A DNA stretch of 64,000 nt from Exiguobacterium mexicanum (GTDB lineage Bacteria > Bacillota > Bacilli > Exiguobacteriales > Exiguobacteriaceae), in assembly GCF_005960665.1 (NCBI RefSeq), contig NZ_CP040676.1, positions 2,419,001 to 2,483,000 on the forward strand, read 5' to 3'. Each line of letters begins with the position of its first letter. Position 1 is the stretch's first letter. This document shows, one piece after another, positions 1 to 64,000 of this stretch. Under the pieces are notes generated by a model. The model was not told the origin of the DNA. It saw only the letters and a list, made by a program, of their open reading frames with translations, and ran no database searches. The position numbers were made by a program, and so were the translations under genes.

Positions 1-703
1 ACCGTTTGGCTCGGAGCGCTTCGGTCGGGATGAGGAAATAAAGGATGCCGGCGTCACCGAACATGATGTCGAGTTCTTCGCTTGAATCCATTTGGAAAAG
101 GAGGAACGGATCGCTGAAACGGTCACCGTACGTATCTTCCACTTCTTCGAACACATCGTTTTGCACTTCGTCCGGATGTCCGCCGATCGCGTGCACCTCG
201 CCTTCATCGAACAACTCTTCTAAGGCGATGTACTCGTCTTCAGTCATGAGATTGAATAGCGTATCAACGTTCGGTGCGTAGGATTCCTCGAACACGACGG
301 CTCGCTCATTGAGTGCCTCGCCAATCCGGACCCGTTCAAGTGTCGTCGTTTCAGTGTAGAGAACTCGCCAAAGATGACGTTCATCTGTATCACCCCACGG
401 CTGTTCCTCCATATCATAAAAGAAAGAGAGCAATCCTTGTTTCGGAAGCTCCTCGACCGACTCGAAGCCTACGAAGTCGCTCAAGCGAAATTGCGCCAAA
501 AACGTCAAGTTTTCTCCCGGATGGTCCGACACACTCGGTAAATCTGGGTAACCGCCAAATTTTGAATGCCCGATTGCCACTTCTTCTCGCGCCGTCCGCG
601 GTACGAGCTTCAAGTTGATTCGTTTCATGAACGCCGCCAAGACTTCATTCCCGTCCTTAATTCCATGTGTTTTTATAAACTGCTTCACCGCTTGTAGTTC
701 CAT
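1..703 (-). CDS. YwqG-family (DUF1963) protein, 3' end cut by window edge
   Basis: The reading frame is open from an ATG at 703 to the left edge (about 234 codons), so the C-terminus is missing. A GAGGTG ribosome site lies just upstream of the ATG. The protein shows features I associate with the YwqG/DUF1963 family: a proline/glycine-rich GGYPDLP segment, an 'AIGGHPDEVQ' segment and, near the edge, 'LLFQMDSSEE...MFGDAGILYFLI'. The family has no settled function. It stands alone, divergent from the cidA-like gene at 855. The family call rests on motif memory. Confidence 0.72.
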   Translation of the reverse strand, partial: MELQAVKQFIKTHGIKDGNEVLAAFMKRINLKLVPRTAREEVAIGHSKFGGYPDLPSVSDHPGENLTFLAQFRLSDFVGFESVEELPKQGLLSFFYDMEEQPWGDTDERHLWRVLYTETTTLERVRIGEALNERAVVFEESYAPNVDTLFNLMTEDEYIALEELFDEGEVHAIGGHPDEVQNDVFEEVEDTYGDRFSDPFLLFQMDSSEELDIMFGDAGILYFLIPTEALRAKR

Positions 704-854
704 CTCCACACCTCGTTTACATAGGATGCTCATAGTGTATCACAGCGAACGTACGTACCCATTCTCTTTTTTGTCCTCGCCTCTCTCTTGACCTAGATGA
801 TAAAGTTTGAGAGAATCCATACGTTTTGAACTTAAATGCGAAAGGATGGTATAC

Positions 855-1211
855 ATGCAACTCTTTATCAAATGGATGATCGGCCTTTCGCTCTTATTCG
901 GGTTAAGCGCGCTCGTCAATTGGATTGTCGCCACTTTAGAATGGAAAGTGCCTGGGAACGTCGTCGGGATGATGCTGTTGTTGATATTACTTATGACAAA
1001 AATCATCCGAGTCGAATGGATCGAGGACAGTGCCGGCTTCCTCACGAAACATCTCGCTTTCTTCTTCATCCCGATTGCGGTCGGTCTCATGTCTTATAGT
1101 AATCTATTAAAAGCAGAAGGGATCCCGCTCTTTCTCGCCTTGATGATCAGTCTAAGTGTGGGGCTCATCGTGACCGCCATCATCTCCGGAAGACGAGGTG
1201 AAGCGTCATGA
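855..1211 (+). CDS. cidA: CidA/LrgA family holin-like protein
   Basis: About 118 residues with four hydrophobic segments and the PGNVVGMMLL element (about residues 33-42) typical of CidA/LrgA proteins. These are small holin-like membrane proteins that, with a LrgB/CidB partner, influence murein hydrolase activity or export of small metabolites such as pyruvate. The start at 855 is preferred over in-frame ATGs at 807 and 846 because GAAAGGA sits about 8 bases upstream. The stop overlaps the start of the next gene (ATGA), so the two are translationally coupled. Whether it is the Cid or Lrg type cannot be settled here. Confidence 0.85.
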   Translation: MQLFIKWMIGLSLLFGLSALVNWIVATLEWKVPGNVVGMMLLLILLMTKIIRVEWIEDSAGFLTKHLAFFFIPIAVGLMSYSNLLKAEGIPLFLALMISLSVGLIVTAIISGRRGEAS

Positions 1212-1882
1212 CATTATTTTGGGTACTCGTCACAGTTGGTGTCTATCTCATCAGCCGAAAACTATCATTTAAATGGGCGTCTCCGTTCACGAACGTCGTC
1301 TTCTTGAGCACAACTATTTTGATTGTGATCCTCCTTCTCTTTGAACAACCGTACGACGTGTATGAACCGGCCAAAGATTTGATCACGATTTTACTCGGCC
1401 CGGCGACCGTCGCCCTCGGTCTGCCGTTGTACCGCAACTTGCCGACGCTACTCGCACGCGCGAGACGTGCCCTCAGTGCAATCGTTGCCGGTACCGTCTC
1501 GACGATTATCGTCGCAGTCATGATTGGAACGGCGCTCAAACTGACGGACCAAGTGCTCATCGGGCTAGCGGTCAAATCCGTCACTGCTCCGATTGCACTC
1601 GAACTGGCAAAACAGCTCCAAGGAGACGCGGCGCTTGCTGCCTCCATCACTGTCGCCTGTGGCATACTCGGTGCCATGTTCGGTCCGCTAATGTTGTCGC
1701 TTTTCAAAGTGACTGATCCGTTCACGCGAGGACTCGCACTCGGAACGATCAGCCACGGCATCGGCACGGCTCAAGCCGCGACAGAACATCCGCTCTCAGG
1801 GGCCACCGGGGGCGCGGCGATGGGCCTGTCCGCCATCTTCACGTCGTTTTTGTTGCCGTTTCTCCTGCCGTTCCTTCTTTAA
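1208..1882 (+). CDS. cidB: LrgB/CidB family membrane protein
   Basis: A 224-residue multi-pass membrane protein that begins inside the stop codon of the CidA-like gene. The central 'LAVKSVTAPIALELAKQLQGD' stretch and the C-terminal 'GTISHGIGTAQAATE' stretch are the conserved blocks of the LrgB family. It is expected to act with the CidA-like partner in control of autolysis or in metabolite export across the membrane. A terminator follows at 1924. No LytSR or CidR regulator gene is next to the pair. Confidence 0.88.
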   Translation: MTLFWVLVTVGVYLISRKLSFKWASPFTNVVFLSTTILIVILLLFEQPYDVYEPAKDLITILLGPATVALGLPLYRNLPTLLARARRALSAIVAGTVSTIIVAVMIGTALKLTDQVLIGLAVKSVTAPIALELAKQLQGDAALAASITVACGILGAMFGPLMLSLFKVTDPFTRGLALGTISHGIGTAQAATEHPLSGATGGAAMGLSAIFTSFLLPFLLPFLL

Positions 1883-1923
1883 AAAAGGCCAGCACCCTTG
1901 TTTCATACAAATTGAGTAAAAGT

Positions 1924-1952
1924 AGAGGCCTTAGCGCCTCTCTTTTTATTTT
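1924..1952 (+). terminator. Intrinsic terminator after the cidAB-like pair
   Basis: A 6-bp stem AGAGGC/GCCTCT with a 6-base loop is followed by a T-rich run, 40 bases after the stop codon of the LrgB-like gene. Confidence 0.7.
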
Positions 1953-2029
1953 CAAACAATTTCGATACTTCTCAAAACCGGCTCTCATGCTACACTAAAC
2001 GAGAACAGATTGATTAGAGGAGGCAGACC

Positions 2030-3268
2030 ATGCAATCGAAATTAATTGAACGTTTAATCACGTATGCAAAAATTGATACACAGTCCGACTTCACGAGTGA
2101 GACGACACCGTCGACGGCGAAACAATGGGATTTGATTCGCCATCTCGAGGCTGAGTTAAAAGCGATTGGACTCGAGGACGTCGAGACGGATGACTATGGC
2201 TACTTGTTCGCCACCCTTCCGAGTAACGTCGACCATGACGTACCGACGATCGGCCTGCTCGCCCACGTCGATACGGCGACCGACTTCACCGGGACGAACG
2301 TCAACCCGCAACTCGTCGCACATTACGAGGGCGGCGATATCGTCTTGAACGAGGCGCTCCAAGTCATCTTGTCGCCGCGTGACTTCCCGGAGCTCGATGG
2401 CTACGTTGGACATACACTCATCACGACAGACGGCACGACGCTGCTCGGTGCCGACGACAAAGCCGGCATGGCCGAGATCGTCACCGCGGTCGAATACTTA
2501 TTGGCCCATCCGGAAATCCCGCATGGCCCGGTGCGAATCGCCTTCACACCGGACGAAGAGATTGGCCGCGGACCACATAAGTTCGACGTCGCCCGCTTCA
2601 ACGCCGATTTCGCCTATACGATGGACGGCGGCCCGCTCGGTGAACTGCAATACGAGAGCTTCAACGCTGCCGGCGCCACGGTCACGTTCCATGGGACGAA
2701 CGTGCACCCGGGCAGTGCCAAAAACAAGATGGTCAACTCGATGAAGTTGGCGATGGCGTTCCACAACCGCCTTCCGGCTGATGAAGCCCCAGAGCATACG
2801 AGCGACTATGAAGGCTTCTTCCATCTGAACGGCTTCTCTGGCGACGTGGAGACGACGACGCTGCAATACATCATCCGCGACCACGACCGCACGAAGTTCG
2901 AGGCGCGCAAAGCGTTGCTTGAAAAGCTCGTCGTCGAATGGAAACAGAAATACGGCGAAGCACGCGTTGACTTAAAAATGGACGACCAATATTACAACAT
3001 GGCCGAGAAAATCGAGCCGGTGAAACACATCGTCGACACCGTCGCCGACGTCATGCGCGAACTTGGCATCGAACCGAAAATCGAACCGATTCGCGGCGGG
3101 ACGGACGGTTCGCAACTGTCGTATATGGGACTCCCGACCCCGAACATCTTCACGGGCGGCGAGAACTATCACGGCAAGTTCGAGTACGTCTCCGTCAACA
3201 ACATGGAAAAAGCGACCCACGTCATCATCCAGACGCTCCGTACGTTCGCTGAACGCGCGCGAGCATAA
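2030..3268 (+). CDS. pepT: Peptidase T (tripeptidase, M20B)
   Basis: 412 residues, full length for PepT, a cytoplasmic zinc aminopeptidase that removes the N-terminal residue of tripeptides. The M20 metal-site blocks are all present: H79-x-D81 in '[10 protein letters not shown]', D142 in 'LLGADDKAG', E176/E177 in 'TPDEEIGRG', D199 in '[10 protein letters not shown]', and the C-terminal His in 'NYHGKFE'. A GAGGAGG ribosome site is spaced correctly from the ATG. It is a single-gene unit; the hairpin at 3275-3316 probably ends the transcript. Confidence 0.95.
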
Positions 3269-3274
3269 CACATG

Positions 3275-3322
3275 CGCCTCCAATCGTTCTCTTCTAGAAT
3301 AGAGACATTGGAGGCGATTTTT
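3275..3322 (+). terminator. Hairpin plus T-run that also contains the ribosome site of the OsmC-like gene
   Basis: CGCCTCCAAT (3275-3284) pairs perfectly with ATTGGAGGCG (3307-3316). A second inner helix (GT-CTCT with AGAGAC) lies beneath it, and ATTTTTT follows. It looks like the pepT terminator. The 3' arm contains GGAGG at 3310-3314, the only Shine-Dalgarno for the ATG at 3324, so a folded hairpin would hide that ribosome site. Confidence 0.75.
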
Positions 3323-3323
3323 T

Positions 3324-3770
3324 ATGAAGCATACGTTTCAAATGAACCTCGACTGGACCGGCGGACGCAACGACGTCGGAACGATCGAGGCCGAACGGTT
3401 AAAGACACAGATATCGATTCCCCCGGAAATGGACGGACCGGGCATCGGGACGAACCCGGATGAGATGTTGCTCGGTGCTGCGGCGACCTGCTATATCATC
3501 ACACTTGCGGCTATGCTCGGGCGAAGCGAACTGCCTCATCAAGGCATCACGATTGACGCCGAAGGCATCGTCGACGTGACGAACGGTGTCTTCACGTATG
3601 AGACGATTCGCTACACGACACGTATCAACGTTCCAAAAACGGCCACAGATCGCGATATCACGCTCGTCGAACGAATCGCCAAAAAAGCGAAGGATGGCTG
3701 TATGATTTCACGCGCCTTGGCCGGCAACGTCGCGTTCGAACTCGACACGACGGTCACGCGCGTCGTCTGA
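3324..3770 (+). CDS. OsmC/Ohr family peroxidase-like protein
   Basis: 148 residues with the OsmC-fold layout: 'GTNPDEMLLGAAATCYIITLA' around the first cysteine and 'AKDGCMISRALAGN' around the second. The two cysteines form the redox pair of this family, which reduces organic hydroperoxides in the cytoplasm using thiols. The sequence is nearer to the Firmicute 'SACOL1771-like' subgroup than to classical Ohr. The ribosome site lies in the 3' arm of the hairpin at 3275-3316. It ends 2 bases before sfsA, so the two are probably co-transcribed. Confidence 0.85.
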   Translation: MKHTFQMNLDWTGGRNDVGTIEAERLKTQISIPPEMDGPGIGTNPDEMLLGAAATCYIITLAAMLGRSELPHQGITIDAEGIVDVTNGVFTYETIRYTTRINVPKTATDRDITLVERIAKKAKDGCMISRALAGNVAFELDTTVTRVV

Positions 3771-3772
3771 CG

Positions 3773-4495
3773 ATGTATCGCTTTGTATCTCCCCTGCAGG
3801 AAGGGATCATCCTGAAACGCCGCAATCGGTTCGTGATGGACGTATTGCTCGGCGACACTGTCGTCGCCTGCCACTGTCCGGTCACCGGTCGCATTGGCGA
3901 CCTCGTCTTTGACGGGGTGCCTTGCCTCGTCTCAGCGACGGACGACCCGCGACGGAACACCGCCTTCACAGTGGAGGCCATCTCGATCGACGCGGACCGA
4001 CAATGGATTGGAATTCATCAAGGCCGCGTCAACGATTTCGTCGAACATTGGTTGCGGACGAACGTGATTTCAGCTTTTCCTTCTCCGAAACATGTGGAAC
4101 GAGAGAAAGTCGTCGATGCGTCACGAATCGACTTTAAAGTCGATGGCACTTATATCGAAGTGAAAGCACCTCTAGCCGAGTTGTTCGTAACGCCTCTACC
4201 CCGCTTTGAACGGCGTGCGGTGGCGAGACCGATCGAGACCGAACGGTTGATTCGACATCTCGAGACACTCATTGCGACGTTGCCGAAAACGGGTCGGGCC
4301 GTCTTGCTGTATGTTTTCTTATATGATGCGCCCATCTTCACCGGCAACCCGAATCGGAAACACGACTTACGAATTCGGCAGCTGATTCGCGACGCAATCG
4401 CGGACGGACTTGAAATCTGGCAAGTGAATGGCGATGTGTCTACGGAAGGGATTCGTTTAACCCACTGTGTCGAGACGACGCCTCATTTCAAGTAA
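3773..4495 (+). CDS. sfsA: SfsA family DNA/RNA nuclease-like protein
   Basis: 240 residues matching the SfsA family in order: N-terminal 'LKRRNRFVMDVLL', 'ACHCPVTGRIGDL', 'GIHQGRVNDFVEHWL', then the nuclease core 'SRIDFKVDGTYIEVKAPL' (the D-x(n)-E-x-K arrangement of PD-(D/E)XK enzymes). In E. coli SfsA was first seen as a sugar fermentation stimulation protein; nuclease activity is predicted by fold. The 'FPDAVTTRG' element usual after the catalytic block is diverged here. It starts 2 bases after the OsmC-like gene with no clear ribosome site of its own, which suggests coupling. Confidence 0.85.
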   Translation: MYRFVSPLQEGIILKRRNRFVMDVLLGDTVVACHCPVTGRIGDLVFDGVPCLVSATDDPRRNTAFTVEAISIDADRQWIGIHQGRVNDFVEHWLRTNVISAFPSPKHVEREKVVDASRIDFKVDGTYIEVKAPLAELFVTPLPRFERRAVARPIETERLIRHLETLIATLPKTGRAVLLYVFLYDAPIFTGNPNRKHDLRIRQLIRDAIADGLEIWQVNGDVSTEGIRLTHCVETTPHFK

Positions 4496-4521
4496 AAAAG
4501 CCATCAGCGATGGCTTTTTTA
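4495..4521. terminator. Bidirectional terminator between sfsA and the SpoIIM-like gene
   Basis: GCCATC-AGC-GATGGC flanked by A6 on the left and T6 on the right, directly between two convergent genes. Confidence 0.9.
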
Positions 4522-5130
4522 CTGTAATAACAGTGGGGTCACGTACGCCTCGATGATCGCAGAGATGACGAGGAGCGGTACCGCGACGACGAGGAATGTC
4601 TTCACGCCTGCCACGAACAACGCCTTGAACGTGACGTCGGTCTTTTTCCCGCGTAGTTTTTTCCAGATGTAACGGTTGAGCGACAACCCCATCGCCGCTC
4701 CGAGCAAGATGGCCGAGATTTCGGTGATACCGTGGGGCAAGATGCCGAGCACGATGACCCGGATCACGGATTCGCTGGCAACCCCAACGAGCATGGCGAC
4801 CAGGCCGATGACCGCGGCGTTGATGACGACGAACACATACGGGATGAAGAGCGGGATCATTCCGAGCAGGAAAGCGAGCAACGTGACGCGCGTATTGTTC
4901 ACGAATAGGGCGATCATCGTCTCGCGTGCGCTCGAATCGAACGTCAATCCTTGTGATTCAAATGATTCGCCGAGCTGAGCTAAAATTTCGTCCACTTGTT
5001 CAGGAGCGATAACGGCCCTGAATAGAAAATACGACCCAATGCCCGTCACGAGGAAGATGACCCAGAGCCGGAAGAAATCTCGGCTGTAGTAGTTTGACCA
5101 CGCTTCTTTCAGCGAGAGTGTTGTTTTCAT
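4519..5130 (-). CDS. SpoIIM-like (stage II sporulation protein M family) membrane protein
   Basis: 203 residues with about five hydrophobic segments. The central 'FVNNTRVTLLAFLLGMIP' and 'GILPHGITEISAILLGAAMGLSL' blocks are the signature of the SpoIIM/DUF95 family. SpoIIM in sporulating Bacilli belongs to the engulfment complex; in organisms that do not sporulate the family is of unknown membrane function. No other sporulation gene lies nearby, so a sporulation role should not be assumed. The ribosome site is GAAAGGGGG upstream of the ATG at 5130. Confidence 0.82.
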   Translation of the reverse strand: MKTTLSLKEAWSNYYSRDFFRLWVIFLVTGIGSYFLFRAVIAPEQVDEILAQLGESFESQGLTFDSSARETMIALFVNNTRVTLLAFLLGMIPLFIPYVFVVINAAVIGLVAMLVGVASESVIRVIVLGILPHGITEISAILLGAAMGLSLNRYIWKKLRGKKTDVTFKALFVAGVKTFLVVAVPLLVISAIIEAYVTPLLLQ

Positions 5131-5262
5131 GGCTGATTCCCCCTTTCTTCTCTATACGAATCAGGCTGCTGTTTGTTTCATTTTTACCCACGACTGCGCG
5201 TTTTCAAAAAACGTGATACAATACACGTCGTAAACTAATCAGAAAAACGAGGGATCCTATAC

Positions 5263-6888
5263 ATGATTACAGTAAATAACGTAAGTCTCCAATTCGGTGG
5301 ACGCAAGTTGTTCGAAGACGTGAACATCAAGTTCACACCAGGCAACTGCTACGGCTTGATCGGCGCGAACGGTGCCGGGAAGTCGACATTCTTAAAAATT
5401 CTTGCCGGTGAGCAAGAAACGACGACAGGTGACGTCAGCTTCTCACCTGGCGAACGCCTCGCCGTCCTCAAGCAGGACCATTATGCGTACGAAGATCAAG
5501 CGGTACTCGAGACGGTCATCATGGGCCACGAGCGTTTGTATCAAGTCATGAAAGAGAAAGACGCCATCTATATGAAGGAAGATTTCTCTGACGAAGATGG
5601 TATGCGCGCTGCTGAACTCGAAGGCGAATTCGCTGAGATGAACGGTTGGGAAGCCGAATCAGAAGCTGCCATGGTCCTTCAAGGACTAGGGATCACGGAT
5701 GCATCACACCACAAGCTCATGAGCGAGCTCACAGGTGGCGAGAAAGTCAAAGTCCTCCTTGCTCAAGCATTGTTTGGCAAACCTGACATCCTTCTCCTCG
5801 ATGAGCCGACGAACGGTCTTGACCTCAAAGCGATTCAATGGCTTGAAGAGTTCTTGATCAACTTCGAGAATACCGTCATCGTCGTATCCCACGACCGTCA
5901 CTTCTTGAACAAAGTCTGTACGCACATGGCCGACCTTGATTTCGGGAAGATTCAATTGTACGTCGGGAACTACGACTTCTGGTACGAGTCGAGCCAACTC
6001 GCTTCGCGTATGGCCAACGACCAGAACAAGAAAAAAGAAGAGAAAATTAAAGAACTTCAAAACTTCATCGCCCGTTTCAGCTCGAACGCCTCGAAGGCGC
6101 GTCAAGCGACGTCGCGTAAGAAGTTGCTCGATAAAATCACGCTCGACGATATCCGTCCATCATCACGTCGCTATCCGTTCGTCGGTTTCTCGATGGAACG
6201 TGAAATCGGGAACGACGTGCTCTACGTCGACAATGTCTCGAAGACGATTGATGGCGTCAAAGTACTCGACAACGTCACGTTCTCACTCAACAAGACGGAC
6301 AAAGTCGCATTCGTCGGCCGTTCGGACGTTGCCATCACGACGCTCTTCAAAATCATCATGGGCGAGATGGAACCGGACACGGGTACGGTCAAATGGGGCG
6401 TGACGACGACACAGTCGTACTTCCCGAAAGACAACTCGGAATACTTCGAAGGCTCGGATAAGAGCATCTTGGATTGGTTACGCCAGTTCTCACCAGCCGA
6501 CGAGTCGGATACGTTCCTTCGCGGTTTCCTCGGTCGTATGCTCTTCTCAGGCGAAGAAGTCATGAAGAAAGCATCTGTCCTCTCAGGGGGAGAGAAAGTG
6601 CGTTGCATGCTCTCGAAAATGATGCTCTCGAACTCGAACGTCCTCGTCCTCGACGATCCGACGAACCACTTGGATCTCGAGTCGATCACAGCGCTCAACA
6701 ACGGTCTCGAAACGTTCAAAGGCGTACTCCTCTTCAGCTCGCATGACCATCAGCTCATCTCGACGATTGCCACGCGCATCATCGAAGTGACGCCGAACGG
6801 GATTGTCGACAAAGAAGCGACGTACGACGAGTTCCTCGAGAACGAATCGCTTCAACAGCAAGTCGAGTCACTCTATCAGAACGCATAA
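5263..6888 (+). CDS. ABC-F family ATPase (YkpA/YbiT type)
   Basis: 541 residues with two ATP-binding domains joined by a charged linker (about 240-290, 'NKKKEEKIKELQNFIARFSSNASKA') and no membrane segments, as in ABC-F proteins, which act at the ribosome. Domain 1 is canonical: Walker A GANGAGKST at 34-42, 'LTGGEK' signature near 155, 'LLLDEPTNGLDL' Walker B. Domain 2 is degenerate: the P-loop reads GRSDVAITT (352-360) with no glycine-lysine pair, and Walker B ends in D464-D465-P rather than D-E-P, although 'LSGGEKVR' is intact. It stands alone and ends in a strong terminator. Confidence 0.9.
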   Translation: MITVNNVSLQFGGRKLFEDVNIKFTPGNCYGLIGANGAGKSTFLKILAGEQETTTGDVSFSPGERLAVLKQDHYAYEDQAVLETVIMGHERLYQVMKEKDAIYMKEDFSDEDGMRAAELEGEFAEMNGWEAESEAAMVLQGLGITDASHHKLMSELTGGEKVKVLLAQALFGKPDILLLDEPTNGLDLKAIQWLEEFLINFENTVIVVSHDRHFLNKVCTHMADLDFGKIQLYVGNYDFWYESSQLASRMANDQNKKKEEKIKELQNFIARFSSNASKARQATSRKKLLDKITLDDIRPSSRRYPFVGFSMEREIGNDVLYVDNVSKTIDGVKVLDNVTFSLNKTDKVAFVGRSDVAITTLFKIIMGEMEPDTGTVKWGVTTTQSYFPKDNSEYFEGSDKSILDWLRQFSPADESDTFLRGFLGRMLFSGEEVMKKASVLSGGEKVRCMLSKMMLSNSNVLVLDDPTNHLDLESITALNNGLETFKGVLLFSSHDHQLISTIATRIIEVTPNGIVDKEATYDEFLENESLQQQVESLYQNA

Positions 6889-6923
6889 AAAAATCGATCG
6901 GCCGCGGCCGATCGATTTTTTTA
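6887..6923. terminator. Bidirectional terminator
   Basis: A 24-base perfect palindrome ATCGATCGGCC/GGCCGATCGAT centred on CGCG, with A-run before and T7 after, between convergent genes. Confidence 0.92.
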
Positions 6924-7676
6924 TTTGACCTCGACCGTCTCCATGATATGTTCATGGATGTCGTGTCCTTTCGTCACGTGGACTTGAACGTTGTATATGC
7001 CTGACTCTTTGAATGTATGCTCACCTGCATAGCTTCCGCCTTCCGTTTCATCAAGCTTCACCCAGTCGTGCTTGTCCGCTCCGTCTTTGAACACTTCGAG
7101 TTGGACGTCCGCACCCGTCAACGCCTCATGCTCAATTTTGACGTTGACTGTGAACGGTTGGACTTCATTGGCGACAGCTTGAGTCGGATCAAGGACAATG
7201 TCTGCTCCCGCGTGGTTGTGATGGTCTTGCTCAGCTTCAACCTCAGCCTCGGCCGCCGTCTCCGGATGGCCGACCGTAACGTTAGTCGTCGGCATCGTAT
7301 GCATCGAACGGGCCGTCACATGGACTTGCACCGTGTAAACTGCTTCTTCGACAAACGTCGTCTCCGCCTCGTAGACTCCATCTTCTGTGAGCGACGCTTT
7401 CGTCATCTCACTCTCTTCCTTGGCGCCATTTTTCCAGACCTCGAACTTAATCTCGTCGGCATCATCGACCGCTTCACCGTCTTGTGTGACGCGAACCGCC
7501 AACGTGACCGTCTCGTCTTTGTCCGCCGTGGCCGGAACGTTTAATTCTGCTTCTACCGGTTCCATCGACTGCACCGTCTCCGTACCACTGGCCGTTTCAT
7601 CGGCTCCGCACGCCCCAAGGACGAACAGACCGACGAGACCAAATGCCACCCCGAACCGTTTCATTGATTTATTCAT
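6921..7676 (-). CDS. Lipoprotein with two YtkA/FixH-like domains
   Basis: 251 residues beginning with a lipoprotein signal peptide (Lys/Arg N-terminus, hydrophobic core, 'VLGAC' lipobox with the cysteine near residue 23). Two similar immunoglobulin-like repeats follow (about 40-135 and 155-250), each ending in a histidine-bearing strand ('YTVQVHVTARSMHTMP' and 'YNVQVHVTKGHDIHEH'). This is the YtkA-like/FixH-like layout, often tied to metal or copper handling at the membrane surface; the exact role is unproven. A His-rich linker (DHHNHAG) separates the repeats. It has an AGGGGG ribosome site and shares its terminator with the ABC-F gene. Confidence 0.8.
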   Translation of the reverse strand: MNKSMKRFGVAFGLVGLFVLGACGADETASGTETVQSMEPVEAELNVPATADKDETVTLAVRVTQDGEAVDDADEIKFEVWKNGAKEESEMTKASLTEDGVYEAETTFVEEAVYTVQVHVTARSMHTMPTTNVTVGHPETAAEAEVEAEQDHHNHAGADIVLDPTQAVANEVQPFTVNVKIEHEALTGADVQLEVFKDGADKHDWVKLDETEGGSYAGEHTFKESGIYNVQVHVTKGHDIHEHIMETVEVK

Positions 7677-7954
7677 GTTGAATCCCCCTATTCAATCGCT
7701 TACATTCTTCACACATTGTTCATGATAGCACCCTTTTTTAGGAAATGTGTGAGGATTGTGTGATATTTGACACGTTTGTCACTCATAAATTGAACACAAA
7801 TATTGAGAGTCATTATCCAAAAATTCCTTTCCCTATTTTTAGGGTTAGACGATGTTTACCACTAAAAGGGGGTATATAAAATATATACACAGCTCAATAT
7901 ATGGAAAGCCTTAACATCAAGATACATACATCCAAGAATGGAGGCGAAACCAAA

Positions 7955-9148
7955 ATGAAGAGCAAGTTTGTACGTGTGTTGATGGCCTTGTTGATCATGT
8001 TGGCACCGTTAGTCGCTTATCCAAAATCGGCTGACGCCGCCGCTTCGAAATTCATCACGAGCGTGAATACGACGAGTAAAGTTGTCGCGTTGACGTTCGA
8101 TGACGGGGCGGATGGTACGAATACGAATAAGATTTTGGACATACTTGCCAAGAACAACGTCAAAGCCACTTTCTTTTTGACTGGATCAGGCGCCAATAAC
8201 CATCCTCAATACATTAAAAACATCGCAGCTAAAGGTCACCAACTCGGTAACCATTCATATACCCATCCAGACTTCACAAAGTTGACCGCCACGCAAATGA
8301 AATCAGAACTTGATCGGACGGAATCGCTCATTAAATCGCTTACTGGCAAAACGACAAAACCAATCTTCCGGGCACCGTTCGGCGCCGTCAATAGCGCCGT
8401 GTTGAGCGGAGTCGGCGCTGCCGGCTACGGTTATACGATTCAATGGAACATCGATACCGTGGACTGGAAAGGAGTCACTGCTAGCCAAATCAATACGAAA
8501 GTACAGGCGAACATCAAACCAGGCTCAATCGTCTTGATGCACACCGGTGCCGGCGCTCCAGGTACACCACTCGCCTTGCCGACGATGATTGCCCAGTTGA
8601 AAGCGAAAGGCTACAAGTTCGTCACCGTCTCGCAATTGCTCGCTTACCAAAACACATCTACCAGCAAAACGTATACCGTCAAATCAGGCGATACCCTTTA
8701 TAGCATCGCTCGTGCTTACGGCGTCACCGTCTCTGCTCTTGCAGCCGCCAATAAAATCACCAACTACAACTCGATTTATGTCGGGCAAGTGCTCGTCATC
8801 CCAGGTACCACTGTAACTCCTCCACCTACGACGACCGTCAAATATACGGTCAAATCGGGTGACACGCTTTATAAGATCGCCACTTTGTACAAAACGACCG
8901 TCGCTAAGATTGCCGCCGCCAACAAGATTACGAACATCAATTCAATCACTGTCGGACAAGTCCTCATCATCCCAGGGACGACCGTCACACCACCAACGAC
9001 CACAGTAAAATACACGGTTAAATCAGGGGACACCCTCTATAAGATTGCGACGATGTATAACACGACTGTCGCTAAAATCGCAGCCGCCAACAATATTACG
9101 AACGTCAGCTTGATTAGCGTTGGGCAAGTGCTTACAATCCCACGCTAA
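7955..9148 (+). CDS. Secreted polysaccharide deacetylase with three LysM repeats
   Basis: 397 residues from the ATG at 7955 (GGAGGCG ribosome site; an in-frame ATG at 7901 lacks one). A signal peptide ends near 'ADAAASK'. A NodB deacetylase domain (about 35-230) carries the metal triad D49-D50 in 'TFDDGAD' and H100/H104 in 'NHSYTHPD', plus 'FRAPFGAVN' and 'LMHTGAG'. Three LysM domains follow (about 240-285, 298-343, 351-397), each with 'YTVKSGDTLY.IA', joined by Thr/Pro linkers. It probably deacetylates peptidoglycan GlcNAc or MurNAc at the cell wall, which LysM binds. It is monocistronic. Confidence 0.93.
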   Translation: MKSKFVRVLMALLIMLAPLVAYPKSADAAASKFITSVNTTSKVVALTFDDGADGTNTNKILDILAKNNVKATFFLTGSGANNHPQYIKNIAAKGHQLGNHSYTHPDFTKLTATQMKSELDRTESLIKSLTGKTTKPIFRAPFGAVNSAVLSGVGAAGYGYTIQWNIDTVDWKGVTASQINTKVQANIKPGSIVLMHTGAGAPGTPLALPTMIAQLKAKGYKFVTVSQLLAYQNTSTSKTYTVKSGDTLYSIARAYGVTVSALAAANKITNYNSIYVGQVLVIPGTTVTPPPTTTVKYTVKSGDTLYKIATLYKTTVAKIAAANKITNINSITVGQVLIIPGTTVTPPTTTVKYTVKSGDTLYKIATMYNTTVAKIAAANNITNVSLISVGQVLTIPR

Positions 9149-9152
9149 CCAA

Positions 9153-9186
9153 AAAAGTGTCCTCCGCTTTTCGGGGGACACTTTTC
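9153..9186. terminator. Bidirectional terminator
   Basis: AAAAGTGTCC pairs with GGACACTTTT, with an inner CCG/CGG helix and CTTTT loop. It serves the deacetylase and the convergent moeB remnant. Confidence 0.9.
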
Positions 9187-10062
9187 TATGCGCCAAGACA
9201 CTCATCGACCATCGCGATTGCGACGTTCGCGTCATCAATTCCATGGACGAGCACACGACCGTCTTTAAATAAAAGCATCCGATGATTCCGCCATCGCCAT
9301 TCTAATGTGAACGGTGTCTGTTTCACAGCGATGTCCGCACGCTCGAGTTGATGTGCGATTGGTTCAAGCCCTTCGATGGACCGACGGACTTGGACGACGT
9401 CACGCCCACAGAGGAGTGCTGTCTGTTGCCGATTCGGGACGAGGCTCGGATAGTCGTGAATTTGACAAGAAGGACAAGACACATCGACGAGACGTGCGAT
9501 ATCTAGTCGCTGTCGCGCACGTTTGCCCGGCTAGCGGCAAATGACGCATGAGACAACGAAGACACGGCGCTTCTCCCGGCATCACCGTGTAGTTCATGCC
9601 GTATGCCCCGACGCAAGAGGCAAACAAGAACGGAATGCCACGCTCGAGTGCGAAATCGTTCAATAGAAGACGCGTCTCGACGTTATCGGTTGCGTCCAAG
9701 ATGAGATCAACGGACGGCAAAGGCCGAAGCCAATCCCACGAGACATCGGCGATTTGAGCGTCCAACTCAACGTCTGAGTTGATGGCCCGCAGGCGTTCGA
9801 GCGCTGCGACCGCTTTCGGCGTCTCGGAACGTGCGTCCTGTTCCGTATAGAGCGTCTGTCGTTGTAAGTTCGTCACCTCGACATAGTCGCGGTCGACGAG
9901 GATGAGCGAGACGCCGGCCCGAACAAGTTAATCGCTAACGGCCGCCCCGAGCGCGCCGAGACCGACGACGAGCACGCATTTTTCCATCAGACGTTATTGG
10001 CCCTCCACCCCGATGCCGTGGAACCGGGCCTGCCGCGCGTAACGTTCTAGGACAGGTGTCAT
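9186..10062 (-). pseudogene. moeB: Broken ThiF/MoeB-type adenylyltransferase (molybdopterin-synthase activation)
   Basis: Reading leftward from the ATG at 10062 gives a MoeB/ThiF N-terminus ('ERYARQARFHGIGVEGQ', 'VLVVGLGALGAAVSD', 'LVRAGVSLILVDRDYVEVTNLQRQ', 'DLILDATDNVETRLLLND', 'CLRCLM'), interrupted by two in-frame TAA codons, after GQ and after VSD. Near 9500 the frame shifts, and a block of about 40-45 residues expected between 'GQTCAT' and the C-terminal 'CPSC' metal site is absent. The remaining C-terminus (CPSCQIHDYPSL, rhodanese-less) runs to 9186. It started by ATGA overlap with the moaC remnant. Functional activity is very unlikely. Confidence 0.88.
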
Positions 10063-10328
10063 CGGATGTAGTCCCCTGACTTCCCGCCTTGTTTCTCGAG
10101 CAAGTACGTCGGTCCGATGACGATGCCTTTATCGACTGCTTTCGTCATATCGTACACGGTCAAGGCGGCGACCATTGCTGCTGTCAATGCCTCCATTTCG
10201 ACACCGGTATCGCCTTTCGTCTTCCCAAACGACTCGATGATGAGCTGTGTCCCGTCCCATTCGAACGTCAAATCGACTTTTTTCAAGGCGACCGTCACCC
10301 CTACGATGACTCCACTCACCCGTTTCAT
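10059..10328 (-). pseudogene. moaC: Truncated MoaC (cyclic pyranopterin monophosphate synthase) remnant
   Basis: Only 89 residues remain, against about 160 for MoaC. The C-terminal half is recognisable ('[28 protein letters not shown]' region and final '[12 protein letters not shown]'). The N-terminal part is gone, and the segment that should hold the conserved 'LCHP' histidine is replaced by a direct join '[17 protein letters not shown]'. The lysine/aspartate pair in 'AVDKG' persists, but the other active-site residues are lost. A good AAAGGAG ribosome site precedes the ATG at 10328, so a peptide may still be made. It was evidently co-operonic with the moeB remnant. Confidence 0.8.
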
Positions 10329-10395
10329 GATTAATCACTCCTTTGCCTCCCCTTTATCGTAGCGCTTGATTTGCCTCCCATCTGTATCAAACGTC

Positions 10396-10428
10396 ACAAA
10401 AAGACACCCCCACGTAAGTAGAGGTGTG
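10396..10428 (-). terminator. Terminator of the ric/scdA gene
   Basis: On the minus strand ACACCTC pairs with GGGGTGT (one G-U) around a 10-base loop, followed by CTTTTT. Confidence 0.65.
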
Positions 10429-10435
10429 CCACTGC

Positions 10436-11143
10436 TTAAGCGAACGTGCGCGCCCGCGGGAATAAAATGTTGTTTTCGAGATGAATATGTTCAAACGTAT
10501 CCGATTCGAGCGCTTCTAACCGTTGATAGACAAGACGATACGTCCCACACGCTCCTTCAGGCGGCGTATAGTCGTTCGTGATTTGACGCAACTCTTTTAA
10601 AATGTCACCGGCTGCCGCGTGTTCTGACTCGAGCGAGGCCAAGATGTCATCAAGCTCCCGTCTCGTTTCAGCTGTCGGTGCCGTCTCGTGACGAAGCAAC
10701 GTCGGGAAGTCTTCTGTCTCTTCTTTGACGATATGTTGTTCAAGTTCCACTTTCAATTGATTGAACAGTTGATGAATGCGTCCGAGGTGCGGATGGTTTT
10801 GTCCGTGAACCCGGAACACTTTTGTCACATATGGTGTGAGCTGTGGCAATTCGTCCGTCAAAAACTGGTGATGCTTATAAATGATGTGCTCAATCAATTC
10901 CGATGAAGAAGCAGCATCCCAATCGATGCTCTTCTCGTTCATCTCTTGCTTGCGTTGATAGAGCGCATTGACTTCTTCTAAAATGTCTTCCGTCGACCGT
11001 TTCGATTTGTCAGTCGCTTCAGCGAGTGGCCGGTTGCCGCCACAACAAAAATCGATTCGGTTCCGTTTGAAAACGTCTGCCGCTTGCGGGCATTGTTTGA
11101 CGATTTCAGATACATGCGTATCGCCCGTGAATGTCTGTGTCAT
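10436..11143 (-). CDS. ric: Iron-sulfur cluster repair di-iron protein (RIC; ScdA/YtfE family)
   Basis: 235 residues. An N-terminal ScdA_N domain carries the 'FCCGGNRPL' cysteine pair at C33-C34. A hemerythrin-like four-helix domain follows (about 75-230) with the expected spaced histidines and glutamates ('IYKHHQFLTDELP', 'HPHLGRIHQLF', 'EQHIVKEE', 'FEHIHLENN'). RIC proteins repair iron-sulfur clusters damaged by nitric oxide or oxidants in the cytoplasm. A perfect FNR/CRP-type palindrome sits at about -41.5 of its likely promoter (11206-11221), which fits anaerobic or nitrosative induction. It is a single-gene unit with a GGAGGTT ribosome site. Confidence 0.92.
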   Translation of the reverse strand: MTQTFTGDTHVSEIVKQCPQAADVFKRNRIDFCCGGNRPLAEATDKSKRSTEDILEEVNALYQRKQEMNEKSIDWDAASSSELIEHIIYKHHQFLTDELPQLTPYVTKVFRVHGQNHPHLGRIHQLFNQLKVELEQHIVKEETEDFPTLLRHETAPTAETRRELDDILASLESEHAAAGDILKELRQITNDYTPPEGACGTYRLVYQRLEALESDTFEHIHLENNILFPRARTFA

Positions 11144-11205
11144 CTGTCATAACCTCCATATTCATTTTGACATGTTCAGCGTAGCAAGAGTTTGACGACA
11201 AAAAT

Positions 11206-11221
11206 GTGAAATACGTCACAT
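11206..11221 (-). promoter_or_regulatory. FNR/CRP-type operator upstream of ric
   Basis: TGTGA-N6-TCACA, extended to an 8-bp inverted repeat AAATGTGA/TCACATTT. With TACGCT (11179-11184, minus strand) as the -10 element, the palindrome is centred near -41.5, the class II activator position. Binding by a given regulator is inferred only. Confidence 0.75.
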
Positions 11222-11260
11222 TTAAGTGAACAGGATGCACGCGTTCTGAATTTGGACACA

Positions 11261-11286
11261 AAAAAAGCCCCTCTTGTGGAGGGGCG
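11261..11286 (-). terminator. Terminator of aceA
   Basis: GCCCCTC/GAGGGGC stem with TTGTG loop. On the minus strand it is followed by seven T. Confidence 0.9.
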
Positions 11287-11290
11287 ACGC

Positions 11291-12571
11291 TTAATGGGAC
11301 GGCGCTTCAAATTGTTCTGCCTCGGTCGATCCGGCCAGTGCCGTCGTTGACGACTGGCCTCCCGAGATGACGAGAGACACCTCATCGAAATACCCGGTCC
11401 CGACCTCACGTTGGTGACGTGTCGCCGTATAACCGTGCTGTTCTGCACTGAATTCGGCCTGTTGCAGTTCCGAGTAGGCGGCCATCCCGCGGTCTTTATA
11501 CCCGCGTGCGAGTTCGAACATTCCGAAGTTGAGCGAGTGGAAGCCAGCGAGCGTGACGAATTGGAACTTGTATCCCATCGCACCAATCTCTTGTTGGAAC
11601 GTTGCGATCTCCTCATCCGACAGCTTTTTCTTCCAATTGAATGACGGCGAACAGTTGTAAGCGAGAAGTTTGCCCGGATACTTCGCATGAATCGCATCCG
11701 CGAATTGACGCGCTTCGTCCAAATCAGGCTCGGACGTCTCGCACCAGACGAGGTCGGCGTACGGTGCATAGGCGAGACCGCGTGCGATCGCCTGTTCGAT
11801 TCCCGCCTCGGTCCGATAAAACCCTTCTGGCGTCCGGTCGCCGACGATGAACGGATGGTCGATCGGGTCGATGTCGCTCGTAATCAAGTTCGCGGCGTGG
11901 GCGTCGGTCCGGGCGACGATAATCGTCGACACCCCCATGACGTCTGCCGCGAGCCGAGCGGCAATCAAGTTTTTCACGGCCGTCTGTGTCGGCAGCAACA
12001 CTTTGCCGCCGAGGTGACCGCACTTCTTCTCTGAAGAGAGTTGATCCTCCAAGTGGACGCCGGCTGCACCCGCCTCAATCATCGCCTTCGTCAACTCGAA
12101 CACGTTGAGCACACCGCCGAAACCGGCTTCCATGTCAGCGACGATCGGGGCGAACCAATGCGTATCGCCTTTCCCTTCCGCCGTTTGAATTTGATCGGCC
12201 CGTTGAAGCGCCTGGTTAATCCGTTTGACGACGCTCGGCACCGAGTTAGCCGGGTACAGGCTTTGGTCCGGGTACATGTGCCCCGACAAGTTCGCATCGG
12301 CGGCGACTTGCCATCCGCTCAAATAGATGGCTTCGAGACCCGCCTTCACTTGCTGGATGGCCTGGTTCCCCGTCAACGCCCCGAGCGCGTGGACGTAGTC
12401 CCGCTCGTGGAGTAACTCCCATAACCGTTCCGCTCCTTTTGTCGCGAGCGTATGCTCGATTAGTACCGATCCCCGAAGTCTCATCACGTCTTCGACCCCA
12501 TATGGACGTTCGACCCCGTTAAACCGTTCCGACTGTAACATATCCTCTAGCTGCATTTGTTGTTCGTTCAT
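11291..12571 (-). CDS. aceA: Isocitrate lyase
   Basis: About 426 residues, the usual length. The diagnostic catalytic loop '[14 protein letters not shown]' is present, along with '[22 protein letters not shown]' and 'DADTGFGG'-equivalent 'DMEAGFGG'. It splits isocitrate into succinate and glyoxylate, the first step of the glyoxylate bypass, and pairs with malate synthase G upstream. The start is placed at 12571 because AGGAGG is 7 bases upstream; the ATG at 12577 is too close to it. A TGTTATATAACA palindrome overlaps the predicted -10 region, suggesting repression. Confidence 0.96.
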
Positions 12572-12613
12572 ATCCATTCCTCCTGTATTATATTAATTTA
12601 TATATTTACCGTT

Positions 12614-12646
12614 TGTTATATAACAGATAATGCGGGCTTAATCCAA
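12614..12646 (-). promoter_or_regulatory. aceA promoter with overlapping TGTTATATAACA operator
   Basis: On the minus strand TTGGAT (12641-12646) and TATATA (12617-12622) are 18 bases apart. The perfect palindrome TGTTATATAACA at 12614-12625 covers the -10 element. The same 12-mer or one-mismatch versions occur at glcB and the AGCS gene. Confidence 0.65.
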
Positions 12647-12934
12647 GTATGCACAGCATTCGAGCGCCGCTTTGAATGACGAGTGCTCCATGCCGCAGCA
12701 ACGACAGACGTTTTCTTCGTCACGATCTTCTGGTTTCCGGAATATGACGACTTCTTCGACCGGCTCTCTCATGATTTGGAGCGATCCGTCGGCCCGGTCG
12801 AGCACGAGGCGCATCAAATCGTTCCCATAGACGAACGCCGTGTTAGCGAGCGCCGCTGTCGATTCCCCCGAGACGATCCGACGGACGACCCAACGTTCAA
12901 TCAACTGTTCGCTTTCGATTTTTTTCGTTGTCAT
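12638..12934 (-). CDS. Small Cys-containing protein between malate synthase and isocitrate lyase, function unknown
   Basis: 98 residues, not recognised. The first two-thirds are mixed alpha/beta ('LIERWVVRRIVSGESTAALANTAFVYGNDL'). The C-terminus has 'CRCCGMEHSSFKAALECC', a possible metal-binding cluster of five cysteines and a histidine. Its ATG overlaps the stop of the malate synthase gene (ATGA), and its AAGGAGG ribosome site lies inside that gene, so the two are coupled. Position between glcB and aceA suggests a role linked to the glyoxylate shunt, but nothing in the sequence shows one. Confidence 0.75.
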   Translation of the reverse strand: MTTKKIESEQLIERWVVRRIVSGESTAALANTAFVYGNDLMRLVLDRADGSLQIMREPVEEVVIFRKPEDRDEENVCRCCGMEHSSFKAALECCAYLD

Positions 12935-15123
12935 GATGATGCTCCTCCTTTTAAGTTTGGTTCTAATGTCACTTGTTGTAAAAACTGTCGACGGCGCCGG
13001 TGCAAAATGGGTTCCGTATATCCGTTCGGCGACTCGTCGCCTTCAAACACTAACTCTTTCGCCGCTTGATAGGCGATAGAGTAGTCTACGTCTGGCGTCA
13101 TCGGACGATAGTGCGGATCTTCCGCGTTTTGCGCGTCGACGACCTCAGCCATCCGGTAAAGCGTCGCTTCGACTTGTTCACGGCTACAGACTCCATGGTA
13201 TAGCCAGTTGGCGACATGTTGACTCGAAATACGAAGCGTTGCTCGGTCTTCCATCAACCCGACGTGATGAATATCTGGCACTTTGGAGCAACCGACACCT
13301 TGCTCGACCCAACGGACGACATATCCGAGCAACCCTTGCAGGTTGTTCTCGAGCTCCTCGTTCACTTCCTCATCTGTATAGAGACGCGTGGCGAGTGGTA
13401 CCTCGAGCAGACGCCCTCGCTCAGTTGCTGGATCAAACGAACGATTCACCAACTCACGCTGAACGTCAAACGCATCGACTTGATGGTAATGCAGCGCATG
13501 AAGCGTGGCCGCCGTCGGGGACGGCACCCAAGCCGTCGTCGCCCCGGACCGGACATGATTGCTTTTTTCACGCATCATATCGCGCATCCGATCGGGCATC
13601 GCCCACATCCCTTTCCCGATTTGCCCGTGTTGATGGAATCCTGCGTCAAGCCCGATCTGGACATTCAGACGTTCATAAGCATCGAGCCACTCCGAGGTCT
13701 TCATCTCGCCTTTCTTGCGCATCGGTCCGAGCGTGAGCGAGGAGTGAATCTCATCGCCCGTCCGGTCGAGGAATCCGGTATTGATGAAGACGATGCGTTC
13801 CTTCACTTGCTCGATACAGTTCTTCAAATTAAGCGACGTGCGTCGCTCCTCGTCCATCACGCCGACTTTGAGCGTGTGACGCGGTAACTCGAGTACATCT
13901 TCAATCGCATCGAACAAGTCGTTCGTGAACGCGACTTCTTTCGAGCCATGCATCTTCGGTTTGACGATATAGATGGAGCGTTCGCGGGAATTTCGTCTGG
14001 CATCAAGGTGGCGGCTCGCGATGAGCGCAGTGAAAATCCCGTCCAAGATCCCTTCCGGTACTTCACGTCCTTCCGCGTCGAGCATCAAGTCTGTCGTCAT
14101 CAAGTGCCCGACGTTTCGAATAAAGAGGAGCGATCGGCCCGGAAGCGTGACTTCACGCCCGTCTTTCCCGACATACTTCCGGTCAGGGTTCAACTTCCGA
14201 GTGAGCGGCCGACCTCCTTTCGTGAATGTTGCTTCGAGCGTCCCGTCCATCAGGCCTAGCCAGTTTGCGTAAAGGTGGACCTTGTCTTCCGCCCGAACAG
14301 CGGCAACCGAGTCTTCACAGTCGACGATGGCAGACAAGGCGGACTCGAGTTCGATGTCAATGAGCCCTGCTCGATCGACCCTTCCGATTGGGTGGTCCCG
14401 GTCAAACTTCAACTCGGCGTGAATCCCGTTATGGACGAGCAAGAGCTTATTCGGATCACTCGTTTCCCCGACATAGCCGACGAGACAATCGTCTTGAAAC
14501 GCGATGCGGTTCCCTTCGATGATGGCGTAGGGCCTGCCCTCTGACACGAGATAGCCGTTCGCTTCTTCGTGCGAGCCCTCCCGGAGCGGAAATGTATCGT
14601 CGAGAAACTGTTTGGCATAGGCGATGACCGCTTCACCGCGAACTGGATTATAGCCGCTCGACTTCGTTTTCCCGTCCTCTTCGTCGATGACGTCCGTTCC
14701 GTACAAGGCGTCATAGAGGCTTCCCCAGCGAGCGTTCGCCGCGTTCAATGCATAGCGTGCATTGTCGAGCGGAACGACGAGCTGCGGTCCGGCTTGCCTT
14801 GTAATCTCTGAATCGACACCCGTAACGTCGATGTTGAAATCGGGGACGGCTGCTTCGATGTAATCGATGGACCGAAGGAAACGCTCGTAGTCTTCCATGT
14901 CAAATGCTTGCTTGTGCTCGCTGTACCATTCCTGTAATAGTCGCTCATACGACTCACGTTCGTGAAGCAGTGACTCATTCCGAGGAATGAACTCATCGAG
15001 TAGGCGCCCGACCCCAGGCCAAAATTGTCGGTGTTCCTCTTCGTCAGGCAATATACGAGCCGAGATGAAGTCGAGCAACGTTTCATGTACGTGATAAGTA
15101 CCTACTTGTTTGTAATGTTCCAA
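12931..15123 (-). CDS. glcB: Malate synthase G
   Basis: About 730 residues, the size of malate synthase G rather than the roughly 530-residue A form. Recognisable blocks are 'PLDNARYALNAANARWGSLYDALYGTDVI', 'GYNPVRGEAVIAYAKQFLD', 'IVKPKMHGSKEVAFTNDLF' and 'FINTGFLDRTGDEIH'. It condenses glyoxylate with acetyl-CoA to malate. I place the start at TTG 15123, preceded by GGAAGG; an in-frame ATG at 15141 has no ribosome site and would lie against the operator. It heads the operon with the small Cys protein, and aceA follows with its own promoter. Confidence 0.93.
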   Translation of the reverse strand: MEHYKQVGTYHVHETLLDFISARILPDEEEHRQFWPGVGRLLDEFIPRNESLLHERESYERLLQEWYSEHKQAFDMEDYERFLRSIDYIEAAVPDFNIDVTGVDSEITRQAGPQLVVPLDNARYALNAANARWGSLYDALYGTDVIDEEDGKTKSSGYNPVRGEAVIAYAKQFLDDTFPLREGSHEEANGYLVSEGRPYAIIEGNRIAFQDDCLVGYVGETSDPNKLLLVHNGIHAELKFDRDHPIGRVDRAGLIDIELESALSAIVDCEDSVAAVRAEDKVHLYANWLGLMDGTLEATFTKGGRPLTRKLNPDRKYVGKDGREVTLPGRSLLFIRNVGHLMTTDLMLDAEGREVPEGILDGIFTALIASRHLDARRNSRERSIYIVKPKMHGSKEVAFTNDLFDAIEDVLELPRHTLKVGVMDEERRTSLNLKNCIEQVKERIVFINTGFLDRTGDEIHSSLTLGPMRKKGEMKTSEWLDAYERLNVQIGLDAGFHQHGQIGKGMWAMPDRMRDMMREKSNHVRSGATTAWVPSPTAATLHALHYHQVDAFDVQRELVNRSFDPATERGRLLEVPLATRLYTDEEVNEELENNLQGLLGYVVRWVEQGVGCSKVPDIHHVGLMEDRATLRISSQHVANWLYHGVCSREQVEATLYRMAEVVDAQNAEDPHYRPMTPDVDYSIAYQAAKELVFEGDESPNGYTEPILHRRRRQFLQQVTLEPNLKGGASS

Positions 15124-15146
15124 GCCGTCACATCCTTCCATTCAAT

Positions 15147-15197
15147 TGTTATATATCAGTTGACTTTAATATAGACTATTATATAACAGTTTGACAA
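15147..15197 (-). promoter_or_regulatory. glcB promoter with two TGTTATATAACA-like operators
   Basis: On the minus strand TTGTCA (15192-15197) and TATATT (15168-15173) are 18 bases apart. Operator copies with one mismatch each lie in the spacer (15177-15188) and just after the start point (15147-15158). They are 30 bp apart centre to centre, about three helical turns. This layout suggests repression. Confidence 0.65.
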
Positions 15198-15307
15198 CAG
15201 TTTTTTTGAAACTTTTTATTTGCGATCTATTTCAAAACCGATTAGTATACATTGTGTGACCTATCAATGATTGATTCATCAATTAGTTTTTTGAAGGAGG
15301 ATACCCG

Positions 15308-15754
15308 ATGCGCGACGCCTGTTCGCTCAGCGATGAGATTCTCTACCACGTCATCACCGTACAAAAAGAACTGGCTCAACTGTTCGATACGGAAATGGAC
15401 GGGCTCAGCTCGACCCGCTTCGATATTTTGAGCAACTTGCATCACGTCGGCCCTTTGCGTCAGCGTGAACTGCAACAACGGGTCGGCGTCGATCATGCCG
15501 CCATCACGCGTCATTTGAAACAGCTCGAGACACAGGGCTTGATCACGCGCGAACGCTGCCTCCAAGACAATCGGGTCATCTTTGTCGATTTGACCGATGT
15601 CGGTCGGGAGCGGATTGCACATTGGACCGAGCAAAAGAAGTGCTTATCGGACCGTCTTTTTGTAAACATGAAGGTAGAGGAGCAACGACAGTTACTCGAA
15701 CTTTTAAATACGTTACAAACCAACATTCAACATGAAAGGAAGACCCTTATATGA
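15308..15754 (+). CDS. MarR family transcriptional regulator
   Basis: 148 residues with the MarR winged helix: 'LRQRELQQRVGVDHAAITRHLKQLETQGLITRERCLQDNRVIFVDLTDVGRERI' (about 50-104). Cysteines lie at positions 5, 84 (in the wing) and 112. Thiol-sensing MarR/DUF24 regulators often use an N-terminal cysteine, so redox or quinone sensing is possible. It overlaps the nitroreductase start (ATGA), so regulator and enzyme are one operon. It is divergent from glcB and shares a 184-bp spacer with it. The ribosome site is GAAGGAGG. Confidence 0.88.
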   Translation: MRDACSLSDEILYHVITVQKELAQLFDTEMDGLSSTRFDILSNLHHVGPLRQRELQQRVGVDHAAITRHLKQLETQGLITRERCLQDNRVIFVDLTDVGRERIAHWTEQKKCLSDRLFVNMKVEEQRQLLELLNTLQTNIQHERKTLI

Positions 15755-16386
15755 ACACGACAACACAGAAAGACTTTATGGAAATCCTCAAAGGACGCCG
15801 CTCGATTCGCGTCTATGATGAGAACGTCAAAATCTCAAAAGAAGAGATGACACAAATCCTGGAGGAAGCAACGACGGCACCGTCATCACTCAACCTGCAA
15901 CCGTGGCGCTTCGTCGTCATCGATAGCGCAGAAGGTAAAGACACACTCCTTCCGCTCGCAAGCTTCAACAAACGCCAAGTCGAGACGTCATCAGCCGTTA
16001 TCGCCATCTTTGCCGACTACCAGATGGCCGATTACACACAGGAGATCTTTGATACGGCCGTCGAGCGTGGCCTCATGCCACCAGAAGTCCGCGACCGTCA
16101 AGTTGACATGATCAAAGGCATCTTCAAAGACGCACCGAAAGAGTCTGTCAAAGACAGCATCTTGCTCGACTCGGGTCTCGTCGCGATGCAACTCATGCTC
16201 GTCGCCCGTGCCCACGGCTACGACACAAATCCGATCGGTGGTTATGACAAAGCGAACATCGCGGAAGCGTTCGGCCTCGAGAAAGAGCGCTACCTTCCGG
16301 TCATGCTCCTCTCAATCGGAAAAGCCGCGGAAGACGGTTACCAATCGGTCCGCTTCCCAATCGATCGCATCACCGACTGGAAATAA
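15751..16386 (+). CDS. Nitroreductase family protein
   Basis: 211 residues with the FMN-binding fold: 'RRSIRVYDENVKISKEEMTQILEEATTAPSSLNLQPWRFVVI' at the N-terminus and 'LMLVARAHGYDTNPIGGYDKANIAEAFGL' toward the C-terminus. It should be a cytoplasmic flavin-dependent NAD(P)H oxidoreductase acting on nitro compounds or quinones. Co-transcription with the MarR gene fits an electrophile-induced detoxification pair. A strong bidirectional terminator follows. Confidence 0.9.
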   Translation: MNTTTQKDFMEILKGRRSIRVYDENVKISKEEMTQILEEATTAPSSLNLQPWRFVVIDSAEGKDTLLPLASFNKRQVETSSAVIAIFADYQMADYTQEIFDTAVERGLMPPEVRDRQVDMIKGIFKDAPKESVKDSILLDSGLVAMQLMLVARAHGYDTNPIGGYDKANIAEAFGLEKERYLPVMLLSIGKAAEDGYQSVRFPIDRITDWK

Positions 16387-16388
16387 GC

Positions 16389-16424
16389 AAAAGCTCAAGC
16401 GCCTCGGCGCTTGAGCTTTTTTTA
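16389..16424. terminator. Bidirectional terminator between two nitroreductase genes
   Basis: A 15-bp perfect stem AAAAGCTCAAGCGCC/GGCGCTTGAGCTTTT with a 2-base spacer, between convergent genes. Confidence 0.92.
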
Positions 16425-17084
16425 TCCGATGTATTTGACGACCTCGTTGAAATCGCGACGTGTCTTCGGCGCGAAATCACGGGCCCGATGTCCGAACGCG
16501 ACCATGACTGAGAGCGACCAGGCACCTCGTTCCATGACGCCTTCCGAAATCAATAATTCGTCAATCTCCGCTTGATTGAACCCTTCGATCGGACATGAGT
16601 CGACGCCGATCTGTGCGGCGGCCGTCATCATGTTGCCGAGCGGGATATACGTCTGGCGTTTGATCCATTCTTGGAACACACGCTCGTCGTCCAACAGTCG
16701 ATAATCTTGTTCTTGGAACTCACGGACCCGTTTCACCCGAAGGGCGTACTCGTCCTCGGTCCGTCCTTGGACGTCCGTGACGATGTGACGGATGTAGTCC
16801 GAGTCGTAGCGCATCGCTTCAGGCGTCCGCGCCAAGATCAACACGAAATGGCTCGCCGTTAACGCCTGTCCTTGGGCACCCCACGCGTGGTCTTTGATCT
16901 TCCGGAGCAAGTCTTCGCGACGAACGACGACGAACTGCCAAGGCTCAAAACCGAACGAACTTGGTGACAGGCGGCCTGTCTCCAAGATGAATTCGAAATC
17001 TTCCTCATCAATTTTGCGGTCCGCGTCGAACTCTTTCGTCGCTTGACGCCAACGATACGCATCTAAAATATCTTCTTTCTTCAC
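16422..17084 (-). CDS. Nitroreductase family NAD(P)H oxidoreductase
   Basis: 220 residues from a GTG at 17084, preceded by GGGGAG at 9 bases; an upstream in-frame ATG (17108) has weaker spacing. Family blocks: 'YRWRQATKEFDADRKIDEEDFEFILETGRLSPSSFGFEPWQFVVV' and 'IPLGNMMTAAAQIGVDSCPIEGFNQAEIDELL'. It is a flavoprotein of the NfsB/YdgI type, only distantly like the neighbouring nitroreductase, so probably not a recent duplicate. It lies downstream of the methyltransferase gene on the same strand. Confidence 0.88.
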   Translation of the reverse strand: MKKEDILDAYRWRQATKEFDADRKIDEEDFEFILETGRLSPSSFGFEPWQFVVVRREDLLRKIKDHAWGAQGQALTASHFVLILARTPEAMRYDSDYIRHIVTDVQGRTEDEYALRVKRVREFQEQDYRLLDDERVFQEWIKRQTYIPLGNMMTAAAQIGVDSCPIEGFNQAEIDELLISEGVMERGAWSLSVMVAFGHRARDFAPKTRRDFNEVVKYIG

Positions 17085-17101
17085 GATGATCCACTCCCCA
17101 T

Positions 17102-17713
17102 TTACCAAGATGACTCCATCATATCAAAACGATAAATAAGAAAGCGCTCATGGAGATTCTTTAACGGCAAGCGAACGTCCTGTACGTAGCGGAAAGGCGT
17201 CTCGTCATTCAAAAAATGTAAGTACTCATCGGCCGGATAATAGAGGATGAGGTCGACCGGACGCTGTGCGCGCTCGACCGACTCGATGATGTTCGCAACG
17301 ACCTGCCGGAACACGTTCACCGAGAACGGGTTGAAGAAATAAAAGCGGTTCGCCTCAGCCGGCACCTCAAACTGTTCGGCGTAGCCGCGGACGAGCTGGA
17401 CACTGCCGCGCGTCCGGTGTTTCTTGGCGTAGTTCATCCAATTCTCAAGTGCCGCTTCGTGGAAGCCGCCATCCATTTCGATGCCAATGGCCCGAACTCG
17501 GAACGTATAGGCGAGATAAAACGGGAGGCGCCCTTTCCCCGAGCCGAAGTCGACGACCGTGTCCGTGGCCGCGAGCGGATAGGCGTCACGCAACAAGTCG
17601 AGCGCCTCATAAGGAGTCGGTTCATAGCGGTGGTATTCGGCCGAGGCCGGGAACCCTTGTTGCGGTTTCGCCGTCTCGATTTGGAGCAATCGTTCATAGT
17701 CTTGTTCAGTCAT
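17102..17713 (-). CDS. Class I SAM-dependent methyltransferase
   Basis: 203 residues from the ATG at 17713 (AAAGGA ribosome site). Motif I is clear in 'TVVDFGSGKGRLPFYLAY', followed by an acidic residue at the end of strand 2 ('IGIEMDGGF') and 'FYFFNPFS' at the motif IV position. The substrate is unknown; the length and motif IV suit a small class I enzyme. The start overlaps the end of ecsB, so it belongs to the ecsAB transcript. The frame is open farther upstream but lies within ecsB there. Confidence 0.82.
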   Translation of the reverse strand: MTEQDYERLLQIETAKPQQGFPASAEYHRYEPTPYEALDLLRDAYPLAATDTVVDFGSGKGRLPFYLAYTFRVRAIGIEMDGGFHEAALENWMNYAKKHRTRGSVQLVRGYAEQFEVPAEANRFYFFNPFSVNVFRQVVANIIESVERAQRPVDLILYYPADEYLHFLNDETPFRYVQDVRLPLKNLHERFLIYRFDMMESSW

Positions 17714-18717
17714 GAATGTGTCCTTTCTTGGATGGCACGGAAAAACGGATGCCGCTCCATCTCTTGTTTGAACGCCTGTCGTTCTTGCCACATCACATAG
17801 CCGACATAGAGCGGAATGAGCAACTTGAACCAACTCGGTACGAGGAGCATCCCCGTGACGACAAGCGGGATGAGACGCAGCCATAAGTTCCGATGACGCG
17901 GCGTCCGTATATAAAGTAAGATGGCCGTCGTGCGCCGGGCGGTCCCAAACCGATTCGGTCTCGGTCGATAGAGCGGACGCTTGCGCCGGCTCGGCTTCTC
18001 GATGGCGCCCGACGTCGATAATAATGCCCGGTCAAAGGCGGTACGCAACGCCTCACTACGTTCGAGTTCTTGGCTAAGATATGGGTGGCGTGACAGCCAC
18101 CCTTCTCCGACATACATCGCAAATGCAACAAGACCACTGCCGAGTACGGCCGACCATAAAGGTGAGTCGATGAGGAGCGCATACATACAAACGAACGTCA
18201 CACACGTGGCCGTAACTCGTAACATCCAATGGCTGCGCCGGACCGTCAACTGATAACGGATCCACGTATGAATCCCGGTCAAAAATAGGAGGCTGATCCC
18301 GAATGCGAATATAGAGGCAACGGACCAACCGTCAAGCCAAAGCACGGGCATGAACGCCGACAAAACAAAGAGGAACATTGCACCGAGTTTGAAGGCTTGA
18401 TAGAGCAACGAATCGAGCTTCAATTTATCAATCAAAGAACGTTTGGCCACCAGCGTCACGTCCGCCCGTTCGACCCAGACGAAAAACGGATTTCTAAGGA
18501 GGACGATTCCAATTCCAAGCGCCCAAACGAACATCGGCACCTGACTCACCCACTCGATTTCGCCTTGCCAAAGCAATCGGTATTGATACCCGAGAAAGAT
18601 GGCGAACGGAATGACGCCGTATAGAACGACTGTCCAATCCAAGATGAGCCGCTACGTCTTCCACTGCTTGGTCACATGGGTGCGGACACGTCTAACGAAC
18701 AGCTGATGTTCATTCAT
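17710..18717 (-). pseudogene. ecsB: ecsB, ABC transporter permease gene with premature amber codon
   Basis: The native start is the ATG at 18717, which overlaps the ecsA stop (ATGA). Codons run MNEHQLFVRRVRTHVTKQWKT, then TAG at 18654-18652, then continue in the same frame (RLILDWTVVLYG...) for 310 more codons with several membrane segments. A single G-to-A change of a TGG tryptophan codon would explain it. A downstream TTG at 18642 could restart a product lacking about 25 residues, but its ribosome site is weak. EcsAB transporters affect secretion and competence in B. subtilis. A sequencing error is possible. Confidence 0.8.
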
Positions 18718-19388
18718 CGCATGACCACATCTTCCATCATATCGAACAGCGACTCGCCTTCGGTTTGCAGGCTGAGACGCAACTCTTCTTTTGTCCCGCC
18801 CGCGAGCATGCATCCGTCATCAATCCAGACGAAGCGGTCGCATAACCGCTCTGCCGTATCGAGAACGTGGGTGACGAGAAGCACCCCGGTGCCTTGACGA
18901 CGTTCCGCTTCAAGTAAACGAAGCAGCTGGATCGTCGTCGTCGCATCGAGTCCGACGAACGGTTCGTCGACAAGGAGAAACTTCGCTTCTTGGATGAGCG
19001 CCAAGAGAATCATCGCTTTTTGCTTCATCCCTTTTGAGAACGAGGAGATATAGTCGTGGCGGACCGTCTCGAACCGAAACAACCGGATCAGTTCTTCCGT
19101 CCGCTCACGATTATCAACGTCCGTCAATTCCAACACGAGAGCGATATGTTCCTCGAGCGTCAAATAGTCATAGTACACCGGTTGCTCGGGGATATAGGCG
19201 TAGCGGTCAATTTGCACCGTTCCACGCATCCACGGGATCGTTCCGGTGAGACAGGCGAGCGTCGTACTCTTCCCGGCCCCGTTCGATCCAATCATCCCGA
19301 CGATTTCGCCCGGGCGGACCTCGAACCGGATGGCCTCGATGACCGCCTCACCGCGTTCATACCCGGCTTGTTCAATGTGAACGTTCAT
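18714..19388 (-). CDS. ecsA: EcsA-like ABC transporter ATP-binding protein
   Basis: 224 residues: Walker A 'GSNGAGKSTTLACLTG' near 34-42, signature 'SSFSKGMKQKAMILLALIQEAKFLLVDEPFVGLDA' including Walker B. The degenerate signature 'FSKGMKQK' is typical of EcsA-type ATPases. It would energise the EcsB permease encoded immediately downstream, which is broken here by an amber codon. The ribosome site is GGGAGG upstream of the ATG at 19388. Confidence 0.87.
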   Translation of the reverse strand: MNVHIEQAGYERGEAVIEAIRFEVRPGEIVGMIGSNGAGKSTTLACLTGTIPWMRGTVQIDRYAYIPEQPVYYDYLTLEEHIALVLELTDVDNRERTEELIRLFRFETVRHDYISSFSKGMKQKAMILLALIQEAKFLLVDEPFVGLDATTTIQLLRLLEAERRQGTGVLLVTHVLDTAERLCDRFVWIDDGCMLAGGTKEELRLSLQTEGESLFDMMEDVVMR

Positions 19389-19500
19389 GAGAGAGAACCT
19401 CCCGATTTACGAATATGTTTTTTACTATGTTTATCATAACACGCAAAAAAAATGTGTCATAATATCCCTTGTCATCCCCCACATAAAGGAGTAGAACAGC

Positions 19501-20373
19501 ATACAACATTATTTAGCCATCGATATCGGTGGAACTAGTATCAAATACGGAGTCGTCCGATCCGATGGCACCCTACTGTCAAACAAACACGTCCCAACCC
19601 CTGCGACGTGGGACGGCTTGCTCGAACAAGTCGATGTGATCTTTAACGAAACGACCGCCGAAGCCCGCTTCGACGGTATCGGCTTCAGTGCGCCCGGCGC
19701 CGTCGATTCGACGACCGGAGTGATTCATGGAATCAGTGCACTTCCCTACATTCATGATCGTCCTTTCTTACAGGCGTTCAAAGAGCGGTACGACTTGCCT
19801 GTCACTGTCTTGAACGATGCCAACGCGGCAGCGCTCGCAGAAGGATGGACCGGTGCCGCGGCGTCGGTGACGAGCTATGCGACGGTCGTCATCGGGACGG
19901 GCGTTGGCGGAGCATTCGTCGACCATGATCAGGTGATGATCGGATCCCACTTCCATGGCGGTGAGTTCGGATATTGGATTCTCGACCCGTCTCTTCCCCA
20001 TCCAGATGGGACATGGAGTAAAATCGGTGCCACGGCCGCTCTTGTCCATCGATGCAGTGAGCAACTCGGACGTCCCCTTACCGGAGAAGATGTGTTCGCA
20101 CTTCAAAGCGACCCAATCATCCAGGCGGAACTGGAGCGCTTCTATCGCTGGAACGCGATTGGCATCTACAACCTCCAATTCGGGCTCGACCCGGAGCGTA
20201 TTTTAATCGGTGGCGGCATCAGTCGTCGCCCGGAAGTTCGGGACGGCATCAAGCGACACTTGGATGCGCTTTGCGACGCGTTCGGAACATTCCGCATCGA
20301 CGTCGAGACGTGTGCCCACTTCAACGAGGCCAACTTGATCGGTGCCGCACGGTTTCACATGTTAGCCAAGTAA
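19501..20373 (+). CDS. ROK family sugar kinase with AUA at the start position
   Basis: Reading from ATA at 19501 gives 'QHYLAIDIGGTSIKYGVV', the ROK phosphate-binding motif, and the frame stays open for 290 codons to 20373. AAGGAG lies 9 bases before the ATA, exactly where an ATG would be expected. The next usual start, TTG at 19618, would remove that motif. Other ROK blocks are 'NDANAAALAEGWTGAA' and 'VVIGTGVGGAFV'. The usual zinc motif with CxCGxxGC is absent. It probably phosphorylates a sugar such as glucose. Either AUA is used inefficiently or the gene is newly disabled. Confidence 0.75.
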   Translation: MQHYLAIDIGGTSIKYGVVRSDGTLLSNKHVPTPATWDGLLEQVDVIFNETTAEARFDGIGFSAPGAVDSTTGVIHGISALPYIHDRPFLQAFKERYDLPVTVLNDANAAALAEGWTGAAASVTSYATVVIGTGVGGAFVDHDQVMIGSHFHGGEFGYWILDPSLPHPDGTWSKIGATAALVHRCSEQLGRPLTGEDVFALQSDPIIQAELERFYRWNAIGIYNLQFGLDPERILIGGGISRRPEVRDGIKRHLDALCDAFGTFRIDVETCAHFNEANLIGAARFHMLAK

Positions 20374-20410
20374 AAAAGAGGCTGGGACATAACTCAGTAG
20401 ATTTATAACA

Positions 20411-20458
20411 AAGAGGCCACCTGGAGCGACTTGTTCGCTCCAGGTGGCCTCTTGTCAT
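20411..20458 (+). terminator. Hairpin inside the left end of the IS
   Basis: A perfect 18-bp stem AAGAGGCCACCTGGAGCG/CGCTCCAGGTGGCCTCTT with ACTTGTT loop, followed by GTCATTTTT. It probably shields the transposase from outside transcription. Confidence 0.75.
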
Positions 20459-20552
20459 TTTTATGGGTTCGTGCACGCATTTCGGACTAAACAGATAGGG
20501 GCGACCTCTGATAAAGTTAAAGTGACCAAACCATAACTTTGGAGGTGCCCCT

Positions 20553-22202
20553 ATGTACAAAGAGTATACCATGAACCAATTGGTTTTGCCCCTAGATTTA
20601 GAAGTCCGTCTCCAGGAAAACGATATCGCCTTCGCTGTCCACGACCTTGTCGAACAGATCCCCGACGAGGCCTTCGAGCCGTTCTGGCGAACGACGGGCT
20701 GCCCGGCCTATCATCCGCGCATGATGATGAAGATCGTCCTCTGCGCCTACACGCAGTCCGCATTCTCGGGCCGAAAGATCGAAGGCCTACTCAAGGACAG
20801 TCTTCGGATGATGTGGCTCGCCCAGGGCCACGAGCCGAGTTATCGGACGATCAACCGCTTCCGTGTTCACCCGGCTGTCGCCCCGATCCTGAAGGCCGCG
20901 TTCGTCGCCTTCAGATGCCATCTCGTCGAGACCGGCGAGATCGACGAGGAGGCGATCTTCATCGACGGCACGAAGATCGAGGCGAACGCCAACCGTTATA
21001 CGTTCGTCTGGCGGAGGGCGGTCGAGCGATACAGCGCCGCGCTCGTCGAGAAGTCGAACCAACTGTACGACGAACTGATGGCCGACCAGGTCATCCCCGA
21101 GATCGAACGGGAGAGCCCGGACGCGCTCTCGGTCCAAGAACTCGAACAGGTCGCCGCGCGACTTGAAGAAAAGATCGAGGCCATCGACGAGGAGATCGCC
21201 TCGACCACCGACGTCGCCGAACGGAAACGATTGCGTGCGGAACGGAAGGTGCCCCGTCGTCTCCACAAACAGGCCGCCGACTTCGCCACCCGGAAACGCC
21301 GATACGAGGGGCACATGGCCACCTTCGGTACACGGAACAGTTACTCGAAGACCGACAGGGACGCGACGTTCATGCGGATGAAAGAGGATCACATGAAGAA
21401 CGGCCAACTCAAGCCGGGCTACAACGTCCAGATCGCAACCGAAGGTCAGTACACGCTCGCCTATGACGTCTATCCGAACCCGACCGACATGAAGACGTTG
21501 ATCCCGTTCCTCGATGAAATCGAAACGTTCTTCGACCTGCCCGCCCACATCGTCGCCGACGCGGGATACGGGAGCCAGCAGAACTACACGGACATACTCG
21601 AGCGCCGGGGGCGCCTGCCCTTGATCCCGCATACGATGTACCGGAAGGAACAGAAGAAGAAATGGCGCGAGGACCCGTTCAACATCGCGAACTGGGCGTA
21701 CGATGACGAGACCGACACGTTCACGTGCCCGGACGGGAGACGGCTCCCGTTCAGCCATGAGTCCCACAGGACCGACCGGAACGGCTTCACCCGCGACTTC
21801 CGTGTGTACGAGTGCGAGAGCTGCGACGGCTGCCCGTTCCGGGAGCTGTGCACGAAGGCCGAACCGGGGAGACACCGCCAGGTCAGCGTGAACGGGGCCT
21901 GGGAAGAACAAAAGCATATGACGAGAACGCTGCTTTCGGATGAGAAAACCGGTGCCCTCTACGCCCGCCGCAAGACGGACGTGGAACCAGTTTTTGGATA
22001 TCTGAAGGCCAATTTGGGTTTCACCCGCTTCTCCGTCAGAGGAAAACAGCGCGTGAAACGCGAGCTCGGCTTCGCCCTCATGGCGGTGAACCTACGGAAG
22101 TTCATCGCCAATGGCATCGGGGGAAGTGCAAAGAAGGGGTCCGGCCACCGAAAATCGGTGACCGGACCCCTCTTTTTATTGAAAAGCTCTAAAACCGGCT
22201 AG
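20553..22202 (+). CDS. IS1182-family transposase
   Basis: 549 residues. N-terminal 'LPDEAFEPF'-like region and 'YHPRMMMKIVLCAYTQSAFSGRKIEGLLKDSLRMMWLAQGHEPSYRTINRFR' match IS1182 transposases. DDE catalytic residues are likely in 'IFIDGTKIEANANRYTFVW', 'HIVADAGYGSQQNY' and 'RKTDVEPVFGYLKANLGFTRF'. A cysteine cluster 'CESCDGCPFRELC' lies in between. It appears intact, with GGAGG 7 bases before the ATG at 20553. Codon use is richer in GC than the neighbours. A terminator-like hairpin lies within its last 25 codons. Confidence 0.95.
   Translation: MYKEYTMNQLVLPLDLEVRLQENDIAFAVHDLVEQIPDEAFEPFWRTTGCPAYHPRMMMKIVLCAYTQSAFSGRKIEGLLKDSLRMMWLAQGHEPSYRTINRFRVHPAVAPILKAAFVAFRCHLVETGEIDEEAIFIDGTKIEANANRYTFVWRRAVERYSAALVEKSNQLYDELMADQVIPEIERESPDALSVQELEQVAARLEEKIEAIDEEIASTTDVAERKRLRAERKVPRRLHKQAADFATRKRRYEGHMATFGTRNSYSKTDRDATFMRMKEDHMKNGQLKPGYNVQIATEGQYTLAYDVYPNPTDMKTLIPFLDEIETFFDLPAHIVADAGYGSQQNYTDILERRGRLPLIPHTMYRKEQKKKWREDPFNIANWAYDDETDTFTCPDGRRLPFSHESHRTDRNGFTRDFRVYECESCDGCPFRELCTKAEPGRHRQVSVNGAWEEQKHMTRTLLSDEKTGALYARRKTDVEPVFGYLKANLGFTRFSVRGKQRVKRELGFALMAVNLRKFIANGIGGSAKKGSGHRKSVTGPLFLLKSSKTG
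22136..22181 (+). terminator. Terminator-like hairpin inside the 3' end of the transposase gene
   Basis: GGGGTCCGGCCACCG/CGGTGACCGGACCCC (one mismatch) with AAAAT loop and a TCTTTTTATT tail. The stop codon is 20 bases farther on. Confidence 0.8.
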
Positions 22203-22219
22203 TTATGTCCCAGCCTCTT

Positions 22220-22714
22220 TTATTGGGTCAGGCGGTCTTCATGGAGGTGATGATACACCTCGTCTCGAATCGCTTCGAGCGTACGCTCATGAACGATCAT
22301 GTGCGCCCGAATCGTTCGGTTGACCCGCTCATCAATCGTCCCTGTTTCCAAATGTCGATCTAACACAGGGAGACTAAAATCATCGATTGGTAAATACGCG
22401 ATGGGGACTACCGCATCCTCCGACTTCACGGAAACTTGGACCCCGTTCACATCGGGAAAGAAATACGACTCATAATACGGTTCGACGGCCAGCTCTTCTT
22501 TCATCGCATCCCGCACTTCGGGAATCGTTGTCGGCAAGGCGATGAAATACACCATTTGGTCGAACGAGAATGAGACGTCTTTCAACGAGATGCCCAGTGC
22601 CTCTGCGTGTCGGTTGGCCACACTACCCGTCACAAACCGATAACTTGGACGGCTCGTAAACAAGATGGTCGCGATAAAGGCGACGGTCATGATCATGACA
22701 CTGAATTCAGTCAT
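22220..22714 (-). CDS. Membrane-anchored protein of unknown function, co-operonic with the diguanylate cyclase
   Basis: 164 residues from the ATG at 22714 (GGAAGGGG ribosome site). It has one N-terminal membrane segment ('VMIMTVAFIATILF') and a soluble remainder, not recognised. The start overlaps the stop of the GGDEF gene (ATGA), so the two are made together and this could be an accessory or unrelated passenger. The TAA stop is formed at the junction with the IS right end (host T then IS A residues), so the native C-terminus may have been longer. Confidence 0.7.
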   Translation of the reverse strand: MTEFSVMIMTVAFIATILFTSRPSYRFVTGSVANRHAEALGISLKDVSFSFDQMVYFIALPTTIPEVRDAMKEELAVEPYYESYFFPDVNGVQVSVKSEDAVVPIAYLPIDDFSLPVLDRHLETGTIDERVNRTIRAHMIVHERTLEAIRDEVYHHLHEDRLTQ

Positions 22715-24228
22715 AGCGGTACCCCTTCCCAGCGGCAGACTTGGTTTTTCCCTCGTGATTTGGCCGCATACAACGCTTGATCGGCGCACTCAATCAACTG
22801 TTCGCGTGACTGTTCGTGAAGCGTGTGCTTCGAAGCGACACCGAAGCTCAGCGTTAACTGACCACCTGGTTGTCGCTCCCCGTACATGAAGTTGGTGCCG
22901 AGCACGGCCGCACGAATCGTCTCCGCGACGTGGGACGCCTCGACTTCGTCGAACTGCGGCAAGAGAACGACAAACTCTTCGCCACCGAACCGATACGCCA
23001 TCTGTTCATCCGGCACGCTTCGTCGAATGACACTCGCGAGCCGCGTGAGTAACTCGTTTCCAGCCAAGTGACCGTTTGTGTCGTTGAAATGCTTGAAATG
23101 GTCAATATCCATCACAATCAGTGACAGCTCGTCCGTTTCGCACTCCCGGAACAAGACATCCAAATCTTGTTCGAACGAACGATGGTTTTTGAGACGCGTC
23201 AACCCGTCACGAAGCGCCAACGTCTCGATGCGCTGGTACAACATCGTCTGATGGAGCGCAAGCGAGGCTTGTTCCGCAATCGGTCGGACACTGTCAATCT
23301 TTTGAGGGGTGATTGGTTTTTTATTGACGACATTGTCGATGACGAGAAGTCCGTATGGAATTCCTTGATGATGGAGCGGGAAAATTGTGCACTCGTCCAT
23401 CTGTAAGTCGGTATGTAACATGCGCAGCACCGGATCGTCGGTGATGCTCGCATACACGTGGAGCGGCCGTCCCGAGTCGAGCGTCTGTTTGAACAGGTGG
23501 TCTCCATGAAACGGGATCGTCATTTTCCGAATCCGTTCATTCAACTGCTCATCGTGTGACGAGTCCGTCTCTTTCTCATCAATCAGTCCTTGGAGATCAT
23601 AATGTTGTCGGGTGATTTCTTCCCAAATATGAAACCCGTCTTCCGGATTCATCGGCCCCGTGCCCATGACTCCGTAAATGCTATCTTTTTCCAAATCAGC
23701 GAAAAAGATGATCGATCGGTTAAAGCCGAGTCCGTGCCCCGCCGTCACCGATGTCAAAATCGTTTGCAGCAATCGGTCCGGGTCGAGCGTGTCTTGCATC
23801 GTAAAACTGACTTCCCGGAACACGTTCAATTGACGGGAACTCGCCGTCAGCATCCGCAACCGGTCTGATCGCTCTCGCTTCAACTGGTTGATGTAACCAA
23901 AGAGCAGCGCGGCTCCTAGGCCAAAAAAGACATAACTGAGCAACAGCGGAAGGGATAATGTCCCGGATTGACTGTATACTAAAAGCCAGCTGACCATGAT
24001 TGCAACAGTCATGCCTTTCCAGTGAAAACAGACGAGCCCTGTCATAATCAATAACAGCACCGACCAATGTAAATCATAAAAATCGAACAACACCCCGTGC
24101 CAAATCACGACAAGGCTGCTCGTCCCGGCGAGCAGCCAGCGATTCAAGGCGGGGGTCGTCATCAACCGAAGGACGTTGAGGACGATGGTGATTAGGATGA
24201 TGCCGCCAATCAATAGACCATAAACCAT
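22711..24228 (-). CDS. Membrane diguanylate cyclase (GAF-like plus GGDEF)
   Basis: 505 residues from the ATG at 24228 (GAGGGG 6 bases upstream). About six membrane segments (residues 1-130), then a GAF-like sensor region (about 160-310), then a GGDEF domain with an intact GGEEF active site (about 412-417) and 'LIVMDIDHFKHFNDTNGHLAGNELL'. It should make cyclic di-GMP from two GTP. The RxxD inhibitory site that normally precedes the GG(D/E)EF motif is not visible, so product inhibition may be absent. An HD-GYP phosphodiesterase is encoded at 47302. Confidence 0.9.
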   Translation of the reverse strand: MVYGLLIGGIILITIVLNVLRLMTTPALNRWLLAGTSSLVVIWHGVLFDFYDLHWSVLLLIMTGLVCFHWKGMTVAIMVSWLLVYSQSGTLSLPLLLSYVFFGLGAALLFGYINQLKRERSDRLRMLTASSRQLNVFREVSFTMQDTLDPDRLLQTILTSVTAGHGLGFNRSIIFFADLEKDSIYGVMGTGPMNPEDGFHIWEEITRQHYDLQGLIDEKETDSSHDEQLNERIRKMTIPFHGDHLFKQTLDSGRPLHVYASITDDPVLRMLHTDLQMDECTIFPLHHQGIPYGLLVIDNVVNKKPITPQKIDSVRPIAEQASLALHQTMLYQRIETLALRDGLTRLKNHRSFEQDLDVLFRECETDELSLIVMDIDHFKHFNDTNGHLAGNELLTRLASVIRRSVPDEQMAYRFGGEEFVVLLPQFDEVEASHVAETIRAAVLGTNFMYGERQPGGQLTLSFGVASKHTLHEQSREQLIECADQALYAAKSRGKNQVCRWEGVPL

Positions 24229-24466
24229 GGTTACCCCTCGTTTCATCGAGTCATCTATACTTTTGATTATAAGTCGAATCATCGAACGCGGAACCGGATT
24301 TGTCCAATCACTGACCAAACTTTTAACTTACTTGAAGTATTTTCCATAAGTTGTCGAACTCGCTTGTTTCTTCTCATATGAGTGATTTCACATAATCCTT
24401 TCATTTACTTTAGCGATGTAACGTGGAATGATGGAATTAACTAACCCATTTAAGCGAGGTGGAAGC

Positions 24467-24901
24467 GTGACCCGTACCGAACATCTTGAAGCAACACGGA
24501 TTTTACAGCATTTGTTTAACGCGTCTTCCTTCGTCGGAATCGACTTCGGTTCCGGCCCCAATCATCATCTACTCTACTTCAACCGAGACGGCAACGAGTC
24601 GTGGCTCTCGATTGAAGGACCTTGGTACGTCCATTCATCGGGGCCGTCGTTCAACGAAGATGAACAACTCCATCACCTCGTCGAACTCCGACGTGAACGC
24701 GTCCGTTCCATCCTGTTATCTGAAGACAATCCCCATCTTGAACTGACATTTGAATCTGGAGCCGTCCTGTTCGTGAACGGCTATCACGAACAGTATGAAA
24801 GTTGGCAGGCCGGAGACGCCCGTCCGCTCGGAGGCGAACACTTCTTACTCGTCGCCATGCCTCAAGGGGACTTGGCCGTCTTTGCAGAGGAAGACGTCTG
24901 A
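24467..24901 (+). CDS. Uncharacterised acidic protein, first gene of a small two-gene unit
   Basis: 144 residues from a GTG at 24467, chosen because GAGGTGG precedes it; an in-frame ATG at 24428 has no ribosome site. Not recognised. The sequence looks like a compact soluble alpha/beta protein ('ILQHLFNASSFVGIDFGSGPNHHLLYF', 'GAVLFVNGYHEQYESW', 'GEHFLLVAMPQGDLAVFAEED'). No signal peptide or membrane segment. Its last base is the first base of the following small membrane-protein gene. Confidence 0.65.
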   Translation: MTRTEHLEATRILQHLFNASSFVGIDFGSGPNHHLLYFNRDGNESWLSIEGPWYVHSSGPSFNEDEQLHHLVELRRERVRSILLSEDNPHLELTFESGAVLFVNGYHEQYESWQAGDARPLGGEHFLLVAMPQGDLAVFAEEDV

Positions 24902-24993
24902 TGGCAGCCTGGACGGAGATTCTCACGTATATGTTGATTGCCGGTGGTGTCAGTCTCGCTATCATCGTCTTGCGCAAAGTCACGAAGTCATAA
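24901..24993 (+). CDS. 30-residue single-span membrane peptide
   Basis: ATG at 24901 overlaps the previous stop by one base (TGATG), with GAGGAAG 7 bases upstream. The product is a hydrophobic span ('YMLIAGGVSLAIIVL') ending in RKVTKS, a positive-inside tail. A strong terminator begins at its stop codon, supporting its place as the last gene of the transcript. Function unknown. Confidence 0.6.
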   Translation: MAAWTEILTYMLIAGGVSLAIIVLRKVTKS

Positions 24994-25023
24994 GAAAAGA
25001 GCGGCCGCGTCCGCTCTTTTCTT
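24992..25023. terminator. Bidirectional terminator
   Basis: 13-bp perfect stem AAGAAAAGAGCGG/CCGCTCTTTTCTT with CCGCGT loop. Confidence 0.88.
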
Positions 25024-25033
25024 ATTTCACCGT

Positions 25034-25786
25034 CTAATCCTCGAACAGGATGCGTTGCATCCGTTCCGGTGCCGCTAGAAAGTCACGCATGACACGGACG
25101 TGCTCGAGTTCGTCGAACGTCGTCGGCCGAAGTCCCGTCTCGACTTGGAGGATGTCGGCGTCCGGATACGACATGAGGATTGGTGAATGGGTCGCGATGA
25201 TGAATTGACTGCCCGATTGCACGAGTTCATGCATGCGTGCGAGCATCGTCAATTGCCGCATCGGCGACAAGGCGGCCTCGGGCTCATCTAAAATATACAG
25301 TCCGCCGTCTCGGAATCGATGGAGCATGAGCGACAAGAACGCCTCCCCGTGCGACTGCTCATGGAGCGATCGACCGCCGTAGGACGCATAAAACCGTTCC
25401 GGGTCGGGCGACGTTCGCGCGATCTCATCCACATAGCTCGACAGTTGATATGCCGTCTCGGCCCGGAGGAAAAATCCGTCTTTCGGCCGGTACGCGCCCC
25501 GAATCGGACGGAGCGCCTCGAACAAAGAGCTATGCGTTGCCTCGGTCTCAAAACGGAACGTCGTCGCCCCACCTTCCGGATTGAATCCGGCGGCGATGGC
25601 CATCCCTTCGACCAACGTCGATTTTCCACTCCCATTCTCACCAACCAAGAACGTGACCGGCTTCGTCAGCGTCAATTCATCAAATCCATCAAAAATCGGT
25701 AGCGAGAACGGGTACCCTGGCTTTTCAATCCGATCTCGCTCTAAGCGGACACCCCGCAAAAATAAATTTAGTCCCATTCGATCCAA
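25034..25786 (-). CDS. AAA-family (SMC-like hinge-less) ATPase
   Basis: 250 residues. Walker A 'LVGENGSGKSTLVEGMAIAAGF' near 48-56, an ABC-like signature region 'SHGEAFLSLMLHRF', Walker B 'GLYILDEPEAALSP' and a switch histidine in 'FIIATHSPILM'. It resembles the stand-alone 'AAA_15/21' predicted ATPases whose role is unknown. The start is uncertain: TTG at 25786 has AGGGGG at good spacing, while ATG at 25777 has poor spacing. It overlaps the end of the histidine kinase gene, so it belongs to the two-component operon. Confidence 0.82.
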   Translation of the reverse strand: MDRMGLNLFLRGVRLERDRIEKPGYPFSLPIFDGFDELTLTKPVTFLVGENGSGKSTLVEGMAIAAGFNPEGGATTFRFETEATHSSLFEALRPIRGAYRPKDGFFLRAETAYQLSSYVDEIARTSPDPERFYASYGGRSLHEQSHGEAFLSLMLHRFRDGGLYILDEPEAALSPMRQLTMLARMHELVQSGSQFIIATHSPILMSYPDADILQVETGLRPTTFDELEHVRVMRDFLAAPERMQRILFED

Positions 25787-27045
25787 AACAACGCCCCCTC
25801 TCCCTCTCTCGATTCGACTCCGTAAACGAGTCCTTGAGCCTCGAGCAACAGCTTGTTGATGGCCAGACCAAGTCCGTGACCGTTCGAACGGTCCCCTTTC
25901 ACATACATATCCCAGATGTTGGCGCGCATCGTCTCGGCAATGCCCGGCCCTTCGTCTTCGATTTCAAGCCGTCGCTCGGAGAGCCTGATCGTGATCACAC
26001 CTCCTAGTGGACTGGCGTGATACGCGTTCTGAAGAAAGTTCGACAGCACACGCTCCATCGCCAATCGGTCCGCCTGGACGACCGCGTCCTCGACGAGTTC
26101 AAGTGTGACCGTCACTTCCTTATGACGGAACCATTCATCCATCCGCGAGACAGTCTCTTTGATCAATGCATCCAAACGAACGGACTCGAGCGAAAGTGTC
26201 ACGTTGCCCGCGGATAGTTTGGAGTATTCGAGCATCTGACTGACGAGCCGATCGATCCGATCGACTTCCTCGGTTAAACTGCGACCCGTCGCCGCCACAT
26301 CTTCTTGTTTGACGACACCGAGCTCGAGCATTTCGGCCTCGTTCCGGACAATGGCAAGCGGGGTCCGGACATCGTGCGTAACCCCTGAGATGAATGTATT
26401 TTGCATCCGTTCTTTCTCTTCGAGTGATGTGTTCATCTGACGGACCGCTTCCGTCAAATCGCCAATCTCGTCGTCGGTGACAGGCGGCAGTGTGATGTCA
26501 TGCCGGCCCAACATGACGGCTGCGGTCGCCTGCTTCAACTCGACGAGCGGGGACGTCAAACGCCGCCCCATCCAATACGTCACACCAACGGCGACGATGA
26601 GCGCGAGCAAGAACCCGCTCCCGAGAATGACGTAGATTTGACGAAACTGCGGATTCGACAGCGGGACGGGTGCGTACGTCACGATTTGCACATCCCCCTC
26701 TTCCCGAAGGAACGTCAATAACCGCGCCCCGTTCACACTGACCTCATCTCGTTCAGAAAGTGAGTCTGGATCGAGGGCTGGCGACATATGTCGACGCATC
26801 CTGCCCCCACGATCAAGATTGACCGCTTCCCCGTCTTGAAACACGAGAACATCGAGTTGATTCGGTATGCCGCGTCCATCCACAAGCGCCTCATACACGA
26901 TGTCCGCTTCACGCTCGAGTTGGTCATAGCTCTCCGTCTCCGCGAAACGCCCAATCAAGAGTGATGTCAGACCAAATGTGAGCACCGCCATGACGACGAG
27001 AGGGAGGATCGCGGTCCAGAGCAACTTCTTCATCAACCGGCTCAT
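25768..27045 (-). CDS. Membrane sensor histidine kinase
   Basis: 425 residues: two membrane segments (about 8-32 and 135-158) flanking an extracellular loop of about 100 residues, a HAMP domain (about 160-212), the H-box 'THDVRTPLAIVRNEAEML' with phospho-acceptor H224, and an ATPase domain with N-box ('VLSNFLQNAYHAS'), 'DEGPGI' and 'GHGLGLAI'. It overlaps the response regulator gene by ATGA and forms a cognate pair with it. The signal is unknown; a secreted protein encoded divergently may be the target or the ligand. Confidence 0.93.
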   Translation of the reverse strand: MSRLMKKLLWTAILPLVVMAVLTFGLTSLLIGRFAETESYDQLEREADIVYEALVDGRGIPNQLDVLVFQDGEAVNLDRGGRMRRHMSPALDPDSLSERDEVSVNGARLLTFLREEGDVQIVTYAPVPLSNPQFRQIYVILGSGFLLALIVAVGVTYWMGRRLTSPLVELKQATAAVMLGRHDITLPPVTDDEIGDLTEAVRQMNTSLEEKERMQNTFISGVTHDVRTPLAIVRNEAEMLELGVVKQEDVAATGRSLTEEVDRIDRLVSQMLEYSKLSAGNVTLSLESVRLDALIKETVSRMDEWFRHKEVTVTLELVEDAVVQADRLAMERVLSNFLQNAYHASPLGGVITIRLSERRLEIEDEGPGIAETMRANIWDMYVKGDRSNGHGLGLAINKLLLEAQGLVYGVESREGEGALFWIEWD

Positions 27046-27692
27046 CGGACTTCCTCCAATCGATAACCGACGCGATGCACCGTCTTCAAGTACCGCTTCA
27101 TCGTCGGCAATTTGTCACGCAACTGTTTGACGTGCGTGTCGACCGTGCGCGTGTCCCCGGCGAACGTATAATCCCACACCTCGTCAAGTAGGCGGTTGCG
27201 ATCGAGCGCTTCTCCACTATGTTTCAAGAAGAAGAGGAGCAACTCGTATTCTTTATTGGTCATCCGAATCGCTTGGCCGTGATCGGTCACCGTACGGGAT
27301 CGTGCGTCCACCATCATGTCGCCGAACGAGATCTCGTCCGTCTGTTTGACGAGACGTTTCAGGCGAATTTCGAGTTCTTTTAACACGATCGGTTTGACCA
27401 AATAATCGTCGGCCCCGAGCTCGAGGCCGAACACACGGTCATCCGCCTCTCCTCGTGCCGTCGCCAAGATGATGGCCGGTCGCGGCTTGAGCGTCTTCAA
27501 TTTCGGGATGAGCGTCCAACCTTCCCCGTCCGGCAGACGAACATCGAGCAGGACCGCATCGAACGGTTGCTCGAGCTGCCGCTTCGCTTCGGCGAGTGTA
27601 CCGGCCACACTGACGTGAAAACCCGCGTATGTTAAAAAGCGGGCGAGCCCGTCCGCTAATTTCGGTTCATCTTCGACCACAAGTACGTTCAT
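27042..27692 (-). CDS. OmpR/PhoB-type response regulator
   Basis: 216 residues from the ATG at 27692 (GGAGGCG ribosome site); the open frame runs farther upstream without one. Receiver domain with acidic pocket 'VVEDEP', phospho-acceptor D50 in 'AVLLDVRLPDGEG', and K in 'VKPIVLKEL'. The C-terminal winged helix is of the OmpR type ('LLLFFLKHSGEALDRNRLLDEVWDYTFAGDTRTVDTHVKQLRDKL'). It is the partner of the downstream kinase. Direct repeats of TTGCA, 11 bases apart, lie in the divergent promoter region at 27757-27772. Confidence 0.94.
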   Translation of the reverse strand: MNVLVVEDEPKLADGLARFLTYAGFHVSVAGTLAEAKRQLEQPFDAVLLDVRLPDGEGWTLIPKLKTLKPRPAIILATARGEADDRVFGLELGADDYLVKPIVLKELEIRLKRLVKQTDEISFGDMMVDARSRTVTDHGQAIRMTNKEYELLLFFLKHSGEALDRNRLLDEVWDYTFAGDTRTVDTHVKQLRDKLPTMKRYLKTVHRVGYRLEEVR

Positions 27693-27756
27693 CTCTATCG
27701 CCTCCACTCCCATTATATCGCATCGCGAAACGAACCCATCATTTCCCAAAGACAAT

Positions 27757-27809
27757 TTGCAGAAACCTTGCAATTCCCTCACAACTTTTGATCACCCACG
27801 TCCTACACT
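27757..27809 (+). promoter_or_regulatory. Direct TTGCA repeats upstream of the secreted-protein promoter
   Basis: TTGCA at 27757-27761 and 27768-27772, 11 bases apart, end about 14 bases before a weak -35 region. TACACT at 27804-27809 is a likely -10. OmpR-family regulators commonly bind such repeats to activate weak promoters. Confidence 0.45.
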
Positions 27810-27834
27810 TGAGGTAGTAAAGGAGGAGATTGAC

Positions 27835-28404
27835 ATGAAGACATCTAAATTAGCCATCGCCCTGGCCGGCCTACTTGCCGTCTCAGGAACCGGCGTCTAT
27901 GCCGCCACGAACGACACGACAACGACCGACGGAACGGAAACGACGACCCAATGCGAACGCGGGGAACGAGGCGAGCGGGGCATGTTCGGTGACCGGGCAG
28001 CCGGTCAGGCCGCTTTGCTCGAGGCGCTCGGGTTGACCGAAGCCGACGTGGAAGCAGCGCGCGAAGAAGGACAATCGCTTCCTGAACTCGCGGAAGAAAC
28101 AGGGATCACCATTGAACAGTTCATCGAGGCGATGATCACTTCTCATGAAGCGAAACTTGAGGCAGCCGTCGAATCCGGTGACTTGACGCAAGATGAGGCC
28201 GACGCGATTCTCGCCGACCACGAAGAACGTTTTGCTGACGTCACGAGTTACGACGACTTGGGTGACATGCGTGGCTTTGGCGGTGGACGTCACGGAGGTG
28301 GGCATGGCCCACATCACGATGGTCAATTCGGTGGACCGAACCAAGATGAGGACACACCTGCGACTGATAATAACGTAGACAATCAGAGTACCAATTCACT
28401 GTAA
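27835..28404 (+). CDS. Secreted acidic protein, likely target of the adjacent two-component system
   Basis: 189 residues from the ATG at 27835 (AAAGGAGGAG ribosome site). A signal peptide ends near 'GTGVYA|ATND'. A helical central part (about 55-130) has two similar helix-turn units ('LGLTEADVEAAREEGQSLPELAEETGI', 'SGDLTQDEADAILADHEE'), resembling small secreted proteins with DUF2680-like repeats. A Gly/His-rich segment follows (about 145-165) and could bind metal. It is divergent from the two-component genes with repeats between, the usual layout for an envelope-stress target. Confidence 0.7.
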   Translation: MKTSKLAIALAGLLAVSGTGVYAATNDTTTTDGTETTTQCERGERGERGMFGDRAAGQAALLEALGLTEADVEAAREEGQSLPELAEETGITIEQFIEAMITSHEAKLEAAVESGDLTQDEADAILADHEERFADVTSYDDLGDMRGFGGGRHGGGHGPHHDGQFGGPNQDEDTPATDNNVDNQSTNSL

Positions 28405-28406
28405 GC

Positions 28407-28433
28407 AAAAAGGCAACCGCGAGGTTGCCTTTT
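28407..28433. terminator. Bidirectional terminator
   Basis: AAAAGGCAACC-GCGA-GGTTGCCTTTT between convergent genes. Confidence 0.9.
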
Positions 28434-29140
28434 CATATGGCCAATAACAGTAAAGCGTACCCGACGAGCCCGACAGCGAACGCGCGAAAGCTGCTGTCCC
28501 GTTCTTCTGGTAGCTCTTCTTTCATGACGTTCAAGATGATCCCCCCGGCCAAGAACGCGACAATCATCGACAGCGTCACTTCATGGAGCGCTGAAAAAGC
28601 GCCGACTCCCCACCCGGCAAGTACGGCCAACGACAACCACAATCGCCCTCGCCTGTCGTACGACTCCTGATGGTGATGCCTCAGCCCCTGGTCGACCGTA
28701 ATGAAATGAATCCCCAATGCGACAAAGTAGAGTGTCATTGCCCATGCCGTATCGAACTCGCTCTCCGCGAGCACATAGCCGATGCTGAAGTTGTAGACGA
28801 TGAACAACGCCATGTGAATCCAAAAAACGCTGCCGTTGCCACGCCGTTTCATTTGCGTGGCCAACCGTTCCAAGCCATAAAACACTGCCAGACCGAGCAT
28901 GCTGACGACAAGGATGTGATTCTCGATTGAAGCGAACAGGCCGCTCTCGAGATGTCCTTCGAGTTCTTGTTGATATTCGTTCAGTTCAGGCAAGAGATGA
29001 AGAAACACATACGCGACAGCGACTCCGCCGGCGAGTGACAGAAACCGGCTCCGCGGCGTCTCGCGCACGTGAATCAACTGTCCTGAAAAGTAGTGAATCA
29101 AGGCAAATCCGATGGCGAACAATAAACTTAACCAAAACAT
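28433..29140 (-). CDS. ZIP-like multi-pass membrane protein
   Basis: 235 residues with about seven hydrophobic spans. 'GGVAVAYVFLHLLPELNEY' near the N-terminus and 'HEVTLSMIVAFLAGGIILNVMKEELPEER' near the C-terminus resemble the metal-site helices IV and V of ZIP transporters, with His and Glu at corresponding places; a His-rich loop 'GLRHHHQE' lies between. Metal transport is plausible but not shown. It is a single gene with a GGAGGTGA ribosome site. Confidence 0.6.
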   Translation of the reverse strand: MFWLSLLFAIGFALIHYFSGQLIHVRETPRSRFLSLAGGVAVAYVFLHLLPELNEYQQELEGHLESGLFASIENHILVVSMLGLAVFYGLERLATQMKRRGNGSVFWIHMALFIVYNFSIGYVLAESEFDTAWAMTLYFVALGIHFITVDQGLRHHHQESYDRRGRLWLSLAVLAGWGVGAFSALHEVTLSMIVAFLAGGIILNVMKEELPEERDSSFRAFAVGLVGYALLLLAI

Positions 29141-29228
29141 CCAGTCACCTCCGACACGTTACCCGTAAGCCGAACTGCTGTGATGACCCCGGTCCTTGTT
29201 CCTTACCCGAGTGTCCTGCCGGATACAC

Positions 29229-31139
29229 TCATTCGCCTCGTTCGGCCCGTTGTCGCGCCCGAATCTCTTTCTCGACGCGACGGAGCGCCTTCTTCGAACC
29301 GCGGGCAAAGTCGTGGGCTTCTTTCCGGTCCCGATAATCGACGAATAACGTTTCCAGGTCATAACCAGCTGGATACAAGTCGAGCGCTTTCGCCTCGCGT
29401 CGAACTCGACGGAGCGGGTGCTCACTGAAAACACCGTCGACATACACGGTGACTTGGCGCAACGATTCATCCATCGCATAGACAAGACCAACTTGATTCG
29501 TCTCAAGCAGGCGGACCCGGTCACCTTTCGCTAGCATTTGGTCAGGTTCGACGACAGGGCGGACGACTTCTTGTGTCAGGCGCGTCGCATCAAGGAGCGA
29601 CTGGTCATACGTCTTGTCGTGCATATAGCGGGCCGCCTGCTTCAAAATCGATTCGGGCAATTTCATTTTCCGGGCAATGAACAGGGCGTTGCTGTCGCCG
29701 GACTGCCCAATCAATAACCGATATTTCGGTTCGAGCGTGTCCGGGTCGAACTGCATGGCCGCATTCATGAAGTCCGGATGCGTCTCGGAGTACGCTTTGA
29801 TTTCGCCGTAATGGGTCGAGGCGACGACGAGACAGCCGCGCTTGTATGCCTCTTCTAAAATCGCGATGGCGAGGGCCGCTCCCTCGTTCGGCTCGGTCCC
29901 GCTTCCGATCTCATCGAATAATAGTAATGATCGCTTCCCGGCCTTCTGCATGATGCTCGCCACATTATGCATATGGGCCGAGAACGTGCTGAGCGCCGAC
30001 CCCATATCCTGATTGTCCCCGATGTCCACGAACACATCGTCAAACGTCGAGATGTCCGTATCGGGATGCGCCGGGATATGAAGCCCGCTCATCGTCATCA
30101 AACTGAGCAGGCCGATCGTCTTCAAGACGACCGTCTTCCCGCCGGCGTTCGGTCCGGTGATAATCAGACCGCGGTACGTGTCCCCGAGCGAGAAGTCGAG
30201 GGGAACAGCCCGTTCGAGAAGTGGATGGCGGACTTGTTTCAAACGGATGTTTCCGACGCCGTTCACACGCGGGGCGATGCCGTCGATGGCTTGGCTATAC
30301 TTTCCTTTTGCGAACACCATGTCGTATTGGGCGATGACGTCGAGCGTCGCCTCGATGGTCGGTAACGCTTCCGCCACCATACCGGTGAGCGTGGCGAGCA
30401 CTTGATAGATTTCGACCGCTTCCTCCGTCCGTTTGACGACGAGTTCCGCGTTCAGCTTTGCCACCGCTTCCGGTTCGATGAACACGGTCGTGCCGCGGCT
30501 CGACGTATCGACGATCGTCCCGGCGATTTTGTGTTTATACGACGCTTTGATTGGGACCGTGAAGCGGTCTTGTTTCTTCGTCACGAAGCCGTCTTGAATC
30601 GCTTCCCGGTTTGCGGCGCTCTTCAAGAACTTGCTCAACCGCTCCTCGATCCGTCCTTCGAGAATGTCGATTTGTTTGCGAACGCGTTTCAATTCTTTGG
30701 ACGCCTCGTCGACGACCCGTCCCCCGCGAATCGATTGGACGATGTCTTCCTCGATGCTGCGCCACTCGCTCATCTCATCCGCGTAAAGGGACAAGAGCGG
30801 GGCAAAGAACGCCTGCTCGGCCATGAACCGCTTCAGTTTACGGGCCCCGCGGAAAAATTCGGCGACGGCTTCGAGTTCGCTTGCCTCGAGCTGGATGCCC
30901 CGGCTGATTTTACCGATGAGCGGTTCCATAGCAGACACCCCGATAAAGGGGACGTGTGACGTCGCGTCGAGAATCGCGCGTGCTTCCGATGTCTCTTGAA
31001 GCCGTTTTTTCACCGTTTGCAAATGGCTCGTCGGACGCTGATTTCGTAACAAGTTTCGTCCGAATCCGCTGATGCAGTAGCGTTCGACGTGTTGAATCAA
31101 GTCGTTGTATTGTAGTTTGTCTAATGTTTGTTCATTCAT
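29229..31139 (-). CDS. MutS2-like ATPase lacking the Smr domain
   Basis: 636 residues, against about 780 for MutS2. The N-terminal core and clamp (about 1-300) includes 'GTIVDTSSRGTTVFIEPEAV', a MutS2 hallmark. The MutS-type ATPase has Walker A 'GPNAGGKTVVLKTIGL' near 329-336, 'STFSAHMHNV' signature and Walker B 'LLLFDEIGSGTEPNEGAALA'. A KOW-like segment follows ('KGDRVRLLETNQVGLVYAM', about 530-580). The protein ends after a short basic tail, with no Smr nuclease domain. MutS2 relatives act on stalled or collided ribosomes or on DNA. A structured leader with its own small open frame precedes it. Confidence 0.88.
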   Translation of the reverse strand: MNEQTLDKLQYNDLIQHVERYCISGFGRNLLRNQRPTSHLQTVKKRLQETSEARAILDATSHVPFIGVSAMEPLIGKISRGIQLEASELEAVAEFFRGARKLKRFMAEQAFFAPLLSLYADEMSEWRSIEEDIVQSIRGGRVVDEASKELKRVRKQIDILEGRIEERLSKFLKSAANREAIQDGFVTKKQDRFTVPIKASYKHKIAGTIVDTSSRGTTVFIEPEAVAKLNAELVVKRTEEAVEIYQVLATLTGMVAEALPTIEATLDVIAQYDMVFAKGKYSQAIDGIAPRVNGVGNIRLKQVRHPLLERAVPLDFSLGDTYRGLIITGPNAGGKTVVLKTIGLLSLMTMSGLHIPAHPDTDISTFDDVFVDIGDNQDMGSALSTFSAHMHNVASIMQKAGKRSLLLFDEIGSGTEPNEGAALAIAILEEAYKRGCLVVASTHYGEIKAYSETHPDFMNAAMQFDPDTLEPKYRLLIGQSGDSNALFIARKMKLPESILKQAARYMHDKTYDQSLLDATRLTQEVVRPVVEPDQMLAKGDRVRLLETNQVGLVYAMDESLRQVTVYVDGVFSEHPLRRVRREAKALDLYPAGYDLETLFVDYRDRKEAHDFARGSKKALRRVEKEIRARQRAERGE

Positions 31140-31180
31140 GATGGGGTCTCCTTATTTTGTGATGGAGATACCGCGCAAAC

Positions 31181-31209
31181 AAAAAGCGTCGGCCGATGAC
31201 GACCAACGC
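31181..31209 (-). terminator. Leader terminator (attenuator) upstream of the MutS2-like gene
   Basis: On the minus strand GCGUUGGUCG pairs over 10 bp (two G-U) with CGGCCGACGC around a UCAU loop, followed by UUUUUG. It lies about 45 bases before the start codon, inside the leader, so it must be bypassed for expression. Confidence 0.8.
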
Positions 31210-31309
31210 AAAAAGACAGACCGATGTCTGGCAGTTTATGAAGGGCGGTATCTGTAACAGAACATGAAGGCATGACAAAAAGACGCGTCATCCAACATTT
31301 TTCAGTTCG

Positions 31310-31339
31310 TTAGGCAGATACAACCTCACTCATTAACAT
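31310..31339 (-). CDS. 9-codon leader open frame of the MutS2-like gene
   Basis: ATG at 31339 preceded by GAAAGGTG at about 6 bases; product MLMSEVVSA then TAA. It lies between the predicted promoter and the terminator hairpin, the usual place for a leader peptide in ribosome-sensing attenuation. Too short to assess by composition. Confidence 0.5.
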   Translation of the reverse strand: MLMSEVVSA

Positions 31340-31369
31340 GCAACACCTTTCTCATTTAGTTTCGACCTT

Positions 31370-31398
31370 ACTATACAACAGATTTTCGAAGAAGTAAA
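31370..31398 (-). promoter_or_regulatory. Promoter of the MutS2-like leader
   Basis: TTTACT (31393-31398) and TATAGT (31370-31375) on the minus strand with a 17-base spacer. The start point would be near 31364, about 25 bases before the leader open frame. Confidence 0.55.
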
Positions 31399-31404
31399 AT
31401 TTCT

Positions 31405-31419
31405 AGAGAACGCTTTCAA
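31405..31419. promoter_or_regulatory. CcpA cre box between divergent promoters
   Basis: On the minus strand TTGAAAGCGTTCTCT fits WTGNAANCGNWNNCW at every position. It lies 9 bases before the -35 of the PTS operon and upstream of the MutS2-like promoter, so carbon-catabolite control of either is possible. Confidence 0.65.
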
Positions 31420-31427
31420 ATTAGGTC

Positions 31428-31456
31428 TTGATATCTATACATCGGCGTGCTATCTT
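31428..31456 (+). promoter_or_regulatory. Promoter of the EIIA-glcT-nagE operon
   Basis: TTGATA (31428-31433), 17-base spacer, TATCTT (31451-31456). The transcript would begin near 31463 and run through the RAT and terminator. Confidence 0.6.
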
Positions 31457-31483
31457 GAGGGTGACGAAACGAATAATGATCAC

Positions 31484-31563
31484 ATGTGACTGATTCGATC
31501 AGGCATGGGGTAAGACGAAAGGCTCACGCCACCCGTCTATACTCCATGCCTGTTTTGTTTTTT
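31484..31563 (+). promoter_or_regulatory. GlcT-type RAT antiterminator overlapping an intrinsic terminator
   Basis: The RAT hairpin is centred on CTGAT-TCG-ATCAG (31490-31502) within ATGTGACTGATTCGATCAGG, close to the B. subtilis ptsG RAT as I recall it. Its 3' arm overlaps the terminator 5' arm CAGGCATGG (31500-31508), which pairs with CCATGCCTG (31544-31552) and is followed by TTTTGTTTTTT. The two folds exclude each other, the standard mechanism for BglG/GlcT antitermination. Confidence 0.88.
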
Positions 31564-31598
31564 CACAATCATTTTTCAAGCGAAAGGATGATTCGAAG

Positions 31599-32087
31599 AT
31601 GTTATTGAATAAGTGGATGAAGAGACATACACTGACACTTTATGCACCCATGGAAGGAGACATCATTCCACTTGAGGAAGTGACCGACCCTGTCTTCAGC
31701 GAGAAGATGATGGGCGACGGGATTGCCATCATGCCGACGAACGGAACCGTCGTCGCTCCGGCTGATGGGACCATCGTCCAAGTCGCACCGACGAAGCATG
31801 CCATCGGACTCCGTTCGGGAGACGGAGCTGAAATTTTGATTCATGTCGGACTGGACACGGTCGAGCTTGCGGGAAGCCCGTTCGACGTTCACGTCAAAGT
31901 CGGTGACACGGTCACGATCGGACAGCCACTGTTGACGGCCGACTTGGAACAAATCCGGCAAGCCGGAAAAGACACGGTCACCCCGATGGTCATCACGAAC
32001 GGAGGCGCGTTGGAACAAGCTTACTCGTTCCATACAGGTGGCCCATCGCTTCCTGGGAAGACTGTCGTCGCTCAAGCGGAACAATGA
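31599..32087 (+). CDS. PTS EIIA(Glc)-type phosphocarrier
   Basis: 162 residues, a free-standing EIIA of the glucose family. H82 in 'EILIHVGLDTVEL' is the phospho-accepting histidine, with the partner H67 in 'PTKHAIGLRS'. It accepts phosphate from HPr and passes it to an EIIB domain, presumably that of the EIICB encoded two genes downstream. It is the first gene after the RAT/terminator leader. The ribosome site is GAAAGGA. Confidence 0.92.
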   Translation: MLLNKWMKRHTLTLYAPMEGDIIPLEEVTDPVFSEKMMGDGIAIMPTNGTVVAPADGTIVQVAPTKHAIGLRSGDGAEILIHVGLDTVELAGSPFDVHVKVGDTVTIGQPLLTADLEQIRQAGKDTVTPMVITNGGALEQAYSFHTGGPSLPGKTVVAQAEQ

Positions 32088-32106
32088 CTCCTCGATAGGA
32101 GGACAC

Positions 32107-32955
32107 ATGTTAAAAATCAAAAAGATTCTCAACAACAATGCGGTCATCGTCTCAGACGAGGGTGAAGAAAAAATCGCCATCGGACCGGGTGTCGCATTCA
32201 AGAAGGCACGCAACGATATCGTCAATCCGCATAAAGTTGAAAAACTGTTCGTCATGTCGGAGAACGATAAGTTTCAACAATTGCTGACGCGGATTCCAAT
32301 CGAGCACTTCACGATTTCCGAAGAAATCATAACGTATGCGGAAAAGCGGCTCGAGACGACGTTCAACGAACACATCCATATCGTCCTCACCGATCACATC
32401 TCGTTCGCCATCGAACGCGAGCAGGAAGGGATATCGCTTCGGAACAAACTGTTGAACGAGATTAAGATTTTATATCGCAACGAGTACGAAATCGGATTAT
32501 GGGCGCTTCACCTCATCGAGGATAAACTCGGCGTCAAGATGCCGAAAGATGAGGCGGCTTTCATCGCGCTCCACATCCATACACTAAAAGTGAAGGGAGG
32601 TGATTTACGCAAGACGGTCAAACAGACGACAATCGTACGTGACATGATTCAATCGATTTCGAGACGACTCGATCTATCTATAGAAGAAGATGACTTATCC
32701 TATCAACGCTTATTAACTCATTTACGATTCGTCATGGATCGGGTCAACCATTACGATCACCATACGATCGACGAAGATATGCTTCTGATGATTCAAACGA
32801 AGTTCTCGTCGGCCTATGCATGTGCGTCTGACGTCGCCAACGAAATGGAAGACTTATATGGCATCGTCTTGCCCGAATCAGAGCTTGGTTATATCACGCT
32901 CCACATTCAACGCCTGCAAGATCAACACCATCAAAAAGGAGGATATTCACAATGA
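32107..32955 (+). CDS. glcT: GlcT/LicT-family transcription antiterminator
   Basis: 282 residues from the ATG at 32107 (AGGAGG ribosome site). An N-terminal RNA-binding CAT domain (about 1-60: 'LKIKKILNNNAVIVSDEGEEKIAIGPGVAFKKARND'), then two PTS regulation domains: PRD1 (about 65-170, with 'HIVLTDHISFAIER') and PRD2 (about 175-282, with 'LLTHLRFVMDRV' and 'LGYITLHIQRL'). It should bind the RAT at 31484 when its PRDs are in the right phosphorylation state. It sits inside the operon it is predicted to control. Confidence 0.9.
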   Translation: MLKIKKILNNNAVIVSDEGEEKIAIGPGVAFKKARNDIVNPHKVEKLFVMSENDKFQQLLTRIPIEHFTISEEIITYAEKRLETTFNEHIHIVLTDHISFAIEREQEGISLRNKLLNEIKILYRNEYEIGLWALHLIEDKLGVKMPKDEAAFIALHIHTLKVKGGDLRKTVKQTTIVRDMIQSISRRLDLSIEEDDLSYQRLLTHLRFVMDRVNHYDHHTIDEDMLLMIQTKFSSAYACASDVANEMEDLYGIVLPESELGYITLHIQRLQDQHHQKGGYSQ

Positions 32956-34439
32956 TGAACTTTTTACAACGTCTCGGACGTTCCCTCATGTTGCCGGTTG
33001 CCGTACTTCCTGCAGCTGCCATTCTCATGGGGATCGGTTACTGGATCGACCCGGTCGGCTGGGGTTCTGAAAACATCGCCGCCGCATTCTTGATCAAAGC
33101 CGGTTCAGCGATCATCGATAACATTCCAATTCTCTTCGCAGTCGGGGTCGCCCTCGGGATGGCGAAAAACCGTGACGGCTCAGCCGCTCTAAGCGGACTT
33201 GTCGCCTTCCTCACGGTCACGACACTCTTGTCTTCGGCAACGGTCGCCTTGTTCCAAGGTGTCGACGTCGAAGCCGTCAACCCAGCGTTCGGTAAGATTG
33301 CCAACGCGTTCGTCGGTATCTTGTCGGGTATCGTCGCCGCTCAAATGTACAACCGCTTCAGTCATGTGAAGCTACCAGATGCACTCGCCTTCTTTAGTGG
33401 GAAGCGTCTCGTGCCAATCATGACGGCATTCTCGATGATTCTCGTCTCGGTCGCCCTCTACTTCGTCTGGCCGGTCGTGTACACAGGACTCGTCGGATTT
33501 GGGGAAACGATCTCTAAAATGGGTGCAATCGGGGCAGGGCTTTACGGCTTCTTCAACCGTCTGTTAATCCCCACTGGTCTTCACCACGCCTTGAACTCGG
33601 TATTCTGGTTCGATGTGGCCGGCATTAACGATATCGGTAACTTCTGGTCAGGTGAAGGTGTGAAAGGGATCACGGGTCGTTATCAAGCCGGATTCTTCCC
33701 GATTATGATGTTCGGTCTTCCGGCAGCAGCCCTCGCTATGTACCATACCGCGAAAACAAAACGGAAGAAACAAGCGGCCTCGCTCCTTCTCGCCGCAGCG
33801 TTCGCATCGTTCTTCACAGGTGTCACGGAACCGCTCGAATTCTCGTTCATGTTCCTCGCACCAGTTCTCTACCTCGTCCACGCGGTCTTGACAGGGGTTT
33901 CCCTCTTCATCGCGGCGACGTTCCAATGGACGGCCGGATTCGGCTTCAGCGCCGGTCTTGTCGACTTTGTCCTCAGCTCACGGTTACCGCTCGCGAACCA
34001 ACCGTACATGTTGCTCGTTCAAGGTCTCGTCTTCGGTGCCATCTACTACGTCATCTTCCGCTTCATGATCGTCAAACTCAACTTGGCCACACCAGGTCGT
34101 GAGTCAGACGAAGCGGTTGACGCGGTCGCAACGGAAACAGCACCTGAAGGTGAAACACGCACGGCTCCAGTCGCAGCCGGCGGACAGTACTCTGCCATGG
34201 CAGCGATGATTTACGATGGTCTCGGCGGCGATCAAAACGTCACGGGCATCGAATCGTGCGTCACGCGCCTTCGTGTCGATGTGAAAGACATGGATACGGT
34301 CGACCAAGCCCAAATCAAGAAAGCAGGCATCCCTGGTATCAAGGTTGTCAGCCCGAACCACATCCAAGTCATCGTCGGAACGAACGTCCAATTCGTCCTC
34401 GAAGAGATTGAAAAACTCCGGAGCCATCGCGCCGGGTAA
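32952..34439 (+). CDS. nagE: PTS EIICB transporter, N-acetylglucosamine/glucose family (NagE-like)
   Basis: 495 residues. The EIIC membrane domain (about 1-375) carries 'GLHHALNSVFWFDVAGINDIGNFW' and 'GVTEPLEFSFMFLAPVLY'; the first resembles GlcNAc-type (NagE/NagP) more than PtsG sequences. A Pro/Glu-rich linker leads to EIIB (about 410-490) with phospho-cysteine C436 in 'GIESCVTRLRVDV'. No EIIA domain is fused, so the EIIA at 31599 probably serves it. It overlaps the glcT stop. Substrate (GlcNAc versus glucose) is an inference. Confidence 0.88.
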   Translation: MMNFLQRLGRSLMLPVAVLPAAAILMGIGYWIDPVGWGSENIAAAFLIKAGSAIIDNIPILFAVGVALGMAKNRDGSAALSGLVAFLTVTTLLSSATVALFQGVDVEAVNPAFGKIANAFVGILSGIVAAQMYNRFSHVKLPDALAFFSGKRLVPIMTAFSMILVSVALYFVWPVVYTGLVGFGETISKMGAIGAGLYGFFNRLLIPTGLHHALNSVFWFDVAGINDIGNFWSGEGVKGITGRYQAGFFPIMMFGLPAAALAMYHTAKTKRKKQAASLLLAAAFASFFTGVTEPLEFSFMFLAPVLYLVHAVLTGVSLFIAATFQWTAGFGFSAGLVDFVLSSRLPLANQPYMLLVQGLVFGAIYYVIFRFMIVKLNLATPGRESDEAVDAVATETAPEGETRTAPVAAGGQYSAMAAMIYDGLGGDQNVTGIESCVTRLRVDVKDMDTVDQAQIKKAGIPGIKVVSPNHIQVIVGTNVQFVLEEIEKLRSHRAG

Positions 34440-34445
34440 CTGACG

Positions 34446-34475
34446 AAAGCCACCTCGCGCGCGAGGTGGCTTTTT
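34446..34475. terminator. Terminator of the PTS operon
   Basis: AAAGCCACCTCGCG/CGCGAGGTGGCTTT followed by TT; a strong 14-bp stem. Confidence 0.92.
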
Positions 34476-34499
34476 ACTGCCTTTGCTCATATGTTAAGT

Positions 34500-34598
34500 T
34501 CAGCTCTTCTTTTTGACTGACATCAACATCAGCGAAACCGTGACTGAGTAAATCAATAAGAAGATGACAATGCCTAACTCAAGTGCCGACTCAAACAT
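34500..34598 (-). CDS. 32-residue membrane peptide resembling type I toxins / holin-like toxins
   Basis: ATG at 34598 with GGAGG 7 bases upstream. The product begins MFESALELG, has one hydrophobic span ('IVIFLLIYSVTVSLMLM') and ends SVKKKS. The acidic 'F/YES' start, single span and Lys-rich tail match the pattern of TxpA/BsrG-type toxins and 'putative holin-like toxins' of Bacilli. No antisense RNA could be confirmed by eye. It lies alone between the PTS operon and htpX. Confidence 0.6.
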   Translation of the reverse strand: MFESALELGIVIFLLIYSVTVSLMLMSVKKKS

Positions 34599-34692
34599 GA
34601 AGTCCCCTCCAATCCGTCCTCTTTTTACTATCATTCCCATTCAAAATCAATACAAACTGGATATGTGAAATAGGCTGATCCGATTCACGTAC

Positions 34693-34723
34693 AAAGGCCC
34701 TCTTCCTAAAAAGAGGACCTTCG
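34693..34723 (-). terminator. Terminator of htpX-lemA
   Basis: On the minus strand AAGGTCCTCTT pairs with AAGAGGGCCTTT around TTTAGG. The T-tail is short. Confidence 0.65.
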
Positions 34724-34730
34724 TTATGCA

Positions 34731-35615
34731 CTACATACTTCTCAGTCTGGCAATCCGTTCAGACGGGTTCGGGTGCGTGGAGAACAGACCGCTCAGCTTT
34801 TTCTTGAGCGGGTCTGAAAAGTAGAGCGACGCCGAGGCACGTGAGGCTTCCTTCACCGGTGTCTGGATATTGGCGATTTTCTCGAGCGCCGATGCGAGGG
34901 CATCCGGATTACGTGTCAATTCGGCCCCGCTCGCGTCCGCCAAAAACTCACGATTCCGTGAGATGGCCAAGTTAACGAGCGTGGCAATGAGCGGTGCGAG
35001 AACCAACAACACGAGCCCGACAATCATAAAAATCGGGTTTTGGTTGTTGTCGCGGCGGCCGCCAACACTCCGGAAGAACAGCATCCGCGACCCGATATCG
35101 CTCATGATGGCGATGACCGAGACAAGGGCGAGCGTCACTGTCGCCAGTCGTACATCGTAATTTTTGATATGGGCGACTTCATGGGCGATGACACCCTCGA
35201 CTTCTTCTCGCGTCAACTGGTCGAGCAGTCCAGTTGTCACGGCGACGGCTGCCTTTTCTGGTTTCAGCCCGGTCGCGAATGCGTTCGGGGACGCATCGTT
35301 AATGATGAAGATGCGCGGCATCGGGACGCGCGCAACCATCGCCATGTTCTCGACAGTGTGCCAGAGAAACCGATGCTGGTCGACCGATGTGATCTCTTGG
35401 GCATGGTTCATTTTCATGACGATGTTCGTGCTCGACATGATGACGATGCCGATATAAAACAGCGAGAATACCGGCGTGAAGATGAGTCCCGGGAGCGGGT
35501 CGCCATAATTCAAATACGAGATGACCACCCCGACTCCTAAGACGAGCAGGACAAATCCGGCCACGATGAACACGGTCTTGATTTTATTTTTACGAATCTG
35601 TTCATATAAAATCAT
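34731..35615 (-). CDS. htpX: HtpX-like M48 membrane metalloprotease
   Basis: 294 residues from ATG 35615 (GGAG at 8 bases; GTG at 35624 is too close). Two N-terminal membrane spans, then the zinc site 'GVIAHEVAHIKNYDVRLAT' (HEVAH in place of the usual HELSH/HEISH), two more spans, and the third ligand in 'NREFLADASGAELT'. It ends in 'LFSTHPNPSERIARL', typical of HtpX. It degrades damaged membrane proteins. It lies downstream of lemA on one transcript, a common pairing. Confidence 0.93.
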   Translation of the reverse strand: MILYEQIRKNKIKTVFIVAGFVLLVLGVGVVISYLNYGDPLPGLIFTPVFSLFYIGIVIMSSTNIVMKMNHAQEITSVDQHRFLWHTVENMAMVARVPMPRIFIINDASPNAFATGLKPEKAAVAVTTGLLDQLTREEVEGVIAHEVAHIKNYDVRLATVTLALVSVIAIMSDIGSRMLFFRSVGGRRDNNQNPIFMIVGLVLLVLAPLIATLVNLAISRNREFLADASGAELTRNPDALASALEKIANIQTPVKEASRASASLYFSDPLKKKLSGLFSTHPNPSERIARLRSM

Positions 35616-35633
35616 CGTCGCCACTCCAATCCA

Positions 35634-36182
35634 TTAGAATGAGACACGCACGTTTTCACGTTCTTCTTCACGCGCTTCGAGCATGTCGCGTTTTTCGAAG
35701 TTGTGAACGGAGGCGATGATGTTCGTCGGGACCGATTCGACTTTCGTGTTATATTTCATGACCGTATTGTTATATAACTGCCGTGAATAGGCGACTTTGT
35801 TCTCCGTCTGCGTCAATTCTTCTTGGAGCATCTTAAAATTCTCGTTCGCTTTCAAATCTGGGTATGCCTCCCGGAGTGCGAACAAATTCTTCAATGCGCC
35901 GCTCAATTGATCGTTCACTTCCATCTGTTCTTGACGGCTCGTCTTCGAACCGAGTTGATTCCGTAACTCAACAACTTTTGCGAGCGTCTCTTGTTCATGC
36001 TTGGCATAGCCCTTCACCGTTTCGACCAAGTTCGGAATCAAATCGTAACGCCGTTTCAGCTGCACATCAATCTGTGCCCATGCCTCGTCGACCCAGTTCC
36101 GATACTTGACGAGTCCGTTGTACATCGAAAAATAGATGAACGCCAAGACAACGATGATACCGATTGCGATAATCCAACCCAT
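35634..36182 (-). CDS. lemA: LemA family protein
   Basis: 182 residues: one N-terminal membrane span, then 'YNGLVKYRNWVDEAWAQIDVQLKRRYDLIPNLVETVKGYAKHEQETL', the LemA signature, and long helices to 'YNTKVESVPTNIIA'. LemA proteins are coiled membrane-anchored proteins often encoded with HtpX, perhaps presenting substrates to it. GAGGTG ribosome site. It is the first gene of the htpX operon. Confidence 0.95.
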   Translation of the reverse strand: MGWIIAIGIIVVLAFIYFSMYNGLVKYRNWVDEAWAQIDVQLKRRYDLIPNLVETVKGYAKHEQETLAKVVELRNQLGSKTSRQEQMEVNDQLSGALKNLFALREAYPDLKANENFKMLQEELTQTENKVAYSRQLYNNTVMKYNTKVESVPTNIIASVHNFEKRDMLEAREEERENVRVSF

Positions 36183-36320
36183 TTCGACACCTCATTTCAT
36201 GATTTTCTCCTGTATTAATTCCCTTTTGTCGTATACCATAAGCATAACTTAGGGAATATGTAGAAAATGATTCATATATGCTGTGGGTTCTCTCACGAAT
36301 TCATACAAAGGAGTGTCATC

Positions 36321-36773
36321 ATGTCCGTTCCTACCATCGTTGTTGCCGTGAAAGCGGTGATTGTGCAAGACGACCACATGCTCATCATCAAACGAGCTGA
36401 TGATGACGAGGTCAATCCCGGCACGTGGGAACTCGTCGGAGGCAAACTCGACTTTGGCGAGTCGCTCGAACACGCTCTTGAACGGGAAGTGTTCGAAGAG
36501 GCCGGTTTGCATGTGGCGGTCCAGCAATTGTTGTACGCCACGACGTTTTTGACCGCCCCGGATCGTCAAGTCGTCATCATGACGTACTTAGCTCACCCGG
36601 TCGCGACGACCGTCACCCTCTCCGAGGAGCACAGTGATGCCAGATGGGTGACGGCTGACGAAGCGCAAACCTTATTACATCGTCCGATTCTCGACGATTT
36701 GAATTCACACGACGTATGGACCTTGCTTCAACCAAAAATGATCAACGGACAGGAGTGTAAATCATGCTTGTGA
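36321..36773 (+). CDS. Nudix hydrolase
   Basis: 150 residues from ATG 36321 (AAAGGAG ribosome site). The Nudix box 'GKLDFGESLEHALEREVFEEAGL' is complete, with the GX5EX7REUXEEXGU pattern. Substrate unknown; it hydrolyses a nucleoside diphosphate linked to another group. It overlaps the start of the M20 peptidase gene by 10 bases, so the two are co-translated. Confidence 0.9.
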   Translation: MSVPTIVVAVKAVIVQDDHMLIIKRADDDEVNPGTWELVGGKLDFGESLEHALEREVFEEAGLHVAVQQLLYATTFLTAPDRQVVIMTYLAHPVATTVTLSEEHSDARWVTADEAQTLLHRPILDDLNSHDVWTLLQPKMINGQECKSCL

Positions 36774-37948
36774 CTGACCTCGATTCACGCTTGACTGAGC
36801 TATACGACGAGATGGTGACGCTCCGCCGCCACTTCCATCAACATCCCGAACTTTCATTCGAAGAACGAGAGACACCTCAGACGATTGCAGCTTATTTGCG
36901 CGACCTCGGCCTCGATGTGCGCGAACATGTCGGTGGCAACGGTGTTGTCGCACGCATTCATGGCGGCGAAGGCCCGACCATCGCGTTTCGGGCCGACTTT
37001 GACGCCTTGCCGATCCAAGATTTAAAGGACGTCCCGTACCGCTCGAAAGTGAATGGCTCGATGCACGCTTGCGGTCATGATGCGCATACGGCGACGTTGC
37101 TCGTCCTTGCGAAAGCACTCACGGAAATCGACCTTCCGGGAGATGTCGTCCTCATTCACCAGTTCGCGGAAGAACTCGCGCCAGGTGGGGCCAAACCGAT
37201 GATCGAAGATGGATGTCTTGACGGTGTCGATTATATTTACGGCTCTCATATTTGGACCCCGCTTCCATACGGGACGATTGGTGTGAAGACGGGACCGATC
37301 ATGGCCGCGGCTGATCGCTTCGAACTGACCGTCAAAGGCAAAGGTGGTCACGGGGCCATCCCGCAACACACGGTCGATGCCGTCATGGTCGGAACGAATA
37401 TCGTCAGCCAGTTGCAACAAGTCATCAGTCGTCGCATCGATCCGCTCGAACCGGCCGTCTTAACTGTCGGCACGTTCGTTGCCGGTCAGGCGTTCAACGT
37501 CATCGCCGATGAAGCGAAGCTGTCTGGCACGGTACGGACGTTCACACCGGAGACGCAAACACGCATCATCGCCGAGATGGAGCGGACTATCGCCCATATC
37601 TGTTCGGCGAGCGAAGCGCACTACGAGCTCGATTATATCCGGGGCTACCCCGCCGTGATCAACCATCCCATCGAGACCGATCACGTCCGTCGCAGCGCCG
37701 CTCGCGTCGTTGGCACCGATGGCGTCATCGAAATGTCCCCGCTCATGGTCGGAGAAGATTTTGCCTATTATATGCAACACGTACCGGGCAGCTTCTTCTT
37801 CACCGGAGCCGGTAACCCGGAAGTCGGTGCCGTCTTCCCTCATCATCATCCCCGCTTCGATGTGGACGAACGGGCGATGCTTCATACCGCCCGCGTCCTC
37901 ATGCAGGCGGCATTCGAGACATGGAACGCGCCTAAAAAAGAAGACTGA
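36764..37948 (+). CDS. M20D family amidohydrolase
   Basis: 394 residues with the M20D layout: 'RRHFHQHPELSFEE', metal ligands in 'NGSMHACGHDAHTATLL', 'HQFAEELAPGGAKPMIEDG', 'GSHIW', and the C-terminal 'MVGEDFAYYMQHVPGSFFFTGAG' block. It should be a cytoplasmic aminoacylase or N-acetylamino-acid / N-acetyldiaminopimelate-type deacetylase; the exact substrate cannot be told. It follows the Nudix gene in an operon. Confidence 0.92.
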   Translation: MLVTDLDSRLTELYDEMVTLRRHFHQHPELSFEERETPQTIAAYLRDLGLDVREHVGGNGVVARIHGGEGPTIAFRADFDALPIQDLKDVPYRSKVNGSMHACGHDAHTATLLVLAKALTEIDLPGDVVLIHQFAEELAPGGAKPMIEDGCLDGVDYIYGSHIWTPLPYGTIGVKTGPIMAAADRFELTVKGKGGHGAIPQHTVDAVMVGTNIVSQLQQVISRRIDPLEPAVLTVGTFVAGQAFNVIADEAKLSGTVRTFTPETQTRIIAEMERTIAHICSASEAHYELDYIRGYPAVINHPIETDHVRRSAARVVGTDGVIEMSPLMVGEDFAYYMQHVPGSFFFTGAGNPEVGAVFPHHHPRFDVDERAMLHTARVLMQAAFETWNAPKKED

Positions 37949-37973
37949 CGCCGCGGCGTCAGTCTTCTTTTGT
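37934..37973. terminator. Bidirectional terminator
   Basis: AGAAGACTGACGCC/GGCGTCAGTCTTCT with A-run and T-run on either side, between convergent genes. Confidence 0.92.
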
Positions 37974-39275
37974 TTGTTCAGGCAACATCGATACGAGCAC
38001 TTGGTCAACACGTTTGCCGTCCATATCGACGACCTCGAATCGAAGACCATATGCTTCGACAACGTCTCCCCGTTTTGGGAAATCGCCGAGCGCATAAATA
38101 ACAAGTCCGGCAAGAGTATGATACGAGTTACGCCCTTCATCAAAACGATTGTCTCGAATTCCGAACGTCCGCTTCAAATCCTCAATCCCGAGCAAACCAT
38201 CGGCCAAGTACGAACCGTCTTCACGGCGCACGACTTCCGGTGTTTCTTCTTCAATCATCACTTCGCCGACGATTTCTTCTAGAATATCGAACAATGTGAC
38301 CATCCCGAGGAATCCGCCGTACTCATCGAGCACGAAGGCGATTTCGACGCCATTCTTTTGCATCATCTGCAACACTTGGCTCGCTTCTCGCTGTTTTGGG
38401 ACGATGAGTGGTTGTTTGATTCGCTTCAAAATTTGTGAGGGCTCCCGAAGCGTCGATAATGTCAAAATGTCACGGACATCGATATAACCGACGAACTCGT
38501 CGAGCGTATCGCGCCCGACCGGGAGTTTATTGTGTTTACTCTCATAAATCGATTTCTTGATATCGTCCATGTCGTCTTCAAGGTCGACCCATTCCAGCGT
38601 CGTCCGCGGTTGCATCAATTCATAAATCAGCTGGTCATGGAACGCAAACACACGCTCGACCTGCTGCACTTCTTCGTGTGCGAATGCCCCTTGCTGGGCT
38701 CCTTCGAACAAGAGTTGCTTGATTTCGAGCTCGGTCTCACCACTCGACTGCTCCGCTTTCAAGCCAAGCAATTTGAAAAGGAAGAGTGTCGACTTCGACA
38801 AAATCCAAATGAACGGTCGCATCACTTTACTAAATAAGTCGAGTGCCGGAATGATCGCCATCGTGACTTTTTCCGGAGCCACGAGCGCAATCCGTTTCGG
38901 CACGAGCTCACCGATGATGAGCGACAAATACGTAATAATCGTGACGACGACGACGTAACCGACGGTCGGTGCGTACTGGGGACTCATGCCAAGATTGGCG
39001 AACACATCGGCGAGCGGCGCCGAGAAACGCGCACCCCCGTAAGCCCCGTTGATGATCCCGATCAACGTGATTCCGACTTGGACCGTCGATAACAGGTCGG
39101 TCGGATCTTTTGAATACTTGAGTGCGATCTCGGCACTGCGTTTACCACGGCTCGCCTCGACTTCAAGTTTGGCCGGTTTGGACGAGATCAGTGCGATTTC
39201 CGTCATCGCGAAAATCCCGTTCAACACAATCAAGAATAAAACGATCAGTAAATCGATCACTATGGAAGAATCCAC
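37959..39275 (-). CDS. CNNM/CorC-type membrane protein with CBS pair (hemolysin family)
   Basis: 438 residues from a GTG at 39275 (GAGGTGAT at 7 bases; upstream GTG/ATG codons lie within the ribosome site). A DUF21 membrane domain with about four spans (1-190), a CBS pair (about 210-335: 'LEWVDLEDDMDDI', 'IDVRDILTL', 'VLDEYGGFLGMVTLFDILEEIVGE') and a C-terminal CorC_HlyC domain (about 350-430). Such proteins probably handle magnesium or cobalt efflux, gated by nucleotide binding. It is monocistronic. Confidence 0.9.
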   Translation of the reverse strand: MDSSIVIDLLIVLFLIVLNGIFAMTEIALISSKPAKLEVEASRGKRSAEIALKYSKDPTDLLSTVQVGITLIGIINGAYGGARFSAPLADVFANLGMSPQYAPTVGYVVVVTIITYLSLIIGELVPKRIALVAPEKVTMAIIPALDLFSKVMRPFIWILSKSTLFLFKLLGLKAEQSSGETELEIKQLLFEGAQQGAFAHEEVQQVERVFAFHDQLIYELMQPRTTLEWVDLEDDMDDIKKSIYESKHNKLPVGRDTLDEFVGYIDVRDILTLSTLREPSQILKRIKQPLIVPKQREASQVLQMMQKNGVEIAFVLDEYGGFLGMVTLFDILEEIVGEVMIEEETPEVVRREDGSYLADGLLGIEDLKRTFGIRDNRFDEGRNSYHTLAGLVIYALGDFPKRGDVVEAYGLRFEVVDMDGKRVDQVLVSMLPEQTKED

Positions 39276-39360
39276 TGTTTTCATCACCTCTGCGTATATT
39301 TCGTACTACAATCTCATCATATCAGAGATTTGTTATTCACCTGTACCCGTTTCACTCAAG

Positions 39361-39389
39361 AAAAAAGCCCCTTCAACATGAAGTGGCTT
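39361..39389 (-). terminator. Terminator of the DMT-Crp-DMT operon
   Basis: On the minus strand AAGCCACTTCA pairs with TGAAGGGGCTT (one mismatch), followed by TTTT. Confidence 0.8.
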
Positions 39390-39849
39390 CGGGTGCGCCT
39401 TCCTGATGCAGGGCCGCCGCTTGAGATTGTTTGAAGACGATGACGCCTAAGAGCAACACCATCAACCCGATGACCTGCCCTGGGGACAGTGACAACTGTT
39501 GCATCCCGAACGCTCCCGTTAGGTCGACGGCGAGCGCCCATATCAACTGAGATACGAGAATGATGGACACCGATAGCGTCGGTCCGAGCAATTGAATGCT
39601 TCGCATCACACAGAAGACGACACCGACCCCGAGCAACCCACCAAGCGCGTATATCGGCGAGATTTCGAATACGCCGTGAACATTACCACCGAACAAAACG
39701 AGTGGGACGAGCGATCCAAGCAAGCCGACAATGAAGACGAGCACCGTTGTCGCCCATGCCCCTAGATGGGCGTTCATTTTGGCATTGACTGCAGCTTGTA
39801 CACTAATAAATGCGCCGGCTACCGCCGAACAGATGATTCCTACTATCAT
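39373..39849 (-). CDS. DMT/DUF606 family membrane protein (downstream copy)
   Basis: 158 residues with five hydrophobic segments. 'FISVQAAVNAKMNAHLGAWATTVLVFIVGLLGSL' and 'LVSQLIWALAVDLTGAFGMQQLSLSPGQVIGLMVLLLGV' match the YdcZ/DUF606 type of half-size drug/metabolite transporters, which probably act as dimers. A homologue lies at 40544 with a Crp-type regulator in between. AAGGAGG ribosome site. Confidence 0.85.
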   Translation of the reverse strand: MIVGIICSAVAGAFISVQAAVNAKMNAHLGAWATTVLVFIVGLLGSLVPLVLFGGNVHGVFEISPIYALGGLLGVGVVFCVMRSIQLLGPTLSVSIILVSQLIWALAVDLTGAFGMQQLSLSPGQVIGLMVLLLGVIVFKQSQAAALHQEGAPEATSC

Positions 39850-39860
39850 GAGTTGCCTCC

Positions 39861-40532
39861 TTATTCGTACAACATGCCATTGGCACGTTCTTTTAATCGA
39901 GTCGCATCTAAAATCGTTACTTTTGTCCGCGTCTTTTCGACGAGCCCTTCATCCGCGAACGATTGTAACGTCCGATTCAAATGACGATAACTCGTCCCGA
40001 GCCATTCCGCCACTTCTTTTCGTTTCAACTGACTCATCTCGTCTTGGAACAAGTCGTTCCCTGATTCGCTGAGCGAGACGAGATATCCCGCCAATCGTTC
40101 TTCGAGTGTCGACATGAGATGGTTCGACGAGGCATTCGCCTCGATGAACAGTTTCTCAGATACGCCGCGCAGAAGATGCTCCGTGAACTCGATCGTTCGG
40201 TTATGCGTGCGGAGCACATCAAACGGCACGCGCAGACAGGTTACTGCCCCGACCGCCTCGACCGTGTGGAGTACGTTGCGTCCGCTGGCGTATTCGATAT
40301 CCCCAATCAATGTTGGGGCCATCTTTAAACGGAGCAAGCGCAACTTGCCTTCCTCGCTCAACGTATAGATTTTGACACGCCCTTCTAACACGACGAAGAG
40401 AGACTCGATCGGGTTATCGTTCGTGCAGAGCATCGCTCCGGACGGATACGTCACAATCGTCGATGCCTCTAATGTTTGTTCCGAGAACAGGTGGGCCCAC
40501 CCGAGTCGTTCTAGTGCTGCCTCTACTTTCAT
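39861..40532 (-). CDS. Crp/Fnr family transcriptional regulator
   Basis: 223 residues from the ATG at 40532 (AGGGGGAG ribosome site; the frame stays open farther upstream). Cyclic-nucleotide-type beta-barrel (about 15-120) and a C-terminal helix-turn-helix ('LKRKEVAEWLGTSYRHLNRTLQSFADEGLVEK'). Only one cysteine occurs near the N-terminus, so an FNR-type iron-sulfur sensor is not expected. It resembles YeiL-like regulators. It lies between two homologous transporter genes on one strand and probably controls them. Confidence 0.88.
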   Translation of the reverse strand: MKVEAALERLGWAHLFSEQTLEASTIVTYPSGAMLCTNDNPIESLFVVLEGRVKIYTLSEEGKLRLLRLKMAPTLIGDIEYASGRNVLHTVEAVGAVTCLRVPFDVLRTHNRTIEFTEHLLRGVSEKLFIEANASSNHLMSTLEERLAGYLVSLSESGNDLFQDEMSQLKRKEVAEWLGTSYRHLNRTLQSFADEGLVEKTRTKVTILDATRLKERANGMLYE

Positions 40533-40543
40533 CCGTCTCCCCC

Positions 40544-40969
40544 TTACGTGAACGTGTAAATGCCAATCCCGGCGACCATCAAGGCAAGTCCTGTGAGCTG
40601 ACCTTGGTTGAGCGGTTTCCGTTTCACACCAAACCATCCGTTCACATCAATCAAAAACGCCCCGATCAATTGGGCGACGAGCAAGACGCAGATCGCCCAA
40701 GTCACACCGAGCTGTTGAATAGCGGTCAGTTCTCCGAAAACGACAAACACCCCGAACAGACCGCCCAAGCTATAGTACCAAGGTACGTGCCGAAACGCCG
40801 TCATGTCTGCATCCCGCTTGAACGCATAAATGAGAAGAGCAAGTACAAGACCAACGAGGTGAACGACCGTGACCGACATCCAAGCACCGACCGCGTACCC
40901 GAGCTTGGCATTAAAGATCCCTTGCAATGCGATGAACGTGCCCGAAAGCACGGCAAATAACAGACCCAT
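40544..40969 (-). CDS. DMT/DUF606 family membrane protein (upstream copy)
   Basis: 141 residues, five hydrophobic segments, homologous to the product at 39373: 'FIALQGIFNAKLGYAVGAWMSVTVVHLVGLVLALL' and 'LLVAQLIGAFLIDVNGWFGVKRKPLNQGQLTGLALMVAGIG'. The pair may form a heterodimeric transporter. It is the first gene of the three-gene cluster, with AGGAGG before the ATG at 40969. Substrate unknown. Confidence 0.85.
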   Translation of the reverse strand: MGLLFAVLSGTFIALQGIFNAKLGYAVGAWMSVTVVHLVGLVLALLIYAFKRDADMTAFRHVPWYYSLGGLFGVFVVFGELTAIQQLGVTWAICVLLVAQLIGAFLIDVNGWFGVKRKPLNQGQLTGLALMVAGIGIYTFT

Positions 40970-41037
40970 CCGATTTCCTCCTATCTCCTCGTCTGACTTT
41001 ACGTGAGATGAGAAGGCTTGAAAAGGACATATGTCCG

Positions 41038-41072
41038 AAAAAAAGACAACTTAGGAGTAACCTAAGCTGTCT
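41038..41072 (-). terminator. Terminator of the DJ-1-like gene
   Basis: On the minus strand AGACAGCTTAGG pairs with CCTAAGTTGTCT (G-U tolerated), followed by six T. Confidence 0.85.
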
Positions 41073-41078
41073 GTGGGA

Positions 41079-41738
41079 TTATCCGAGCAATTTGACGATT
41101 TCTGCCCCGACTTGTTCTGAAGATTGCGGATTTTGTCCGGTAACGAGACGTTCGTCGACCGTTACGTTGACAGCCCAGTTGTCTGCGCCATCAAATTTTC
41201 CACCGCGCTCGCGCATCGCCGATTCAAGGAGGAAAGGTACCGCTGAGTCAAGCTGCATCTCGCGTTCCTCGGCATCCGTGAATCCTGTCACGCGCTTGTC
41301 TTTGACGAGCGGATCTCCGTTGCTCAAATTAACGTTGACGAGTCCAATCGGTCCATGACAGACGGCCGCGACGACGTTTCCGCCTTCATACGTATCACGG
41401 ATGACACGCTGTAACGTTTCACTGTTCGGGAAATCAACGACCGTGCCGTGTCCGCCTGGAAGGAAGACTGCGTCATACGTGTCATCGGCCACTTGATCGA
41501 GTCGCGCCGTATCTTTCAACAGGTGCTTCGTGTCCAACACCTCTTGCGGCAAATCGCCTTCTAGGCTGTTCGCATCGATTGGCACGTCTCCACCTTCGAT
41601 GCTCGCTACTGTGACTTTATAACCTTGTTTCTCGAATTGAAGATACGGTGCAGCAAACTCCTCAAGCCAAAGCCCTGTCGCGTGACCGTTCTCCAGTTGA
41701 TTCGCAGAAGTCGTGACAATCAGTACATGTTTAGACAT
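41079..41738 (-). CDS. DJ-1/PfpI superfamily protein (Hsp31-like, type 1 glutamine amidotransferase fold)
   Basis: 219 residues. The nucleophile elbow 'VAAVCHGPIGLVN' holds the reactive cysteine. 'GHATGLWLEEFAAPYLQFEKQGYKVTVAS' and 'DAVFLPGGHGTVVDF' mark the class as Hsp31/HchA-like, whose members act as chaperones, glyoxalase III or deglycases. It is monocistronic with AAGGAGG before the ATG. The methylglyoxal synthase gene at 50904 makes a detoxification link possible but unproven. Confidence 0.9.
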   Translation of the reverse strand: MSKHVLIVTTSANQLENGHATGLWLEEFAAPYLQFEKQGYKVTVASIEGGDVPIDANSLEGDLPQEVLDTKHLLKDTARLDQVADDTYDAVFLPGGHGTVVDFPNSETLQRVIRDTYEGGNVVAAVCHGPIGLVNVNLSNGDPLVKDKRVTGFTDAEEREMQLDSAVPFLLESAMRERGGKFDGADNWAVNVTVDERLVTGQNPQSSEQVGAEIVKLLG

Positions 41739-41910
41739 TGCAAATTCCTCCTTCTAAATTAAGCATACGAAAGAGTTGTTCCCGCTGTGAGTTCATTCAA
41801 ACCTTGTAACTCTTAACGCTACTCTTTTTTTGACCAGGTCCTATTTTTAGAACGGCAGAAATCCATCCACCATCTATACTGGTCTCATCAGCTGGCAGGA
41901 GGGAACGACC

Positions 41911-41991
41911 GTGATGAAGCATGTACTCGACTGGGGATTTCTTGCCGTCGTCGCTTTGATTGTGTTACTCGTGATTATTGGCGGGTTGTGA
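41911..41991 (+). CDS. 26-residue single-span membrane peptide
   Basis: GTG at 41911 (or ATG at 41914) with AGGAGGG 7 bases before the GTG. The product MMKHVLDWGFLAVVALIVLLV... is one hydrophobic span ending IIGGL. A TATACT element at 41874-41879 could be its -10. It lies just upstream of the glycerol dehydrogenase gene and may share its transcript. Function unknown. Confidence 0.5.
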   Translation: MMKHVLDWGFLAVVALIVLLVIIGGL

Positions 41992-42111
41992 ATAAAGCCC
42001 AAAGCAGTTTCACCGAGATGTCACATGTAGGACTGTTTGAAGGAGGGGCTGTATCGGGAACAAACCTACTGTTGTCCTGTCGTCACTGTTACTTTAGAAA
42101 GGATGTTGAAT

Positions 42112-43218
42112 ATGTCAGAACGCGTATTTATCAGTCCGGCCAAGTACGTGCAAGGAAAAAATACAATCGATCGCATCGGGGAGCACGTTAGCCATTTTGG
42201 ATCACAGGCTCTCTTGATTGCCGATGACATCGTCTGGCGCTTGATTGGGGAACGGGTGACCGATTCACTCAAGTCGAGCGGCGTGAACGCAGAAAAGGCC
42301 GATTTTGTCGGGGAAGCGTCCCGTCACGAGATTGAACGGATCGCCAAAGCGGCAGCAGAGAGCCATACTGCTTTCGTCATCGGAATGGGCGGCGGAAAAA
42401 CGCTCGACACGGCCAAAGCTGTCGCCGACGAACTCGATGCCCGCATCGTCATCGTCCCGACCATCGCCTCAACGGATGCCCCGACGAGCGCCTTGTCCGT
42501 CATCTATACGGATGAAGGAAACTTTGAGACGTATCGGTTCTATAAAAAGAACCCGGATTTGGTCCTCGTCGATACGAAATTGATCGCCGAGGCCCCGGCC
42601 CGATTCCTCGCCTCGGGGATTGCCGATGCGCTCGCGACATGGGTCGAAGTCCGGAGCGTCCTCGCCTTCGGTGGCAAAACGATGGCGGGTGGTGTCCCGA
42701 CGATTGCGGCGGAAGCCATCGCCAAACGCTGCGAAGAGGTGCTATTCGATTACGGAATCCCTGCTTATGAATCGGTGAAGGCCAAAGTCGTCACTCCGGC
42801 ACTCGAGTCCGTCGTCGAGGCGAACACACTTCTAAGTGGTCTCGGTTTTGAAAGCGGCGGGCTCGCAGCGGCCCACGCCATTCATAACGGCTTCACCGCC
42901 CTCCACGGAGACATCCACCATTTGACGCACGGGGAAAAAGTCGCGTTCGGCACACTCGTCCAACTTGCGCTCGAAGGCCGAACGCAGGAAGAGTTCGACC
43001 GCTACGTCGCCTTGTATATGGCGCTCGAGTTGCCGGTCACACTCGAAGACGTGAAGTTGAAAGACGCTTCCCGTGAAGACATCCTAAAAGTCGGTCAAGC
43101 GGCAACGGCGGAAGGTGAGACGATTCATAGTGGGTTCGATGTGACCGCTGAACAAGTGGCCGATGCCATCATCGCGGCCGACCGGTACGCTCGTCTCTAT
43201 CAAAACAAATTGCAGTGA
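42112..43218 (+). CDS. gldA: Glycerol dehydrogenase (iron/zinc alcohol dehydrogenase family)
   Basis: 368 residues from the ATG at 42112 (GAAAGGA ribosome site). NAD-binding '[19 protein letters not shown]' and '[17 protein letters not shown]' and metal ligands in '[13 protein letters not shown]', '[13 protein letters not shown]' and 'THGEKVAFG' match GldA. It oxidises glycerol to dihydroxyacetone with NAD+. A 26-residue peptide gene lies immediately upstream; a convergent terminator follows. Confidence 0.93.
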
Positions 43219-43223
43219 ACAAG

Positions 43224-43256
43224 AACGAGGAACGGCTAGTTGAGTCGTTCCTCGTT
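43224..43256. terminator. Bidirectional terminator
   Basis: AACGAGGAACG/CGTTCCTCGTT, 11-bp perfect stem with an 11-base loop, between convergent genes. Confidence 0.85.
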
Positions 43257-43706
43257 CGTTTGTTTTCGCGTGACGAAGGAAAACGCTACCCCGATTGCCA
43301 TGCAACTGACCGTCAAGACGAAAAACGTCAATTGGTTCGCATAAATGATGTTCGTGAACTGGTTCCATCCTGAGGCGTACGCCGCATTCTCAGAAGCACG
43401 GATTCCAGCCCGGAGCGAAGCCGCTTGACCGGCGTTGATATATAGACCGATTCCCGCCATCACGAGGCTTCCGGCTAAAAGACCGACTCGTCCCAGGCGA
43501 TGAACCGATTCGACCGCACGCCGAGCAAGCCGAATCGTAATCCAGATGAACAACAGGACGAACGGCCAACCGATGAGCAAGACGAGCACGTAGGAATTCC
43601 CTTCACCCGCCGTTTCTGTATAGGCGGCAGTCATCGTCTCGCCGAGTTTGAATAATACAAACGTTATGAGCGTGATGATGAACCACGCCTTGATCAATTT
43701 CTCCAT
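43236..43706 (-). CDS. Four-span membrane protein, function unknown
   Basis: 156 residues with four hydrophobic spans (about 5-28, 40-60, 76-92, 124-146) and a short charged C-terminus. Not recognised. 'WPFVLLFIWITIRLARRAVESVHRLG' is a basic loop after span 2. It has a GAGGTG ribosome site and is monocistronic. Confidence 0.7.
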   Translation of the reverse strand: MEKLIKAWFIITLITFVLFKLGETMTAAYTETAGEGNSYVLVLLIGWPFVLLFIWITIRLARRAVESVHRLGRVGLLAGSLVMAGIGLYINAGQAASLRAGIRASENAAYASGWNQFTNIIYANQLTFFVLTVSCMAIGVAFSFVTRKQTNEERLN

Positions 43707-43730
43707 GACAACACCTCACCCCCAGTATAG

Positions 43731-43764
43731 CAAAAAACACCATGCGCTTTCGCACACGGTGTCA
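43731..43764 (-). terminator. Terminator of the two-span membrane protein gene
   Basis: On the minus strand ACACCGTGTGCG pairs with CGCATGGTGT around AAAG, followed by TTTTT. Confidence 0.8.
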
Positions 43765-43766
43765 GG

Positions 43767-43985
43767 TCAGGCTTTCGGACGGACTGCATAGTAAATCAAG
43801 ATGACGAGCCACGTCCAAACGCCGGTGAAGATCCCGATAATCCCGACGATAAAGAACCCGAGCGGCATCATCGACTTCGTCCGATCATAGTCTTTCCACA
43901 TGTTCGATAACCCTTTGATGTTGAAATACAAAAAGGCGAAGAACAAGACGAGCAACAATAACGGTAAACCAAAAATGAGTTCCAT
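43767..43985 (-). CDS. Two-span membrane protein, function unknown
   Basis: 72 residues from the ATG at 43985 (AAAGGAG ribosome site). Two hydrophobic spans ('ELIFGLPLLLLVLFFAFLYF' and 'LGFFIVGIIGIFTGVWTWLVILIYY') with a charged loop between. Not recognised. It is divergent from the VanY-like gene. Confidence 0.65.
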   Translation of the reverse strand: MELIFGLPLLLLVLFFAFLYFNIKGLSNMWKDYDRTKSMMPLGFFIVGIIGIFTGVWTWLVILIYYAVRPKA

Positions 43986-44066
43986 ACGCTCACTCCTTTC
44001 TAGTCTCAACCATCCTCTTACATTCAGTGTACTACTTCCCGCTCTCCATCACATCGGACTCGCGCA

Positions 44067-44105
44067 GTACAGGAAGCAGGTCAAGAGGCGGAGACAGTCC
44101 TGTAC
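44067..44105. repeat. 8-bp inverted repeat in the promoter region of the VanY-like gene
   Basis: GTACAGGA (44067-44074) and TCCTGTAC (44098-44105), 23 bases apart, about 80 bases before the predicted start. Could be an operator or an mRNA hairpin. Confidence 0.45.
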
Positions 44106-44185
44106 ACTATTCCCCAATTTCTCTTCTTTTCATCCCCTTAAAAACCGGGAAAAGAAGACTATCCAGCAAAAAGGGGGTCTTTCCT

Positions 44186-45025
44186 GTGAAGCTCATCCGT
44201 GTACTCCTCGTCCTGTTGCTCGTCTTCCCCACCACGTCCACCTTTGCCGCGACGCCTTCACCTCAGCCAGGCTATACCATCAAGACGACGAAATTGTATT
44301 GGCGGGCGATGCAATCGTCTCCGGTCGCCAAGACGCTTTTGACCAATACGCCTGTCCGCTACACGACCTACAACCGAAGCTGGTCGAACGTCTACATCAA
44401 TGGCACACGCTACTACACTCCGTCTAGTAATTTGAAAGCCGGGATCCCAAACCTTACGGCCACAGAACGGCTTCGACTCGTCAATAAACAACACGGACTA
44501 TCGAGCACGTATCGCTCTCGTCAACTCGTCACGTTGACCATCCCGACCGTCTACACGAAAGGAAGCGAGCGAACTCTCATGGCCGCTGAAGCCGCTCACG
44601 CGCTAGCCCGCCTCTATTACGCCGGGCGAAAAGAAGGCCACACGTTGTATGCCCTCAGCGCCTATCGCTCCTACGCCACCCAAAAATCACTCTACATGTA
44701 TTGGGTCAACACGCGAGGCACAGCGTACGCCTCAAAATATGTCGCCCGTCCTGGATATAGTGAGCATCAGACCGGTCTCGCCGTCGATATGACGAGTGCA
44801 CGCATGCAGATGGGACTCTATGCCTCGTTCGACCAGACCCCAGAAGGCAAATGGATGCTACAGAACGCACACCGTTACGGATTTATCGTCCGCTATCCGA
44901 AAGGAAAAGAGAAAATCACCGGCTACAATTATGAACCGTGGCATCTCCGGTACGTCGGTGTGAAAGAAGCGACGACGATGAAACAACAAAATTGGACGTT
45001 CGAGGAGTGGTGGGCCACACGTTGA
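44186..45025 (+). CDS. Secreted D-alanyl-D-alanine carboxypeptidase (VanY/M15 family)
   Basis: 279 residues from a GTG at 44186 (AAGGGGG ribosome site). Signal peptide ends near 'TSTFAATP'. An SH3-like segment (about 30-85, 'KTTKLYWRAMQSS...YYTPSSNL') precedes the M15B domain (about 130-275). Zinc-site blocks are 'ALSAYRSYATQKSLY', 'GYSEHQTGLAVDMTS' and 'YNYEPWHLRYVG'. It trims the terminal D-Ala from peptidoglycan stem peptides outside the membrane. Confidence 0.9.
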   Translation: MKLIRVLLVLLLVFPTTSTFAATPSPQPGYTIKTTKLYWRAMQSSPVAKTLLTNTPVRYTTYNRSWSNVYINGTRYYTPSSNLKAGIPNLTATERLRLVNKQHGLSSTYRSRQLVTLTIPTVYTKGSERTLMAAEAAHALARLYYAGRKEGHTLYALSAYRSYATQKSLYMYWVNTRGTAYASKYVARPGYSEHQTGLAVDMTSARMQMGLYASFDQTPEGKWMLQNAHRYGFIVRYPKGKEKITGYNYEPWHLRYVGVKEATTMKQQNWTFEEWWATR

Positions 45026-45103
45026 TGCGAGCATCTCGAGCGAGGCATCGATCGTGTTCCATGTATAATGAACGCGTACGATATCGCAGAGGAGGACATG
45101 TGC

Positions 45104-45439
45104 ATGTGGATTGTCATGAACAAACTAGACGTTGAAAAAGGGAAAGTTGAGGCGGTCATCGCTCGTTTCCAAACGACGAAAGGCATCGAGTCGATGGATG
45201 GGTTCGTTCGGATGCAAGTGTTGACCGATACGTCGGACGAGACGAAAGATCAAGTCGTCATCATGACGACGTGGCGCGATGCGGCGAGCTTCGAAAATTG
45301 GCGTGATAGCGGAGCGTATAAACATGCCCATAAAAAACGGGACGACGGTACTTCTGAAGTGAAGCCCATCGTCCTTGGAAACACGGTCACCCAATATGAG
45401 GTCGCCATCGAGCACGGCGCCTCAACCGATGACGTATAA
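45104..45439 (+). CDS. isdG: IsdG-family heme-degrading monooxygenase
   Basis: 111 residues from the ATG at 45104 (GAGGAGG at 8 bases). The ABM fold aligns by eye with S. aureus IsdG: N6, W66 and H76 correspond to the catalytic Asn/Trp/His triad, in 'MNKLDVEKG', 'FENWRDSGAYKHAHK'. 'GIESMDGFVRMQVL' and 'VVIMTTWRD' also fit. It would cleave heme to release iron in the cytoplasm. No heme-uptake genes are nearby. Its 3' end overlaps the convergent CBS gene by 18 bases. Confidence 0.85.
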   Translation: MWIVMNKLDVEKGKVEAVIARFQTTKGIESMDGFVRMQVLTDTSDETKDQVVIMTTWRDAASFENWRDSGAYKHAHKKRDDGTSEVKPIVLGNTVTQYEVAIEHGASTDDV

Positions 45440-46123
45440 AATATCTTGCGGCCGGATGATCCCGAGCAAAGGTTCATCTTCTTGTCCTGTCTCGGTAATC
45501 AATAAGGCATCGAGACGGACGCCGTCCTTCATACTGATAAAATGATGGTGCGCCTCGATGACCGACGTCTCTTGCGCGATAAACCGGTACCGTCGCAGGT
45601 GCGGGTCGTGATGGAGTACGTCCTTGACTTGAACGCCTTCGAGTGACACATGTGGCCCGTCGACCGTTTCGGCGAGCCAACTGGTCACTCCTTTTTTCGT
45701 CAACAACCCTCGCCACGACCCGTCTTGGTTATAGACGGGGAACTGCGAATAATTCTTGTCTCGAATCTCACCGAGCACGGCGACCAGCGAGTCATCGGCG
45801 TTGAACGTCGCCACGATTTTACGGAACAGCGGGATGACTTGACGCGGGTGAAGCAACTCCCGTTCGACTTCAAGAATCAACTTGACAATCGATTCATGCG
45901 GTTCGGCGATAATGAAATCCGGCTCACGCCGCTCGTGGACGATGGCGTTGCGCAACTGACTCATCTGATGTAAATCTTCTTTATAGCGTTCGATAATGGG
46001 ATTATGTTTGGCGAGACGATTGACCATGTTGCTGAAACTGAAATGCTGGCCGTCCCCCATCTCGCGACTCAAATGATCCTCGATCCGGTGATACGATGCG
46101 ATAAATTCTTCAGCACGACTCAT
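45422..46123 (-). CDS. HEPN-like domain fused to a CBS pair
   Basis: 233 residues from the ATG at 46123 (AAGGAG ribosome site). The N-terminal helical part (about 1-95) contains 'QLRNAIVHERR', an RX4H arrangement (R58...H63) as in HEPN RNases and related domains. Two CBS motifs follow (about 95-160 'VIPLFRKIVATFNADDSLVAVLGEIRDKNYSQFPVYNQDG' and about 170-233). The CBS pair probably binds an adenosine nucleotide and could gate the N-terminal domain. Catalysis is unproven. It is monocistronic. Confidence 0.75.
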   Translation of the reverse strand: MSRAEEFIASYHRIEDHLSREMGDGQHFSFSNMVNRLAKHNPIIERYKEDLHQMSQLRNAIVHERREPDFIIAEPHESIVKLILEVERELLHPRQVIPLFRKIVATFNADDSLVAVLGEIRDKNYSQFPVYNQDGSWRGLLTKKGVTSWLAETVDGPHVSLEGVQVKDVLHHDPHLRRYRFIAQETSVIEAHHHFISMKDGVRLDALLITETGQEDEPLLGIIRPQDILYVIG

Positions 46124-46235
46124 ATATTCACACTCCTTATCGCCTATATATACCCTATTTTTTTCGGGTTCGAGCAGGAAAGCGTGACCCAACCTCGAAT
46201 CCACAACTAATCATCTCTGAAATGGAGGGGTTCTC

Positions 46236-46964
46236 ATGGCAACTCCGGTCTCGCAAATGACACCGATCCCGAATAAGGACGCCTTCCGTTCCGGCATGCG
46301 GGCCGGTATACCGGTCGCTGTCGGCTATATCCCGATTGCCATCGCTTTCGGGCTGCTTGCGAAATCATTCGATATGCCAAACGTCATCACGCTCGCCATG
46401 TCTTTATTCATTTTCGCCGGCGCCAGTCAATTTATTGGCGTCCAACTGATCATGGCCGGTTCGATGTATTGGGAGATTATCTTGACGACGTTCATCCTGA
46501 ACTTGCGGCACTTCCTTATGTCGGCGTCGTTGTCCCAGCGTCTCGAGACGACCTCGAATCGATTTCTGGCTGCCATCGCGTTCGGCGTGACCGATGAGAC
46601 GTTCAGTGTCGCCTCGACGCGTGACGAGTCGACGCGCGGTCACTTTGTGCTCGGGCTAAACCTAATCGCCTTCTTGGCTTGGAACGTCGGAACATGGATT
46701 GGCGTCTTTCTCGCCTTCGGCTTGCCCGCCTCGGTCCAAGCGAGTATGGGCATCGCCTTGTACGCCATGTTCATCGGCCTACTCGTCCCATCCCTTACCT
46801 GCAAACCGGTCATCGTCGTGGCTGCAATCGCCGTCTTGACTCAAGCCATTCTCTACTTCGGCGTCTCTCCATTCATCCCGCTGTCGTCCGGCTTGAGCAT
46901 CATCTTGGCCACGATTGTCGCCGCTGGAGCCGGAGCCTTGCTGTATAAGGAGGACGAAACATGA
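46236..46964 (+). CDS. azlC: AzlC family branched-chain amino-acid exporter, large subunit
   Basis: 242 residues with about six spans. 'AGIPVAVGYIPIAIAFGLLAKSFDMPNVITLAMSLFIFAGASQFIGVQLIMAGS' and 'FILNLRHFLMSASLSQRL' are AzlC hallmarks. With AzlD it exports branched-chain amino acids. The stop overlaps the azlD start (ATGA). AzlC and AzlD here lack an adjacent AzlB regulator. Confidence 0.93.
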   Translation: MATPVSQMTPIPNKDAFRSGMRAGIPVAVGYIPIAIAFGLLAKSFDMPNVITLAMSLFIFAGASQFIGVQLIMAGSMYWEIILTTFILNLRHFLMSASLSQRLETTSNRFLAAIAFGVTDETFSVASTRDESTRGHFVLGLNLIAFLAWNVGTWIGVFLAFGLPASVQASMGIALYAMFIGLLVPSLTCKPVIVVAAIAVLTQAILYFGVSPFIPLSSGLSIILATIVAAGAGALLYKEDET

Positions 46965-47263
46965 TCAGCCTCTTGTTGCTCGTCCTTGCCATGGCGCTCG
47001 TCACATATATCCCGCGACTCGTGCCGCTGCTTTGGCTCCGGGACTTGAAATTACCTCCGCTCTTGAAGCGGTTTTTACTCTTCACGCCTTATGCGGTGCT
47101 CGCCAGTCTCATTTTCCCGGGCATCCTGCAGGCAACGACCAGTCTTACGTCAGCTTTAGCGGGTGGGGTGGTCGCCGCAACGCTCGCATTCCTTCGGGTC
47201 AACTTGATGCTCGTCGTCATCGGCGGCATCGTCGGGGTGTATCTCATTGAAACGTTCCTTTAA
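46961..47263 (+). CDS. azlD: AzlD family branched-chain amino-acid exporter, small subunit
   Basis: 100 residues, three to four spans, 'VTYIPRLVPLLWLRDLKLPPLLKRFLLFTPYAVLASLIFPGIL' typical of AzlD. It is translated in overlap with azlC. A strong terminator follows. Confidence 0.92.
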   Translation: MISLLLLVLAMALVTYIPRLVPLLWLRDLKLPPLLKRFLLFTPYAVLASLIFPGILQATTSLTSALAGGVVAATLAFLRVNLMLVVIGGIVGVYLIETFL

Positions 47264-47301
47264 CAAACAGGTCCGCCCAATTGTGGGGCGGACCTGTTTG
47301 T
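47262..47301. terminator. Bidirectional terminator
   Basis: AACAAACAGGTCCGCCC/GGGCGGACCTGTTTGTT, a long perfect stem between azlD and the convergent HD-GYP gene. Confidence 0.92.
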
Positions 47302-48780
47302 TTAAGCAGAGATGGCCTGACGTCGTAACCTAATGAATACATCGACGAACGCCGGATCCCACTGTGTACCGCGACCGCTCTCTAAAATCGATAGAGCCTT
47401 CTCGACTGGCATCCCGTCCCGATATGGACGGTCAGAGGTCATAGCGTCATATGCGTCGGCGATTGCCATGATACGACCGAAGAGCGGAATCTCCTCTCCG
47501 ACCAACCGATCCGGATATCCGGTCCCATCAATCCGTTCATGATGGGACCGGACACCTGCCAATATCGGTTGTAACGCAGCCGGTAGGGAAATTTGATTCA
47601 AAATATGAATTCCGATGGTCGGGTGTTCTTGAATTTGCGCGAACTCACGATCCGTCAGCTTCCCTTCCTTCAACAACACATCGTCACGGATACCAATCTT
47701 CCCGATATCATGGAGTAGCGCCGATTTGCGGAGCAGCTCGATTTGTCCGGCCGGCAACTGGAGCGCCTGTGCCAACTCGACAGAATAGGTGGCGACTCGC
47801 TCGGAATGCCCGGCCGTATACGAATCCCGGGCATCGAGTGTTGCAGCGAACAAGACGAACAGACTGTTCAACAGTTGCTCGTTTTCCGCATCTCGATACG
47901 TGACGTTCGTGACCATCTGATTAAAGCCCGTGACGAGTTGGGCGAACTCATCCGAGTAAGGGTTATCAATCTGATTCAATCGTCCGGCATCTAATGCGGC
48001 GACCCCTTCGGTTAATGCACTGATTGGACGTTTGATGTTGTCATACAGCAAAAAGCTGCTAAACGTCGCGACCCCGATGATAACAACTAAAATCACAGCC
48101 GCCCACTGCCAGTATGCATCGACCTGATTGACAGTCGACAGTTGCACCCCGGACGCGAGGATGAACAATGCGACCGGGAACACACCGATGACGAGCATGC
48201 TGATCAATAGTTTCGTCCGGACGCTGATGGAGCGATACGTCGCTTGGAGCGGCCGCCCGTACAAGTTTCCGCTCATCTCCTGCAACTGAAGCAACAACGG
48301 TTCAACCGAGCGATAGGTCAAAAAGAATTCAATCAACGCATGCAAGATGGCGATTAAAATAGCACCGAACGCCGCCAAGCCAATCAACCGATACGGCAAG
48401 TCAATCCACCTTTGTTCGATGGCGAGTGCCGTCATACTCATCGCCGGCACGGACAAGCCGAACAAATGTGGACCGAGAATCCGTTTCACCGTCAACGTAG
48501 GAAAGTGACTCGTTTGATCGAACGCCTGTTGAAGCTCCTCATACGTTAGTGTCTCTGTTTGAAACACACGACAGATCGGCCGGATGTGACGCCGATAAAG
48601 GAGCAGTTCAAGCCCAATCATCATCATCCCGGACAGCCCCATGATAGCCAAGAGGATGAGCATCTCCGTCTTGGATAAATCGAGCGTCTGAAAGATGAAC
48701 AGCCCCCCGACACCGAACACGGCGATACCTGAACCCCATATGTAATTCATGATTAATGTGTGTTGAAATCGTTGAAACAT
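47302..48780 (-). CDS. Membrane HD-GYP cyclic-di-GMP phosphodiesterase
   Basis: 492 residues: about six spans in the first 250, a HAMP-like segment (about 245-300), then an HD-GYP domain with 'TAGHSERVATYSVELAQAL', 'SALLHDIGKIGIRD' and 'SHHERIDGTGYPDRLVGEEIP'. The HD and GYP motifs are intact, so cyclic-di-GMP hydrolysis is likely. It is the counterpart of the diguanylate cyclase at 22711. Single gene with a GAGGGG ribosome site. Confidence 0.92.
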   Translation of the reverse strand: MFQRFQHTLIMNYIWGSGIAVFGVGGLFIFQTLDLSKTEMLILLAIMGLSGMMMIGLELLLYRRHIRPICRVFQTETLTYEELQQAFDQTSHFPTLTVKRILGPHLFGLSVPAMSMTALAIEQRWIDLPYRLIGLAAFGAILIAILHALIEFFLTYRSVEPLLLQLQEMSGNLYGRPLQATYRSISVRTKLLISMLVIGVFPVALFILASGVQLSTVNQVDAYWQWAAVILVVIIGVATFSSFLLYDNIKRPISALTEGVAALDAGRLNQIDNPYSDEFAQLVTGFNQMVTNVTYRDAENEQLLNSLFVLFAATLDARDSYTAGHSERVATYSVELAQALQLPAGQIELLRKSALLHDIGKIGIRDDVLLKEGKLTDREFAQIQEHPTIGIHILNQISLPAALQPILAGVRSHHERIDGTGYPDRLVGEEIPLFGRIMAIADAYDAMTSDRPYRDGMPVEKALSILESGRGTQWDPAFVDVFIRLRRQAISA

Positions 48781-48850
48781 CTTCCCCTCACTCCTGCCTT
48801 CTTACCACCTGTTTCTTATTATATCGACAAAAGTGACACTATTTTACAGC

Positions 48851-48882
48851 AAAACAAAACGGGCCCCAATATAGGGACCCGT
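48851..48882 (-). terminator. Terminator of the mechanosensitive-channel-like gene
   Basis: On the minus strand ACGGGTCCC pairs with GGGGCCCGT around TATATT, followed by TTTTG. Confidence 0.8.
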
Positions 48883-48891
48883 CATTCACTG

Positions 48892-50679
48892 TTATGGACG
48901 AAGTGGACCTTCGTTGTCATCAAGTGAACGGTTATCTTGATCTGGTGTGATGTTGTCATGGAACGGATTCGGTTCTGGACCGTCTACGTTCGTCACATCA
49001 GATTGTGGGGCTTGGGGCCGATTCGTTTCACGCTTCAACTCTTGTTTCGTTTGATTCGCTTCACGTTTCGACTGTTCCACACCTTGTTTCGCCTGTTGCT
49101 TCGCAGCTTCGGCTTCTTGATTCATCTGTGCTTTTTCTTGCTCGAGACCTTCTTTCGATACTTCTGTCTCATCGATTCGTTTCTCAGCTTTCTTCAAGTA
49201 TCGAGCCGCTGTCTCACGTCCGCCAAGACCGAAGGCAAGGCCGAAGGCGAGAGCAACCGCACCGAGGATGAGCAAGAATGCCGTATTGACGATTATCGGT
49301 GCGATGCCGAGTTGGCTGATCGCCATGAAGAAGGCGATTCCAAGAATCGCGTACTTCGCGACGTAGCGCAAGACGCTCGGTTGACCAGCTCCATCTACGA
49401 GCACACTGCCGACGAGACGCTCTGCCATGTTCGCGAGCCAGAAACCGACCGCCAAGATGACGATGGCTGCGATAACCATTGGCAAGTAAGCAAAGATTGC
49501 TGTTGCGAGTGAAGCCATAAAGTCGAGGTTCGCGACTTGAAGTGCTTCCGATACGAACAACAAGATGATGATGATTTGAACGATTGTTCCGATCACTTGT
49601 GCGATTGATGTCGATGACGACGAGCGACCACCGAGACCCATCTTACTAGCGAGTGAGTTGACGCCTAAGTTCTCAAGGAGAGACACAACGACGCCTTTCA
49701 ACCATTTAGCAAGGAAGACACCTGCGAGAATCAAGACGATGGCCACGATGATATTTGGAATCATTGCCAAGACGTCGTTGAGCATCGAGATGGCTGGATC
49801 CGAGATTCCGCGAATATCGAGCGCTTCAAGCGCTGAAATCGTGACCGGGATCATAATCAAGATGAAGACGATCGTACCGACCACTTTCGCGAGACTTGAC
49901 CCTTTCACGTAATCAGCCAAGTGAAGTTTCTCGGCGAAGCGGTTAAGACCTGCCGCTTCCAAGAACTTCGTCAAAATATCGCGGACGATTTTCGCAACGA
50001 CATAACCAATCGCGAAGATAAGGGCTGCAGCGACAAGTTTTGGAATGAAGGCAAGGAAACTGTTCAACAAGTCTTCAAACGGACCGCTGATGCCTCGTAA
50101 CCCAAGCGCATCGAGTACCGCTGGAAGAGCTAACAATAGGACAAGGTAAAAGACGATATTGGCGACCGTGTCGACCCATTTCGTCTGATTGACGCTCGTC
50201 GACTCTTGGCCTGTCTTCTCCATCAACTTGTTCAAGTTGAGACGATGACCTGCCATTTGAATCCCTTTTTTCAAGAGCGTGGCGATAATCCATGCGACGA
50301 GCAGGATGAGACCTGCTTTAATCACGCCTGTGATCAAGCCAGAGAAGCCGGCATAGATTTGACTGAACGGTTGAGCGACAGTTGGTACGTTCAAGAATTC
50401 AAAGATAATTAAGAATGCGAGAAGCAGTACGCCGAAGAAGACGACTTTTGCGATGATGCGTTCAGGCGTCCACCGCTTTTCCTCTCTTGCAGGCTTTCCG
50501 GGTTCACCTTCTTGTTTTACCCCTACACGGTCGTCAAGGCGTGCTTTGCGAAGCGCTTTGCGCGTCACGTTTTCTAGAACTTTCGCCAAAATGAATCCGA
50601 CGACAAGAATAAGCAATGCGAGCAAAAGCTCAGGCAGCCATGACATGAACGTGTTGAAATTATAAGTAGTATTGTTCAT
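48892..50679 (-). CDS. Mechanosensitive ion channel-like protein with repeated TM-helix modules
   Basis: 595 residues with about twelve hydrophobic spans arranged as repeated modules ('LLALLILVVGFILAKVLENV', 'LVAAALIFAIGYVVAKIVRDIL', 'IIVAIVLILAGVFLAKWLKGV', 'MVIAAIVILAVGFWLANMAERL'), the TM_helix (PF05552) pattern of CmpX-like small-conductance channel relatives. 'LAFGLAFGLGGRETAARYLKK' near 470 is the conserved end of that region. The tail (about 490-595) is long, charged and probably disordered. A sigma-B-like promoter precedes it, fitting osmotic or general stress. Confidence 0.85.
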   Translation of the reverse strand: MNNTTYNFNTFMSWLPELLLALLILVVGFILAKVLENVTRKALRKARLDDRVGVKQEGEPGKPAREEKRWTPERIIAKVVFFGVLLLAFLIIFEFLNVPTVAQPFSQIYAGFSGLITGVIKAGLILLVAWIIATLLKKGIQMAGHRLNLNKLMEKTGQESTSVNQTKWVDTVANIVFYLVLLLALPAVLDALGLRGISGPFEDLLNSFLAFIPKLVAAALIFAIGYVVAKIVRDILTKFLEAAGLNRFAEKLHLADYVKGSSLAKVVGTIVFILIMIPVTISALEALDIRGISDPAISMLNDVLAMIPNIIVAIVLILAGVFLAKWLKGVVVSLLENLGVNSLASKMGLGGRSSSSTSIAQVIGTIVQIIIILLFVSEALQVANLDFMASLATAIFAYLPMVIAAIVILAVGFWLANMAERLVGSVLVDGAGQPSVLRYVAKYAILGIAFFMAISQLGIAPIIVNTAFLLILGAVALAFGLAFGLGGRETAARYLKKAEKRIDETEVSKEGLEQEKAQMNQEAEAAKQQAKQGVEQSKREANQTKQELKRETNRPQAPQSDVTNVDGPEPNPFHDNITPDQDNRSLDDNEGPLRP

Positions 50680-50738
50680 TTAACATCTTCCTCCAATCTC
50701 TTTTTGAAATGATTTCATTTATTTGACTCTTTGTATAA

Positions 50739-50764
50739 ATACCAACATTTGCAGTTGCCTAAAC
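50739..50764 (-). promoter_or_regulatory. Sigma-B-type promoter of the mechanosensitive-channel-like gene
   Basis: On the minus strand GTTTAG (50759-50764), 14 bases, TGGTAT (50739-50744); five of six matches to each of GTTTAA and GGGTAT. Confidence 0.5.
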
Positions 50765-50903
50765 CTTGCCAGTTCTTATTCCTCTATACATGATTCAAGT
50801 CAAAACGTTTTTTAGAAAGTGATTCTAGTAAGAAAGAAGTCGTGTCTTTCTCAAGTAAATGTGATACGAATTAAAAGAAGAAGTCTTTTGAGGAGGAATC
50901 AAG

Positions 50904-51317
50904 ATGAACATCGCCCTGATTGCCCACGATAAGAAAAAAGATGATTTGATCGTGCTTGTAAAAGCTTATGCCCACGTCTTGCAAAAGCATCAATTGTTCG
51001 CGACCGGCACAACCGGGAAGCGCGTCGCCGAAGCGACCGGTTTGCCGGTCCATTGCTTTCAATCCGGTCCGCTGGGCGGGGACCAAGAAATCGGCGCCGC
51101 CGTCGCCCGCGGCGAGATGGACATGATTATTTTCTTCCGCGACCCGTTGACGGCCCAGCCACACGAACCCGATGTGAGCGCCTTGATGCGTCTCTGCGAC
51201 GTGTATTCCATCCCGTTGGCGACGAATATGGGCGGCAGTGAGATTCTCATCCGCAGCATCGAACAAGGTGATTTCGAATCATTGACGCTGTCGCATAACG
51301 ACCCACCCCCGAAATAA
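50904..51317 (+). CDS. mgsA: Methylglyoxal synthase
   Basis: 137 residues, the family length. '[16 protein letters not shown]', '[17 protein letters not shown]', '[41 protein letters not shown]' and '[13 protein letters not shown]' are the MgsA blocks including the catalytic aspartate. It converts dihydroxyacetone phosphate to methylglyoxal, a bypass for phosphate-limited glycolysis. A DUF1129-like gene follows after 27 bases. GAGGAGG ribosome site. Confidence 0.96.
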
Positions 51318-51344
51318 TCTAACTATGAGAAGAGAGGAATTTTT

Positions 51345-52217
51345 CTGAAACTACACGTATCGAACGACCCGGTCGTTCAACAGTTTTACGATCAAGTCCG
51401 TACGCATTTAAACGACTTATTAGATGACAAGCAGCAAGCCGATCGCTTGCTCGACAGTTTAGCCGGCTATATTCAACAGGCGGAAAAGAACGGGCAGCCT
51501 CTCGAAGGACTCACGAAACAAAACGCGCACGACTATGCTCGATTTTTAATTGAACAACCGGCGACAAACGAAGAATACCAACGTCGCTACCATATGATGA
51601 TTGAGGCGACGGATGAATTGAAACCTCATGAGAAAGCGCAGGCGAATCGGGAATTCGATTGGGCGATTGAGCGGCTCAACGAAGTTCAAGTCAAGCTCCA
51701 GGATGTCGAGATGCGTGATGTCTCCTTTTTAGCCTATACGAAAATTGAGGCAATCAAGTCATCTCGTCGCGTCTGGAATCAATTCGGTTGGCTACTCGGT
51801 ATGATTTTGGCATTCGCCTACGCCAACTTATTGCTTGTAATGGATGATGTGTTCAGTCTGCGCTTGTTTACGGCACCCGCTACGCCTTACCCGCTCGATT
51901 ATTTCGGCTTCGTCCTCCCTGTTCTATTGACCGGTGCCATCTTTGGCCTATTGACCCGTTTCCGTCACCACTTCCAAACACTAGGACGACGGATTGTCTT
52001 CGCATTGCTCATCATAGCCCTGTACGTCGGTTTCGTGTTATTGACCCAACCCATCTTGTTCGCACTCGGATGGTCGTTCTTGATTCAATTGACACCTGTG
52101 TATGCGCTCATCCTGCTTGCGATCAGCGGATTCATGGCCATGTGGACATTGATCGAGTTCGTCTGGAAGAACACGCGGTGCCACCTCGGCAATGAGACGT
52201 TAATGATTTATTATTGA
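51345..52217 (+). CDS. DUF1129-like membrane protein with a CTG start
   Basis: About 290 residues. The coding frame extends upstream of the TTG at 51447 by 34 codons with protein-like sequence ('KLHVSNDPVVQQFYDQVRTHLNDLLDDKQQADRLL') to a CTG at 51345 with GAGAGG 7 bases before it; no ATG or GTG is in frame there. A helical N-terminal half (about 1-130) is followed by four spans (from about 145). The layout fits DUF1129-type membrane proteins. Likely co-transcribed with mgsA. Confidence 0.7.
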   Translation: MKLHVSNDPVVQQFYDQVRTHLNDLLDDKQQADRLLDSLAGYIQQAEKNGQPLEGLTKQNAHDYARFLIEQPATNEEYQRRYHMMIEATDELKPHEKAQANREFDWAIERLNEVQVKLQDVEMRDVSFLAYTKIEAIKSSRRVWNQFGWLLGMILAFAYANLLLVMDDVFSLRLFTAPATPYPLDYFGFVLPVLLTGAIFGLLTRFRHHFQTLGRRIVFALLIIALYVGFVLLTQPILFALGWSFLIQLTPVYALILLAISGFMAMWTLIEFVWKNTRCHLGNETLMIYY

Positions 52218-52219
52218 TC

Positions 52220-52250
52220 ACGCCATTCTCTCTAGGAGATGGCGTTTTTT
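52220..52250 (+). terminator. Terminator of the mgsA operon
   Basis: ACGCCATTCTC pairs with GAGATGGCGT (one bulge), followed by six T. Confidence 0.85.
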
Positions 52251-52276
52251 GTTTGAACCTTTGCTATAACGGAAAT
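52251..52276 (+). promoter_or_regulatory. Sigma-B-type promoter of the YflT-like pair
   Basis: GTTTGA (52251-52256), 14-base spacer, GGAAAT (52271-52276). It matches GTTTAA-N14-GGGWAT at nine of twelve positions, about 55 bases before the ATG. Confidence 0.5.
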
Positions 52277-52330
52277 TACTAATAGCGTGACGTCGATTTA
52301 TAAAATAAACGATTATGAAGGAGGCACAAC

Positions 52331-52846
52331 ATGTCGGATCGCAAAATTATTGGATTATTCCATAACGAGCAAGAAGTCATGGATAAGGTGAATGAACTCA
52401 AGCAAGCTGGGGAAGCCGAGAAAAACATGCACGTCGTAGCCAAGCGGGACGGGGAAATTTCTGCTTTGCGCTACCACACCGAGGTGAACGCCGAATCGGG
52501 GATTCGCGATGTCAACTGGTTGGACCGTGTAAAAGCGTTCCTTCACGGCAGTGACCGCATTCGTGATGAATTGCGGAACATGGGACTCAGTGATGCGGAG
52601 GCTGAAGAGTATTATACGTCGATCGATGCCGGCAAATTATTGCTTTACATCGACAAACACTCATACGAACGCTATCCGAATATGTATAAGAAAGATAGTG
52701 AACTCGACCATGATAAAGGGGAAGAAGCAGATGGCATCGCCTTCGACGCGAAGCCGTTCAATGATCACGACGAAGAACCTCGCGGTACGAAAGAGGACCC
52801 GATCGTCCGCGGACATTCCGGTCTAGAAGACCACCGGCGATTATAA
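52331..52846 (+). CDS. YflT-type general stress protein (first copy)
   Basis: 171 residues. The N-terminal domain (about 1-115) has the pattern of YflT/GspM proteins ('IIGLFHNEQEVMDKVNELKQAG', 'MHVVAKRDGEISALRYHTEV', 'DRVKAFLHGSDRIRDELRNMGLSDAEAEEYYTSIDAGKLLLYID'). An acidic, probably disordered tail follows. In B. subtilis such proteins are made under general stress; molecular function is unknown. Co-transcribed with a paralogue 13 bases downstream, behind a sigma-B-like promoter. Confidence 0.85.
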   Translation: MSDRKIIGLFHNEQEVMDKVNELKQAGEAEKNMHVVAKRDGEISALRYHTEVNAESGIRDVNWLDRVKAFLHGSDRIRDELRNMGLSDAEAEEYYTSIDAGKLLLYIDKHSYERYPNMYKKDSELDHDKGEEADGIAFDAKPFNDHDEEPRGTKEDPIVRGHSGLEDHRRL

Positions 52847-52859
52847 GGAGGAAACGAAG

Positions 52860-53633
52860 ATGAGTGAGAAACGGTTTATCAGCATGTATGACACACAGGA
52901 CGCGGCACTCGGAAAAGTCGAGGAGTTGCGTGCGAAGGGCTATAAAGACTCAGACATCTATGTCGTCGCCAAACATGAAGATAACGTCTCGATTTTGCGT
53001 CGTCAAACGGACGTCCATACCGAAGCAGCACACCACGCCGGCTGGTTTGATAAGGTACGGGCTTTCTTGAGCGGACATGAGGATGTCCATGCCGGACTTC
53101 GCAATATGGGCTTGAGCGAGGACGAGGTGAAGCGCCACTACAGCGATGTCGAGGCTGGAAAGATTTTAATCTATGTGGATGAAGACTTCGAGCGTCGTCA
53201 TAATGAAGGGCTGACGATCGATTCGTCACCTTATACCGACTCGAGACACGATACGAGTCACCAAGGCCACCATACGGCCGATGGGCTTGAAATCGATTCG
53301 ACGCCGTATAATGATCCGAAATCTGACACGACCCGTTCGACCCGCTCAGATCATCACACTTCCGATGGTGTGGAGATTGATTCGGAGCCATATAATGACC
53401 CGAAACATCGTGACGCGAACCGGGACGATCGCCATACGTCTGATGGTGTAGAAATCGATTCGAAACCCTTCAACGAATCGACGGCCGACAATCCAAACCG
53501 GGCCGTCGACCCCGAGCAGGACATATTGGATAAAAAATCCGAGTTGACTGACCGTGAGAACAAGTTGCGTGGACTCGATGACCGGGCCCTCCGAAACGAT
53601 TACGAAGATCCAGACAATATCCGCCGTTTCTAA
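52860..53633 (+). CDS. YflT-type general stress protein with C-terminal repeats (second copy)
   Basis: 257 residues. The first 115 residues are paralogous to the upstream protein ('KVEELRAKGYKDSDIYVVAKHEDNVSILRRQTDV', 'VRAFLSGHEDVHAGLRNMGLSEDEVKRHYSDVEAGKILIYVDE'). The rest is an acidic tail with repeats 'ADGLEIDSTPYNDP', 'SDGVEIDSEPYNDP' and 'SDGVEIDSKPFNES', spaced about 20-26 residues by His/Asp/Thr-rich linkers. The final segment is charged and helical ('DILDKKSELTDRENKLRGLDDRAL'). Function unknown. Confidence 0.82.
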   Translation: MSEKRFISMYDTQDAALGKVEELRAKGYKDSDIYVVAKHEDNVSILRRQTDVHTEAAHHAGWFDKVRAFLSGHEDVHAGLRNMGLSEDEVKRHYSDVEAGKILIYVDEDFERRHNEGLTIDSSPYTDSRHDTSHQGHHTADGLEIDSTPYNDPKSDTTRSTRSDHHTSDGVEIDSEPYNDPKHRDANRDDRHTSDGVEIDSKPFNESTADNPNRAVDPEQDILDKKSELTDRENKLRGLDDRALRNDYEDPDNIRRF

Positions 53634-53642
53634 CCAAGATGC

Positions 53643-53681
53643 AACAAGGACCTGACCACAACCCGGTCAGGTCCTTGTTTT
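53643..53681. terminator. Bidirectional terminator
   Basis: AACAAGGACCTGACC/GGTCAGGTCCTTGTT with ACAACCC loop, between convergent genes. Confidence 0.92.
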
Positions 53682-54642
53682 ACGTTAATCGGTTTTTCGG
53701 CTCTTCTCCTTCGAGCACGTTCACGATGGCTTCCCGATTGAGCGCCATCATGGCAAGCCTTGTCTTGATGGAGGCGCTGCCGATATGCGGCAACGTCGTC
53801 ACGTTCGGGAGCGTCAAGAGTGGATGGTCCATCGCCACCGGTTCTTTAGCGAACACATCAAGTCCCGCCGCCCAAATCCGCCGTTCCTTCAGTGCTTCAT
53901 AGAGCGCCGTCTCATCGATAATCTCGCCACGAGCGACGTTGATGAAGACCGCTGTCTCTTTCATTTTCGCGAACTGCTCTGCGCCTAACATCCCACGTGT
54001 CTCTTCGGTGAGCGGCGCGAGGACGACGACGAAGTCGGACTGTTCGAGCAACCCGTCGAGTTCCGCATAGACGAAGCCATACATCGATTCCGATTCATGG
54101 CGACGCGTCCGATTATGGTACAACACATCCATGTCGAAGCCGCGGGCCCGACGTGCGACTGCTTCCCCGATTCGACCCATGCCGATGATCCCGAGTTTGG
54201 CCCGGTACAAGTCCATCCCGACGTAACCCATCGGCGTCCACGATTTCCATTCGCCGTCTCGTAAATCGCGTTCTGCTTCCCCGAGCCGACGTGCCGTCAT
54301 CATCATCAATCCGAACGCGAGATCGGCCGTCGTCTCTGTCAACACGTCCGGCGTGTTCGTCACGACGATGCCGCGTTCCTTGGCCGCTCCAATATCGATA
54401 TTGTTATAGCCAACCGCCAAGTTCGAGATGACTTCGAGTTGCGAGGCCTGTTCAATCACTTCCCGGTCGATTGTATCACTGAGCATCGTCCAGAGCGCAT
54501 GCGCTGACGCCGCTTCTTTCAACAAGACGTCGCGCGGGACGCTCTTCGCTTCTTCTTCCCACATGCGGACCTCGTACTTGTCTCGCAGTGGCGCCACTGC
54601 TTCTTCCGGTAACCGTCTCGTAATGTAAATGCGTTTCTTCAT
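53680..54642 (-). CDS. D-isomer-specific 2-hydroxyacid dehydrogenase (glyoxylate/hydroxypyruvate reductase type)
   Basis: 320 residues from the ATG at 54642 (GGGGGAG ribosome site). The NAD(P)-binding 'LGIIGMGRIGEAVARRARGFDMDVLYHNRT', catalytic Arg in 'FINVARGEIIDETALYEAL', Glu in 'LDVFAKEPVAMDHPLL' and His in 'LPHIGSAS' are intact. It should reduce glyoxylate or a related 2-keto acid. Glyoxylate-shunt genes lie far off at 11-15 kb. Monocistronic. Confidence 0.92.
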   Translation of the reverse strand: MKKRIYITRRLPEEAVAPLRDKYEVRMWEEEAKSVPRDVLLKEAASAHALWTMLSDTIDREVIEQASQLEVISNLAVGYNNIDIGAAKERGIVVTNTPDVLTETTADLAFGLMMMTARRLGEAERDLRDGEWKSWTPMGYVGMDLYRAKLGIIGMGRIGEAVARRARGFDMDVLYHNRTRRHESESMYGFVYAELDGLLEQSDFVVVLAPLTEETRGMLGAEQFAKMKETAVFINVARGEIIDETALYEALKERRIWAAGLDVFAKEPVAMDHPLLTLPNVTTLPHIGSASIKTRLAMMALNREAIVNVLEGEEPKNRLT

Positions 54643-54691
54643 TCCGTCTCCCCCTATGTCTTGTCTCGACCAGTTTATCAAACGTGTCGAA

Positions 54692-55834
54692 TCAAGGTTT
54701 CTTTTTCGTTACTGGATTTTGCTCCATGAACTGCTCGAATAGCGAGCCGAAGTCACTGTTGAGCAGTTGCTCGATTGTTTTCGATGAGTCCATCGCGTTC
54801 CGGTACGCAACTTCGTTGATGGCGAGCCCGATCGCCCAGGTGATGCCTGACGCGACAGTCGCATTGATGACACTCGCGGCGGCGTTTGCCCCTGGGAAGA
54901 ACTTCATGACGTTCAATAAAATCGTCTTCGAGAGCGCCCGACCGATTTGAGGGATGATGGTGCTCCCAATCAGCGTCTTCAACATATCGTCATTCGCTTT
55001 CACACCCCAATAACGGAACAAGTGAACACTCATCGTCACTTGAATCGGCGTGAGCGCGATCGCATCGGCGAATGGGAGCGGGACCGCCGCCGCCGTCCCG
55101 GCACTGGCGACATAACCCGAGATGATCCGGTTCGCTTTCTTCCGTTTCAGCTTGAGCATCGCCTCGCTCTCTGCGTGAATCTCCATGAGCAGTCCTTCTT
55201 GGAGCGATTGGTCGAGTTGTTCGACAGACCAGGTGACGAGACGCTCCCAATCGAGATGGTTCCGAAGTTCTTGGTCATTCAACAGCTCTTCAGCGACACT
55301 GACTTGGAACACGGCCTGTTCCGGGACAACGTCCACTAACTCGTTTCGGAGCGCCATCAGTTCATCTAGGTCGACTTGATCGATTTGCGTCAACAAGACC
55401 GCGACCGACGTCGCTTCGTTCAATTGTTTGATGAGCGCCCGATCAAGCGGCGTGACCCGTTTCATCGAGGCGTTGATGGCATACCAGACAAGATGAATTT
55501 GTTCGGCCGCCCCTTTCGTCTGGGCCCGTTCGACGAAACCGATGACTTCATCAGCATATGCTTGTTGCCGGGCACTCCCAATCTCATACCCTTCACTGTC
55601 ATAAAGCACGATGGCGATGTCGTCGCTCATGAACTGATGGATCCCGCGCGTCACCGGCTCGCCGGCGGCGACTTTCGTCAAGTCACGACCGAAGACGTGG
55701 TTGACGACGGAACTCTTGCCCGACCCGGTCGCTCCCGCGATCAAGATGTTCGGTTTTTTTACTTTTCCGCGCAACCGGTCGAGTTCTTCTTTTAAGTCAT
55801 ACGTATCCAAATTGAATGGGACTTTTTTCTCCAT
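54692..55834 (-). CDS. P-loop GTPase with membrane C-terminal region (YcjF/DUF697-like), second of a tandem pair
   Basis: 380 residues. G1 'GATGSGKSS' at 34-41, G3-like 'LYDSEGYEIG', G4-like 'LLTQIDQVD' (TQxD in place of NKxD). The C-terminal part (about 250-340) is hydrophobic and small-residue-rich ('GYVASAGTAAAVPLPFADAIALTPIQVTM', 'ANAAASVINATVASGITWAIGLAINEV'), the DUF697 pattern, and may insert in the membrane. It begins 12 bases after the preceding GTPase stop, so both are one operon. Role unknown. Confidence 0.82.
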   Translation of the reverse strand: MEKKVPFNLDTYDLKEELDRLRGKVKKPNILIAGATGSGKSSVVNHVFGRDLTKVAAGEPVTRGIHQFMSDDIAIVLYDSEGYEIGSARQQAYADEVIGFVERAQTKGAAEQIHLVWYAINASMKRVTPLDRALIKQLNEATSVAVLLTQIDQVDLDELMALRNELVDVVPEQAVFQVSVAEELLNDQELRNHLDWERLVTWSVEQLDQSLQEGLLMEIHAESEAMLKLKRKKANRIISGYVASAGTAAAVPLPFADAIALTPIQVTMSVHLFRYWGVKANDDMLKTLIGSTIIPQIGRALSKTILLNVMKFFPGANAAASVINATVASGITWAIGLAINEVAYRNAMDSSKTIEQLLNSDFGSLFEQFMEQNPVTKKKP

Positions 55835-55846
55835 GTCAGTTCCTCC

Positions 55847-56965
55847 TCATTGATTGAGCGTTCGGCCAAGCCGTCGCATCTCTTCCTCGAAACCACGGCG
55901 CACATCCAGCTCAATCGTCTGTTTGACCAACTCGTATTGCTGATCGACAGCTTTTTTGATACCTCGCTCCGCCGTCCTCCGTTTGAACGCCCAATAGATG
56001 AAGTGGACGCCCGGGATCATCCCGAGCACCATCTTCCGAACGGTGCGATTGAATGAATAGTCAAACCCGAGCTCGACCCGGCGTGTTTTGAACACAAGGT
56101 CAGACGGGGCACCGACGAGCGGATAACGCTCCATCAGTTGAATGTAGTGACGAACACCTTGGGCCATCGCGGCCTCTGTGGTCTCGGCGGCCGCTTCGAG
56201 TGTTTGTTCCAAGTCTTTTTCGATTTGGCGGGCTTTCCAGCTGATCATCACTTGCGGGGTGATCATGCGGATTGTTTCAGCCGAACGATAGCTTCGGGCG
56301 CGCCACGCCTCTAACTCGGTCAATAAATGACGCGTCAAGTTGTGTGGCAGTTTTCGTTCGACGTCTTTCCAGAGGTTGGTCCGATTACGTTGCCACACTG
56401 CCTCATATCCGATATGCGGCACGACTTGTCCACCGAGCAACTTCTTTTCGACACTGTTGACGCGAATCATCGCATCCCGTGAAATTCCGAGCTCACGCAT
56501 GAGGACTGCTTCCATCGCCTCCGCCTTCTCGACGTTCATCGCACTGTCCGGGTTATAGTTCGTCAAGATGATCGTGACGTTGCTTCGTTTCGCATAGAGC
56601 GGTTTTAAAATGGCTTCTAACTCGTACGCCTCGACGCGTCCCGAGTTGATGGACAGTAAGTAATAGATCGTATGGAACCAATCGGCGATATCGAGTGCAC
56701 CTTCCCGTTGATTGACGATGGACAATACCGCCTCATGCCATTCGTCGGATCGGTCCGCCTCAAGTCCCCATGTATCGAAGAAACGGAACAAGATGCCTCG
56801 CTCAAGGTCATAGTATTCATATTCATGCAGCCCTTCCGCCGTCACTGGGCTGCCGGCACGTGACTCGGCCACATCACGCCCGTAAATATAATTTAAAAAA
56901 GCGCTCTTGCCGACCCCGGTCTTCCCCGCAATCAATATGTTCGAGACAAGCCCCGTGTTGTCCAT
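55847..56965 (-). CDS. P-loop GTPase, first of a tandem pair
   Basis: 372 residues. G1 'LIAGKTGVGKSAFLNYI' at 14-22, G3-like 'FRFFDTWGLEADRSDEW', and 'NVTIILTNYNPDS' at the G4 position (TNYNxD, unusual). A long helical region follows with a short hydrophobic stretch near 'VLGMIPGVHFIYWAF' (about 315-330). It is related in design to the downstream GTPase but clearly different in sequence. GTPase pairs of this kind suggest a heteromer. TATAAT and an operator-like GTTATATAATAAC lie upstream of the AGGGGG ribosome site. Confidence 0.8.
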   Translation of the reverse strand: MDNTGLVSNILIAGKTGVGKSAFLNYIYGRDVAESRAGSPVTAEGLHEYEYYDLERGILFRFFDTWGLEADRSDEWHEAVLSIVNQREGALDIADWFHTIYYLLSINSGRVEAYELEAILKPLYAKRSNVTIILTNYNPDSAMNVEKAEAMEAVLMRELGISRDAMIRVNSVEKKLLGGQVVPHIGYEAVWQRNRTNLWKDVERKLPHNLTRHLLTELEAWRARSYRSAETIRMITPQVMISWKARQIEKDLEQTLEAAAETTEAAMAQGVRHYIQLMERYPLVGAPSDLVFKTRRVELGFDYSFNRTVRKMVLGMIPGVHFIYWAFKRRTAERGIKKAVDQQYELVKQTIELDVRRGFEEEMRRLGRTLNQ

Positions 56966-57046
56966 ATGGTTCCCCCTGCATTCGTTATATAATAACCATT
57001 ATACTAAACGGACAAATTTGAAACGTCCGACGGAAGGATGAGACCG

Positions 57047-57433
57047 ATGTTACATCATGTCGAACTGTACGTTTCTGATTTGAACAAGAGCCTCATGGCG
57101 TGGGACTGGCTCCTCACTGAGCTCGGCTATACCGTCTACCAACAATGGGAAGAAGGAAGGAGTTATCGTTTCGGCGATACGTATCTCGTCTTCGTCCAAA
57201 CCGAGGCCGATTATCTCGAGCCGCCGTACCATCGCAAGAAGACCGGGTTGAACCATCTCGCCTTCCACGCCGAGTCGATTGAGCAACTCGTAAGTTTCCG
57301 TGAAGAACTGACACAGCACGGATTCACCGAGCTCTACGCCGATCGGTTCCCGCACGCCGGAGGACCGTCCTACACCGCGCTTTACTTTGAAGATCCGGAC
57401 CGGATGAAAGTCGAACTCGTGGCAACGATGTGA
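57047..57433 (+). CDS. VOC/glyoxalase fold protein
   Basis: 128 residues from the ATG at 57047 (GGAAGG at 9 bases; the ATG at 57038 is too close). 'LHHVELYVSDLNKSLMAWDWLLTELGYTVYQQW', 'HLAFHAESIEQLVSFREEL' and 'YFEDPDRMKVELV' mark the vicinal-oxygen-chelate fold with His and Glu metal-ligand candidates. Substrate unknown. Divergent from the GTPase pair. Confidence 0.88.
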   Translation: MLHHVELYVSDLNKSLMAWDWLLTELGYTVYQQWEEGRSYRFGDTYLVFVQTEADYLEPPYHRKKTGLNHLAFHAESIEQLVSFREELTQHGFTELYADRFPHAGGPSYTALYFEDPDRMKVELVATM

Positions 57434-57489
57434 ACAGTTGGAACGGCTTTCAAAAAAGTTTGTGAAAACAATTGCAAACTTTTTGTAGA

Positions 57490-57518
57490 CCTCCTAGACT
57501 TAAGTTGTCTAAAGGAGG
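57490..57518 (+). promoter_or_regulatory. Hairpin that pairs the ribosome site of the formate/nitrite transporter gene
   Basis: CCTCCTAGAC (57490-57499) pairs with GTCTA-AA-GGAGG (57507-57518). The GGAGG at 57514-57518 is the Shine-Dalgarno for the ATG at 57529, so the fold would block initiation. Confidence 0.6.
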
Positions 57519-57528
57519 CCGTGTTCAA

Positions 57529-58329
57529 ATGGAAAAACAAGCTGTCGAGTATATGGAAGAAGCCGCCTATAAAAAAGCGACGTTGTTGCGTCACGCGTTC
57601 GGTCACTACGCACTCCGCTCCATCGTCGCCGGTTTTCTGATTGGAATTGGGGTCGTCTTTGCCTTCTCCGTCGGAAACATGTTCATCGATGTGCCAGGAA
57701 CGATGCTGTTCGCGGGGATGAGTTTCTCGGTTGCCCTCGTCTTCATTGTTTGGACGGGCGGAGAGCTGTTCACGAGCAATACGATGTATTTGTATACGGG
57801 CGCGAAACGCGGACGTGTCGACTGGCGCGATTTAACGGCCGTATGGGGCATCAGCTGGCTCGGTAACTTGGTCGGTGCGCTCATCCTCGTCGGGCTCGTC
57901 ATCGGTGCCCATAGCATGGGCGATGTCAGTGCCGACCACCTGTTATCGGTCGTCGCCGCGAAAAAAATGGGCGGAGACGTACTCGCGATTTTCTTGAAAG
58001 GGATTTTGTGCAACATCCTCGTCTGTATCGCTATCTTTATGCCGTTGAAGACGAAAAATGACGTTGCGAAGATTATGCTCACGATGCTCCCGGTCGTCGT
58101 CTTTTTCGCCGCCGGTTTCGAGCACTCGATTGCCAATATGGGCATCTTCGGGCTCGCGCTCTATTACGCCCCATCTGAGGCGATCAATCTCGGGCTGGCG
58201 TTGAACAATCTCGTGTTTGCCACGCTTGGCAACATCGTCGGAGGCGCTTTGTTCGTCGCCGGGACGTACGTCCATTTGAACGCGAAACCTGCCGAGAAAA
58301 ATATTGAATCGATCCGTCAAAACGCATAA
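57529..58329 (+). CDS. Formate/nitrite transporter family channel
   Basis: 266 residues from the ATG at 57529. Six spans with the FNT motifs 'RSIVAGFLIGIGVVFAFSVG', 'GELFTSNTMYLYTGAKRGRVDW', 'WLGNLVGALILV' and 'IFLKGILCNILVCIAIFM', the last containing the conserved lysine of the pore. It moves formate, nitrite or hydrosulfide as a pentamer. The ribosome site is within a hairpin. It shares a bidirectional terminator with the AGCS gene. Confidence 0.9.
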   Translation: MEKQAVEYMEEAAYKKATLLRHAFGHYALRSIVAGFLIGIGVVFAFSVGNMFIDVPGTMLFAGMSFSVALVFIVWTGGELFTSNTMYLYTGAKRGRVDWRDLTAVWGISWLGNLVGALILVGLVIGAHSMGDVSADHLLSVVAAKKMGGDVLAIFLKGILCNILVCIAIFMPLKTKNDVAKIMLTMLPVVVFFAAGFEHSIANMGIFGLALYYAPSEAINLGLALNNLVFATLGNIVGGALFVAGTYVHLNAKPAEKNIESIRQNA

Positions 58330-58366
58330 AAAGACAGGGGCCCCGATGCGCAGGGCCCCTGTTGTT
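58326..58366. terminator. Bidirectional terminator
   Basis: AGGGGCCC/GGGCCCCT with a 9-base loop. T-runs are better on the minus side (TCTTTTTATG). Confidence 0.8.
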
Positions 58367-58380
58367 GCACATTGAACGAA

Positions 58381-59844
58381 TTAACCTTTTGTCGTATCGG
58401 CAGCAGCCGCTTGGACTGCACCTTGTGCGACTTCTTCTTCTTCGACGTCCCAACATTCCGTGTTCTCGATGCCGAGTTTACGGGCCGAGAAGCGTGGGTT
58501 GAGCCCTTGGGCACGCTGCTCTTCGTAGTCGCGAAGGACTTTGAAGGCGACGCCACCGAGTAACGTGATGGCTGCAATGTTGATTAACGTCATCCCTGCC
58601 ATGAACAAGTCAGCCAAGCTCCAGACGAAGCCGAGGCTTGCGACCGCTCCGATGAAGACGAACGCCATTGTCGCAAGGCGGAAACCAAGAACTGCGTTTT
58701 TGCTCTTCTTGATGAACTCGATGTTTGTTTCACCGTAGTAGTAGCTACCTGCGATTGAACTGAAGGCGAACAAGAAGACACTGACAGCGACGAACGCTGG
58801 CGCCCATGATCCGATTTGTTCGCTCAATGCATTTTGAAGCATGACGATTCCTTCTCCGTTACCGGCAGCATAGCTGTCTGAGAGGAGGATGATGGCCGCT
58901 GTTGCCGTACAGACGATCAACGTGTCCAAGAAGACGCCGAGCGCTTGAAGGAAACCTTGTTTCGCTGGGTGTGAAACTTCTGCGGCTGCTGCCGCGTTTG
59001 GTGCCGAACCCATACCTGCTTCGTTCGAGAAGAGACCGCGACGTACACCCATCGAGATGGCTGCTCCGACCGATCCACCGAACGCTTGCTCAAGACCGAA
59101 TGCGCTCTGGAAGATCATCGCGAACACGCCTGGGATTTCTGTGATGTTGACGACGACGACATAAGCGGCGATGGCCAAGTACAATCCAGCCATAATCGGT
59201 ACAACGATTGCCGAGAAGTTGGCGACACGGTGTACACCACCGAAGATGACCAATCCAGTCAAGACGACGAGGATGGCTCCACCGACGACGGCATCGATGC
59301 CGAACGCGTTATCAAACGCGGCCGCGATCGTGTTCGATTGCACTGAGTTGAAGATGAGACCGAACGTCACCGCGATTAAGACGGCGAAGACGATACCAAG
59401 GGCCCGGTTGTTGAGTCCTTTTTCAATGTAGTATGCTGGACCGCCGCGGTACGCGACGTCATCTTTTACTTTATAGACTTGTGCGAGCGTGCTCTCAATC
59501 ATCGCTGTCGCTCCACCGAGAAGCGCGACGATCCACATCCAGAAGACCGCTCCTGGTCCACCGACCGTCACGGCGACGGTGACACCGGCCAAGTTACCCG
59601 TCCCGATTCGTGTGGCTGCTCCGATGAAGAACGATTTCATTGAACTGATGCTCTTGCTGTCTGTGACCTCCGGTTTTTCAGCGACGACCCGGAACATCTC
59701 TTTTAAGTAACGGAACTGCATAAAGCGTGTCCTCACTGTAAAGTAAATCCCGGCTCCGACGAGCGCAACGATGAGAACATACGTCCATAAGATGTTGTTC
59801 ATGTAATCGACGCTTCCTTGTAACATGCTTTGCACGGCTTCCAT
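58381..59844 (-). CDS. Alanine/glycine:cation symporter (AGCS family)
   Basis: 487 residues with about ten spans. 'IGTGNLAGVTVAVTVGGPGAVFWMW', 'GAATRIGTGNLAG' and 'GLFSNEAGMGSAPNAAAAAEVSHPAKQGFLQALGVFLDTLIVCTATA' are AGCS signatures. It takes up alanine or glycine with sodium or protons. A TTGATA-N16-TATAAT promoter precedes it, and a perfect TGTTATATAACA palindrome lies farther upstream at 59974. GGGAGGA ribosome site. Confidence 0.95.
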   Translation of the reverse strand: MEAVQSMLQGSVDYMNNILWTYVLIVALVGAGIYFTVRTRFMQFRYLKEMFRVVAEKPEVTDSKSISSMKSFFIGAATRIGTGNLAGVTVAVTVGGPGAVFWMWIVALLGGATAMIESTLAQVYKVKDDVAYRGGPAYYIEKGLNNRALGIVFAVLIAVTFGLIFNSVQSNTIAAAFDNAFGIDAVVGGAILVVLTGLVIFGGVHRVANFSAIVVPIMAGLYLAIAAYVVVVNITEIPGVFAMIFQSAFGLEQAFGGSVGAAISMGVRRGLFSNEAGMGSAPNAAAAAEVSHPAKQGFLQALGVFLDTLIVCTATAAIILLSDSYAAGNGEGIVMLQNALSEQIGSWAPAFVAVSVFLFAFSSIAGSYYYGETNIEFIKKSKNAVLGFRLATMAFVFIGAVASLGFVWSLADLFMAGMTLINIAAITLLGGVAFKVLRDYEEQRAQGLNPRFSARKLGIENTECWDVEEEEVAQGAVQAAAADTTKG

Positions 59845-60264
59845 AAATAAGTTCCTCCCTGTTGTGTGAATCTAAAGTTGTTAAGATGTTTTATAATGTC
59901 TTGTTTTGAATTATACAAAGATTCTGACAATTATCAATAATTTTTTTATAGGTCAGTTCACACTTATTTCATATGTTATATAACAAAAGTTGAGTTATAG
60001 CTTTATTTAAAGCGCTTACAAAGTTATCTGAAAGAAATAATAAATCTTTATTTCCCTGCTGTATTTTGACGTCCTCATTCAACTTGTTTCAAACTATTCG
60101 CTTTGTGAATAGGTTTTAATGTGAATATTGTTTACATTTCTCATCTCGTTTGAATTATTTCCCTGATTTGCGACTGAACGCTAATTGACCGGGTAATAAA
60201 TAACTGTAGGTGTGCACCTTCTATAACACCACGTTCAGTCATCACGAGGAAAGAAGGGAACGAG
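59845..60264. other. 420-base AT-rich spacer between the AGCS gene and the secreted-protein gene
   Basis: It holds the AGCS promoter on the minus strand, a perfect TGTTATATAACA palindrome (59974-59985) and a cre-like TTTAAAGCGCTTACA (60006-60020, one mismatch). No convincing open frame with a ribosome site is seen. GC content is well below that of the genes. Confidence 0.7.
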
Positions 60265-61239
60265 ATGAAGAAGCATCGAAAATGGTGGTCACTGTTGTTC
60301 GTGCTCATGTTCGTGCTGTCGCTCTTGCCAATGAAAGGAGTCGTTGCGGAAGAAAGTAGTAAACAATGGTGTGTGTCGACGACGTCGAGTACAACGATTT
60401 ATGCGGGACAAAACATCCCGATTGGTACTGTTGACTTTGAGTTCGTTGCCGATGGGCTGAAAATCGTCATCGATTTGAATGACGGGGTCGTCTTACAGGA
60501 TGTACCAGAAAACATCAAGATTGATTTCCGTTTAACGACCGAGTCTCTTGAGCGTGGAAGTCCCGGTGCATATGAATTCAAGATCAAATCACTTGTCGAC
60601 CCGACACAGTTACTGATTCCGTATGCGAATCTCGCCGGTTACCTTGGAGTCACTGAATCCACGCTTTTGTCAGACGAATTCCAATTCAATGTTTTCCTCC
60701 ACTTGGATACGGTCGTGAACGGTTCGAACGAAACAGCCTATCCGGGTGATCCGGGCGTCGGTACTCCTTGGGTCCGCTACGTCACGTTGACGGTGGAAGA
60801 ATGTACGCCACCACCGCCACCAACGGACGACTATGATGTGTATACGATCGGTTTCTGGAAAAACACATTCAACTTCGACAAAGTAACGTTCTCGTATGGA
60901 ACGTTCATTACACTCAACGGCCAAACCTATAGCGTGACTGACGACCGTGAAGCACTCGCCCTGCTCATGGATCCCGCGAAAAGAGGAATGACCGAAGAGA
61001 AACGATTGATTATGCAACTGACGGCTGCAAAAATCAACGTCTTGTTAAACGGTACTGATGTGCTCGATCTCGAGCTCGTCTATGCCATAGACAATAGCGA
61101 GGTCGGGTTGACCGTCGGTGAATTGCTCGCCGGTGCGGACGCGGCGCTTGCAAGCAAGAACGTTGAACAGATGAAGTACTATCAACAGCTGCTCGACCAC
61201 TTCAACAATGGCTATTTCATCGGTACGTCACATGACTGA
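60265..61239 (+). CDS. Secreted two-domain protein, function unknown
   Basis: 324 residues. Signal peptide ends near 'GVVAEESS'. The N-terminal domain (about 30-180) is beta-rich and Thr/Asp-rich. A PPPPP hinge (about 185-190) links it to a C-terminal domain with 'YTIGFWKNTFNFDKVTFSYG', 'DDREALALLMDPAKRGMTEEKRLIMQLTAAKINVLLNG' and 'VGELLAGADAAL'. That 'GFWK...QL.AAK.N' arrangement resembles a domain I recall from secreted actinobacterial and archaeal proteins. No cell-wall sorting motif. Monocistronic. Confidence 0.75.
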   Translation: MKKHRKWWSLLFVLMFVLSLLPMKGVVAEESSKQWCVSTTSSTTIYAGQNIPIGTVDFEFVADGLKIVIDLNDGVVLQDVPENIKIDFRLTTESLERGSPGAYEFKIKSLVDPTQLLIPYANLAGYLGVTESTLLSDEFQFNVFLHLDTVVNGSNETAYPGDPGVGTPWVRYVTLTVEECTPPPPPTDDYDVYTIGFWKNTFNFDKVTFSYGTFITLNGQTYSVTDDREALALLMDPAKRGMTEEKRLIMQLTAAKINVLLNGTDVLDLELVYAIDNSEVGLTVGELLAGADAALASKNVEQMKYYQQLLDHFNNGYFIGTSHD

Positions 61240-61255
61240 ACAAACCTGGACAAAC

Positions 61256-61293
61256 AAAAAAGGCAGTCGCTCATTGTGAGCGGCTGCTTTTTA
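61256..61293. terminator. Bidirectional terminator
   Basis: AAAAAGGCAGTCGCTCA/TGAGCGGCTGCTTTTT (one mismatch) with TTG loop. Confidence 0.9.
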
Positions 61294-61458
61294 AACGCCT
61301 GTCCGTTTCTTCTGGTTGTTCGGCTTCTTCGTCAACTGGTTCGTCAACGGTTTCTGCTTCGTCCCACGAAGTCCTGTCGGCACTTTCGTCTCGTTTTGTT
61401 TCTTTTCAGCGAGTTTTTGCTTCATCGCCTCTTGAAAACTTAATTTCTTTTCAGTCAT
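61291..61458 (-). CDS. 55-residue basic protein, unknown
   Basis: ATG at 61458 with a strong GGAGGTG ribosome site located in the last codons of ywbE. The product is rich in Lys, Gln and Thr ('MTEKKLSFQEAMKQKLAEKK', then 'PTGLRGTKQKPLTNQLTKK') and very basic, suggesting nucleic-acid or ribosome contact. Not recognised. It ends at the shared terminator. Confidence 0.6.
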   Translation of the reverse strand: MTEKKLSFQEAMKQKLAEKKQNETKVPTGLRGTKQKPLTNQLTKKPNNQKKRTGV

Positions 61459-61459
61459 G

Positions 61460-61663
61460 TTATTCACCTCCAGCTTCGATCACTTTCACCCGACCGACCT
61501 GTCCATCGCTTAAGCGTACTTTAATGCCGTGCGGGTGACGCGGCGAGTTCGTCAAAATGTCTTTGACGACGCCTGACGTCAACTTCCCACTCCGCTGATC
61601 TTGTTTTAGGACAATCTGGACGTGGAGCCCTGGGCGAATGTCCGCGCGTTTCGTGCCATCCAT
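61460..61663 (-). CDS. ywbE: YwbE family protein
   Basis: 67 residues from the ATG at 61663 (AAAGGGGTG ribosome site). 'RADIRPGLHVQIVLKQDQRSGKLTSGVVKDILTNSPRHPHGIKVRLSDGQVGRVK' is the full YwbE/DUF2196 domain, a small SH3-like fold of unknown role. It is followed immediately by a small basic protein gene on the same transcript. Confidence 0.9.
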   Translation of the reverse strand: MDGTKRADIRPGLHVQIVLKQDQRSGKLTSGVVKDILTNSPRHPHGIKVRLSDGQVGRVKVIEAGGE

Positions 61664-61727
61664 ACCCGACACCCCTTTCCGTATAGTCAACCTCTATCAT
61701 ATGCTCTTTTCCCGCGTTTGTCACAAT

Positions 61728-62060
61728 CTATTCCACGATGCCGATTTGTCCGACCGTCCTCGTCAAATAACTTTGATCGGTCTCGAATCGGTTCGTCCCC
61801 TGTCCCCAATCCGTCTCGACCTCGACGCGGCCTCGTTCGAACGAGATTGTCAAAATCACTCGCCCTGCCTCATTTTGTAATCGAGCCACTCCTTGCAACG
61901 CGTGAAAGGCATGGGTCAAATCCCGTGCAAATTGGACATACGCCTCCGTCCGGACCGTCTCGATGACTTGCGCATGGACGAGTCGTAACGTGTCGCGTGA
62001 CGCTTCCGCGATGACGAACCGGAATGTCGTCTCCTCGTTTCTAATCTCGAAGTGATGCAT
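61728..62060 (-). CDS. Small protein with DUF6228/WapI-like fold
   Basis: 110 residues from the ATG at 62060 (AGGAGGTG ribosome site). A beta-helix-helix-beta pattern ending 'NRFETDQSYLTRTVGQ', the 'F.TDQ.YL' ending of DUF6228/WapI-like proteins. The family is sometimes an immunity protein, but no toxin is nearby, so the role is unknown. Confidence 0.55.
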   Translation of the reverse strand: MHHFEIRNEETTFRFVIAEASRDTLRLVHAQVIETVRTEAYVQFARDLTHAFHALQGVARLQNEAGRVILTISFERGRVEVETDWGQGTNRFETDQSYLTRTVGQIGIVE

Positions 62061-62073
62061 GATCCCACCTCCT

Positions 62074-62100
62074 AAAAAAGACACCTTCGACGTGAAGGTG
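62074..62100 (-). terminator. Terminator of the alpha-glucosidase gene
   Basis: On the minus strand CACCTTC pairs with GAAGGTG around ACGTC, followed by TCTTTTTT. Confidence 0.8.
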
Positions 62101-62109
62101 CCTTCTCAA

Positions 62110-63807
62110 TTATAAACGATACAACCTTGCTTCGAACGGCCGCATCATAAACGTTTCCGTCTCAATCGTCTCAGGGTCCATCTCATTCGTCAAGACGAGC
62201 GTCGCTTTGTCGAGACCAGGAAGCGTCGCCTCGGCAGGGTTTGCCGTCAAGTTGACGACGACATAAAATGTCTGTTCTTCAAACTTCCGTTCATAGGCGA
62301 ACACTTGCAGATGGTCCGGCAGCAAATCACGGTAACTGCCGTACGTGAACGTCTCTTCGGCCCGACGAAGACGAATCATCGCCTTGTAGAACGATAGAAT
62401 CGAGTGGGCATCCTTCGATTGGGCGTCGACGTTAAGCGTCTCATATTCTTCGTGGATCGGCATCCACGGCTTCGTCGTCGAAAAGCCCGCGTTCGGTGAC
62501 GCGTCCCATTGAATCGGGGTGCGGACGTTGTCGCGCGACGTGCCCCATACGTGTTGCATCGAATCGATTTCGCTCATACCGTTGGCAATCCGTTCGAAAT
62601 ATTCATTTTTTGTCGCCACATCGTCATAGTCATGAATCGAAGGGAGCGGTACGTTTTTCATGCCGATTTCCTGACCTTGATAGATGAACGGCGTCCCGTG
62701 CATGAAGAAGTACATCATGCCAAGGGCGGTCGCGCTTTCGCGCCAGTAATGGTTCTCATCCCCAACGAGCGAGACGGCGCGCACCATGTCGTGGTTCTCG
62801 ATATAGAGAGCGTTCCATCCCGTCTCGAGCAGGCCTTGTTGCCACTTGTCAAAAATCCGCTTCAGCTTGACGACATCGAGCGGAGCCAGGCGTGACTTGC
62901 GCATGATGTCGACGTGGTCGAAATGGAACGCCATGTTCATCGCCCCGTTTTCCGGTCCCATCCACAAATCGGCCGCTTGTGGCTCAATTCCGTTCGTCTC
63001 ACCGACCGTCATGATGTCGTACTTGGCGAATGTCGCTTGTTTCATCTCTTGCAGATAGTCGTGGATACCCTCGATGTTCGAATACATGGAGAACGCCGTG
63101 ACGTACGGTTTCCCGTCTGGAGACGGCAACATCGTCTCAGTTGGCATCTTCTTGATGTGACTGATCGCGTCGACTCGGAATCCGTCGATTCCTTTGTCGA
63201 GCCACCAGTTGATCATGTCATAGACGGCGCCACGCACTTCTTCATTTTCCCAGTTCAAGTCTGGCTGTTTTTTAGAGAAGACGTGCAAATAATATTGCTC
63301 GGTCGTTTCATCGTATTCCCAAGCCGAGCCCCCAAAGATACTCGCCCAGTTGTTCGGAGGTGCCTCATCCGTTCCGTCACGCCAGATGTACCAGTCCCGC
63401 TTCGGGTCGTGTCTCGAACTTTTTGATTCGACGAACCATGGATGCTCGTCAGAGGTATGGTTGACGACAAGGTCTAACAGTAATTTCATTCCACGGGCGT
63501 GGACTGCTTTGAGCAACGCATCAAAGTCTTCCATCGTTCCGAACTCTTCCATAATGTCTTCATAGTCCGAGATATCATATCCGTTATCATCGTTCGGAGA
63601 CTTATACATCGGACAAATCCAAATCACATCGATCCCCAGGTCTTCTAAGTAATCCAGCTTGTCAATGATACCGCGGAGATCGCCGATTCCATCTCCGTTC
63701 GAATCTTTAAAGCTACGCGGGTAAATCTGATATGCGATCGCTTCTTTCCACCACGTGCGGGTGACCGTTTTCTGCTTCTCTTGTTGTCTACTGACCATCG
63801 ACTCCAT
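62110..63807 (-). CDS. malL: GH13 alpha-glucosidase / oligo-1,6-glucosidase
   Basis: 565 residues with the GH13 barrel. Catalytic nucleophile D213 in 'GFRVDAISHIK', acid/base E270 in 'MTVGETNG' and D340 in 'IENHDMVRAVS'. Block I 'LLLDLVVNHTSDEHPWF' follows the oligo-1,6-glucosidase pattern (QPDLNW also present). It hydrolyses short alpha-1,6 or alpha-1,4 glucosides in the cytoplasm. AGGAGG precedes the ATG at 63807. A cre-like palindrome lies about 100 bases upstream. Exact linkage specificity is inferred. Confidence 0.92.
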   Translation of the reverse strand: MESMVSRQQEKQKTVTRTWWKEAIAYQIYPRSFKDSNGDGIGDLRGIIDKLDYLEDLGIDVIWICPMYKSPNDDNGYDISDYEDIMEEFGTMEDFDALLKAVHARGMKLLLDLVVNHTSDEHPWFVESKSSRHDPKRDWYIWRDGTDEAPPNNWASIFGGSAWEYDETTEQYYLHVFSKKQPDLNWENEEVRGAVYDMINWWLDKGIDGFRVDAISHIKKMPTETMLPSPDGKPYVTAFSMYSNIEGIHDYLQEMKQATFAKYDIMTVGETNGIEPQAADLWMGPENGAMNMAFHFDHVDIMRKSRLAPLDVVKLKRIFDKWQQGLLETGWNALYIENHDMVRAVSLVGDENHYWRESATALGMMYFFMHGTPFIYQGQEIGMKNVPLPSIHDYDDVATKNEYFERIANGMSEIDSMQHVWGTSRDNVRTPIQWDASPNAGFSTTKPWMPIHEEYETLNVDAQSKDAHSILSFYKAMIRLRRAEETFTYGSYRDLLPDHLQVFAYERKFEEQTFYVVVNLTANPAEATLPGLDKATLVLTNEMDPETIETETFMMRPFEARLYRL

Positions 63808-63900
63808 ACGCCGCTTGCCTCCTACATCTCATCATTTATATTTTATATACTTGAACAGCAATACCTGTTTCAGGATGAATCTAATCCTAGAATAGCACTT

Positions 63901-63915
63901 GTGCAAGCGTTTGCA
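63901..63915. promoter_or_regulatory. cre/LacI-type operator upstream of the alpha-glucosidase gene
   Basis: GTGCAAGCGTTTGCA, matching WTGNAANCGNWNNCW at 14 of 15 positions and nearly palindromic. It suits CcpA or a MalR-type repressor. Confidence 0.7.
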
Positions 63916-63930
63916 AATAATCACATATAA

Positions 63931-63957
63931 AAAAATGCAGTCCGAGGACTACATTTT
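63931..63957 (-). terminator. Terminator of the gene entering from the right edge
   Basis: AAATGCAGTCC/GGACTACATTT (one mismatch) with GAG loop. On the minus strand it is followed by T-rich sequence. Confidence 0.7.
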
Positions 63958-64000
63958 AGAGATGGTCGCGACTTGTTCACAGAACGCACCGATGACGTCG
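63949..64000 (-). CDS. C-terminal end of a gene that continues past the right edge
   Basis: Only the last 16 codons are visible, ending DVIGAFCEQVATISKM and a TAG inside the terminator stem. Too little to name. Position beside the alpha-glucosidase could suit a sugar regulator or transport gene. Confidence 0.4.
   Translation of the reverse strand, partial: DVIGAFCEQVATISKM

Follow-up and report, generated by a model that had tools for sequence, protein, structure and literature searches.

A uORF-containing leader with the layout of a ribosome-sensing attenuator precedes an Smr-less MutS2 paralogue in Exiguobacterium and other Bacillota

A MutS2-like gene of Exiguobacterium mexicanum is preceded by a leader that is very probably a ribosome-sensing attenuator, in which stalling of a ribosome on a short upstream open reading frame (uORF) would free a downstream RNA element, here termed B, and thereby permit expression of a probable ribosome-splitting factor. 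Gene and leader lie in a window of 64,000 nucleotides (the whole stretch of DNA that was analysed; contig NZ_CP040676.1, positions 2,419,001 to 2,483,000), to which all coordinates refer. By analogy with known leaders of this layout, induction would come from ribosomes stalled on the uORF, probably as a consequence of ribosome-targeting antibiotics. A preliminary description, made from the sequence alone, had pointed to the layout of antibiotic-induced attenuators, and this is strongly supported by the comparison of leaders across the genus and the wider family; the promoter, uORF, hairpin, terminator and complementary stretches that it named are all present in their places. We lean slightly towards a broader proposal, namely that an undescribed, Bacillota-wide class of stall sensors, built from a uORF of 6-8 codons and a switch helix between the uORF end (element A) and B, controls an Smr-less MutS2 subfamily that would split drug-stalled ribosomes and would provide, in parallel to HflXr and the ABC-F proteins, an inducible means of resistance or tolerance; in some lineages, according to this proposal, the sensor also controls a BpsA-like branched-polyamine synthase. 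No attenuated MutS2 paralogue was found in the open-access literature, outside which most subscription papers and preprints fall, in agreement with the earlier statement that no such case was known.

The leader comprises 259 bases of the minus strand (31398 to 31140), with a promoter-like sequence, the uORF and two hairpins with T tracts, followed by the 636-codon gene (29229..31139, minus strand). The promoter-like TTTACT-17-TATAGT (31370..31398, minus strand) has 9 of 12 consensus matches, a match that by itself is at chance level (5 such sites in 6 kb vs 3.4 expected), and its TATAGT is invariant in 19/19 genomes of the genus. The uORF MLMSEVVSA* (31310..31339, minus strand) had been described as a frame of 9 codons, and this frame with its own Shine-Dalgarno (SD) sequence does exist, but the start common to relatives is a second in-frame ATG at 31333, which gives the 7-codon frame MSEVVSA*; since the copy in the sister genus (L079), (L)MSGVVSA*, has no in-frame ATG at the first start position, the shorter frame is favoured. 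The 3' end of the uORF contains element A (GTATCTG, 31315..31321, minus strand), assigned from folding, pairing in the genus and the leaders of relatives. It is followed by hairpin P1 (GGATGAC..GTCATGCC, 31269..31293, minus strand; helix 2, 99% of cells paired) and by element B (CAGATACCGC, 31245..31254, minus strand), which according to folding and comparison has either A, in an anti-antiterminator, or a distal element C as its partner. After P1 the window reads TCTTTTTG, and a TTATTT was noticed by eye in many relatives, which raises the question of a NusG pause site of the TTNTTT type. Where a single terminator at 31209-31181 had been proposed, there are two hairpins in tandem: the proposed one, T2, is an intrinsic terminator with a T tract (31181..31209, minus strand) and a stem of 10 pairs, 7 of them G-C (31209-31186), and it is preceded by T1 (31210..31230, minus strand), a weak terminator or pause hairpin that also has a T tract and whose stem (31230-31217) consists of 5 pairs. 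The pairs of T1 are invariant in the genus, and T2 shows one-sided, pair-keeping changes at 2 pairs and 1 broken cell. Element C (GCGGTATCT, 31166..31174, minus strand), with 9 bases complementary to B, is overlapped by TCTCC (31164..31168, minus strand), a possible partner of GGAGA in the ribosome site of the gene (AAGGAGA, 31147..31153, minus strand, placed from the sequence and the genus alignment); four of these five pairs form in 19/19 genomes and the fifth in 12/19. From the uORF to T2 (165 nt) the RNA folds with -58.7 kcal/mol (z -5.2), a value equalled by 0/200 shuffles. Neither the window nor 14 loci that were searched contained a match to Rfam 15 at gathering score, and 6 loci gave none at E<=0.1. 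The genome of the window has no convincing second copy of the leader, the next best match having an E of 0.09.

Gene and leader are present in all 19 genomes of the genus, and conservation is concentrated in the proposed regulatory parts. In the 7 most distant congeners, identity to the window amounts to 97.7% for the SD sequence with the uORF, 91.7% for the segment between uORF stop and B and 94.0% for B through C, as against 43.8% for the segment between C and the gene's ATG, 71.1% for that between promoter and uORF, and 43.2% for the four-fold sites of the gene. The uORF shows only synonymous changes in the 19 genomes, and the outer helix, that is, the A:B stem, retains all 18 pairs in 19/19 congeners. 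The 19 genomes are too similar to each other here for compensatory changes, and their leader helices show none, so that the A:B pairing rests on the wider comparison. In the sister genus, the gene occurs in 1/19 genomes (G024), with a diverged leader.

Beyond the genus, the C-terminal 131 residues of the protein as query gave matches in 49/299 genomes of the class. In a scan of named genomes, the relatives among the matches listed (at least 80 loci) include Ureibacillus, Paenibacillus, Enterococcus, Rossellomorea, Mesobacillus, Fictibacillus, Halobacillus, Cytobacillus, Natronincola, Lacrimispora, Fusibacter and others. The same layout, a short uORF, an A:B pairing and then one or more terminators, is also found upstream of MutS2 genes without Smr in further Bacilli and in some Clostridia. 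For counting, a reduced set of 53 loci was drawn from the 62 short-family loci outside the genus by omitting 12 (the near-copies L066, L073, L081, L084-L086, L088, L090, L092, L093 and L119, and the truncated L127) and including three of the 19 genus loci; L095, where the MutS2 gene was not found, and L115, where Smr is present, were dropped. The preliminary description had expected the small frame and the helices to be kept in relatives, and a short uORF with its own SD is indeed found in 19/19 congeners and in 47/53 loci of the reduced set as curated by eye, the six loci without one being L067, L071, L074, L106, L114 and L139. Automatic uORF scans picked wrong frames in several loci and were replaced by this curation, which favours the model; the automatic scan itself places 19/53 family loci above the top control score of 9.3, the controls being the upstream regions of 18 canonical MutS2 genes and 62 ORFs of the window. 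Together with L066, L081 and L093, the 47 uORF-bearing loci make up the 50 curated leaders. From the shared start, the uORF has 6-8 codons in 48/50 of these (9 in L116 and 11 in L117), and its peptide differs between families (MSEVVSA*, VSAVGSK*, MLGVVLN*, MSVSYLA). The short MutS2 genes of Lactobacillaceae type at L071, L073 and L114 have another short uORF, MMLIVF*, with a hairpin, no further than about 95 bases from the gene and without the A:B switch, which is possibly a separate translational attenuator.

In the window, A pairs with CAGATAC (31254-31248) in B, and the stem is completed by TAAC/GTTA, GAAC/GTTC and hairpin P1. Judged from the window only, these 7 matching bases are at chance level, as 11/60 shuffles equal them; it is the comparison with relatives that carries the pairing. 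The 50 curated leaders were folded over the stretch between the uORF end and +130. In 48 of them, 6 or more bases at the end of the uORF paired with RNA that lies 40 or more bases further downstream, nearly always with B (mean z -3.56), as against z values of -1.69 to +1.06 for 18 fixed control stretches (-300 to -155) upstream of canonical MutS2. L062 and L117 have 5 such bases each, and in five leaders (L078, L080, L100, L112, L141) the partners of the uORF end are spread over more than one stretch. Covariation had been suggested as a check: absent within the genus, it is evident between families, where A and B change together and stay complementary (GTTCTTAACTAA/TTAGTTAAGAAC, GTCTTTAACTC/GAGTTAAGGAC, CTTGGCTTAA/TTAAGTCAAG, GGTATCT/AGATACC, GTATCTG/CAGATAC). 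Two main leader types track two large clades of the protein tree, namely group I, to which the window belongs, with uORF ends such as GTAGGTTCTAAATAG, and group II, with a nearly fixed GTTCTTAACTAA. Against shuffles, the ungapped A:B match reaches p<=0.05 in 26/27 group-II leaders and in 3/23 leaders outside group II, 18 of these 23 lying above the median of foreign leaders; the A:B stem of group I has bulges. Comparison and folding together show the 3' end of the uORF to sit, in the predicted structure of the free RNA, in an anti-antiterminator helix with B.

The preliminary description had seen the switch in another helix, between GATGACG (31292-31286) and CGTCATC (31201-31195). The two stretches are complementary as claimed (duplex -11.3 kcal/mol), and their helix forms in the fold of the window when T2 is forbidden, but it is less conserved than A:B, its seventh pair being present in 4/19 genomes and two of the other six pairs failing in one genome each. 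GAUGAC, the base of hairpin P1 between the uORF and B, would be out of reach for a ribosome that translates the uORF. The 5' side of this helix also makes P1, and the helix was set aside as the main switch. The outer pairing of GATACCGC with GCGGTATC that had been noted does hold and, with one additional pair, constitutes the 9-base B:C helix, but A had been missed as the alternative partner of B.

A terminator was found by script between uORF and gene in 41/50 leaders. For six leaders (window, L097, L065, L083, L110 and the congener L014), the RNA was folded as far as the middle of the terminator while the uORF was masked. In the relatives L097, L065, L083 and L110 and in L014, the 5' arm of the terminator is then paired with the B region, and in the window it makes contact with the final bases of B only. 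With the uORF masked, T2 is better than the best T2-free fold by 8.9 kcal/mol in the window and by 4.2 to 8.9 kcal/mol in the other five, and 3/41 leaders have p<=0.05 for complementarity of B to the 5' half of the first terminator. Owing to the weak contact of B and the stability of T2, antitermination by B in the window is held to be probable by analogy with the relatives only.

The pairing of B with C is the strongest in the leader. The predicted fold of the complete readthrough RNA of the window contains both A:B and TCTCC:GGAGA. When the uORF is masked, B:C forms and UCUCC:GGAGA, with which it is mutually exclusive, is lost, but GGAG then pairs with CUUC (31269-31266), which lowers confidence in the attenuator reading; when the RNA is folded from B onward, the ribosome site is nearly free. 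On these models, masking of the uORF would likely open the ribosome site of the gene. Outside group II, B:C reaches p<=0.05 in 11/23 leaders (in one, L068, away from B), the longest B:C comprises 15 bases (L070), and in the Paenibacillus leader L098 B and C have changed together (GAAGAACCCTAC/GTAGGGTTCTTC). In L062, about 300 bases of other sequence lie between terminator and C, and the leader seems to have been parted from its gene by an insertion.

In the proposed mechanism, normal translation of the uORF would let A:B re-form, and RNA polymerase would stop at T2, with UCUCC:GGAGA hiding the ribosome site of the gene in any stray readthrough RNA. A drug or another block that stalls the ribosome on the last uORF codons would cover A and leave B free. 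Free B could then engage the 5' arm of the terminator, a contact that is seen in the folds of relatives and is weak in the window, and in readthrough RNA it would pair with C, so that the hairpin formed by UCUCC and GGAGA is displaced. As an ATPase of MutS2 fold that has a KOW-like domain and no Smr, the gene product would probably have stalled ribosomes as its target and would most likely split them.

The gene had been called MutS2-like, and its kinship is borne out by profiles and structure model, but it is a MutS2 paralogue without Smr domain, distinct from canonical MutS2 (784 aa, about 40% identical), which is a separate gene in 19/19 genomes of the genus. Its 636-aa product scores 583 bits with the MutS2 profile TIGR01069 (cut-off 400), and the match stops at profile position 517 of 790; in Pfam, MutS domain V is matched, domain III is below cut-off, and no Smr domain is matched at E<=0.001. 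The HGxGTG text motif of Smr occurs in 0/51 short and 18/22 canonical proteins. In a tree of 72 proteins, from which one canonical protein was excluded for length, the 51 short and 21 canonical proteins lie on opposite sides of one branch (SH-aLRT 100). The ATPase core aligns with B. subtilis MutS2 over residues 2-508, and the closest solved structures are B. subtilis MutS2 on collided ribosomes (PDB 8qpp, 7qv3) and the Thermotoga and Thermus MutS2 proteins. An AlphaFold2 model (mean pLDDT 87.8, 48-row alignment) has five strands at 541-583 and a helical tail; the strands align with the KOW region of MutS2 and have a KOW-like fold, in which the uS10-contact motif is replaced. A plasmid collection contains 89 records that match at protein level, all below 60% identity, most of which resemble other MutS-family proteins; three matches in Cytobacillus and Paenibacillus records (H2-H4) are MutS2-like, with 33-35% identity over 95-96% of the query, and may be Smr-less relatives outside chromosomes. 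An anti-phage role was considered and rejected, the search having given only weak ATPase-type matches.

According to the accessible text of the B. subtilis study (PMC10897456), loss of mutS2 makes cells hypersensitive to chloramphenicol, tetracycline and erythromycin, and the ATPase of MutS2 serves to split disomes. In that study, splitting is as good as in the wild type when the DLR motif of Smr is mutated, and Smr mutations cost little erythromycin resistance, yet loss of Smr reduces ribosome binding. The window protein shares the ATPase core and KOW-like fold with that MutS2 and differs from it in lacking Smr and the uS10-contact motif, in its side of the tree and in having an attenuated leader of its own (PMC10897456; PDB 8qpp, 7qv3). 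The reading of the gene as an attenuator-controlled factor acting on stalled ribosomes is weakened by the absence of the uS10-contact motif, and likewise by the strong cut in ribosome binding upon Smr deletion that the same text reports (PMC10897456). The subfamily offers a natural test of whether splitting of the MutS2 type needs Smr, on which published results are mixed.

Known stall-sensing leaders of this layout precede genes that handle stalled or drug-bound ribosomes. As described in the available text on the B. subtilis vmlR leader (PMC9226507), a short uORF lies in an anti-antiterminator stem, followed by a pause hairpin and an intrinsic terminator, and in readthrough RNA an SD-sequestering hairpin is opposed by an alternative pairing; the likeness is one of description, and vmlR differs in its uORF (Met-Ile-Asn), its gene (an ABC-F ATPase) and in having a known inducer, lincomycin. 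In Listeria hflXr (rli80), a second copy of a splitting factor is under a uORF-dependent transcription attenuator, but that gene encodes an HflX homologue and its uORF has 14 codons with an RLR motif, compared with 6-8 codons without RLR here (PMC6310831, as far as its text is available). By this analogy, the gene would relate to MutS2 as HflXr does to HflX, as its inducible counterpart. In E. coli, the uORF of topAI-yjhQ senses stalling by several antibiotic classes, a likeness again by description of the accessible text, in another phylum and with another gene (PMC12121999).

The same stall sensor might act mainly on translation, with constant partial readthrough, the choice between B:C and UCUCC:GGAGA deciding the outcome and T2 only lowering the level. 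This is conceivable, though we give it clearly less credence than transcription attenuation: B:C (-15.3 kcal/mol) is stronger in the window than A:B (-10.3 kcal/mol) and 100% paired in the genus, and the antiterminator of the window is weak, but T2 is strong and conserved, the ribosome site is not freed in the masked fold, and group-II relatives keep their terminators without a clear C (B:C p<=0.05 in 3/27). A different doubt concerns the gene, which could work on DNA in recombination or repair and be induced by antibiotics through a stall-sensing attenuator for another reason. The MutS fold, the missing Smr domain and the missing uS10-contact motif of the KOW region speak for such a role; its kinship to MutS2, a ribosome-acting protein in B. 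subtilis, and the ribosome-acting genes behind the vmlR and hflXr leaders of this layout make it rather unlikely.

Two further explanations were considered. A classical attenuator for amino-acid or tRNA starvation, the uORF of which senses charged tRNA, would account for the recurrence of Val, Ser, Leu and Asn in the uORF peptides, but a run of a single residue is absent from these peptides, whose residues vary by family (VSAVGSK, MLGVVLN, MSVSYLA), the controlled genes are not biosynthetic for these amino acids, and the conserved last codons are accounted for by A:B; we regard it as very improbable. Still less credible is a ligand-binding riboswitch or thermosensor with an untranslated uORF: the leader is strongly structured and conserved, but the uORF is equipped with a ribosome site of its own and has changed only synonymously among congeners, the frame is kept across families despite base changes, and there is no Rfam match to the loci searched. 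The preferred reading remains that of a ribosome-sensing attenuator in front of a probable ribosome-splitting factor, and the wide conservation of the leader marks this MutS2 subfamily, automatically annotated as MutS2 or mismatch repair, as a probable inducible factor of ribosome rescue or resistance.

The leader of group II is not confined to MutS2 paralogues. Its pattern was matched in 52/398 genomes, and the reversed control pattern in none. Among 48 loci with this pattern (38 distinct places), 27 loci (24 places) stand before a MutS2-like gene and 19 (13 places) before a gene with a BpsA_C domain, the remaining 2 being an antisense reading of one place in G360; the 48 loci combine 30 places among the matches listed with 18 hand-picked stretches (10 of them repeats) and are not a fair sample, and their targets were sorted by loose text patterns checked by eye. 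In L212-L221 and L229, a uORF/A:B leader (MSVCVLN*, MSALVLN* etc.) precedes a BpsA-like polyamine-synthase gene; in L212, for example, the leader starts at 233 and the gene extends over 530-1702, with 143 bits for the BpsA_C domain and N4-bis(aminopropyl)spermidine synthase among the PDB relatives. In one genome (G289), both the BpsA-like and the MutS2-like gene carry such a leader. The BpsA-like polyamine synthase is thus a second candidate stress gene and, if this holds true, a link between polyamines and translation stress would follow from the shared sensor. At L213 (genome G186), the BpsA-like gene is followed downstream by a gene for an MFS transporter (353-1564, minus strand), the best match of which is to Tet(A)-type efflux pumps, below cut-off.

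Divergent to the leader in the window, the plus strand contains at 31455-31600 a long hairpin with a T-rich tract behind it (z -5.2), an arrangement that is kept in the 19 genomes. It precedes a PTS EIIA gene that adjoins a LicT/GlcT-like antiterminator gene at 32038, and is probably an antitermination leader of the BglG type.
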